35,384 nucleotides of DNA from Bacteroidia bacterium (GTDB lineage: Bacteria; Bacteroidota; Bacteroidia; Bacteroidales; Prolixibacteraceae), in the NCBI GenBank assembly GCA_026391655.1, contig JAPLDR010000103.1, positions 1 through 35,384 of the forward strand, in the 5' to 3' direction. Below, piece after piece: positions 1-35,384 of the stretch. The position numbers and the translations under genes were made by a program. Under the pieces are notes generated by a model, which saw nothing but the letters and a program-made list of their open reading frames with translations, was not told where the DNA came from and did not search any database. The stretch's first letter is position 1. Every line of letters starts with the position of its first letter.

Positions 1-53
1 GATTTATTATTCAACCTGAATTAATTATACGTAAAACATAAACAAATAAAACA

Positions 54-719
54 ATGGAAGAGATTCTTGAAAAACTGGCGTACTGTGTTGAATTCGGCAA
101 AATTAACCTGGCTTCTCCTTATCCGCCCGATATGCGAGGGCAAGAAGGTGCCGATGAACTGACTAAAAGAGCTCTTGAAATGGGTGTTGCTCCGACGGAA
201 GTCCTGAATAAAGGTCTTGTTATCGGAATGGGAAAAGTTGGGGTTAAGTTTCGTGAGAACAAAGTGTTTGTTCCTCAGGTACTGATGAGTGCCAAAGCGA
301 TGAGTTTCGGTATGGTGCATCTGAAACCGTTTTTTAATGACGGTTCTGTTGTTCGTAAAGGGAAAATCATTATCGGAACTGTTGAAGGTGATCTTCACGA
401 TATCGGTAAGAATTTGGTGGCAATGATGGTTGAAGGAAGTGGTTGGGAAGTCATTGACCTGGGAACAGATGTAAAAGCAGAGAAGTTTGTAGAGGCAATA
501 AAAGCAAATCCGGGTGCGGTGGTTTGTTTATCAGCATTACTTACAACTACCATGGTGAATATGGAGAAGATTGGTAAAGCGGTGAAAGAGGCAGTTCCTG
601 GTACTGTCGTTGCAATTGGCGGAGCACCGGTAACGAAGGATTTTAGCAATAAAATTGGAATGGATATTTATTCGGCTGATCCACAAGGACTTATTGATCT
701 TCTCGGTAAACTGAATTAA
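54..719 (+). CDS. Corrinoid-binding methyltransferase subunit (MtaC/MtbC-like)
   Basis: This 221-residue protein should carry the methyl group on a cobalamin cofactor and shuttle it between methyltransferases in the cytoplasm. Residues 1 to about 100 match the helical cap (B12-binding_2), and about 104-221 the Rossmann-like B12-binding domain. The lower cobalt ligand motif DxHxxG is at 113-118 (D113, H115, G118), followed by the SxL motif (S160, L162) and a GG pair at 189-190. The cap carries an extra SPYPPDMRGQEG segment at 21-32 compared with what I recall of methanol-type MtaC. It is the first complete gene of a six-gene co-directional run and ends 11 bases before the next start. ATG 54 follows an A-rich leader typical of Bacteroidota. 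The family call is secure; the substrate system is not identifiable. Confidence 0.92.
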   Translation: MEEILEKLAYCVEFGKINLASPYPPDMRGQEGADELTKRALEMGVAPTEVLNKGLVIGMGKVGVKFRENKVFVPQVLMSAKAMSFGMVHLKPFFNDGSVVRKGKIIIGTVEGDLHDIGKNLVAMMVEGSGWEVIDLGTDVKAEKFVEAIKANPGAVVCLSALLTTTMVNMEKIGKAVKEAVPGTVVAIGGAPVTKDFSNKIGMDIYSADPQGLIDLLGKLN

Positions 720-730
720 ATAAGTATTCC

Positions 731-1729
731 ATGACCAAAAAAGAGATCTTTCAGAATATGTGCAACGGAGTTTTTTCACCGGATAGAACAATATTCCGGC
801 CAATTCTGATGCACTTTATCGCCCGTTATGCAGGTGGAAATTATGCCGGATTTGCTTCTGATTACCGGTTTCTGGTCGACGCAAATCTTAAGGCACTCTA
901 CGACTTTGATATCGATATGGTTGGATTAATATCTGATCCATACCGCGAAACAAGTGCTTTTGGAGCCAGGATTGAGTATATTCCTGAAGGTGTACCTCGT
1001 TGTCTGGATCTTGTGATCAAAAATGATGAGGATATTAGGAACCTTGGAAGACCCGATGTTTATAAATGTGAAAGAACACTTGACAGAATTCTTGGAGCTG
1101 AGTTGTTGTCGAAGCAGACAAATGGTCAGGTACCCATCATTGGCTGGATTGAAGGTCCTATGGCAGAAGCTTGCGATCTTGCAGGTATTGAGCAATTCAT
1201 GATGATGCTGATGATGGATCCCGATACAGCGAATCTCCTTTTGGATAAATGTGTTCTTACGGCTAAAGATTTTGCCAAAGCGCAGATTGAATCTGGTTGC
1301 GACATCATCGGAATGGGGGATGCCATCTGTTCTCAAATTGATCCATGTACTTACGAAACGTTTGTAAAAGAACGGCATCGCGACATTATAAGTTTTATTC
1401 ATGAGCTTGCCAGCAAGGTGAAAATGCACATTTGCGGTGATATTACCCATTTGCTTCCACTGATGAATGATCTCGGAATTGATATTTTGGATATAGACTG
1501 GCAGATCGATCCCCAACATGCCTTTGAAGTGATGGGGCCGGATGTCATTCGGTGCGGAAATATTGACCCTCGCGTTGTAATGGATAAAACACCAGATGAA
1601 ATTTTTACGACTTGTAAGCTATTATGCGATAATGAGAAAGGTCGCAAATTTATTTTGTCAGCAGGCTGCGAAATTATTGTAATAACACCTCATGAAAATT
1701 TGATGGCCATGCGCAAGGCCAGTTTTTAA
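731..1729 (+). CDS. UroD-family corrinoid methyltransferase (MtaA/CmuA-like)
   Basis: A 332-residue TIM-barrel protein of the uroporphyrinogen decarboxylase superfamily, in the methyltransferase branch rather than heme synthesis. The zinc site of MtaA-type enzymes (HxC plus a distant Cys) is intact: H233 and C235 in the KMHICGD segment, and C313 in SAGCE. These methyltransferases move a methyl group between a methyl-corrinoid protein and a thiol, or from a methylated donor to the corrinoid. The corrinoid protein directly upstream (gap 11 bases) is the obvious partner. True HemE is unlikely, given the zinc-site residues and an operon that contains no heme genes. Whether it loads or unloads the corrinoid cannot be told from sequence. 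Confidence 0.88.
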   Translation: MTKKEIFQNMCNGVFSPDRTIFRPILMHFIARYAGGNYAGFASDYRFLVDANLKALYDFDIDMVGLISDPYRETSAFGARIEYIPEGVPRCLDLVIKNDEDIRNLGRPDVYKCERTLDRILGAELLSKQTNGQVPIIGWIEGPMAEACDLAGIEQFMMMLMMDPDTANLLLDKCVLTAKDFAKAQIESGCDIIGMGDAICSQIDPCTYETFVKERHRDIISFIHELASKVKMHICGDITHLLPLMNDLGIDILDIDWQIDPQHAFEVMGPDVIRCGNIDPRVVMDKTPDEIFTTCKLLCDNEKGRKFILSAGCEIIVITPHENLMAMRKASF

Positions 1730-1750
1730 TTGAAATTTGAAATTATTATT

Positions 1751-3370
1751 ATGACCGGAAAAGAGAGGATTCAAAAGACTTTTAAACTTGAGCCAACCGA
1801 TTCTATCCCATGGGTACCTTTTGTTGGTGTTCACGGAGCCAGCCTGATAGGGGCTAACGCCACTGAATTTCTCCATTCAGCTGACTATATTGTGGATGGG
1901 CTTACCAAAGCTGTCGAATTATATCAACCCGATGGCATTCCTGTTTTATTTGATTTACAGCTTGAAGCAGAACTTCTTGGATGTCAGCTAAACTGGGCTG
2001 ATGAGAATCCACCGGCAGTTATTTCTCATCCGCTATTAGAGGGGCAATCTATTGAGGGATTGATTGTTCCGGAGAAACATCAGGGGCGCATGCCTGTTGT
2101 TCTCGATGCGACGCGACGCTTACGAGCCAAATATCCCGATCTGGCACTTTACGGACTGATTGCAGGACCGTTTACGCTGGCACTTCACCTGTTGGGAACC
2201 GATATATTTATGAAACTTTTCGAAGAGCCGGAGTATGTTTCAAAACTGTTTATCTTTTGCGAAAAAGTTGCAAAAAGAATGGCTGATTATTATATCGAAG
2301 CCGGATGTGATGTCATTGCCGTTGTTGATCCAATGACAAGTCAGATTGATCCGGTTACTTTCGAAACCTTTATTTCTCCTCCAATGACTGAAATCTTCCG
2401 GCACATCAGGGAGAAAGGGGTATTGAGTTCATTTTTCGTTTGTGGTCATGCTCAGCAGAATATTGAGGTAATGTGTGGATGTAAACCCGATAATATCAGT
2501 ATTGACGAAAATATACCGCTCGATTATGTAAAAGATATTGCCCTGAGACACAACATAAGTTTCGGTGGAAATCTTCAGTTGACTGTTGTTTTGCTGATGG
2601 GAGCTCCTGAAGATGCTGCATTTAACGCACTCGACTGTATTGAACTAGGCGGTGACCGAGGGTTTATTCTGGCTCCAGGCTGTGATCTTCCGATGGCCAC
2701 GCCACCTGAAAATCTGATTGCGGTAGCCAAACTGGTTAAAGATCCTTATGAGCAACAGATTCTTAAGGCGATGACACGCAAAAGCGATAGCCTTAGGTTA
2801 TTGAATATGAAAGATTATGGCCAAAGTGATAAAGTAATCGTCGATATTATTACCCTTGATTCTGAATCGTGTGCCCCATGTCAATATATGGTTGAAGCAG
2901 TGAAGAAGATAGCGCCTCATTTTGATGGGATTGTTGAATGGCGCGAACATGCAATCAAACAAATGGCTGGAGTGACTTTTATGGCTTCTCTCATGGTTAA
3001 GAATATACCCACGATCTGTATCGATGGGAAAATCTCATTTGTAAGTCAGATTCCACCTAAAAATGAACTGATTGCTGCTATCCAAAAAAGGATTAACGAA
3101 AAAATAAAACTTAAAATTCAGGCAAAAAAAGGAGAGTTTATCGTTTTCTGCAAGGATGAAGAGGAAATCAAAATCATGAAATCCAGGATCAATACAACCT
3201 TTTTACAGACAGGTAAGAGTATAGAGGTTAAGTATGTCACTGATCCGGAAAAGCTTACGAAATATGGTATTCTACTAACTCCAACAGTAATTCTGAAAAA
3301 ATACACCATTAAATCTCAGGGAAAAGTTCCATCAGTTGATGTGATTACCGAATGGCTGAAAGAGGTATAA
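1751..3370 (+). CDS. UroD-family methyltransferase fused to two thioredoxin-like domains
   Basis: A 539-residue fusion. Residues about 1-340 are a second UroD/MtaA-like barrel; about 363-450 form a thioredoxin-like domain with a CAPC redox motif (C374, C377) and a probable cis-Pro at P420; about 460-539 look like another thioredoxin fold, with a single Cys (C467) in place of CxxC and a TP turn at 510-511. The barrel's zinc site is altered relative to the preceding gene: the HxC position reads F229-V-C231-G-H233, while the distal Cys (C311, APGCD) is kept. The frame is open back to a TTG at 1730 directly after the previous stop, but ATG 1751 starts the canonical MTGKERI opening, so I chose that. 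It may be a second methyltransferase with a built-in dithiol reductant; that role is inferred. Confidence 0.87.
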   Translation: MTGKERIQKTFKLEPTDSIPWVPFVGVHGASLIGANATEFLHSADYIVDGLTKAVELYQPDGIPVLFDLQLEAELLGCQLNWADENPPAVISHPLLEGQSIEGLIVPEKHQGRMPVVLDATRRLRAKYPDLALYGLIAGPFTLALHLLGTDIFMKLFEEPEYVSKLFIFCEKVAKRMADYYIEAGCDVIAVVDPMTSQIDPVTFETFISPPMTEIFRHIREKGVLSSFFVCGHAQQNIEVMCGCKPDNISIDENIPLDYVKDIALRHNISFGGNLQLTVVLLMGAPEDAAFNALDCIELGGDRGFILAPGCDLPMATPPENLIAVAKLVKDPYEQQILKAMTRKSDSLRLLNMKDYGQSDKVIVDIITLDSESCAPCQYMVEAVKKIAPHFDGIVEWREHAIKQMAGVTFMASLMVKNIPTICIDGKISFVSQIPPKNELIAAIQKRINEKIKLKIQAKKGEFIVFCKDEEEIKIMKSRINTTFLQTGKSIEVKYVTDPEKLTKYGILLTPTVILKKYTIKSQGKVPSVDVITEWLKEV

Positions 3371-3390
3371 CGATTTAAATTTATGGCAAA

Positions 3391-4272
3391 ATGAAGAAAA
3401 TTACAGATCGTGTTAAGAAAGGGAAAATTCTGGTTTCGGATGGGGCCTGGGGAACATTTTTGCATGCCAAAGGATTAAAACCGGGACAATGCCCTGAACT
3501 CTGGAATATTGAACATCCAGACGAAGTTTTTGATATAGCCAAAAGCTACATTGATGCCGGTGCTGATATGGTTGAAACCAATAGTTTTGGTGGTAGTAGT
3601 TTTAAATTAGTGCATTATGGATTATCAGACCGTGCTTTGGAGTTGAACCAGGCAGCTGCGGCCATTTCAAGAAAAGCTGCCGGCGACAAATTTGTATTGG
3701 GTTCAGTCGGACCAACCGGGAAAATCCTCATGATGGGTGAAGTTACCCCTGAGGAGATTTACGAATCTTTTAAAGAACAGGTTATTGCATTGGAAAAAGG
3801 TGGTGCTGATGCCATTATTATTGAGACTATGACAGACCTTGATGAAGCACGTTTAGCTGTGAGGGCTGCCAAAGAAAACACCTCAATTGAAGTGATTTGT
3901 ACCATGACTTTCGAAAAGACACTCATGGGCGAATACCGCTCGATGATGGGGGTTTCTCCAACTGAAATGATGCAGGAACTTGTACCTGAAGGGGTCGATA
4001 TCATTGGTGCAAATTGCGGAAATGGTATTGAAGGGATGATTGAAATTGTGAAGGAGATCCGGGCATGTAATACAGAGATTCCTGTTCTCGTTCATGCCAA
4101 CGCAGGCATGCCTGTATATCATGAAGGGACTACGCTATTTCCTGAATCACCTGAACAAACAGCGAGTTTTGTCAGGGCAATTATCGATGCCGGGGTAAAT
4201 ATTATTGGTGGTTGCTGTGGTACAACTCCCGAGCATATCCGTCAGATTGCAGGGGTTGTACGTGAATTGTAA
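3391..4272 (+). CDS. Homocysteine S-methyltransferase domain protein (MetH N-terminal/BHMT-like)
   Basis: A 293-residue protein covering only the homocysteine-binding barrel of MetH/BHMT enzymes. The opening SDGAWGTFL matches the family's DGAxGT start, and the three zinc-ligand cysteines are present: C209 in GANCGNG, and C275 and C276 in GGCCGTTPEH. It should activate homocysteine as a zinc thiolate and accept a methyl group, giving methionine. Full MetH continues into pterin, cobalamin and activation domains; here those are absent, replaced by separate corrinoid and activation-like genes in the same operon. The most economical partner is therefore the corrinoid protein at the start of the operon. 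ATG 3391 is chosen; an ATG eight bases earlier encodes only MAK and then stops. Confidence 0.92.
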   Translation: MKKITDRVKKGKILVSDGAWGTFLHAKGLKPGQCPELWNIEHPDEVFDIAKSYIDAGADMVETNSFGGSSFKLVHYGLSDRALELNQAAAAISRKAAGDKFVLGSVGPTGKILMMGEVTPEEIYESFKEQVIALEKGGADAIIIETMTDLDEARLAVRAAKENTSIEVICTMTFEKTLMGEYRSMMGVSPTEMMQELVPEGVDIIGANCGNGIEGMIEIVKEIRACNTEIPVLVHANAGMPVYHEGTTLFPESPEQTASFVRAIIDAGVNIIGGCCGTTPEHIRQIAGVVREL

Positions 4273-4277
4273 AAAAA

Positions 4278-5195
4278 ATGCTGAAAAAAGTCCCTTTTTA
4301 TCTGGTCACCGGTTTTTTGGGAAGCGGAAAAACAACCCTGATAAAACGATTCATCGAATGCTATGCTGATTCTAAAAAGATTGTTGTTATTCAGAACGAA
4401 TATGCTGAGGTAAACATAGATAGCTGTGAACTGAAACAAACCGGCAAATCTTTTGAGCTGCTCGAAATGAATAACGGCTCTGTATTTTGTGTTTGTCTCT
4501 TAGGCAGTTTTGTCCATTCACTATCTGATTTTATCCATGAGCATCAACCCGATCTTATTATTCTGGAGGCATCCGGACTTTCAGATCCAATCAGTATCAG
4601 CCAGATTATTTCGGCACCTGCCTTGCGTAATTTGATCTGGTTAGCGCATACTTATACAGTTGTTGATGCGCTTAATTTTCAGAAAACAATTGAAAGGGTG
4701 GGGCGTAATACTCACCAGATTCGGATTGCAGATACTATTGTGTTGAATAAGTGCGATTTGTTGGCTGAATCACTTCGTGAGATACGAAGTAAATTGTTGA
4801 TGATTAATCCTTTTGCAAAGATTGTAGAAACCTCCTTTGGCTGTATTGAGTTTGTTCCGGGATCTGTTTTTCATTTACCGGTAGCAGTAATAGGAACTGA
4901 ACTATATGAAAGCTCAGGAAGACCCGATGTTGGTTCGGCTGTGATCAAACTTATGAAGCCGGTTTCTCCTGATAATTTAGATTTATTTATTCAAAAATAT
5001 AGTTTAATTACTTATCGTATAAAGGGTTATGTGAGTACTACCAAAGGCTCGGTAGCCGTTCAGACAAGTTTCGGACAAATCGAAATAAAGTCGGTTAATC
5101 ATAATTCTTATCATACTGAGATAGTAATTATCGGACCAGAAATTGATCAGAAAGTTTTACAACTAGAATTCGAAAATTTATGCAACCAGAACTGA
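4278..5195 (+). CDS. CobW/P47K-family GTP-binding protein with altered metal motif
   Basis: A 305-residue G3E-class GTPase. The Walker A motif GFLGSGKTT lies at residues 12-20, and NKCD in the middle of the protein is the guanine-specificity motif. COG0523/CobW proteins normally carry a CxCC metal motif; here the matching segment, NGSVFCVCLLGSF, reads C-V-C-L, so the last Cys is missing. CobW relatives deliver metals or help cobalamin maturation; inside a corrinoid methyltransferase operon, a role in cofactor insertion or repair of the corrinoid protein is plausible but inferred. The start lies 5 bases after the previous stop, and the 3' end overlaps the next gene by 16 bases, indicating translational coupling. 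Confidence 0.88.
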   Translation: MLKKVPFYLVTGFLGSGKTTLIKRFIECYADSKKIVVIQNEYAEVNIDSCELKQTGKSFELLEMNNGSVFCVCLLGSFVHSLSDFIHEHQPDLIILEASGLSDPISISQIISAPALRNLIWLAHTYTVVDALNFQKTIERVGRNTHQIRIADTIVLNKCDLLAESLREIRSKLLMINPFAKIVETSFGCIEFVPGSVFHLPVAVIGTELYESSGRPDVGSAVIKLMKPVSPDNLDLFIQKYSLITYRIKGYVSTTKGSVAVQTSFGQIEIKSVNHNSYHTEIVIIGPEIDQKVLQLEFENLCNQN

Positions 5196-5887
5196 AAAAC
5201 TTTGCGTACTCATTTAATGAGCTGGATATCAATGTGGAACTCATTGAAGAGGCAATGGGTTATGGCAGAGGACAATCACCTAAACCTTTTCCTGATATGA
5301 TCACTTATGCACTTGACCAATGCGATCTGTTATGTGATATACAGGGAAGTTTATTGGTTTCCAATAACTTTTCTTTAGATAAAACCGGGAGTATAATTGT
5401 CAATGGAGTCACGTTTTATGTTGGTAAAAAGATTGCTCTGCAACTGAAAAATGCAGAAGGAGGCGCACTTTTTATTTGCACTGCCGGAGCCGGAATCAGC
5501 GAAAAAAGCAAAGAACTAATGGCCGCAGGTGATCTGATTGAAGGATATATCCTTGATGTGATTGGTTCAGTGACCGTGGAAGCTGCTATCGATAAAATTC
5601 AGGAAAGCTTTGAAAATGAATTGATAAACAAGGGAATAAAAATAGCTAACCGATTCAGCCCCGGTTATTGCGGGTGGGCTTTACAGGAACAGAAACATTT
5701 TTTCGCTTTGTTTCCCAACAATCATTGTGGAATAAAACTGTCCGATTCCTGTCTGATGGATCCCATTAAATCGGTCAGCGGCGTTATTGGTTTTGGAACA
5801 AATGTCAAAAAGATGGCTTACGAATGTCAGATGTGTGAACTTGAAACTTGCATTTATCGAAAGATAAGGTTAGCTAAAGGCAAGTAG
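5180..5887 (+). CDS. Stand-alone methionine synthase activation-domain-like protein
   Basis: A 235-residue protein resembling the C-terminal activation (AdoMet-binding) domain of MetH. The signature RFSPGYCGW at 158-166 corresponds to the RxxPGY AdoMet-binding loop, followed by SCLMDPIKSVSGVIG at 190-204. In MetH this domain re-methylates the inactive cob(II)alamin using AdoMet and an electron donor. A Cys cluster close to the C-terminus (C216, C219, C224) suggests metal or Fe-S binding. As the last gene of the operon it probably reactivates the corrinoid protein encoded first. ATG 5180 lies inside the preceding gene (16-base overlap). The gene ends 6 bases from a convergent membrane-protein gene, with no clear terminator between. 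Confidence 0.82.
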   Translation: MQPELKNFAYSFNELDINVELIEEAMGYGRGQSPKPFPDMITYALDQCDLLCDIQGSLLVSNNFSLDKTGSIIVNGVTFYVGKKIALQLKNAEGGALFICTAGAGISEKSKELMAAGDLIEGYILDVIGSVTVEAAIDKIQESFENELINKGIKIANRFSPGYCGWALQEQKHFFALFPNNHCGIKLSDSCLMDPIKSVSGVIGFGTNVKKMAYECQMCELETCIYRKIRLAKGK

Positions 5888-5893
5888 ATTAGT

Positions 5894-6532
5894 TCAATTT
5901 GTATAATCAAATATGACAATGTAATGGCACAAACTTCCCAATAGTACAAAAACATGAAATATAGCATGATTATACTTTATTGATTTTCTTTGGTAAAGGA
6001 TGGCTCCTATTGTGTAAAATACCCCACCCGCCAGAAGCCATAGGAGTCCTTGTGTAACCATACTGTTTATTAATGGTTTAATAGCGATAATAATCACCCA
6101 TCCCATAAGTACATAGGTGGCAGTAGAGATTTTGGAATAGCGTCCAGTAAAGTAGAGTTTCAGTACGATTCCGACAGTTGCCAATACCCAGACAATGCAA
6201 AAGATGACTAATCCCCAGATCCCTTTAATTGTAAGCAATGCAATTGGCGTATATGTACCTGCAATCAAAAGAAAAATTGCCGAATGATCAAAAACATTCA
6301 GCCACTTTTTCCATTCCTGATCCTTAGCCGAATGGTAAAGCGTAGAGGCAAGGTATAGTGTCAGTAATCCGAAACAATAAATAAGATAACTTATGAAACG
6401 TAAATGAATTCCTTCCTGAAGACCTTTGTTTAAGAGTAATAGTGAAGCAAACAATGCAAGTACAAACCCGCTTCCATGTGTGATCACATTCAGTCGTTCT
6501 TCTGTTACTGTGTAGAATCTTTCTTGGCTCAT
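5894..6532 (-). CDS. Hemolysin III family (TrhA/PAQR-like) membrane protein
   Basis: A 212-residue integral membrane protein of the hemolysin III/PAQR family, predicted to have seven transmembrane helices. Family features are the N-terminal EERLNVITHGSGF stretch, STLYHS in the second or third helix, DHSAIFLLIAGTYTP in the middle, and a C-terminal HAIFHVFVLLGSLCHY segment; the conserved Ser, Asp and His residues form the family's putative zinc/hydrolase site. Bacterial members have been linked to membrane-lipid homeostasis, and the name hemolysin is historical. It is convergent with the corrinoid operon and shows no operon partner. ATG 6532 gives the standard family N-terminus. Confidence 0.9.
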   Translation of the reverse strand: MSQERFYTVTEERLNVITHGSGFVLALFASLLLLNKGLQEGIHLRFISYLIYCFGLLTLYLASTLYHSAKDQEWKKWLNVFDHSAIFLLIAGTYTPIALLTIKGIWGLVIFCIVWVLATVGIVLKLYFTGRYSKISTATYVLMGWVIIIAIKPLINSMVTQGLLWLLAGGVFYTIGAILYQRKSIKYNHAIFHVFVLLGSLCHYIVIFDYTN

Positions 6533-6666
6533 ATAGTGCTGTTATATAGGTATTTTTGATTTTTTTGTCTAAATCAATTTTATAAATAAATCATTTTTCG
6601 TGTCATGCCGCAATCGATATCAAAGTTTTGAGCTGCGATAAAACAATTGTCAGGTTGTGAGAGAAA

Positions 6667-6975
6667 CTATACAAGCCGGGCAATATCATCTGTGTTTCCT
6701 ATTCTTTCCGCCGGAAGTTGAAGGTGATCTGCTTGAGAGAAAGCTTTCTGATTTGCCTCACTGCGTTTCCTTTCGGCAGACAGATCGATCAAACCCGGAG
6801 AGATAGAATTTACCCGCACTTCGGAGCCTAAACTTACATCAATCACCTTTTGCCACTCCGCAAGTGTAAGAGCAGAGAGCAGTTTATTACATATGATTGC
6901 TGTATTGTTTACCAGAACATCAATTCTGCCAAATTTAACACCAATTTTGGATTTATGCCTAAAAATTATTTTCAT
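6667..6975 (-). pseudogene. Remnant of a short-chain dehydrogenase/reductase
   Basis: The 102-codon frame joins two separated pieces of a classical SDR. The first is FGRIDVLVNNTAI followed by a TLAEWQKVIDVSL stretch, which matches the NNAG and downstream helix region. It runs straight into VRVNSISPGLI, which in intact SDRs lies after the catalytic YxxxK. The roughly 50-70 residues holding the catalytic Ser, Tyr and Lys are gone, the N-terminal TGxxxGIG cofactor loop is missing, and the C-terminus is cut after DDIARLV. It cannot be an active oxidoreductase. It sits alone in about 930 bases otherwise free of genes. Confidence 0.7.
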
Positions 6976-7464
6976 TTTAATACAGTACAGATCGTAAACC
7001 TATTTAACGCTACTCCTGATTTTTTTTTAAAAGAAAATACCATATATTTCTCCGCGTCTATTCATCCATCTATTTCTTAACCATTAGTTAATATAGGTTT
7101 TCGGTTTATTGAATTAGGATCGAAATAATTTGACTCATTGATTTTTAACAAATTTTTCAGCCTTTAAAATTGTAAAATGGTAAAACGCCCGGGACAGAGG
7201 TTCAATTCAATGCAAACAGAGGTCAAATTTAATAAAATTCTCTTTCATTTATATTTAATTATCTGATTATTAGTTTTATATATTTATTGTAGAAATAGTA
7301 TTTTTTTTAAATATTTTTATTATATTGCGAATGTTAAAATTGGTGAAAGATTTATTCGAAAAAATGATTTAGTTTTCCTTATTTTACTATATTTGCATAA
7401 TTAAATACATTTAAAACCTTTTGTAAAATAACGTTCTTAAGTCAAATACTAAAAATTTTTATTT
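6976..7464. other. AT-rich intergenic region upstream of the OmpA gene
   Basis: No credible gene is seen on either strand. The sequence becomes very AT-rich from about 7235 to 7460 and contains the probable promoter of the downstream OmpA gene. A short plus-strand frame at 6850-7080 has no recognisable composition or family match and overlaps the SDR remnant, so it is treated as chance. Confidence 0.6.
7388..7395 (+). promoter_or_regulatory. Bacteroidota-type -7 element (TATATTTG) for OmpA gene
   Basis: TATATTTG is an exact match to the Bacteroidota -7 consensus TAnnTTTG and lies about 70 bases upstream of the OmpA start codon. The -33 region about 19 bases upstream (around TTTAGTTTT) is only a weak match to TTTG. 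The expected leader is about 60-65 bases and A/T-rich. Confidence 0.55.
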
Positions 7465-8643
7465 ATGAAAAAACTTAGCTTAAGTGTTGTAGTATTGTTT
7501 ATGTGCTACGCTTTAACTTTTGCCCAGGATAAAGCAAAATCCGAGCCTTACAAAAAATGGGAGGTCGGCCTCAATGTAGGCGTTGCAAATTTTACTGGCG
7601 AATATAATATGTACAAAGCTGCTCGTTGGAACCATTTCAATCACTGGAATAGTGATTTGGATTTTGGTTTTGGTGCTTTGGTGAAAAAGAACTTTTCTCA
7701 TGTGTTTGCTTTGGAAGCTGCATGGAATTATTCAAATCTTACAGGATCGTGGAAATTTGATAACCGTCCTTTTCCTGATTTTAAGACAGAAGTGAATGAG
7801 TATGATTTAAATACTGTTTGGAACATGACAAATTTATTATCAAAGAGTAAATTAGATCGTAAGGTTTACTGGTATACTAAAGCAGGGGTTAACGCTACTC
7901 ATTTATGGAAAAAAGTTGGTGTAACTCCTTTACACGATCAACACTGGCAAGTACTTGGTTATCAAGTTGGAACTGGTGCTTCATTCCGTTTGAGCGACAA
8001 TGTGAAACTGAATATTGGAACTCAGTGGAGTTGGATAAATACAGACAGACTTGATGGACGCAGAACCGACATGACTTCCGGAAATACTAAACCCGGTAAT
8101 ACTGAAAATGACATTTTCGGAACAAAACTTTATACCCACGCCGGCATTTCTTACACTTTTGGAAAGACCAAGAAAGTTGTAGTACCTGTAGTTGAGATTC
8201 CGAAACCGGAACCAAAACCGGAACCAAAGCCGGAACCAAAACCAGAACCTCCAAAAAAACCGGTAGTGAAAGAAGTTGTTAAACCTGCTGTTATCGGTAA
8301 CGTATATAAAGTATACTTTGCGTTTGACAAATGGAATCTTGACAGTAAGGCTACTTCAGATCTTGATCGTTTGGCTAAGGATATGAATGAAAACCCAACT
8401 GTTAATGTTGTAATTAAATCACATACCGACTCAAGAGGTCCGGCAAGTTACAATATGAAACTTTCTGAAAAACGTGGTAAATCAGTTATCGATTACTTAG
8501 TTAGCAAAGGCGTTGGTGCTTCAAAAATTAATGCTCAGGCATTTGGTGAAACACAATTAGTTAACAAGTGTGCTGACGGCGTTAGATGTACTGAAGCTGA
8601 ACATGCGCTCAACCGTAGAACTGAAACTGTTGTTATTGAATAA
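7465..8643 (+). CDS. OmpA-family outer-membrane porin
   Basis: A 392-residue outer-membrane protein with a signal peptide (cleavage likely near residue 20, TFA|QD), an N-terminal eight-strand-type beta-barrel (about 25-235, rich in alternating aromatic segments), a proline-rich EPKP linker (about 245-265), and a C-terminal OmpA/MotB peptidoglycan-binding domain (about 278-392). The OmpA domain starts YKVYFAFDKWNLD and contains SHTDSRGPASYNMKLSEKR, with the Asp and Arg that hold diaminopimelate. A loop CADGVRC near the end may form a disulfide. It is a monocistronic unit: a consensus promoter lies upstream and a strong terminator downstream, consistent with an abundant structural porin. Confidence 0.94.
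   Translation: MKKLSLSVVVLFMCYALTFAQDKAKSEPYKKWEVGLNVGVANFTGEYNMYKAARWNHFNHWNSDLDFGFGALVKKNFSHVFALEAAWNYSNLTGSWKFDNRPFPDFKTEVNEYDLNTVWNMTNLLSKSKLDRKVYWYTKAGVNATHLWKKVGVTPLHDQHWQVLGYQVGTGASFRLSDNVKLNIGTQWSWINTDRLDGRRTDMTSGNTKPGNTENDIFGTKLYTHAGISYTFGKTKKVVVPVVEIPKPEPKPEPKPEPKPEPPKKPVVKEVVKPAVIGNVYKVYFAFDKWNLDSKATSDLDRLAKDMNENPTVNVVIKSHTDSRGPASYNMKLSEKRGKSVIDYLVSKGVGASKINAQAFGETQLVNKCADGVRCTEAEHALNRRTETVVIE
8203..8250 (+). repeat. Four 12-base tandem repeats encoding the KPEP linker
   Basis: Four consecutive copies of AAACCGGAACCA (the third with AAG, the fourth ACCAGAACCT-like at its end) encode the Lys-Pro-Glu-Pro linker between barrel and OmpA domain. The near-identity of the copies could allow linker-length change by slippage without frameshift. 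Confidence 0.85.
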
Positions 8644-8683
8644 TCATTAACCTGCCAGCAGGTGATGTTTAAAATAAAATTGA

Positions 8684-8716
8684 AGAGAGGTTGTCATTCG
8701 GCAACCTCTCTTTTTT
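8684..8716 (+). terminator. Rho-independent terminator of the OmpA gene
   Basis: A perfect 10-base stem, AGAGAGGTTG (8684-8693) with CAACCTCTCT (8702-8711), has an 8-base loop and a T run through 8716. It lies 40 bases after the OmpA stop codon and just before the next gene's ATG. Confidence 0.9.
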
Positions 8717-8729
8717 GGTAAGAGAAATT

Positions 8730-9239
8730 ATGAGGAGAATAGGATTATTATCTGATACCCACGGATATTTGGACGACAGAATCTTAGCATATCTAGGTGA
8801 ATGTGATGAAATCTGGCATGCGGGTGATATCGGAAATGCCGAAACTGCTCAAAAACTATCAACGTTGAAGCCATTCAAGGCAGTATCCGGTAATATTGAT
8901 GGCAATGATTTACGACAGGAATATCCAGTACGTCTCCGGTTTGTTTGTGAGGAGGTTGATGTGCTGATGGTTCACATTGGTGGGTATCCGGGACACTATT
9001 CTAAGGACATTCGCAAGGAGATCAATTCTTTATCTCCAAAGTTATTCATTTCAGGCCATTCTCATTTACTGAAGGTGATATATGACAAAAAGTTTCAATT
9101 ATTACATATCAACCCCGGAGCAGCCGGAATTCAGGGATTTCATCAGTTCAGGACAATAATCCGTTTTTCTATTGATAAATCGGAAATTAAAGATTTAGAA
9201 GTGATTGAGCTTGGCCAAAAGGGGATTATTTCAACGTAA
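8730..9239 (+). CDS. YfcE/MJ0936-type metallophosphoesterase
   Basis: A 169-residue calcineurin-like phosphodiesterase. Metal-binding motifs appear in order: LLSDTHG (D-x-H), GDIGN (GD), SGNID (GN), MVHIGG (H) and SGHSH (GHxH), ending with the family's HINPGAAG loop. It should hydrolyse phosphodiesters in the cytoplasm; the natural substrate is unknown. A longer frame begins at a TTG at 8691, but that lies inside the OmpA terminator stem, so ATG 8730, which gives the classical MRRIGLLSDTHG opening, is chosen. The 3' end overlaps the convergent prmA by 14 bases. Confidence 0.9.
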   Translation: MRRIGLLSDTHGYLDDRILAYLGECDEIWHAGDIGNAETAQKLSTLKPFKAVSGNIDGNDLRQEYPVRLRFVCEEVDVLMVHIGGYPGHYSKDIRKEINSLSPKLFISGHSHLLKVIYDKKFQLLHINPGAAGIQGFHQFRTIIRFSIDKSEIKDLEVIELGQKGIIST

Positions 9240-10065
9240 AAACTGTGGCGACCCATCTCTCGATTTCTGTTAATCCTTTGAACTGCAATCCTAACTCAGT
9301 TGCCCGCTCTTTGATCGATCCCAGATCGTCGAAATAAAACCCGCTCATTACCAATTCGCCACCTAGTTTCAATACTTTACAATATTGGGGCATATCATTT
9401 AAAAGAATATTTCGCTGGATATTGGCATAAATAAAGTCAAATTTCTTGTCCGGTATAGCCTCTGCTCCACCCTGAATTATTTCCAAATTCGAAATCTTAT
9501 TGAAAACAGCGTTTACGGCAGTGCTTTTGACTGCCCAACTATCGATATCTACTTCGGTAATATGGCCGGCCCCTCTCATTGAGGCAAGAACACTCAGAAT
9601 TCCTGTTCCGCAACCCATGTCAAGAACCGCTTTCCCGACCAAATCCTGTTTTAAAATCTCTGCGATCATCAGACTTGTAGTTTCATGATTTCCCGTACCA
9701 AATGCCATACCTGGTTCGATCACAATTTCATACTCGGCTTTGGGATAATCAGTATGAAAAGGAGCCCGGATTAAGCAGCGGTCAGCAATGATTAATGGCT
9801 GAAAATAATTCTTTTCCCACACTTCATTCCAATTTTGATCGGGAATAATCTCCGAGGTATAGGAGAACTGAATAGTTTGAAAATCATTCGATAATAAATT
9901 GATGAGGTTCTCTTCAGAAAAATCATCAGAAGGAATATAGGCTTCAACTAATTCGTCTGTTTCAGTGAAGCTTTCATAGCCAATGTATCCTAATTCCGCA
10001 ATTAAAATTTCGCGATTGATTTCGGTGTCAGGTTGCATATGGCAGTTTATCTTTGTATATTCCAT
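9226..10065 (-). CDS. prmA: Ribosomal protein L11 methyltransferase
   Basis: A 279-residue AdoMet-dependent methyltransferase that trimethylates ribosomal protein L11. The diagnostic PGMAFGTGNHETT motif precedes the AdoMet-binding VLDMGCGTGILSV motif I, followed by an acidic VDIDSWAV strand end and the YANIQRNIL segment corresponding to the usual NIL-type catalytic region. The N-terminal substrate-recognition domain (about 1-90) matches family length. It starts 11 bases downstream of the DUF5686 gene's stop, so the two may be co-transcribed, and overlaps the phosphodiesterase gene tail-to-tail. Confidence 0.93.
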   Translation of the reverse strand: MEYTKINCHMQPDTEINREILIAELGYIGYESFTETDELVEAYIPSDDFSEENLINLLSNDFQTIQFSYTSEIIPDQNWNEVWEKNYFQPLIIADRCLIRAPFHTDYPKAEYEIVIEPGMAFGTGNHETTSLMIAEILKQDLVGKAVLDMGCGTGILSVLASMRGAGHITEVDIDSWAVKSTAVNAVFNKISNLEIIQGGAEAIPDKKFDFIYANIQRNILLNDMPQYCKVLKLGGELVMSGFYFDDLGSIKERATELGLQFKGLTEIERWVATVFTLK

Positions 10066-10076
10066 TCAGTATATAA

Positions 10077-11810
10077 TTAATAAGATATTCTGGAGGAAAA
10101 ATTTATTCCTGCCGTGTTGAATTTTCCGTTATCAAAACCGGCATAGACCCCAATATTTGCCGATAGAAGTACTTCAAGAAGGGTGTAGCCAACTTCGACA
10201 TAATTGTGGGTTACAGGCGATGTATAATAGCTGCACCAGACCATTTCGCGCCAAAGCGTATTGCTAAGAATTGGAAGATGCTTGAGGGCTAAATAGGGAG
10301 CCTTCACAGACAAATAGGCTTTGATGAATTTGTCAGAGGTGCTCAAGGTGTAATAACCGGGTAGATAGAAGGAGTGACGATACTCTTTCAAAAGAATTGG
10401 GCTTGTTTGTGTTTGTGCGTGTGAAAAGTCTGAAAAGTGAATTCGGTTATTATTTGGGAACCATCCGCTGTGTAATTCAGTGGCGATGCTCGAAGTCGGA
10501 CTCCACTCTTTGATGTATTCAAGCCCGGCTCCTAAATAGTCGAAGTCAGCTGCACTCGCGAAAAGCTGTTTAATTCCTTTTTTATATTCAAAATAAAAAG
10601 TGGGATATTTTGAATTTGACATTGTTTTAACGCCATTACTTATTCTGTAGAAATACTTCGGTGTATACACTATTTTTAATCCTATAACTGTATTAATTTG
10701 ATCTTCAATTGATTGTAAAGACAATTCTTCGTTTGAAGGAAGATTTGGTTTATAATTGTCCCCTTTTTTAACAAATGAAAAGTTGGTGGAGTTTTGCAAT
10801 TGGCTGATATTGTTCCACTTAAAGCTAGCAATTAATACCAGCCCATTCGCGATATCAATATTGTTAGAGAGATTTATAAACCGATTCTCATAGTATCGGG
10901 CAAAATTCTCTTTATAGAAGAGTGAAGCAACCGAATTTATAAAAGGGTGTACCGCATTAGTCGGTGAATTGAAATCGACTGTATTTTTACCTCCATAAAG
11001 TTCAAAGGAACCTCTTTTTAGCGGAGCGTAGGAATAATTTATAATTCCTGTAGCAAGAATAGCCTCCCGATTGATTGCATAGGCAAGATAAGGGGTGATT
11101 GTAAGCGATTTACCAGGTTTATAATTTTTGGTAAAAGTAATGCTTTGTGATACTTTCCATCCGTCAACAGCGTTGAAACTGATCCGCTTTGTTGAAATCA
11201 GACCGTCATATTTTAAGCTCCAGGTTGAGTCTTTTAGCGCGCGTCTGATTCCGAAAAATACAGGATTTAAGACCCCATAGTTTCGTTTATGATTAACAAA
11301 TGCAGAGGAATCAGAAGCAAATTTTTTGTTGACAGACAGGAGCGAATCACGTTGCCGGAAACTGTGTATTTCATCAGTCGAAAGAGGTATCGGACGCATG
11401 AGTGACCAATAGCTCGTATCGCGACTGTTTGCTCCTTTCTCAATAATTACCTTAACTTCATCTTTAATTTCAAGCGATTTCAACGAATCTGGTTTGCGTG
11501 CAATATCCTGCTTTGCCATTAAATCCGACAATTTGTTCATGTCTCTGTTCGTGAGTTTTTCCTTTTCCAGCAAATGTGTAATTTTTGAATCATTTTTTTT
11601 AACTAATTTATTTTCAGCTAATTTTGTCGTTACAGAAGATTTATTAGTTGCTTTATTGCTGAATTCTGGTGCAGTTGGTTGAATTCCAATCATAGCCAGA
11701 ACCTGATCGTTTACTTTTATTTTATTGTATTTGATTGATGCTCCGAATTTAGCACTCCCTTTAACTCCCATCATTCCGCCGTTAAAGGTGTAATCGTGTC
11801 CAACCGGCAA
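10077..11810 (-). pseudogene. DUF5686 protein, C-terminal part downstream of an in-frame amber codon
   Basis: The frame continues without shift from the upstream half after a TAG at 11811-11813. It holds the bulk of a DUF5686 outer-membrane protein: LPVGHDYTFNGG, then a Lys-rich linker, then a long series of amphipathic strands ending in an aromatic C-terminal residue (FSSRISY), as expected of a beta-barrel. The first codon after the stop is TTG; the first ATG is at 11774. Neither start would supply a signal peptide, so independent expression of a functional barrel is unlikely. The best reading is the 3' part of one broken, or read-through, gene of 885 codons. Confidence 0.72.
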
Positions 11811-11813
11811 CTA
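11811..11813 (-). other. In-frame TAG interrupting the DUF5686 gene
   Basis: On the minus strand the codons read GAT GAA GTA CGT CCA GGA GTC TAG TTG CCG GTT GGA CAC. Both sides are in the same frame, and protein similarity to DUF5686 continues across the stop. TAG is used as a normal stop elsewhere in the window (ends of the genes at 5887 and 17846), which argues against reassignment. Confidence 0.85.
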
Positions 11814-12734
11814 GACTCCTGGACGTACTTCATCAAAAACCAGCCGGAAGCTTACTGTACCGAATGGCGTATCAAAACTTAAATCGGCTCTGTGGAGACA
11901 CCATAAATCTTCAATGATATAGATATAACCTTCGAAAAGCTGCTTACTTTTCCTTTTCGGAGTTACTTTAATTTTATTGATGGTGTATTTCCCATCCTGA
12001 TTGAAGCCTTCATACCTAAAATTATAATATGTAAAGGCATTTTTACATAATGGAGTGAAAAGGATATCGATATTATCCTGATAAAGACTTGCACCGAGAT
12101 ATTCGTCTACCGAGAAATCAACAACTTTTGGGAATGTGGAATTTACTGAACGGATTTGCTGCTCATATTTATCGGGAGCAATAAAATTAATAAGGCTAAC
12201 TGTTTCGTTTACTAGTACATCGCCAGATTTTACATCAATTTCTTTTCTTCGCAACTGATTACGGATCAAGGCCGGGACTTTTTCGAATTTTATGGTTCCA
12301 CGGATGTAAACGTCTGCCGAATAGGAACTGATCTGATTCAAATGTACATACGACAGCCCGATAACTTTTCGCATAATGGGATATGCAGGATCTTCACCGG
12401 TATCTTTAATGTCGATCTGACTAATCTGCATGATTTGCTCCTCAAGGATTACTTCTATTTCGTTTACCTTTTTGGTTAAAGTAATCGTTTCAGTTTTAGG
12501 TATATAACCCAAACTTCTAAAGTTAGCAGTATAAACTCCTGGCGGTAAATCCAATTCAAATTTCCCATCATCATTTGTAGTAGTTCCCAGCGATATTTCT
12601 TTAATGAAAACAGTTGCATAAGGAATCGGTGTACTATCCTTACTAATAATAATTCCTTTCAAATTATGGGAATAGGAGACTAACCGACCAGATAATAGTA
12701 ATATACACAGGAACGTCAATTTAGGAAAAGTCAT
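11811..12734 (-). pseudogene. DUF5686/carboxypeptidase-regulatory-like protein, N-terminal part
   Basis: This 307-residue frame starts with a signal peptide (about 1-22), then a CarboxypepD_reg-like beta-sandwich (about 25-110, with PIPYATVFIKE, TTTNDDGKFELDLPPG and YTANFRSLGY). The first part of a DUF5686 domain follows and stops at DEVRPGV. Relatives I recall read through this point as P-G-V/I-W-x-P-V, so the TAG most simply replaces a TGG Trp codon. Such proteins are outer-membrane barrels of unknown function, widespread in Bacteroidota. On its own this fragment would be secreted but lack the barrel. It starts the unit that runs into prmA. Confidence 0.75.
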
Positions 12735-12804
12735 CTTTACTGTTCTTTATGATTTTAATTATTTAAAGATAACAAACATCAGGCAAAAATTGACTTTTCA
12801 GCGT

Positions 12805-12838
12805 AAAAAAAAGTGAATATGGCTGCCCATATCCACTC
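12805..12838 (-). terminator. Rho-independent terminator of tpiA
   Basis: Read on the minus strand, AGTGGATATGG (12837-12827) pairs with CCATATTCACT (12822-12812), with one G-U pair and a GCAG loop, followed by a run of eight T. It sits about 40 bases after the tpiA stop and before the DUF5686 gene. Confidence 0.85.
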
Positions 12839-12879
12839 TTTCAGTGTATTATAAATCTTAAAGTATATCGAATTCTGAA

Positions 12880-13638
12880 TTAATAAGCATTGATAATTGA
12901 AAGGAAATCTGCGGCTTTAAGAGAAGCACCACCGATTAATCCACCATCAATATCGGGTTGACTGAACAAATCGCTAGCATTGCTTGCGCTACATGAGCCG
13001 CCGTAAAGAATCGAAATCTCCTCAGCGACTTTTTTACTGTATTTTGCTGCAATTAAACCTCTAATAAAGGCTAGCATATCTTGTGCCTGTTGTGTGGAGG
13101 CAGTTTTGCCGGTTCCGATCGCCCATATTGGTTCGTAGGCAATAACCACTTTTAGCAGCTTCTCGGTCGGCAGCAGGAAGATGGTATCGTCAAGTTGTTG
13201 TTTGACAAATTGATTTTCTGTTCCGGCTTCACGGATCGCCAAAGCTTCTCCGCAACAATAGATCGGGATTAATCCTTGTTCAAGGGTCAAAGCCAGTTTT
13301 TTATTTAGGGTTTCGCTTGTTTCGTGATAGTATTCGCGGCGTTCGGAATGACCAATAATGACGTAAGTTGCCCCAGTGGATTGTATCATTGAAACAGAAA
13401 CTTCTCCGGTGAATGCCCCTTTGGATTCAGCTGCGCAGTTTTGAGATGCAACATTAATCCGATTCGCATCAACAGCATCTACAACGCTGGTAAGATGCGT
13501 GAAAGGGGTGCCAAGAACGACCACAACATCTTTTGCACCTTTGGTCAAAACAAGTTCATTTACACTTTTTGCCAATTCAACACCCTCTTTTACAGTAGTG
13601 TTACATTTCCAATTACCGGCTACAATCTTCTTTCTCAT
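12880..13638 (-). CDS. tpiA: Triosephosphate isomerase
   Basis: A 252-residue TIM that interconverts dihydroxyacetone phosphate and glyceraldehyde 3-phosphate in glycolysis and gluconeogenesis. Catalytic residues are all in place: K11 in GNWKCN, H97 in IGHSERR and E169 in AYEPIWAIGTG; the phosphate-binding YGGSCSASNA and GGLIGGASL loops are also intact. Length is typical. In many Bacteroidales it lies downstream of the BT_3928-type DoxX and DUF1599 genes, as here. A probable own promoter and a clear terminator suggest it can also be transcribed alone. Confidence 0.97.
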   Translation of the reverse strand: MRKKIVAGNWKCNTTVKEGVELAKSVNELVLTKGAKDVVVVLGTPFTHLTSVVDAVDANRINVASQNCAAESKGAFTGEVSVSMIQSTGATYVIIGHSERREYYHETSETLNKKLALTLEQGLIPIYCCGEALAIREAGTENQFVKQQLDDTIFLLPTEKLLKVVIAYEPIWAIGTGKTASTQQAQDMLAFIRGLIAAKYSKKVAEEISILYGGSCSASNASDLFSQPDIDGGLIGGASLKAADFLSIINAY

Positions 13639-13693
13639 TACCCTGCTATTTTAAATAATTATGAATTAATCGCTTATTTGTACATTTGATCTG

Positions 13694-13701
13694 CAAAGTT
13701 A
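13694..13701 (-). promoter_or_regulatory. -7 element (TAACTTTG) upstream of tpiA
   Basis: On the minus strand TAACTTTG matches the TAnnTTTG consensus, about 55 bases upstream of the tpiA ATG. The -33 region is not convincing, so this is a candidate only. Confidence 0.4.
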
Positions 13702-13741
13702 AAACTTAATGGCAAAGTCTGAAATATGGCTGCATCACAAA

Positions 13742-14899
13742 TCACTGATTTAACTTTTTATTCATTTCTGCCCCGACAATTTTCTCCGCCTTTTCAGGTG
13801 TTGGAAAATCATTGTAGTGCCATTTCCCGATGATAATTCCCTTCTTTAGCAGAAGGAGACCCGGATTCGAACGAATGATTGTTTTTAAAGTTGTCTGATC
13901 GGTGAACATTATTTCGTAGGCAGGAAGCTGTCTGACCTGATATTTATGTAGTGCTTCTCCTGTAGTTGATGTGAGTCCAATGAAATGGTAACCCTCACGT
14001 TTTGCCCAGTCAGCAAGTGAATTCAGCTCCTTTTGTTTCTTGTGCGAAGATTTTTCGAGATCGTAGGCAACTACGAAAAATGTAAATGTTGAGTCCAGAA
14101 GATATTTATCAGTAACATTTTCCTGGTCAATCGTTTGTATTGAGAAATCGTGAATGGGTGGTTTATACCCTTTCTTTAACAGTATGGGTGGATCCATAGA
14201 TTCGAATTTCCAATTGATGGTGTCTTGCCAGGGAAAATCACTGTCACCGAATTGTTTAACTTCATTTGACTTACGATTACGGTATCGATAGATATTCTGG
14301 TAAACATCGGTAGGTGCCCCATCTGGAATTTTCATCCCTTCCGGAATGCTTGCACCGACCTTGTAAGGTCTGAAATCAAAAATAGGTTCATGATTATATG
14401 ACCAATAAACTACTGAAATATAGCATAATAGCAAGATATATAATGCAATAGTCCGATACTTTTCGGAAGCAATAAAAAGTAGATTTTTTCTGTTTATCAG
14501 CAATAAAACTACGAGAAAAATCAGCAATATATTTTTGTAAAAGGTCTGCCAATTGCTGATAACCAAGGCATCTCCAAAACAACCGCAGTCTGTTACAGGG
14601 TTTTTCAAAGCAATATACAGGGTGAGCGGTGTAAAAAAAAGCATAAAAACAAAGGCCAGCTTAGCCGAAAGCCTGATCAGAATGCCAGTCAAAAGTGTAA
14701 TTCCAATTGCAAACTCTGCAAAAGGCAATAAAAATGCACCCGGAAATGAAAGAAATTCAAGTATATTAAGATGTAACGCCTCAAGATAGTCGTTGAGCTT
14801 ATAGTTAAAACCCATTGGATCAATTCCTTTGACAAATCCAGAAAAAACAAACACGATTCCGACAATCCATCTGACCAATACAAGAAGCTTTTCCTTCAT
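13742..14899 (-). CDS. BT_3928-type DoxX family membrane protein with thioredoxin-like C-terminus
   Basis: A 385-residue protein. The N-terminal about 150 residues are a four-helix DoxX/MauE-like membrane domain containing TDCGCFGDA, a conserved Cys pair of this family. A further transmembrane helix follows (IALYILLLCYISVVYW). The rest is extracytoplasmic and ends in a thioredoxin-like fold (about 250-385: FFVVAYDLEKSS and RQLPAYEIMF with the cis-Pro region) that lacks a CxxC. A periplasmic redox or electron-transfer role is inferred from the DoxX and thioredoxin similarity. The frame extends to TTG 14914, but ATG 14899, one base after the upstream stop, is preferred. The tpiA/DoxX/DUF1599 order is common in Bacteroidales. 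Confidence 0.85.
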   Translation of the reverse strand: MKEKLLVLVRWIVGIVFVFSGFVKGIDPMGFNYKLNDYLEALHLNILEFLSFPGAFLLPFAEFAIGITLLTGILIRLSAKLAFVFMLFFTPLTLYIALKNPVTDCGCFGDALVISNWQTFYKNILLIFLVVLLLINRKNLLFIASEKYRTIALYILLLCYISVVYWSYNHEPIFDFRPYKVGASIPEGMKIPDGAPTDVYQNIYRYRNRKSNEVKQFGDSDFPWQDTINWKFESMDPPILLKKGYKPPIHDFSIQTIDQENVTDKYLLDSTFTFFVVAYDLEKSSHKKQKELNSLADWAKREGYHFIGLTSTTGEALHKYQVRQLPAYEIMFTDQTTLKTIIRSNPGLLLLKKGIIIGKWHYNDFPTPEKAEKIVGAEMNKKLNQ

Positions 14900-14900
14900 A

Positions 14901-15437
14901 TTATTCAAATTCAAGTTTTATCAAACCGAAAATGGCATAGTTAATCATATCGAGATAATTTGCATCAACACCTTCTGAGATAATTGTAACTCCTTGATTA
15001 TCTTCGATCTGCTTAGTTCGTTTTATTTTCATTAAAATAAGATCAGTATATGAACTGATTCTCATTTGGCGCCAGGCCTCGCCGTAATCATGATTTTTAT
15101 CCATCATCAGATTTTTGGCTTTGAGAAGGTTCGCCATGTATTTTTGCTCGGTAATAGCGGCAGGAAGCTCTTTTTCTGAAGGGCCTAACTCAAGCTGAAT
15201 CAATGCCATTGCGCAATAATTAATAATTCCGATAAATTCATCGCGTGAGTCCTCTTCTATTTTTGCGATGCCCTTCTCTTCTATGCTTCTGATTCTCTGA
15301 GCTTTGATGTAAATTTGATCCGTCATCGATTTTGGCCTGAGAATTCGCCACGCTGTGCCATAATCTTTCATTTTTTTCACAAAAACATCGCGGCAGATGC
15401 CTATAACATAATCAAACTGTTGATTCGTTTTATTCAT
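14901..15437 (-). CDS. DUF1599 protein with two tandem copies of the domain
   Basis: A 178-residue soluble protein made of two homologous halves. Half 1 (about 15-90) reads KKMKDYGTAWRILRPKSMTD ... IINYCAMALIQLE. Half 2 (about 105-178) reads DKNHDYGEAWRQMRISSYTD ... MINYAIFGLIKLE. Both keep DYGxAWRxxRxxSxTD, a K/R-rich helix, IE, and INYxxxxLIxLE. DUF1599 domains have been placed among nucleotide-modification-associated domains, but no activity can be read from the sequence. It heads the minus-strand unit with the DoxX gene and tpiA, divergent from folP. Confidence 0.88.
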   Translation of the reverse strand: MNKTNQQFDYVIGICRDVFVKKMKDYGTAWRILRPKSMTDQIYIKAQRIRSIEEKGIAKIEEDSRDEFIGIINYCAMALIQLELGPSEKELPAAITEQKYMANLLKAKNLMMDKNHDYGEAWRQMRISSYTDLILMKIKRTKQIEDNQGVTIISEGVDANYLDMINYAIFGLIKLEFE

Positions 15438-15455
15438 TATTTATAATTGAACCAT

Positions 15456-15463
15456 AAAAGTAT
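15456..15463 (-). promoter_or_regulatory. Possible -7 element upstream of the DUF1599 gene
   Basis: Minus-strand TACTTTTA differs from TAnnTTTG only at the last base and lies about 19 bases upstream of the ATG. It is one half of a candidate divergent promoter region (15438-15610) with the folP side. Confidence 0.3.
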
Positions 15464-15496
15464 TAAAAATTACGGAATGGGTGTGACTTTTATTCT

Positions 15497-15504
15497 TACT
15501 TTTG
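15497..15504 (+). promoter_or_regulatory. -7 element (TACTTTTG) upstream of folP
   Basis: TACTTTTG is an exact TAnnTTTG match about 107 bases upstream of the folP ATG at 15611. The -33 region is weak. It would drive the folP-cdaA-UPF0316 unit. Confidence 0.45.
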
Positions 15505-15610
15505 TATTAAATCCTACCTTAATACGCAGGATTAGAGTATTATATTGCATTGATAATTTGACGATTATAGTGTTTCTATTTGCTTGCAGAGATTGTTAAA
15601 GAATTCGAAA

Positions 15611-16489
15611 ATGTTATTTGCCCAAAACGATAAAAGCTTTTATAAGAAGAAGAGTACCCTTAATCTGAGCGGGAATCTGATCAATCTGAGCTCACCTGTG
15701 GTCATGGGTATATTAAATGTAACCCCTGATTCTTTCTTCGATGGAGGTGTCTATACCAATGAAAGTACAATTGTAAAACGTGCAGCCCAAATTCTTGAAG
15801 AGGGTGGGCAGTTTATCGATATTGGGGCCATGTCGACACGTCCCGGAGCAAAGGAGATATCATTACAGGAAGAACTTGATCGTCTCTTACCTGCTGTGAG
15901 GGCAGTGAAACACGAATTCCCTGAGGCTTGTCTTTCGGTCGATACATATCGTAGCGAAGTGATTGAAAGAGTATACAATGAAATTGGTTCCTTCATTGTT
16001 AATGATATTTCTGGCGGAACTTTTGATGACGGAATATTTGAAACAGTTGCTCATTTACATTTGCCGTATATTCTGATGCATACGAAAGGAAGGAGCGATT
16101 CGATGCAGAAGAGTCCGGTATATGAGGATGTTGTAAAAGAGATCATCTTGTTTTTTGCTGCTCAGGTGCAAAAGTTGAAGCTTTTGGGAGTTTGCGATAT
16201 CATTATTGATCCGGGATTTGGATTTGGTAAAACAACAGATCATAATTTTGAATTGCTGAACCGTTTGGATGCGTTTAAGCTTTTCGAGTTGCCAGTATTA
16301 GTAGGAATTTCGCGTAAAGCAATGATATGGAGAACACTGGATGTTACTCCTGACGAAAGTCTGAATGGGACAACGGTTTTTAATACATTAGCCATATCCG
16401 GGGGTGCAAATATTTTGAGGGTACACGATGTCATGGAGGCTGTTGAGACAGTAAAATTAGTAGGTAAAATTAAATATATTTCTAAATGA
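15611..16489 (+). CDS. folP: Dihydropteroate synthase
   Basis: A 292-residue enzyme joining 6-hydroxymethyl-dihydropterin diphosphate to p-aminobenzoate in folate synthesis. The family signatures are present: VVMGILNVTPDSFFDGG, then IDIGAMSTRPGA, SVDTYRSEV, VNDISGG, DPGFGFGKT and GISRKAM. The frame is open back to a TTG at 15584, but the ATG at 15611 already precedes a normal-length N-terminus. Its stop overlaps the start of cdaA by four bases (ATGA), a pairing common in Bacteroidota. It is a true DHPS, not the missing pterin-binding part of the corrinoid operon 10 kb away. Confidence 0.95.
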   Translation: MLFAQNDKSFYKKKSTLNLSGNLINLSSPVVMGILNVTPDSFFDGGVYTNESTIVKRAAQILEEGGQFIDIGAMSTRPGAKEISLQEELDRLLPAVRAVKHEFPEACLSVDTYRSEVIERVYNEIGSFIVNDISGGTFDDGIFETVAHLHLPYILMHTKGRSDSMQKSPVYEDVVKEIILFFAAQVQKLKLLGVCDIIIDPGFGFGKTTDHNFELLNRLDAFKLFELPVLVGISRKAMIWRTLDVTPDESLNGTTVFNTLAISGGANILRVHDVMEAVETVKLVGKIKYISK

Positions 16490-17265
16490 TAGATTTATTC
16501 ATCCATGTCAGATTTCTTGATATTATTGATATACTGCTTGTTACGATAATTTTCTATGAAATCTATAAGCTTGTAAAAGGGACAGTTGCCTTTAATATTT
16601 TCATGGGAATATTCATCATTTTTGTCGTTTGGTTGGTGGTGAAGTCTTTAAAAATGGAATTATTGGGATCAATTCTGGGTCAACTCTTCGGTGTTGGCGT
16701 AATTGCCATTATTATTGTATTTCAGCAGGAGGTACGGAGGTTTTTACTGATGCTTGGAAGCCGTTACAGGTCAAACAGGCAATTTACACTCGAAAATCTC
16801 TTTTCAAGCCAGTTTAAGTTGGCTTCAGAAGCCAGTTTGCATGCCATTGTAGATGCGTGCAGGCAAATGTCCGAAAATCGTGTTGGGGCACTAATCGTAC
16901 TTGCGCGCGAAAGCGAATTAAAAGAATATGTTGAAACAGGAGAAATCATTGATGCTGAGATATCTTCAGAGCTTATAAGGAGTATATTTTTCAAGAATTC
17001 ACCTCTTCACGACGGCGCTATGATCGTCAGTCTTAACCGGATCAAAGCTGCCCGGTGCATTTTACCAGTATCGCAAAAGCTTGAGATTAATCCTGTTTTT
17101 GGATTGCGTCATCGTGCTGCGATAGGGATATCGGAACAAACTGACGCCTATGTGATTGTTGTGAGTGAAGAAACCGGACGCATCTCAATGTCAAGCGGGG
17201 GTGAACTTAATGAGGGAATTACAACTGATGAACTCTTTAAAATTCTTGAATCAAGCCACAAATAA
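16486..17265 (+). CDS. cdaA: Diadenylate cyclase CdaA (c-di-AMP synthase)
   Basis: A 259-residue membrane-bound diadenylate cyclase making c-di-AMP from two ATP. Three N-terminal transmembrane helices (about 8-80) are followed by a DAC domain holding both catalytic motifs, DGA at 176-178 (SPLHDGAMI) and RHR at 208-210 (GLRHRAAIG). The layout matches the CdaA/TIGR00159 class. It is translationally coupled to folP by a four-base overlap and followed 14 bases later by a UPF0316 gene. Confidence 0.95.
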   Translation: MIDLFIHVRFLDIIDILLVTIIFYEIYKLVKGTVAFNIFMGIFIIFVVWLVVKSLKMELLGSILGQLFGVGVIAIIIVFQQEVRRFLLMLGSRYRSNRQFTLENLFSSQFKLASEASLHAIVDACRQMSENRVGALIVLARESELKEYVETGEIIDAEISSELIRSIFFKNSPLHDGAMIVSLNRIKAARCILPVSQKLEINPVFGLRHRAAIGISEQTDAYVIVVSEETGRISMSSGGELNEGITTDELFKILESSHK

Positions 17266-17279
17266 TAGGGTGTATTGAA

Positions 17280-17846
17280 ATGGACTCAACAATAATCGAT
17301 TTTGTACTGTTGCCTCTGATGATTTTCTTTGCCCGAATTATCGATGTTTCGCTGGGAACATTGAGAATTGTGATGATAGCAAAAGGGCAAAAACGGATTG
17401 CCCCTATTTTGGGATTTTTCGAGGTGCTTATCTGGCTGATTGCGATTGGAAGGATAATGCAAAATCTTGACAACTGGATATGTTATATTGCTTATGCAGG
17501 AGGTTATGCAACAGGTAATTATGTAGGTATGTTGATTGAGGAGAAATTGGCTGTGGGAATTGTCCAGCTTCAGATTATTACTGTTAATGATTCAGGTCAA
17601 CTCATCAATGCCTTAAAAGTGGCTGGCTATGGAATTACGCATCATAATGCCTTAGGAGGTGCTTCAGGGAATTTGGTCAACGTGATTTACAGTGTTGTGC
17701 TGCGCACCGATGTCAGCAAAGTTGTTACAATTATCGAGGAATATAATCCGAATGCCTTTTACTCGATAGGAGATGTTCGTTCTGTAAATAAAGGATTATC
17801 AACCACAATTGTTGATAAATACAGATGGTGGAGGGTTGGAAAATAG
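17280..17846 (+). CDS. UPF0316/DUF2179 membrane protein
   Basis: A 188-residue protein with about three N-terminal transmembrane helices (residues 5-85, including ARIIDVSLGTLRIVMIAKG, the UPF0316 signature). A cytoplasmic DUF2179 domain follows (about 100-180), with GYGITHHNALGGASG and YSIGDVRSVNKG. DUF2179 domains are thought to sense a ligand; no ligand is known for this family. Its position 14 bases after cdaA suggests co-transcription, and a functional link to c-di-AMP or ion/osmotic homeostasis is possible but unproven. Confidence 0.9.
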   Translation: MDSTIIDFVLLPLMIFFARIIDVSLGTLRIVMIAKGQKRIAPILGFFEVLIWLIAIGRIMQNLDNWICYIAYAGGYATGNYVGMLIEEKLAVGIVQLQIITVNDSGQLINALKVAGYGITHHNALGGASGNLVNVIYSVVLRTDVSKVVTIIEEYNPNAFYSIGDVRSVNKGLSTTIVDKYRWWRVGK

Positions 17847-17859
17847 ACCACTACAAAGA

Positions 17860-17895
17860 AAAAGGTTAAAACAACAATTGCTGCTTTAACCTTTT
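17860..17895. terminator. Bidirectional terminator between UPF0316 gene and asnB
   Basis: AAAAGGTTAAA (17860-17870) and TTTAACCTTTT (17885-17895) form a perfect 11-base stem with a 14-base loop. A and T tracts at the ends make it usable from both sides of this convergent gene pair. Confidence 0.75.
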
Positions 17896-17922
17896 CATAT
17901 ATTAACCATTCTTAATTAACCA

Positions 17923-19590
17923 TTATTTATACGCCTGTGTATGAACACTTTTCATCGATCTTCCAGATGGATCGGCATTGCTACGGAACGATGCATCCCA
18001 GGCAAGCGCTTCAGGTGTACTGCATGCGATTGAGGGTACAGAGGGTACACAACTTGCTGCAGCATCAGAAGGAAAATGTTCGGTAAAGATTGAACGATAG
18101 AAATATTCCTCTTTCGACATAGGCGTATTAATAGGATAGAGGAACTTGGCGTTGGTCATCTGTTCGTCTGTAACTTTCTCAGAAGTAAGCGCTTTCAGGG
18201 AATCAATCCAGTTGTACCCGACCCCGTCAGAGAATTGTTCCTTTTGTCGCCAGGCAACACTTTCCGGAAGGTAATCCTCAAAAGCTTTACGCAGGATCCA
18301 CTTTTCCATTTTTCCATTTTTTGCCATCTTATCTTCAGGATTCAGACGCATGGCAACATCCAAAAACTCTTTATCGAGGAATGGAACTCGACCTTCAACA
18401 CCCCAGGCGGCAAGCGACTTATTTGCCCTTAAACAATCGTAAAGATGTAATTTGCTGATCTTACGAACTGTCTCTTCATGGAAAGATTGGGCATCAGGTG
18501 CTTTATGAAAATAGAGATATCCTCCGAAAAGTTCGTCGGCTCCTTCACCCGACAATACCATTTTCACCCCCATCGATTTGATAACACGAGCTAAAAGATA
18601 CATCGGAGTTGATGCCCTGACTGTTGTGACATCGTAAGTTTCAAGATGATAAATAACATCGCGCAAAGCATCAATACCTTCCTGAACTGTAAAATGTACC
18701 TGGTGATGAATTGTTCCGATATGGTCTGCAACTTTCTGTGCAGCAGCTAAATCTGGTGATCCGATGAGTCCGACAGCAAAAGAATGGAGCTGTGGCCACC
18801 ATGCTTCCAGTTTATTATCACTTTCGACTCGTTTGGCGGCGTATTTTTTTGCAATTGCAGAAATAACAGAGGAATCTAATCCGCCCGAAAGAAGCACACC
18901 ATAAGGTACATCAGACATTAACTGGCGATGAACAGCATCTTCGAGTGACTTTCTCAATACATCGATATCTGATTGATTGTTCTTAACAGTATCGAATTCA
19001 GTCCACTCGCGGGAGTACCATTTTTTCATAACACCATCTTTACTATATAGATAATGTCCTGGCAGGAACTCTTCAATTTTTTTGCAGGTTCCTTCGAGTG
19101 CCTTCAGTTCTGATGCGAAATATAAGTTTCCGAATGAATCCCAGCCCGTATAAAGCGGAATAATTCCGATGTGGTCGCGGGCAACGAGGTAACAATCTTT
19201 TTCTTCATCATAAAGTACAAAAGCAAATATTCCGTTAAGGTCTTCGAGAAAATCAATACCTTTTTCACGGTAAAGCGCCAAAATGACTTCACAATCGGAT
19301 TCTGTCTGGAATTCGTAGTGGTCTTCAAGCGGTTTGCGTAATTCGCGATGATTGTAAATCTCGCCGTTAACCCCTAAAATAAGCTTTTTATCCTTGCTGT
19401 ACAGCGGTTGTCCACCCGACCACGGGTCAACAATGGCCAGCCTCTCGTGTGCAATTATTGCCTTCGAACCGCAATAAATTCCCGACCAATCCGGTCCACG
19501 GTGTCGGATTCTTTTTGACATTTTAAGAACTTGCGTCCTTAAATTCTCGGCTTTTACCTTTAAATCAAATACTCCTACAATACCACACAT
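17923..19590 (-). CDS. asnB: Asparagine synthase B (glutamine-hydrolysing)
   Basis: A 555-residue two-domain enzyme making asparagine from aspartate, ATP and glutamine. The N-terminal glutaminase starts MCGIVGVF with the nucleophile Cys2 and contains RHRGPD and NGEIYNH. The synthetase domain has the pyrophosphate loop SGGLDSS at 235-241 and LSGEGADELFGGY. Length matches E. coli AsnB. It is separated by 144 bases from the upstream penicillin-binding protein gene and is probably transcribed independently. Confidence 0.96.
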   Translation of the reverse strand: MCGIVGVFDLKVKAENLRTQVLKMSKRIRHRGPDWSGIYCGSKAIIAHERLAIVDPWSGGQPLYSKDKKLILGVNGEIYNHRELRKPLEDHYEFQTESDCEVILALYREKGIDFLEDLNGIFAFVLYDEEKDCYLVARDHIGIIPLYTGWDSFGNLYFASELKALEGTCKKIEEFLPGHYLYSKDGVMKKWYSREWTEFDTVKNNQSDIDVLRKSLEDAVHRQLMSDVPYGVLLSGGLDSSVISAIAKKYAAKRVESDNKLEAWWPQLHSFAVGLIGSPDLAAAQKVADHIGTIHHQVHFTVQEGIDALRDVIYHLETYDVTTVRASTPMYLLARVIKSMGVKMVLSGEGADELFGGYLYFHKAPDAQSFHEETVRKISKLHLYDCLRANKSLAAWGVEGRVPFLDKEFLDVAMRLNPEDKMAKNGKMEKWILRKAFEDYLPESVAWRQKEQFSDGVGYNWIDSLKALTSEKVTDEQMTNAKFLYPINTPMSKEEYFYRSIFTEHFPSDAAASCVPSVPSIACSTPEALAWDASFRSNADPSGRSMKSVHTQAYK

Positions 19591-19734
19591 ATCTTTACTT
19601 TTTAAGCTTTCTTCAAATCATTACAATATTCTTTCATGTTTCAATAAAAAATATCAAAATGATCGAATATTTGGCCGTCAAAAATACAAAAATCTTTTAA
19701 AGTATGAATAATCGTTACAAAATGGTATAAAATA

Positions 19735-22182
19735 TCAATCTTTCCTTTTCAGTGCATCTTTGATCTTATTCCAGATACCCGGTTTTGGTTCCTCTTTAGT
19801 TGGTTTCTCTTTCTTCTCACCGGACTGCAAATCGGCTTCTTTTCTTTTCTCCAGACGGGCGGCTCTACGTTCCTCACGTTTCTTTGGATCACCGCCAAAA
19901 ATACCCCATAAATTCGACAGCCCTTTTTCATTGTTCACTTCTGTAAAATGTGGAATATCAAGCATTGCCAGTGTCGCTTCGTCTAATGAGGGGAAATAAT
20001 GGTTTTTGTAATCTGTGAAAGCCGGGTCGCGGTACAGTTTATTGAAAAATTTCCCCACAACGGGAAGTGCCATATATCCGCCTCGTCCCAAAGCAATATT
20101 CCTGAAATGGATTGTGGGTTCTTCGCCACCTACCCAGCATCCGGTTACCAGATCGGGTGTATATCCCATAAACCATCCATCGGCAAAATTTTGCGTGGTG
20201 CCTGTCTTGCCGGCAAAAGCCCCTTCAATCTTATAAAGTGACCTAATTTCGGAACCTGTCCCTTCATTAACAACAGATTGGAGATAATGTGTGATAATCT
20301 TTGCTGTTTCGGGCGACATGGCTTCCTGCTCATCGTTGTCGGGAATATATTTCTTCAATAACTTACCATTTGCGTCTTCAATCCGGATCAGGTAATTGGG
20401 ACTAACTGTTTTTCCAAGATTATCGAGACAAGCATAGGCCTGAGCCAGCTGAAGGAGTGGAATATCAGCGGATCCGAGCGCTAAGGAAGGAACTTCCGGC
20501 AGATCAGCTGTAATTCCCATTTTATGTGCAAGCGCGATTGCATGAGGAATTCCTCCTTCCATTAATACTTGTACAGATACGGTATTGACCGATTTACAAA
20601 GCGCCCCTTCAAGCGAATAATATCCGCCATATTCTTCGTTCGAGTTACCCGGCGACCAGTCCTGATAATCTGAATAGACTATTTTTTCATTTGGATAATA
20701 TTTGTCGGGTGAAATTCCATTCTCGATCGCTGAAGCGTAAATGATTGGTTTAAAAGTTGATCCGACCTGGCGTGGTGCTAATACATGATCATATTGGAAA
20801 TACCTGAAATCGTTACCACCAATCCACGCTTTAATATCTCCCGATTTCGGTTCAATGGCTACAAATCCGCAATGGAGCAGTTTCAAAGCATATTTCACAG
20901 AGTCAAGCGGAGAGATCTTCACCTGTTTTTCGCCTTCCCACGAAAAGATTTTCATATTCAAAGGCTTGTTGAATTCTGCTGTAATTTCAGCAGCAGATTT
21001 TCCGGTCTCTTTCATTTTCCGATATCGTTCCGACCTTTTCATTGCCCGAAGAACTACCGCATTGTTTTTTCCCCAGGGATCTTTTCCTCCCCAATGCTTT
21101 TCGAAAGTAGCCTGCAACTCTTTCATCTTTTCCTGCATGGCCATCTCTGCATATCTCTGCATTTTGAAGTCAATGGTCGTTACAATGTGTAATCCATCTG
21201 TATATAAATTATAAGGAGTGCCGTCAGCTTTGGTATTTTCGGAGCACCAATCTTCTAACTGAGGCCTGATCAACTCCCTGAAATAGGCGCCAGGCCCGGT
21301 ATTGTAAACAAGATAGTTGTATTTTAGACCAAGTGGTGTGTTGGTATACAATTTCGCTTGCGCTGCAGTAATGTAATTATATTTAGTCATTTGTGAAATG
21401 ACGGTATTTCTTCTCTGAAGTGAACGTTCCGGATTTGTTCGGGGATTGTAGGAGTTATTTGCCTTTAACATCCCAACCAGTGTAGCTGCTTGTGGAACAG
21501 TAAGCTTGTCGGGTCTGACACTAAAAAAACGCTCGGCTGCAAGTTCGATTCCAAAGGTGTTTTCTCCAAATGGTACAGTGTTCAGGTATAACGTGAGAAT
21601 CTCCTCTTTGGAATATAGTTTTTCGAGTCGATAGGCAATAATCGATTCCCTGATTTTACTGACAGGAAGTGTTAACGGACCATAGTTTTTTCTGCCAAAG
21701 ATATTTTTCACAATTTGTTGTGATAAAGTAGAGCCTCCGCCTGAGCTACGATCAACCAAAAATATCGTTTTCACCACAACTCTTACCAATGCCCATTCAT
21801 CAATTCCCCTATGCTCGTAAAACCTGTTATCTTCTGTGGCAATCAGGGCATTAATCATATTGGGTGAGATCTCCTTAAAAGTAACATTGCTACGATTCTC
21901 GGTATAATACCGGCCAAGCAATTTATTGTCTTTTGAATAAACTTCGGAAGCAGCTGGTTCTTTAATTTTAATAAGTGTATTTGAATCAGGTAACTGACCA
22001 AACGTTCCGACGTAAACCAATCCAAAAAGTGTAAGAAGCAGGAATAACCCAAAGAGTATAAGCATTAAACCCCACATGAGAACTCTTTTGGGCCACGATT
22101 GTTTAGAACTTGAAGATAATCCGGAAAAGAATCCTTTGGTGGATTTCTTCTTTGCGGATCCTTTATTTTTTTTAACTGACAT
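19735..22182 (-). CDS. Class A penicillin-binding protein 1A (transglycosylase/transpeptidase)
   Basis: An 815-residue bifunctional murein synthase. A basic cytoplasmic tail (1-32) and one transmembrane helix (about 33-58) are followed by a GT51 glycosyltransferase with the catalytic ATEDNRFYEHRG motif (E117) and GGSTLSQQIVKN. The transpeptidase domain has SxxK (GSTFKP), SxN (SVN) and KTG (GKTGTTQ). The C-terminal about 60 residues are a charged Lys/Glu-rich extension. It acts on the periplasmic face of the inner membrane in cell-wall growth. It is divergent from the TIGR01777 gene with only 50 bases between starts. Confidence 0.95.
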   Translation of the reverse strand: MSVKKNKGSAKKKSTKGFFSGLSSSSKQSWPKRVLMWGLMLILFGLFLLLTLFGLVYVGTFGQLPDSNTLIKIKEPAASEVYSKDNKLLGRYYTENRSNVTFKEISPNMINALIATEDNRFYEHRGIDEWALVRVVVKTIFLVDRSSGGGSTLSQQIVKNIFGRKNYGPLTLPVSKIRESIIAYRLEKLYSKEEILTLYLNTVPFGENTFGIELAAERFFSVRPDKLTVPQAATLVGMLKANNSYNPRTNPERSLQRRNTVISQMTKYNYITAAQAKLYTNTPLGLKYNYLVYNTGPGAYFRELIRPQLEDWCSENTKADGTPYNLYTDGLHIVTTIDFKMQRYAEMAMQEKMKELQATFEKHWGGKDPWGKNNAVVLRAMKRSERYRKMKETGKSAAEITAEFNKPLNMKIFSWEGEKQVKISPLDSVKYALKLLHCGFVAIEPKSGDIKAWIGGNDFRYFQYDHVLAPRQVGSTFKPIIYASAIENGISPDKYYPNEKIVYSDYQDWSPGNSNEEYGGYYSLEGALCKSVNTVSVQVLMEGGIPHAIALAHKMGITADLPEVPSLALGSADIPLLQLAQAYACLDNLGKTVSPNYLIRIEDANGKLLKKYIPDNDEQEAMSPETAKIITHYLQSVVNEGTGSEIRSLYKIEGAFAGKTGTTQNFADGWFMGYTPDLVTGCWVGGEEPTIHFRNIALGRGGYMALPVVGKFFNKLYRDPAFTDYKNHYFPSLDEATLAMLDIPHFTEVNNEKGLSNLWGIFGGDPKKREERRAARLEKRKEADLQSGEKKEKPTKEEPKPGIWNKIKDALKRKD

Positions 22183-22232
22183 ATTATTGAATCATATAAT
22201 CTGAATTCACCTCTACTTAAACAACTCACGCC

Positions 22233-23102
22233 ATGAAAATTGCCATCTCGGGCAGTACAGGTTTTATTGGAAAACAACTGCTGGACTATTTATTGCGATC
22301 AGGGAATGAACTTATTGTGATTTCACGCGGTGACTTTGCAGGCGGGAGTAATCAACTGGCAAAAGTAATCATTTCTGCCGACGTTATCATCAATCTTGCC
22401 GGCGCAACTGTTTTGCGAAGATGGATAAAAAGAAACAAACAACTTATCCTCTCAAGTCGAGTAAATACAACAAGGTTATTGGTTGAAGCAGTCCGGAAAA
22501 ACCTGCCGGAGCATCGCCCTAAAGTTTTTATAAATGCTTCTGCAATTGGTATATACGAAAATGGAGAAACTCATGATGAATTCTCATCAGCATTAGGAAC
22601 CGGTTTTTTGGCAAATGTATGTAAAGCCTGGGAAGGTGAAATTGTCTCTTTAAAGGAGATTGACCTGCGGTTGTGTAATGTGAGGATTGGAATCGTTCTG
22701 GGAACCACCGGTGGCTCGCTCGGGAAAATGCTGCCTGTTTTCAAAGCAGGATTAGGAGGGAGAATCGGTTCGGGAAAGCAACCGTTTTCGTTTATCCATA
22801 TTTCCGATTTTTGCAGGGCGATCGAACATTTGATCGTGCACAACAGCAGTGCGGGAGTCTATAACCTGGTAAGCCCGGAGCCAACGACTAATAAATTGTT
22901 TACCAATATCCTGTCTGGCATTTTGCACCGTCCCGCATTTTTCATAGTTCCCGTATTTGCATTAAAATTGATTTATGGTGAAGCTTCCGAAATGCTCACA
23001 AAAGGGGCTTGTGTGAAACCTGCACGTTTATTGAACGAGGGTTTTCAATTTCAATTTCCGGATATTTCATCCGCAATTGCGGAACTTTTAAAAAAATGTT
23101 AA
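22233..23102 (+). CDS. TIGR01777-family NAD(P)-binding epimerase-like protein (DUF1731)
   Basis: A 289-residue extended-SDR protein. The NAD(P)-binding GSTGFIG glycine motif is at 7-13, ADVIINLAGA follows at about 50-60, and the C-terminal DUF1731 segment includes PVFALKLIYGEASEML and GACVKPARLLNEGF, as in YfcH/TIGR01777 proteins. The biochemical role of this family is unresolved; it resembles nucleoside-diphosphate-sugar epimerases, and plant relatives act in chloroplast division. It is transcribed away from the penicillin-binding protein gene. Confidence 0.92.
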   Translation: MKIAISGSTGFIGKQLLDYLLRSGNELIVISRGDFAGGSNQLAKVIISADVIINLAGATVLRRWIKRNKQLILSSRVNTTRLLVEAVRKNLPEHRPKVFINASAIGIYENGETHDEFSSALGTGFLANVCKAWEGEIVSLKEIDLRLCNVRIGIVLGTTGGSLGKMLPVFKAGLGGRIGSGKQPFSFIHISDFCRAIEHLIVHNSSAGVYNLVSPEPTTNKLFTNILSGILHRPAFFIVPVFALKLIYGEASEMLTKGACVKPARLLNEGFQFQFPDISSAIAELLKKC

Positions 23103-23188
23103 ATCTATTATTTTGTGATTTGCTCCAATGAATGATGCAATATTAAAGTATTGATGCCAATCTGATGAATTCAGATTTAGTTGATTTT

Positions 23189-23593
23189 TTAAACTTCTAT
23201 GGTCAGGAGTTCCGCTCCTAAGCGATGTAATCCATCTTCTATCCGTTTACGTTGCGCAGGACGTGGTTTACGCATACCAGAAGCATAATGCCATAGTTGG
23301 CGTTCGTTAATCCCAGTAATACGTGATAGCGCAGCTTTCGTAAATATATCGCTGTATGCATTCAGCAGAGCCTCTGTTGATAGTTTAAATTCCAACAGGT
23401 ACTCCCCTTTAAATACTTCAGGAATAGTGATGTTATCATCTAAACTGGACTCAACGTGAAATTCAATTGCTTCTTTTATATTTTTTTTCATTTCTGTAAG
23501 AGTAGCTGCTGTGCTTACGCATCCCAGTAGAATTGGGGTGTGCGCGCAATAATTGTTTCCGGTGTAAAAAATATCGACCATTACTTTTTCCAT
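23189..23593 (-). CDS. hicB: HicB-family antitoxin with C-terminal HTH
   Basis: A 134-residue protein. The N-terminal half (about 1-60) matches the HicB partial RNase-H-like fold (MVDIFYTGNNYCAHTP, TLTEMKKNIKEAIEFH). The C-terminal half holds a DNA-binding helix-turn-helix (about 87-125: ALSRITGINERQLWHYASG). It should neutralise HicA and repress the operon. It lies 23 bases downstream of hicA on the same strand, the usual toxin-first HicAB order. Confidence 0.88.
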   Translation of the reverse strand: MEKVMVDIFYTGNNYCAHTPILLGCVSTAATLTEMKKNIKEAIEFHVESSLDDNITIPEVFKGEYLLEFKLSTEALLNAYSDIFTKAALSRITGINERQLWHYASGMRKPRPAQRKRIEDGLHRLGAELLTIEV

Positions 23594-23616
23594 TACAGTG
23601 TTTTTTAAACAGGGTA

Positions 23617-23811
23617 TTAATTCAGACCTGCTTGTTTTAAAATTGAACTTACCAAAAAATGTTCTAAATCCTCATTTTTGCCGTGGTCAGGAACTGTAAC
23701 GATTCCCATTTTAGTTGGATGCTTGTATTGCTTGTGGCTTCCTTTTTGGCGGGTAAAGAACCAGCCATCCGCTTCGATAATATCAATCATCTCTTTAACC
23801 TTTTTTCGCAT
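23617..23811 (-). CDS. hicA: HicA-family mRNA interferase toxin
   Basis: A 64-residue double-stranded-RNA-binding-like toxin. The catalytic His is H26 in KGSHKQYKHP, and the DGWFFTRQ strand precedes it. HicA cleaves mRNA when free of HicB. ATG 23811 is preceded by a very short leader: the likely -7 box is only 23 bases upstream. Confidence 0.9.
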   Translation of the reverse strand: MRKKVKEMIDIIEADGWFFTRQKGSHKQYKHPTKMGIVTVPDHGKNEDLEHFLVSSILKQAGLN

Positions 23812-23825
23812 GGCCTTTGCTTGTC

Positions 23826-23841
23826 TTGCAATGCAAAGATA
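23826..23841 (-). promoter_or_regulatory. hicAB promoter -7 box overlapping a palindrome
   Basis: The minus strand carries TATCTTTG (23841-23834), an exact TAnnTTTG match. It overlaps a perfect 11-base palindrome, TTGCA-A-TGCAA (23826-23836), spanning the -7 box and probable start site. This placement fits an operator for the HTH of HicB; binding is inferred. Confidence 0.5.
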
Positions 23842-24067
23842 GTAAATATACGAACTAAAATAATGCTTATTCCCAATTATTTTTTGGAGTTCTTAAATTT
23901 TTTTATTGTTGATGAGAACTTTAAACAAATTAAAATTCGATTGGGATGTAAATCTTGTATTCTGCCTAATTGTATGATGATAAAGACAAACTTAATTGAA
24001 CAAACTTTGCTATTAATTGTATATCAATAAAGTAGTAAGATCAAAATTCAGAAAATATTCTTAATTT

Positions 24068-24925
24068 ATGAATAAAGATTGTCAGGGTGAAAAAACCCCA
24101 CCCATTTACATTGTTTCCGGCGGAAAAGGGTTGGCTGGCGATGCCGTAGTTAAGTCGGTGCTTATTCAATTTCCCAATAACAAGGTTCCTGTCATTATTG
24201 TACCGGATGTTTTGAATCAGGAGAAAACAGATGAAATTATTTCGAAGGCTCTGATAACCAAAGGGGTCATTGTTCATACGATGGTCGATCCGGAGGCGAG
24301 GAAAATGTTGATCGATTCGTGCGTTCAAGGTGGTGTGAATCATTTCGATCTGGTTGGCGATTTATCGGACTATTTATCTAATCTGTTAAATACCAAACCA
24401 ATCAGTAAGCCTGGTTTATACCGTCTAAGTCATATCGCTTATTTTCAGCGTGTTGAAGCAATTGATTTTACCCTTAAGGTAGATGATGGACAAAATCCTG
24501 AAAGAATAACGCAGGCTGATATTGTTCTGACCGGTGTATCGCGAACTGGCAAAACGCCGCTAAGTGTTTACCTCGCCATGTTTGGCTGGAAAGTTGCAAA
24601 TGTTCCCGTAGTTCCGGGTATTGAACCTCCGGAGGAATTATTTAAAGTCGATCCGGGTCGGGTTTTTGGATTGAATATTTCACCTGCTTACCTGATTGCT
24701 CAACGCGCCAACCGGGTTAAAAGTCTTCATATGGATGAAGATACTGACTATATTAATGCAAAGAAGGTAGGTGAGGAGCTTGCCCTTGCCCGCCGGATAT
24801 TCGAAAGGGGAGGGTTTACCGAAATTCAGATTACCAATAAGCCTATTGAATCGTCTGCAAATGAGATTCTTAATATTCTCACAAGTCGTTTCGTTCAGGA
24901 GAAGTGGAAGCAAGGAGAAGAGTGA
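24068..24925 (+). CDS. Pyruvate,phosphate dikinase / PEP synthase regulatory protein (DUF299)
   Basis: A 285-residue bifunctional kinase/pyrophosphorylase that would switch PPDK or PEP synthase on and off by phosphorylating a Thr next to the catalytic His. The P-loop GVSRTGKT is at 156-163. Family segments are VEAIDFTLKVDDGQNP upstream of it, and KVANVPVVPGIEPPEELF and RVFGLNISPAYL downstream. Whether the target is PPDK or PEP synthase cannot be told; anaerobic Bacteroidota commonly use PPDK. It appears monocistronic. Confidence 0.9.
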   Translation: MNKDCQGEKTPPIYIVSGGKGLAGDAVVKSVLIQFPNNKVPVIIVPDVLNQEKTDEIISKALITKGVIVHTMVDPEARKMLIDSCVQGGVNHFDLVGDLSDYLSNLLNTKPISKPGLYRLSHIAYFQRVEAIDFTLKVDDGQNPERITQADIVLTGVSRTGKTPLSVYLAMFGWKVANVPVVPGIEPPEELFKVDPGRVFGLNISPAYLIAQRANRVKSLHMDEDTDYINAKKVGEELALARRIFERGGFTEIQITNKPIESSANEILNILTSRFVQEKWKQGEE

Positions 24926-25024
24926 AAATATTAGCAGACAGCTGTTTTCAACCGGCAGGCTGATAACCTGAATATTTAAAGTTTAAAGTCATATGATTCA
25001 GCCCTAAGTTTATATTCTCCGTCC

Positions 25025-26512
25025 TTAAGGTGCGAATGTCCTGTCATGTGGAAGCGTCTTCCATTTGCTGTCTGGTACGTTTGTCAGCATTTCATTTGGA
25101 TAATTGGGATTACTCACATAAGCATCAAGTTTAGAGTCTACTACATAAATTTTATTTTCAAGCGGCGAATATCTTGCTTCTTCTCCCGATAAATAGTAAT
25201 TGTATTTATCTATAACTCTGTCGGTATTGGCGGCTGAATTTCTCACCATACTTATGGTAATATCGCCAGTTTGCGATATCGTTTTTGATACCGCATTAAG
25301 CCGGTCAAGATTCTCGCGCAGGTTTCCCATTATTAATGAGTTATCCGCTGTCATGGAAAGAGCCATTGCAACAAGAATATTAAGATTTCTATCGAAAAGT
25401 TCCGGCACTGCATACGCGCCGTACGAAGTGACATATCCACCCGGGGCACCAATTGACTGAAAATTTGACGCACTTAGTAGAATAAAATATCTTACACGAA
25501 GTCCGGTTCCGTTGGTAGTCTCACCGTAGAAGTTTGACGCGTTTGACGGAATGTTTTGGATCTTCAACATATTCATATAATCATGGTTTGGTTCGACTTT
25601 GGTAATTGTTGTATTCGAACACTTCATAAAAGGCATGAGCTGGGAAAGAAGATAAGTTCGAAGATCAAATGTTTTTGGCTGATGATCATTTGAGGTAAAA
25701 TCACCCATCTTTCCGTCGGGAGAATCAGCTAAAAAGAAATAATTGTTACCGTTAGCCCTCCAGTCGGAAGGACAACTGACATAAACTGTACGGTCCGACG
25801 AAGCTTTCGTTACAAAATTAGCCGGATCAATCGTGGGATTCAGATTGCTTGAAGCAGCATCACTTCCCCCGTAAAACTGGCCTTGACTTGTGCCATTGTA
25901 ATAGGCCTGAGGTTGGATCTTTAATGTTTTTAATATTTGTTTCAGCATGGCATATTTGTCGTCAAAATTATTTTTCAGATCCTCGTACCCGCAAAATAAT
26001 CCCCTGCCGTTGTCAATGCTGACCATGTAAAAACCTTTTACCGGAGTTTTGTTTTTAGTAAAGACAGCCGACACTTCAGCCATTGTATTGTTTGAATTAG
26101 CTTTCTTATCGGTCAGGATAAGGTCGGGATAAACTTTAATTGCCATATCATAAACAAACCTAATAAAGGATAAAGCCTCTGTTTTGGCATGAGCCCTTAA
26201 AATCGGCGTTAAAAATATGCCAGTCGGGCTTTGCATAGAAGGTCTTATATATATTGTTCCGTCTGCAACAAACACATTCCAGTTTGATGGTTTGTTAAAA
26301 GATATTCCAAGATACTGGTTTGAATAAGTGTCATATTCTATTGAAGAAGAATTATTTGCATTATCATCCACGACATTGGTTTTGGCGGTACTATAACTGT
26401 CAGTGACTTTAATGCCGGTCTTGTTGAATGGTACAGCAGCAACGTTATTTTTGCCAATGATGAATATCAAAGCAAAAACAGCGAATAAGGCAAATGATCT
26501 ATTTTTTTTCAT
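25025..26512 (-). CDS. Secreted protein of unknown function
   Basis: A 495-residue protein not assigned to a family. A signal peptide is clear (KKNRSFALFAVFALIFIIG, cleavage near residue 25-30). After a Ser/Asn-rich stretch, residues about 62-200 (YLGISFNKPSNWNVF, YIRPSM, GYEDLKNNFDD, LKTLKIQ) resemble PsbP/MOG1-like domains that bear a hydrophobic strand and a late helix; this is a fold impression only. Residues about 230-460 form a second, unrecognised domain with VYVSCPSDW at its start. The C-terminal WKTLPHDRTFAP tail is short. No lipobox is present, so it is probably periplasmic or secreted. It has no obvious operon partner. Confidence 0.75.
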   Translation of the reverse strand: MKKNRSFALFAVFALIFIIGKNNVAAVPFNKTGIKVTDSYSTAKTNVVDDNANNSSSIEYDTYSNQYLGISFNKPSNWNVFVADGTIYIRPSMQSPTGIFLTPILRAHAKTEALSFIRFVYDMAIKVYPDLILTDKKANSNNTMAEVSAVFTKNKTPVKGFYMVSIDNGRGLFCGYEDLKNNFDDKYAMLKQILKTLKIQPQAYYNGTSQGQFYGGSDAASSNLNPTIDPANFVTKASSDRTVYVSCPSDWRANGNNYFFLADSPDGKMGDFTSNDHQPKTFDLRTYLLSQLMPFMKCSNTTITKVEPNHDYMNMLKIQNIPSNASNFYGETTNGTGLRVRYFILLSASNFQSIGAPGGYVTSYGAYAVPELFDRNLNILVAMALSMTADNSLIMGNLRENLDRLNAVSKTISQTGDITISMVRNSAANTDRVIDKYNYYLSGEEARYSPLENKIYVVDSKLDAYVSNPNYPNEMLTNVPDSKWKTLPHDRTFAP

Positions 26513-26614
26513 AATAATGAATTTTAGAATTCAAAATATAACTGCAATATAGAACAGTCTAATTGCTGTAAATTAATAACTTGACTTGTAGTATAATGGA
26601 ATTTTACTCCTATT

Positions 26615-26650
26615 AGCTTCCGGTTTGAATAAGAACCAATACCGGAAGCT
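26615..26650. repeat. 10-base perfect inverted repeat downstream of the S9 peptidase gene
   Basis: AGCTTCCGGT (26615-26624) and ACCGGAAGCT (26641-26650) form a perfect stem with a 16-base loop, 27 bases past the peptidase stop. No T run follows on the minus strand, so it may be an mRNA-end hairpin rather than an intrinsic terminator. Confidence 0.5.
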
Positions 26651-26676
26651 TCATAAAACACCAGGAGAAAAATCCT

Positions 26677-28719
26677 CTATTTCTTCTCAGCAGGAGGAGC
26701 TAATTTAACCGTTGCAACATCGACAGTAATTTCACCTAATCTTTTTGCCACTTCAGGTTTCATACTCTCCTGGTAACGTCCTCCCAGATGTTTGGCCAGA
26801 AACTTTTCGGCGGATGCCAGCATCGCCATTTTATTTACAGGACGCGCAAAGCCATGACCTTCGTCGGGCGCAACAATATATTCGACCGGGAAACCTCTAT
26901 CGCGTAAGGCAATCACAATCTGATCCGACTCTGCTTTATTCACACGCGGGTCATTTGCTCCCTGAACCACAAGCAAGGCTGCCTTAATTTTATTGGCAGA
27001 ATTGAGCGGCGATTGCCGATCGAGTTGTGCCTTACCTTCCGGATTAGTAGGATCCCCCATCCTTTTATAAAATATTTTACGTATTGGCTCCCAATATGGC
27101 GGAATAGAATTCAACAAAGTGATCAGGTTCGACGGGCCAACGATCGATACGCCACAAGCATATATATCGGGTGTAAAAGCTACACCAGCCAATGTGGCAT
27201 AACCACCGTAGGAGCCTCCCATGATTCCGATTTTTGCAGGATTGGCAATACCTTCAGCAATCAGGTATTTAACACCCCAGGTAATATCATCCTGCATTTT
27301 TTCTCCCCATTGATTGTTACCGGCGTTCATAAATTTCTTTCCATAACCGGTTGATGATCTGAAATTTGGAGATAAAACGGCATAACCGCGATTGGCAAGA
27401 AATTGTGCAAAAGAACTATAGCCCCAGCCATCGCGTGCCCATGGACCGCCATGAGGAGATACGACTACAGGGAGATTTTTTGGTTCGAGACCTTTGGGTA
27501 AAGTGAGAAATGCCGGAATATCGAGTCCATCGGATGATTTATACCTGATCGCCTTCATTTCGGCCAGATCCTTGACAGGAATATTTGGGCGCGGGCGATA
27601 CTGAAAGGTAAGCTTCTTCTTGATCCTGTCATACAAATAGGTAGATCCCGGATCAATATCAGCTGATGCACTAAGCAGCCAGTAGTTCTCGTCGGTAGTT
27701 GATGAAAAAAAGTTGATATCTTCGTTTGGTAACTCTTTCTTAATTAGATTATAATCCGCTTCAAAGCTTTTGTCTTTCCAATAAATTCTGTTCCGCTCAT
27801 CCTCATAGGAAGTATAAACAATATCTTTACTTATTTCGGAGATAAATACATTTCCAATATCTACCCTTTTTAAAGGATCACTCTCAACAAACACTTCTTT
27901 CATGGTTTCCGGATCAAAAAGGATTAACTGTGAAAAATCGAGACTATCACCTTTATTGGTGGTTAGATACACCCGCTTATTGTCTTTGTGGAAAGCAACC
28001 GGATTTGCCTCCTCAAAAACTGAGGTTGTATAAATTTTAACCAGTTCCTTCGCATCAACCCTCAGAATATCGTTGCTGCCATCTGCATTGGCTCGGCTGG
28101 CCAGTCGCAACTGATCGTTCCAGTCGAAAACCCAACCTGTAATCCTGTCTGTTGCAGAATTCTGACGAATCATTGTTCTTTCACCAGTTGAAATTTTCAT
28201 TTTATAAAGATCGTGCCATGCCTTGTCGCGGTCATTCAAACCGATATAGATAGCATCCGGATCAGTTTTAGGCACGGCATAAATATATACCCTAACCCCT
28301 TTCAGACTGGTAAGATCCCTGTTAACAGGAATATCACTTCCCTGTGCAGGCGCTTCGAGTGGATTTACAGCATAGATATTAAAATTCTCATCACCCCCCT
28401 TGTCCTGCGAATATAGAATGTATTTGCCATCGCGCGACCAGAAATATTCGCGGATCGGTCGAACGGTATCAGCGGTAATCAGCTTCGAAGTAGCAAAGTT
28501 CTCATCCAGTTTCTTGACCCATATATTCTGGGTTCCTTTATAAGGTTTGATAAAAGAGATAAATTTTCCATCAGGAGAAAGTTGACCTCCGGCGATTTCG
28601 GGACTATCGAACAGTAGTTCGCGGTCGATAATTGGTGGTTGCTGCACCTTAGGAGTTTGAGTCTGGCAGGCCACTACTGTGATAATGAATAACAAACAGA
28701 GCATTCTTGTGGTTTTCAT
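26677..28719 (-). CDS. S9 family (prolyl oligopeptidase/DPP-like) lipoprotein peptidase
   Basis: A 680-residue peptidase. The N-terminus MKTTRMLCLLFIITVVAC ends in a lipobox Cys, so it is probably a lipoprotein. A beta-propeller (about 30-400, with repeated LSPDGKFISF- and WSRDGKYILY-type blades) precedes an alpha/beta-hydrolase domain. Its nucleophile is in GGSYGGYA, the Asp in VQGANDPRV and the His in DEGHGFARP. It should cleave short peptides in the cell envelope. The frame extends 19 codons further upstream, but ATG 28719 directly starts the lipoprotein signal. It lies 97 bases downstream of the transporter gene. Confidence 0.92.
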   Translation of the reverse strand: MKTTRMLCLLFIITVVACQTQTPKVQQPPIIDRELLFDSPEIAGGQLSPDGKFISFIKPYKGTQNIWVKKLDENFATSKLITADTVRPIREYFWSRDGKYILYSQDKGGDENFNIYAVNPLEAPAQGSDIPVNRDLTSLKGVRVYIYAVPKTDPDAIYIGLNDRDKAWHDLYKMKISTGERTMIRQNSATDRITGWVFDWNDQLRLASRANADGSNDILRVDAKELVKIYTTSVFEEANPVAFHKDNKRVYLTTNKGDSLDFSQLILFDPETMKEVFVESDPLKRVDIGNVFISEISKDIVYTSYEDERNRIYWKDKSFEADYNLIKKELPNEDINFFSSTTDENYWLLSASADIDPGSTYLYDRIKKKLTFQYRPRPNIPVKDLAEMKAIRYKSSDGLDIPAFLTLPKGLEPKNLPVVVSPHGGPWARDGWGYSSFAQFLANRGYAVLSPNFRSSTGYGKKFMNAGNNQWGEKMQDDITWGVKYLIAEGIANPAKIGIMGGSYGGYATLAGVAFTPDIYACGVSIVGPSNLITLLNSIPPYWEPIRKIFYKRMGDPTNPEGKAQLDRQSPLNSANKIKAALLVVQGANDPRVNKAESDQIVIALRDRGFPVEYIVAPDEGHGFARPVNKMAMLASAEKFLAKHLGGRYQESMKPEVAKRLGEITVDVATVKLAPPAEKK

Positions 28720-28816
28720 CAGCAAAATATTTAAAGGTTTGTAAAAAAGAGTTTCAGTAATTAACAGGAGACCCATCCAATTGGTTCACCTAAAATTTTC
28801 CGGTTGATGATTTTCG

Positions 28817-30367
28817 CTATTTAACTACGGGAATCGCCCATGCCGGAAATTCGCCCGGGTTAATCTTAAAAACTTCTGATCCAATAAAATAGAAGGCAGC
28901 TGTAATAATCACTGCTCCCATCAGGTTTAGCCAGAAGCCCGTTTTGGCCATTTCCATAATTGTTACACGCCTTGTACCAAAAATGATTGCATTCGGAGGT
29001 GTTCCTGCCGGTAACATGAACGCCATGGAGGCAGATAAAGTAGCAGGAACCATTAACAATAAAGGATGGATATGCGTAGCTATCGCCATGCCAGCCAATA
29101 CAGGCAATATCATTTCAGTAATTGCAGTATTGGAAGTCAATTCGGTTAAAAATGTGACAAGAAGGCAGATAATCAGAATGATAACAATTGGATGTAAGAC
29201 AGAAAGCCCTTGTAACTGACTTCCCAGCCAAAGCGATAATCCGGAATCCCTGAATCCATTGGCCAGTGCAAATCCGCCACCAAACAGTAAAACAATATCC
29301 CATGGCAAATGACTGGCCGTCTCCCAGTCCATAATCCGTGATCCGGGACTGTTTTTTGAGGGTATCATGAAAAGTGGTAATGATAGTGCAATGGCTACAG
29401 TACCATCATTAATAAAGGCCGGTTTACCAAATAATGATGCCCAGCCTTTTAAAGTAGTTGTCCCGATTTCAAGATCAGAACGCGTGATCCATAGCAAAGC
29501 CATTAAAAGAAAACCGATCAGTACAATTTTTTCCTCGCGGCTCATGGGGCCAAGTTCTCTTTTCATCTCCTTGATGGGAAAGTCATTTACCGCCTTAGTC
29601 TTGCTTCCTTTGGCATACCTGTGATACAATAAGATATAGGCAGCTAAAAGTAACAGGAGGCCTGTAGGAACAGCAAACAACATCCATTGCAGGAAAGTAA
29701 TTGCCGGTGCCTGAGGAAACATCACCTGGTAAATCCGGAGAAACGAAAGATTAGGTGGCGTGCCAACCAGTGTCATAATACCTCCGATTGAGGCACTGTA
29801 AGCTACTGCGAGCAACAATCCGGTCGAAAATGATTTCTTTTTCGCAGGCTCAGGTTCAATTTCCATTAAAACTGACATCAGAATAGGAACAACCATCATG
29901 GCCGTTGCAGTATTAGACATCCACATGCTCAGCAAGGCAGTTGCAAGCATAAAGCCAAGTAGCAACCTCGACTTGCCTGTGCCCGTAATACTGAGGATGT
30001 TGAGAGCAATCCGTTTGTGGAGATTCCATCGCTGCATCGCAAGAGCGATGAGAAAACCCCCGATAAAAAGAAAAATTACATGATTGAAATAAGCTGCAGA
30101 AACAGTCTGTCCATCCATAACGCCAAGAAGCGGGAAAAGCGCTACCGGGAGCAGTGAGGTTATTGCCAGAGGAACTGCTTCGGTTATCCACCAGATAGCC
30201 ATCCATGCTGCTATTCCAAGTGTATATCCGATCTCCGGATGTTTAATATCAGGATGGTATAGGAAAATAAGCATAAAAGCTACTAATGGTCCGGCCAAAA
30301 GTGCCATGTTTTTATTTCCGGACGATGGAACTAATTTGAATAACCACTCACGAGTTTGTCTTTTCAT
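28817..30367 (-). CDS. DASS/SLC13-family sodium-coupled anion (dicarboxylate) symporter
   Basis: A 516-residue multi-spanning transporter of the divalent anion:Na+ symporter family. Both signature SNT motifs, which build the sodium and carboxylate sites, are present: SNTATAMMVVPI in the first repeat and SNTAITEMILPVLA in the second. The TPPNLSF and AGTPPNAIIFG turns are also seen. Likely substrates are C4-dicarboxylates or similar; specificity is not readable. The frame runs up to 30436, but ATG 30367 (MKRQTREW) fits the family N-terminus. That start overlaps the end of the upstream gene by 20 bases. Confidence 0.9.
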   Translation of the reverse strand: MKRQTREWLFKLVPSSGNKNMALLAGPLVAFMLIFLYHPDIKHPEIGYTLGIAAWMAIWWITEAVPLAITSLLPVALFPLLGVMDGQTVSAAYFNHVIFLFIGGFLIALAMQRWNLHKRIALNILSITGTGKSRLLLGFMLATALLSMWMSNTATAMMVVPILMSVLMEIEPEPAKKKSFSTGLLLAVAYSASIGGIMTLVGTPPNLSFLRIYQVMFPQAPAITFLQWMLFAVPTGLLLLLAAYILLYHRYAKGSKTKAVNDFPIKEMKRELGPMSREEKIVLIGFLLMALLWITRSDLEIGTTTLKGWASLFGKPAFINDGTVAIALSLPLFMIPSKNSPGSRIMDWETASHLPWDIVLLFGGGFALANGFRDSGLSLWLGSQLQGLSVLHPIVIILIICLLVTFLTELTSNTAITEMILPVLAGMAIATHIHPLLLMVPATLSASMAFMLPAGTPPNAIIFGTRRVTIMEMAKTGFWLNLMGAVIITAAFYFIGSEVFKINPGEFPAWAIPVVK

Positions 30368-30944
30368 CGCATTGTATATTAGCTGATTTTTTGAAAAAAA
30401 GTCCAAATAATACAAAAAGAGAGCCGGCAACAACAAAAATTATTCCGGCTAAAAATTTCCCAAATGGCAGATAATGAAATCCAAAAAAATCAGGTAATGT
30501 CATTGAATAGCTTAAGTTCAGAACTATAATACCTAACCCTATTAAACCAAAACCAGTTTTGAAAATATTGAATGGTTTTTCATATGATTGATAGTCAATG
30601 ATTTTATCTTTAGTGGGATGTGTAATTTCTCCCGGCTTATCATTTTGGCAATTCCAGCAGGCATCAAAATTCATCTCTACTGTTTGCCCGCATTTCGGAC
30701 ATTTCCAAAAATCCGCTGTATGAACATGAAGCTCTTCATCTTCAATATTTTCGAATTTAAGGATAGTCTCATTGTCAAATAAATCATCAAACTGCTTCTG
30801 TGAGATTAAATTACGATTCATTGCAACTGTTAAAATTGCATTGTAAACATCTTTCTCCAGGTCAGTTGGATTTTCTATGCTTTTTATAAGTTCATCATCG
30901 GTGTATTTCGATGCAAATTTCAGGAATAAGTTTTCATTTTTCAT
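30348..30944 (-). CDS. Small membrane protein with helical module and zinc ribbon
   Basis: A 198-residue protein of unknown function. Residues about 8-55 are a helical module (ASKYTDDELIKSIENPTD ... AVMNR-type end at MNRNLISQ) shared with the two upstream genes. Residues about 80-105 form a zinc ribbon, CPKCG ... CWNC. Two transmembrane helices follow (about 128-148 and 158-182). The charged C-terminus is cytoplasmic or short. It is part of a tight minus-strand run (15 bases after the previous gene) and overlaps the transporter's start. Confidence 0.8.
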   Translation of the reverse strand: MKNENLFLKFASKYTDDELIKSIENPTDLEKDVYNAILTVAMNRNLISQKQFDDLFDNETILKFENIEDEELHVHTADFWKCPKCGQTVEMNFDACWNCQNDKPGEITHPTKDKIIDYQSYEKPFNIFKTGFGLIGLGIIVLNLSYSMTLPDFFGFHYLPFGKFLAGIIFVVAGSLFVLFGLFFKKSANIQCDEKTNS

Positions 30945-30959
30945 CGGGAAAATTTGTTC

Positions 30960-31619
30960 TTAGTTGCTCATAAAGAAACCTTTATAAATCAGGAATACAC
31001 CGGAAACAATAAGCCCATAAAATATAATTGAATAACCGCCAATCGGATGGATCCAGGTTCCTATCGTTAAAATAATGCCAATTAAAACCATAACAAAGCC
31101 GGAATTGATTTGTATGGAGCTCTTTTTAATTTTTACTTGTGCTTTAGCTTCTTCTTTCCTGTTATACTCATCAAAACCCTTTTCAATCTGGCTTGATAAT
31201 TTCTCTTTTTCGTCGGATGAAATGGTTCCCCGTTTTTCTGCTGTTATTAATGCGGCCTCTACTGACGCCGGCTGGTAACTTGCGTATTTGGTAATTATTT
31301 CAGCGATATCTTTATCAGAACTATGTTCCAGTTGTTTCAGGTAAAAATCAACATCCAACTCTTTTTCCTTTAGCTCATTGCTGATATATTCTCCAGTTTC
31401 TTTCTCATCGGTTTCTTTATTTTCAATTGCTTGTAAATCTGAATTTTCCTGCTTAATTTTTTTGGGTATGACATTTCGCTCTACCAGAATATCTTCCAGT
31501 ACATCGGTTACCTCGCCAGCGTATTTTTCAGATTTCATCATTTCCATCAGACTATTTGTTGAATAGCCGACATAGTCTTCATAAATTTTCCGCTGCCTTA
31601 AATTGTAATCTTCAGTCAT
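30960..31619 (-). CDS. Small membrane protein with two helical modules
   Basis: A 219-residue protein of unknown function. It carries two copies of the module seen in its neighbours: residues about 12-52 (YSTNSLMEMMKSEKY ... ILVERNVIPKK), and about 92-140 (SSDKDIAEIITKYASYQPAS ... TAEKRGTISSDE). Between them is an acidic Glu/Lys-rich linker. Two C-terminal transmembrane helices (about 175-215) end the protein. The spacing of 12 bases to the gene before and 15 to the gene after suggests one transcript. Confidence 0.78.
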   Translation of the reverse strand: MTEDYNLRQRKIYEDYVGYSTNSLMEMMKSEKYAGEVTDVLEDILVERNVIPKKIKQENSDLQAIENKETDEKETGEYISNELKEKELDVDFYLKQLEHSSDKDIAEIITKYASYQPASVEAALITAEKRGTISSDEKEKLSSQIEKGFDEYNRKEEAKAQVKIKKSSIQINSGFVMVLIGIILTIGTWIHPIGGYSIIFYGLIVSGVFLIYKGFFMSN

Positions 31620-31631
31620 AGGTATATTCTA

Positions 31632-32039
31632 TCAGGTTAATAGAGCTGCCAAAACCAATAACAAAATTAAAAGTCCGATGTAAAATGCTCCGCCATAGAA
31701 AAACCATTGCCATATTTCCCTGTGCTGCCTCACATAGCCTTCAGCTTTTAATTCGTCAGCGATAAGCAAGTTTAACAGTCCGGGAAGCAACAGCGTCAAT
31801 ATCTTCCAATGAATCTGCAATGGTGTAATTGCCTTTTCAGCAGTCAGTTGTTTTTTTGACTTGATTTCTTTTTCGTTTGGTTCAATTTTTTCACCGGCTA
31901 AATTTCTCTTTCCCACTTCTGCTTCTGCAGCTGCAACAGATTCCGGCTCATATTCATCCCGTAGTTTACCAACAATTTCATGCAGTTCCTCATACGATCG
32001 GTCAGCCATTTGTTCTGCAAACTTATTGTCAGTTATCAT
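31632..32039 (-). CDS. Small membrane protein with one helical module
   Basis: A 135-residue protein of unknown function. The N-terminal about 50 residues hold one copy of the shared module (DRSYEELHEIVGKLRDEYEP ... VGKRNLAGE). A charged linker and two hydrophobic segments follow (about 83-95 and 112-134). It lies 52 bases after the SHOCT-domain gene and 12 bases before the next. Confidence 0.75.
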   Translation of the reverse strand: MITDNKFAEQMADRSYEELHEIVGKLRDEYEPESVAAAEAEVGKRNLAGEKIEPNEKEIKSKKQLTAEKAITPLQIHWKILTLLLPGLLNLLIADELKAEGYVRQHREIWQWFFYGGAFYIGLLILLLVLAALLT

Positions 32040-32091
32040 ATTGAGAGACTGTTTAAAATTAATTTTATGATCCCGTGAGGGCTAATACAAA

Positions 32092-32478
32092 TCACCACTT
32101 TTGCTCCATTATTTCCTGGCGTTTTGCCGCAAACTCTGCATCGTTGATTAAACCTTCTTTTCTCAGGTTCTCCAGTTTTCGGAGTTTGTCGTCAAATGAT
32201 GTTTCAATTTCCCGGATATTTGATGCATTGTCCATTTCAATTACTCCACCGACGCCTGCATCTGAATTTTTATCGTAATTAATTAGGCTGTAGGTATAAT
32301 AACCTCCGATAACCAATACCATGAAAATCCAGAAAATCATAAAAACCTGACCAATTCCGGCCCCTTCTTCGGTTAAAACTGCGAAAAAGAAGATTCCAAA
32401 CACCAACATAGCAGCGGCTGCAATTATTCCAACAACTAAACCTGATTTTGTTGGTTTGATGAATGCTTTTTGTTTCAT
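32092..32478 (-). CDS. Small membrane protein with C-terminal SHOCT domain
   Basis: A 128-residue protein. Two transmembrane helices (about 14-34 and 42-64) are followed by a linker and a C-terminal SHOCT-type helix pair (DDKLRKLENLRKEGLINDAE ... KRQEIMEQKW), a short domain often found at the ends of small membrane proteins and thought to mediate oligomerisation. The start lies 10 bases after the MuiA stop, so the two are very likely co-transcribed. Confidence 0.82.
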   Translation of the reverse strand: MKQKAFIKPTKSGLVVGIIAAAAMLVFGIFFFAVLTEEGAGIGQVFMIFWIFMVLVIGGYYTYSLINYDKNSDAGVGGVIEMDNASNIREIETSFDDKLRKLENLRKEGLINDAEFAAKRQEIMEQKW

Positions 32479-32488
32479 ATTTTGACTA

Positions 32489-34114
32489 TTAAAGTCCGCT
32501 GATCCTCATGTCTTTAGGATATGTAACGCTGAATTTAAGCGGGATACTTTTCTTTGCTCCTGGGGCTAAAGTAATTTTCCACGAAATTTTTCCTTCATCA
32601 TCAACAGTCGCTTCTCCACCTTTCGGGGCCTCCATCTCAACTTTTATCTTTTCGTTCCTCGATAACGGGAACTGGTCGTTCAGATCAAGGGTGATCTCCT
32701 TACTTTTCCCATTCGTAATTTCAATCGCATATTCAAAATATACCGTCGTCTCTTTTCTTAAAACTCCTGCATAATCCGTGTATTTCTTTTGAAGTTTGCG
32801 TTCGATTTTGATTCCTTCATCAATCCCCAATGATAGTTCCATTTCACCTTCAGGGAGAATTACCTCATTGACTGATGCCGTCCCCACCAGTTTCTGATCA
32901 AAAAAGACACTAATTGGACCCGACAACAGCGGAAATGAAAAAGGATTCTTCATCGAAGCCTTGAGAAAGGCATTTTGAACCAGTTTGGGAATCGTAAACC
33001 AGGTGTACTTTGCATCTGCATTGGATTTAGCAATTGAAACGCGGTGTGGTTGTCCGTCAGAAACAATATCCACCTTACGTGGAAGTACAAAACTAAAGGA
33101 GGTATTCTCTTCTTTGATTTCTGTTTCTTTCAATAAATTCTCAGCCGCCGGGGCAGGTGCCCGTTCCATCATCGCTCTTGGCGCACTGAGTTCCTCATAT
33201 GCACTTTTACTTTTTGACATATACTGACGTGGCGTGTAGACATCAAGATACCAGGCGTTAAGATCTGGCAGATTTCCGTAAACAAAAGGTCTGGCGGTCG
33301 ATATCTCTACATTTGCATCGGTCCAGTCTTCACCCGTCGATTGCCAGATGGATGCAAAATAGTTAAAATCAACCTTTGAGGTATTGAAATCAGCCCTCGC
33401 TTCGTATTGCGACGACCAGCCGGCCTCTGTTGAAATATAAGTATAACCAATCTTTATCCCGGTTTTATCTGCGTTTGAAATCAGGTGAATAATAATGCTT
33501 TTACTCTTATTCTTGTCTGATTTCAAAATTGCCAGTTCGTTTTCAAGTGCAGACTTCTCTTCAACCAGTTTTTTAATCTTTATTTGAATGGCTGCTATGC
33601 GTTCCAGGTTGGTTGTCAGCGATTTTTCAAGGTATTTGGCATGTGCATCCATTTCGGCCATCGTAACCTTTAGGTTCTGGGGAAAGGGATTTACCTTCTT
33701 AAGAAAATCGATGGCACTGCTGATTGTCAGGATTTGATTCGTGCCGTCATTAATCTGATTGTTCAGATTATTCAATTCCGACTGAAGTTTCTGCATTTTG
33801 GGTTGTTCGGTTTCCTTCAGAAAAGTTTCTTCAACAGTCACCTCAGAAATCGCCAGTTCAGATTGCCCCATTAAACTGATCTGGACAGACTGATCGACCA
33901 GGTTGGGTGTGATTCCTGATATCCTGACAATGTTTTCCCCTCTTTTTACAGCGATAACCGCATCTTTTACGATCAGGGCCCTGTCAGTAAAAACGATGAT
34001 TTTTTGAAGCTTCGAAACGGGCTCGATCTCTGTTTTCTGTGCCGTTGCAGCATGTGAAATCATAAAAACTAAAATGATCAAAGACCACAACCTTAAACTG
34101 GTAAACTTTTGCAT
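32489..34114 (-). CDS. MuiA-type DUF4139/DUF4140 secreted protein
   Basis: A 541-residue protein of the mucoidy inhibitor MuiA family. A signal peptide (about 1-26, ending ATAQ) precedes an N-terminal DUF4140 domain (KIIVFTDRALIVKDA ... VRISGITPNLVDQSVQ). A coiled coil follows (about 95-205, heptad-rich with many Glu/Lys/Leu), then the DUF4139 beta-rich domain with WSSQYEARADF, DWTDANVEISTARP and the late ITLAPGAKKSIPLKFSVTYPKD. The molecular function is unknown; the name comes from a mucoidy phenotype. The frame opens at TTG 34126, but ATG 34114 begins a good signal peptide. It lies 30 bases downstream of a small secreted-protein gene. Confidence 0.88.
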   Translation of the reverse strand: MQKFTSLRLWSLIILVFMISHAATAQKTEIEPVSKLQKIIVFTDRALIVKDAVIAVKRGENIVRISGITPNLVDQSVQISLMGQSELAISEVTVEETFLKETEQPKMQKLQSELNNLNNQINDGTNQILTISSAIDFLKKVNPFPQNLKVTMAEMDAHAKYLEKSLTTNLERIAAIQIKIKKLVEEKSALENELAILKSDKNKSKSIIIHLISNADKTGIKIGYTYISTEAGWSSQYEARADFNTSKVDFNYFASIWQSTGEDWTDANVEISTARPFVYGNLPDLNAWYLDVYTPRQYMSKSKSAYEELSAPRAMMERAPAPAAENLLKETEIKEENTSFSFVLPRKVDIVSDGQPHRVSIAKSNADAKYTWFTIPKLVQNAFLKASMKNPFSFPLLSGPISVFFDQKLVGTASVNEVILPEGEMELSLGIDEGIKIERKLQKKYTDYAGVLRKETTVYFEYAIEITNGKSKEITLDLNDQFPLSRNEKIKVEMEAPKGGEATVDDEGKISWKITLAPGAKKSIPLKFSVTYPKDMRISGL

Positions 34115-34144
34115 GTTATTTTTCAATTAAATTGTATGATATAA

Positions 34145-34492
34145 CTATTGAATCTTTTCAATAAAAGGGTTGACAATGAATTTGTTCCGGATGACAAAAG
34201 GCTTATTCGGATTAATGCCGGCTTCCTTTAACGACCAGGAGAACTGAACTTCGCTTCCCATTGCTTTGCAGTCATCATATTTGATCCTGACAATAGTAAG
34301 CGTATCACCTTTCATTTCGAAAGAGAAATCTGTTTTCTGTGTACATCCTGAACTAACCACGTGAATAGTAATTTCTTGTTTATCATTATCCAAGGTGACT
34401 CCGAGGAGTTTCTCTGGATTGCCGCCATTTGCAAGAGGGCAGAAGGCCAGCATAAACAAGGCTAACCATAAAAAGGTATTACATTTTTTCAT
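34145..34492 (-). CDS. Small secreted protein of unknown function
   Basis: A 115-residue protein with a signal peptide (MKKCNTFLWLALFMLAFCPL, cleavage near ANG). The mature part is beta-rich, with TIHVVSSGCTQKTDFSFEMK and TIVRIKYDDCKAMGSE; the two mature Cys may form a disulfide. No family is recognised. It heads the minus-strand run with MuiA and lies just downstream of a good -7 element. Confidence 0.8.
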   Translation of the reverse strand: MKKCNTFLWLALFMLAFCPLANGGNPEKLLGVTLDNDKQEITIHVVSSGCTQKTDFSFEMKGDTLTIVRIKYDDCKAMGSEVQFSWSLKEAGINPNKPFVIRNKFIVNPFIEKIQ

Positions 34493-34568
34493 AATGTCAG
34501 GTTAATTTAACTTATTAGTTACGTCTGATAATGAAATACGACATAGGAAATGCCGTATTTTGACCAAC

Positions 34569-34576
34569 CAAAGTTA
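34569..34576 (-). promoter_or_regulatory. -7 element (TAACTTTG) upstream of the small secreted protein/MuiA run
   Basis: Minus-strand TAACTTTG matches TAnnTTTG and is 77 bases upstream of the ATG at 34492. The -33 region has no strong TTTG. It could drive the whole run 34492 to 30348. Confidence 0.45.
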
Positions 34577-34908
34577 TTGATAAAAATTCAATTAAGTAAA
34601 GAATCCATTTTTTTTTAGAATGTTGTTTAATACAAACAAAAAGAAGCCTCAAATCATTGACTTTGTGGCTTCTTTTGCTTGTATGATCTAGGATAAATCA
34701 ATTTGATCTGTATACAGTCTAAAAGATGACTATTGAGAGGCTTATAATAATCAAAAGTATTTGATAGAATTGCCAACCTGTTTAAGAGGATTTAGGTCAT
34801 CCCACAGCCTTTCGTTACGTAAACTCATCTGTGTTTTTAAAACGTGTATTCGCCTGATCAATTTATATATCTTCTGTAGCCGGTTAATGCAGAAGGATTT
34901 AGGTTTGT
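34577..34908. other. Non-coding stretch between promoter region and ORF remnant
   Basis: No credible gene was found here. It holds one strong hairpin with A/T-tract flanks (34639-34676) and otherwise unremarkable AT-rich sequence. A 62-codon plus-strand frame at 34761-34949 overlaps the remnant ORF and has no coding character. Confidence 0.5.
34639..34676. terminator. Bidirectional-looking hairpin terminator
   Basis: AAAAGAAGCC (34639-34648) pairs with GGCTTCTTTT (34667-34676), and inside it CAAA (34650-34653) pairs with TTTG (34662-34665). A tracts on one side and T on the other allow termination from both directions. On the minus strand it would end transcripts from the 34909-35139 ORF. 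Confidence 0.7.
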
Positions 34909-35139
34909 TTACAGAGGATTCACAGGTTTACTTTTTGTTACATCGCTGATGACCACATCAAATCCCCATTCGGCCAGCTTCCGCTCCTGGCTCCTGTTCA
35001 GACCCAGTAAGATATCCCTTACACTTGTAAGGATGGAGTAGAACGTTCCCGGGGTTTTTGCATTCTGCGACTTGTCGAAGCCTAGGCTTAAACCTGCCTG
35101 TTGGTTAAACAATTCGGCCTTATTTAAAAATCTCAACAC
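34909..35139 (-). pseudogene. Possible remnant of a small Bacteroidota hypothetical protein
   Basis: The 76-codon frame opens only with GTG and has no ATG. Its C-terminal half, ILTSVRDILLGLNRSQERKL followed by AEWGFDVV, resembles the C-terminal end of hypothetical proteins I recall from Bacteroidota, in which an RxxLxG helix is followed by KLG/AxWGF. The usual longer N-terminal helical part seems absent, and a TAA lies in frame shortly upstream. It is more likely a truncated copy than an intact gene; a small functional ORF cannot be excluded. Confidence 0.4.
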
Positions 35140-35174
35140 ATTAAAATATTCATTTTAGGGTGGATTTTTGAATA

Positions 35175-35207
35175 TAAAAAAGCTCTTCGTGATTGCGAAG
35201 AGCTCTT
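35175..35207 (-). terminator. Rho-independent terminator of tRNA-Thr
   Basis: On the minus strand AGCTCTTCG (35204-35196) pairs with CGAAGAGCT (35189-35181), extended by A-T pairs on the outside, and a run of T follows (complement of 35175-35180). It lies about 30 bases after the tRNA 3' end. Confidence 0.85.
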
Positions 35208-35238
35208 TAACTATCTCGTTATCTTGATTTTAACCCTG

Positions 35239-35311
35239 AGCCACTTTGCGGACTCGAACCGCAGACCTGCTCATTACGAATGAGCTGCTCTACCAACTGA
35301 GCTAAAGTGGC
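35239..35311 (-). tRNA. tRNA-Thr (anticodon CGT)
   Basis: A 73-base cloverleaf. The acceptor stem GCCACTT/AAGTGGC pairs perfectly. The D arm has AGCTCAGTTGGTAGAGC, the anticodon stem is GCTCA/TGAGC around loop TTCGTAA with anticodon CGT, and the T arm has GGTTCGAGTCC. The discriminator base is T, and CCA is not encoded. Confidence 0.95.
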
Positions 35312-35323
35312 TTTTATGGTCGG

Positions 35324-35331
35324 CAAATGTA
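35324..35331 (-). promoter_or_regulatory. -7 element (TACATTTG) upstream of tRNA-Thr
   Basis: Minus-strand TACATTTG matches the TAnnTTTG consensus and ends 12 bases before the mature tRNA 5' end, a sensible spacing for a tRNA gene. The -33 region is weak. Confidence 0.5.
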
Positions 35332-35384
35332 GCAAATTTGAATGGCTATGTAAATTAATTGCGTTTAGTTTTTTTTTTATCAAA

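Follow-up and report, generated by a model that had tools for sequence, protein, structure and literature searches.

The window analysed here is an entire contig of 35,384 bases (G000:C136:1-35384), base 1 of which is an assembly edge. Six open reading frames, all on the same strand, were confirmed at positions 54-5887, and the features of this region are the following:

1..53, no strand: contig edge, 5' of the first gene; the contig shows neither the promoter nor any upstream gene
54..719, + strand: CP, a free-standing corrinoid protein of 221 aa with a B12 cap and a B12-binding domain carrying DLHDIG
731..1729, + strand: UroD1, an MtaA-like UroD-family methyltransferase with His233-Cys235-Cys313
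1751..3370, + strand: UroD2T, 539 aa, a UroD barrel followed by two thioredoxin-like domains, with FFVCG replacing HxC, and with PGC and CAPC
3391..4272, + strand: HMT, a free-standing homocysteine S-methyltransferase with zinc cysteines 209, 275 and 276
4278..5195, + strand: CobW, a COG0523/CobW-type GTPase (PF02492, E 2e-36; PF07683)
5180..5887, + strand: Act, a MetH-activation-like protein of 235 aa with RFSPGY and cysteines C164, C216, C219 and C224

The gaps between successive genes are 11, 21, 20, 5 and -16 bases (for the second, UroD2T is taken to begin with its conserved ATG, 1751; its longest frame opens with a TTG, 1730), which bears out the tight packing described in the original prediction. 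By Pfam, the six proteins contain, in order, PF02310 plus PF02607, PF01208, PF01208 plus Thioredoxin_3, PF02574, cobW plus CobW_C, and Met_synt_B12. An Rfam scan of the window, from which the promoter region is missing, returned a tRNA at the far end only. All six genes occur together in five further genomes (L038=L150, L040=L151, L161, L181 and L205), the UroD1 frame of the L181 copy being short (251 aa); the set is thus linked in relatives, and the case of unlinked genes, named in the original prediction as speaking against it, did not arise. The L041 operon is otherwise similar and lacks UroD2T and CobW jointly. Among the Bacteroidota loci of a UroD2T survey in which 80 loci were kept, at about 55% identity or more, the commonest arrangement is CP-UroD2T-HMT-CobW without UroD1. 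Mariniphaga anaerophila (L159) is one carrier of CP-UroD2T-HMT-CobW.

CP matches PF02310 (E 7e-25) and PF02607 (E 3e-16), and its DxHxxG motif is kept in 53/53 aligned relatives. Its best NCBIfam model is MtgC/pyl_corrinoid, so that corrinoid proteins of the MtgC/MtbC type rank ahead of MetH (176.9 vs 113.8 bits), both matches being partial and below cut-off. HMT matches PF02574 (E 6e-72) and, among PDB entries, most closely 1q7m, a 5-methyltetrahydrofolate S-homocysteine methyltransferase (E 5e-53); the three zinc cysteines are present in the window protein and in 43/43 aligned relatives. The DxHxxG of the corrinoid protein, the zinc cysteines of HMT and the RxxPGY of Act that had been read from the sequence were all found (DLHDIG, C209/C275/C276 and RFSPGY). 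CP lies close to HMT in all 31 HMT-positive loci with enough flank, and four genomes (G009, G011, G013 and G014) carry a UroD1-HMT-Act operon without a local CP and a paralog CP elsewhere. When eight paralog-CP loci from the same genus were fetched, CP was followed in seven by a gene of 458-475 aa and then by CobW. Pfam identifies the gene in between as MtaB in both loci tested, and L261 holds RACo as well.

UroD1 belongs to PF01208 (E 9e-56), has 4ay7, a methylcobalamin:CoM methyltransferase, as its top PDB match, and keeps its His-Cys-Cys triad in 8/8 aligned rows. A third UroD gene, UroD0, precedes it in 8 of 10 distinct loci, and in the source genome UroD0 is truncated at the end of another contig. 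Both UroD-type enzymes of the original prediction are present, but the system probably comprises three rather than two, and their metal-site residues differ: His-Cys-Cys in UroD1, Phe-Cys-Cys in UroD2T and His-Cys-His in UroD0, the latter set being also that of most UroD0-like paralogs. UroD1 and UroD2T both score under the mtaA_cmuA cut-off, and UroD0 has no sequence match to solved structures at E 0.01. The second UroD protein of the operon had been recognised as UroD-type, but its two C-terminal thioredoxin-like domains with CAPC had been overlooked (PF01208 plus PF13192). FFVCG, PGC and CxPC are conserved in 79/79 aligned UroD2T relatives. Because the zinc histidine is Phe in all of them, the catalytic role of UroD2T may, judging from its sequence, differ from that of the zinc-His enzymes. 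Its AF2 model (pLDDT 87.9) finds 4ay7 (MtaA) as the best PDB fold, with a TM over target of 0.91; when aligned by Foldseek, it is 26% identical to M. mazei MtaA. The dithiol domain resembles the HUIPC Trx (seleno)protein model at a score under its cut-off (43.1 vs 105 bits).

The defining metal motif of COG0523/CobW proteins is CxCC. In the CobW of the operon it is replaced by FCxC, and F-C-x-C is found in 65/65 aligned relatives, the next residue being mostly Leu or Thr, with the GTPase motifs conserved; the MtaB-linked CobW of L261 and L263 carries CxCC. UroD2T and CobW are paired in 51 of the 54 loci whose flanks are long enough, spanning several phyla and including some loci with neither CP nor HMT nearby. 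CP is near UroD2T in 40/54 loci, and neither CP nor HMT lies within 6 kb in 14/54; a strong B12-cap protein of CP size is encoded elsewhere in 11 of these 14 genomes, with no clear one in the other three. A RACo-cluster gene occurs at 6 kb or less from UroD2T in 4/80 loci, RACo being confirmed by Pfam in the one tested (L176). A full-text search of the open literature found no described function for a UroD-thioredoxin fusion with CobW.

Act exceeds the PF02965 (Met_synt_B12) cut-off (34.9 vs 25 bits), and its AF2 model (pLDDT 89.6) is closest in fold to the TM0269 activation domain (E 3e-12). The combination of this fold with the AdoMet motif RFSPGY makes it MetH-activation-like. Its four added cysteines are present in 18/18 aligned relatives, although C164 varies in a broader alignment of 17 rows, and possibly constitute an iron-sulfur or other metal site; the CxxCx4C region is modelled with low confidence.

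The source genome holds a full-length MetH elsewhere, so the operon is not its only methionine synthase. The idea of a methionine synthase taken apart is not supported when applied to the synthase of the cell, and a housekeeping split MetH was rejected. What is supported is a corrinoid system of separate modules, one of them for homocysteine, in which UroD proteins stand in place of the folate module. The operon has three of the four module types of MetH, as separate genes; the fourth, the pterin-binding barrel, is absent from it, as predicted, and no free copy was found, the PF00809 matches of the 96% complete assembly being FolP and MetH only. On the downstream side, which is the one that the contig covers, no folate methylase lies within 20 kb of the operon, the window having FolP only. 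A complete pterin methyltransferase directly upstream had been named as the finding that would speak against the prediction; no pterin gene was encountered among the upstream genes identified in relatives, which are UroD0, GH120-like, FKBP, and Gfo/Idh/MocA or regulator genes. Since pterin-binding domains turned up in FolP and MetH only, folate is probably not the source of the methyl group.

Among candidate donors, methyl ethers of sugars rank first, because UroD0-like paralogs are mostly His-Cys-His and are sited among glycan and sugar-transport genes; the donor of UroD0 itself is probably a carbohydrate methyl ether. Mannosidase, fucosidase and sugar-transport genes surround these paralogs, their Pfam tally including GH38, GH92, GH31, GH59, fucosidase, RhaT and sugar transporters. 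Fewer such families are listed for control regions, yet SusD, GH43, fucosidase and rhamnosidase occur there. The tallies cover random draws of 75/100 paralog neighbours and 75/139 controls, excluding proteins of at least 1100 aa, and rest on the 25 commonest families listed, of 82 and 123, respectively. Controls were placed at round coordinates on contigs from earlier matches, and some of these also hold a UroD/CP locus farther away. Since sugar-related genes are frequent in this lineage and several of the paralog loci are orthologous, the enrichment cannot serve as a clean test.

Several described systems share parts with this operon. MtgBCDE of Ruegeria pomeroyi is reported to couple glycine betaine demethylation to methionine synthesis and resembles it in having a free-standing corrinoid protein, a homocysteine module, a donor-side methyltransferase and methionine as product; however, its MtgB (pfam06253) and its pterin module MtgD have no counterpart among the six genes, where Pfam finds UroD instead of pfam06253, and which instead bring UroD proteins, a UroD-thioredoxin fusion, CobW and Act into one operon (PMC12478193). 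The split methionine synthase described in Phaeobacter inhibens likewise has separate HMT, corrinoid protein and reactivation factors, but it includes a pterin-binding gene, DUF4445/RamA-like and DUF1638 proteins are described as reactivating it, and it is the methionine synthase of the cell, whereas the genome studied here keeps MetH (PMC5764234). Type 1 mlp clusters resemble the operon in combining several MtaA-like proteins with a corrinoid protein and in being described with no folate methylase; their definition asks for two or more MtaA-like proteins that each share >25% identity with a known SCMT, beside the corrinoid protein. They differ in encoding a Ram/RACE activase, in Mlps that are His-Cys-Cys bar several Mlp1, compared with the Phe-Cys-Cys of UroD2T, and in the HMT, CobW and Act added here (PMC10418091). 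No Ram/RACE activase, RACo included, was detected by Pfam among the six genes, the upstream end being cut by the contig edge. COG0523 subfamily 13 has been reported beside corrinoid methyltransferases, as with MtaABC (PMC2770081); the CobW of the operon adjoins such enzymes too, but it has FCxC, not CxCC, and its partner is UroD2T, not MtaB. A full-text search of the open literature recognised no published account of the six-gene set.

The reading that we favour, and hold to be reasonably probable, is a modular corrinoid pathway with homocysteine as acceptor. UroD0, UroD1 and UroD2T would be alternative donor-side ports placing methyl groups onto CP; HMT, with zinc-bound homocysteine, would remove them to form methionine without a folate step; Act, by means of its AdoMet-binding fold and four added cysteines, would re-reduce oxidised cobalt, a part that RACo may play in some relatives; and CobW would deliver metal, most likely zinc, chiefly to its constant partner UroD2T. 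The originally proposed order from UroD through CP to homocysteine, with repair by Act, is thereby retained as the best explanation, its UroD set having probably been incomplete. It is favoured by the MtaA-like barrel of UroD2T, the constant proximity of HMT and CP, the restriction of PF00809 to FolP and MetH, and the CP-MtaB-CobW and RACo loci. Against it count the 14 UroD2T loci without CP or HMT, the missing zinc histidine, and a second methionine synthase that seems unnecessary beside MetH.

A first alternative, doubtful in our view, is salvage of methyl-sulfur or methyl-selenium compounds in the manner proposed for type 1 mlp clusters, with the UroDs removing the methyl group of a thioether or of a methyl selenide and HMT recycling it as methionine. 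The His-Cys-Cys set invariant in UroD1 is ascribed to S/Se-methyltransferases by Kountz and Balskus (PMC10418091) and, on residues, would suit a donor or acceptor containing sulfur more than it would a sugar ether. The sub-threshold HUIPC resemblance and the presence of SelD in the source genome point the same way. However, SelD does not track UroD2T (11/16 positive vs 25/45 negative genomes, five UroD2T genomes being without SelD over cut-off), and a selenium link of UroD2T was rejected; in the part of the neighbours that was scanned, no gene for sulfur salvage or selenium was recognised, and the S-type set is absent from UroD0, which usually accompanies UroD1 and carries His-Cys-His.

About equally doubtful is that UroD2T-CobW has a separate function, such as metal or thiol chemistry, and merely shares the operon with a corrinoid pathway of UroD0-UroD1-CP-HMT-Act. 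The spread of the pair across phyla, also away from CP and HMT, its joint absence from L041 and the lost zinc histidine favour this, whereas the commonest Bacteroidota arrangement, the frequent nearness of CP and the barrel closest to MtaA argue for membership. Least probable is a folate-linked back-up of MetH, with CP charged by an unlinked pterin methyltransferase or by MetH itself: P. inhibens provides a precedent, its pterin module gene being described away from the other two (PMC5764234), but the 96% complete assembly holds no free one, and the presence of two or three UroD genes would have no explanation. An extension of the favoured corrinoid pathway, rather unlikely as a whole, is that UroD2T and CobW form a new corrinoid methyltransferase class, with Phe for the zinc histidine and a fused CAPC dithiol taking part in transfer, which together with His-Cys-His UroD0 O-methyl-sugar demethylases would feed a path that bypasses folate and leads straight from methyl ethers of sugars to methionine in Bacteroidota.

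Taken together, this bacterium probably strips methyl groups from an outside compound by means of a B12 protein and makes methionine from them without folate. If true, methionine would here be made with a methyl group of external origin instead of one supplied by the folate pool, and the many UroD-family genes found next to genes for glycan breakdown would represent possible corrinoid demethylases of methylated sugars.

The six genes at 54-5887 encode a corrinoid protein (CP), an MtaA-like UroD protein (UroD1), a second UroD protein (UroD2T), a homocysteine methyltransferase (HMT), a CobW-type GTPase (CobW) and a MetH-activation-like protein (Act). These families, assigned in the original prediction, were confirmed by Pfam with one addition, the fusion nature of gene 3: it joins a UroD barrel to two thioredoxin-like domains, the first carrying CAPC, and its orthologs' start corresponds to the ATG at 1751. 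The window is one whole contig (C136, 35,384 bases); the assembly comprises 149 contigs and is 96% complete. The same operon lies on a 67,931-base contig of a congener (G008).

Features of the window
54-5887, one direction: six open reading frames with intergenic gaps of at most 21 bases, the operon end facing a convergent HlyIII gene
6667-6975, minus strand: 102-aa short-chain dehydrogenase remnant in which the profile's middle and C-terminal parts abut (250 and 276 aa at the same place in two relatives); it looks like a decayed gene
10077-12734, minus strand: two open reading frames of 577 and 307 aa; a single gene of 887-897 aa in relatives
15704-16426: FolP

The operon does not encode the cell's only methionine synthase, since MetH is also present, within a 1225-aa open frame on contig C55. 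Pterin-binding domains were found in this assembly in MetH and FolP only, and a free methyl-folate:corrinoid methyltransferase is therefore absent from it. Two order relatives (L063, L064) encode a 775-821 aa MetH-like protein with BLAST matches to HMT and CP, adjoining a separate distant Act homolog, possibly a MetH with a detached activation protein.

In the most likely scheme, a UroD protein would move CH3 from a donor to Co(I)-CP, HMT would transfer the methyl group from methyl-CP to homocysteine, Act would repair Co(II) using AdoMet and an electron source, and CobW would provide metal. This direction is proposed because methyl transfer from methylcobalamin to homocysteine is downhill. In the commonly found CP-UroD2T-HMT-CobW loci UroD2T is the only UroD protein seen, and hence it should be capable of the donor-side role at these loci, if that role is not filled by an unlinked UroD0 (a third UroD-family protein, usually encoded upstream of UroD1 in relatives). 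There are precedents for most elements of the operon. HMT and CP are likewise separate elsewhere (PMC5764234, PMC12478193), clusters lacking a folate methylase likewise combine several MtaA-like proteins with a CP (PMC10418091), and CobW likewise adjoins corrinoid methyltransferases (PMC2770081). Among the papers listed by searches of an open library, none was recognised as an account of the gene combination, of the UroD-thioredoxin fusion with CobW, or of the four-cysteine Act.

At the residue level, conservation is complete for the HMT zinc cysteines (43/43 rows), DxHxxG in CP (53/53), FCxC in CobW (65/65) and RxSPG together with C164, C216, C219 and C224 in Act (18/18); a wider Act set of 17 rows keeps C216, C219 and C224 throughout, and C164 in nearly all rows. 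The AlphaFold2 model of Act (pLDDT 89.6, with low confidence in the cysteine-rich tail) matches the T. maritima MetH activation domain (TM0269; E 3e-12), and that of UroD2T (pLDDT 87.9) matches MtaA, a methyltransferase of M. mazei (TM 0.91 over the target). UroD2T carries FFVCG, PGC and CxPC in all 79 aligned rows; of the 80 loci, L210 was removed by the length filter because its frame is split. We know of no precedent for this Phe in UroD2T. A loss of zinc need not abolish function, since the UroD-fold chloromethane methyltransferase CdmB works without zinc (PMC13222342). UroD1 has His-Cys-Cys (8/8 rows) and UroD0 has His-Cys-His (6/6); among 25 UroD-family paralogs of the genus, 23 have H-x-C, the third position being His in 19 and Cys in 1. 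According to Kountz and Balskus (PMC10418091), His-Cys-Cys marks the S-methyltransferases of the superfamily, one or both Cys being replaced in O-methyltransferases. By this rule, UroD1 looks like an S-type methyltransferase and UroD0-like proteins look unlike S-type enzymes.

UroD0 would lie beyond the contig edge in the window. Of 10 distinct UroD1 loci, 8 have it on the same strand within 3.4 kb upstream of UroD1, with a four-base overlap of the two genes in L044; the two without it are L040 and L161, whose contig begins 1.7 kb before. Two Cyclobacteriaceae loci (L181, L205) hold UroD0 plus all six genes. In the own genome, a UroD0 gene truncated at the end of contig C76 (4,133 bases) shares 79% identity over 288 residues with that of L044, and C76 likely joins C136. 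UroD0-like matches reach 25 per genome in the genus (G015 and others), several adjoining glycoside hydrolases; these proteins are possibly a large family of predicted demethylases.

With the UroD2T alignment as query, 449 confirmed relatives were obtained from species genomes; going by record titles, the best 80 of these span Bacteroidota, Planctomycetota, Calditrichota, KSB1, Sumerlaeota, SAR324 and others. Linkage within 6 kb was counted at the 54 loci whose flanks reach 1.5 kb or more before and 2.5 kb or more after; CobW occurs in 51, CP in 40, HMT in 31 (CP also there in all 31), Act in 15, UroD0 in 6 and UroD1 in 5. All 14 genomes whose UroD2T locus is without CP and HMT have a B12-cap domain (PF02607) somewhere, in 11 as a stand-alone frame (209-269 aa, >65 bits). 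Long, strong UroD2T matches occur in no more than two of a phylum sample of 395 genomes, the own genome and one other, but in 16 of 61 nearer relatives. In two planctomycetotal loci, UroD2T-CobW is followed by apparent Rrf2-type regulator, cupin and hybrid-cluster/hydroxylamine reductase genes (identified by eye in L225; same gene clusters in L221).

Regarding the donor, 75 of 100 proteins neighbouring the UroD0-like paralogs of the genus were scanned, with families that include GH38 (6-7), alpha-L-fucosidase (3), sugar transporters (3), and GH92, GH31, GH59, RhaT and D-lyxose isomerase (2 each); same-genus control regions (75 of 139 scanned) gave, among the families listed, SusD (3), GH43 (2), fucosidase (1) and rhamnosidase (1). 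Near UroD2T, an AraC-type regulator cluster appears in 22/80 loci (Pfam-verified in L157) and a GntP permease cluster in 9/80 (verified in L159). These surroundings point to a carbohydrate-related donor, though sugar genes abound in this lineage and many of the loci are orthologous. The distribution of SelD argues against a purely selenium-related role, as its presence does not track UroD2T (11/16 UroD2T-positive versus 25/45 UroD2T-negative genomes). The own SelD gene (G000:C40:46387-47302) is split across two frames, whereas it forms a single frame in most other genus members.

A search of 61 genomes, the own one among them, found Act homologs in 29 at E values up to 0.001; a small number of these are weak or partial.

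Gene sets at fetched loci of relatives
L038, L040: all six genes
L046: six-gene set minus UroD1
L041: CP-UroD1-HMT-Act, UroD2T and CobW both missing
L042-L045: UroD1-HMT-Act
L048: CP-UroD2T-HMT-CobW-Act
L050: CP, UroD2T, CobW and Act without HMT, spread over both strands
L052: CP, UroD2T, CobW and Act without HMT
L060, L062: HMT-CP-Act
L049, L051, L053, L054, L056, L057, L059 (examples): Act without any of the other five

Given these partial sets, the operon looks like two modules, UroD1-HMT-Act and UroD2T-CobW, assembled around CP. Paralogous CPs of the genus were fetched at eight loci; in seven (L261, L262, L263, L264, L266, L267, L268) CP is followed by a gene of 458-475 aa and then by CobW, while the remaining one (L265) is CP-UroD2T. 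Pfam identifies the middle gene as MtaB in both loci tested (L261, L266), and RACo comes next in L261; these loci likely represent a bacteroidotal operon for a methanol corrinoid methyltransferase. A tree of 66 CP rows places their seven CPs in one clade (100/100) separate from the window CP, which falls within a set of 32 UroD2T-linked CPs; the tree does not show all UroD2T-linked CPs to be a single clade. Four genomes (G009, G011, G013, G014) have UroD1-HMT-Act without a local CP and a paralogous-type CP elsewhere, which would fit a single CP carrier common to several methyltransferases.
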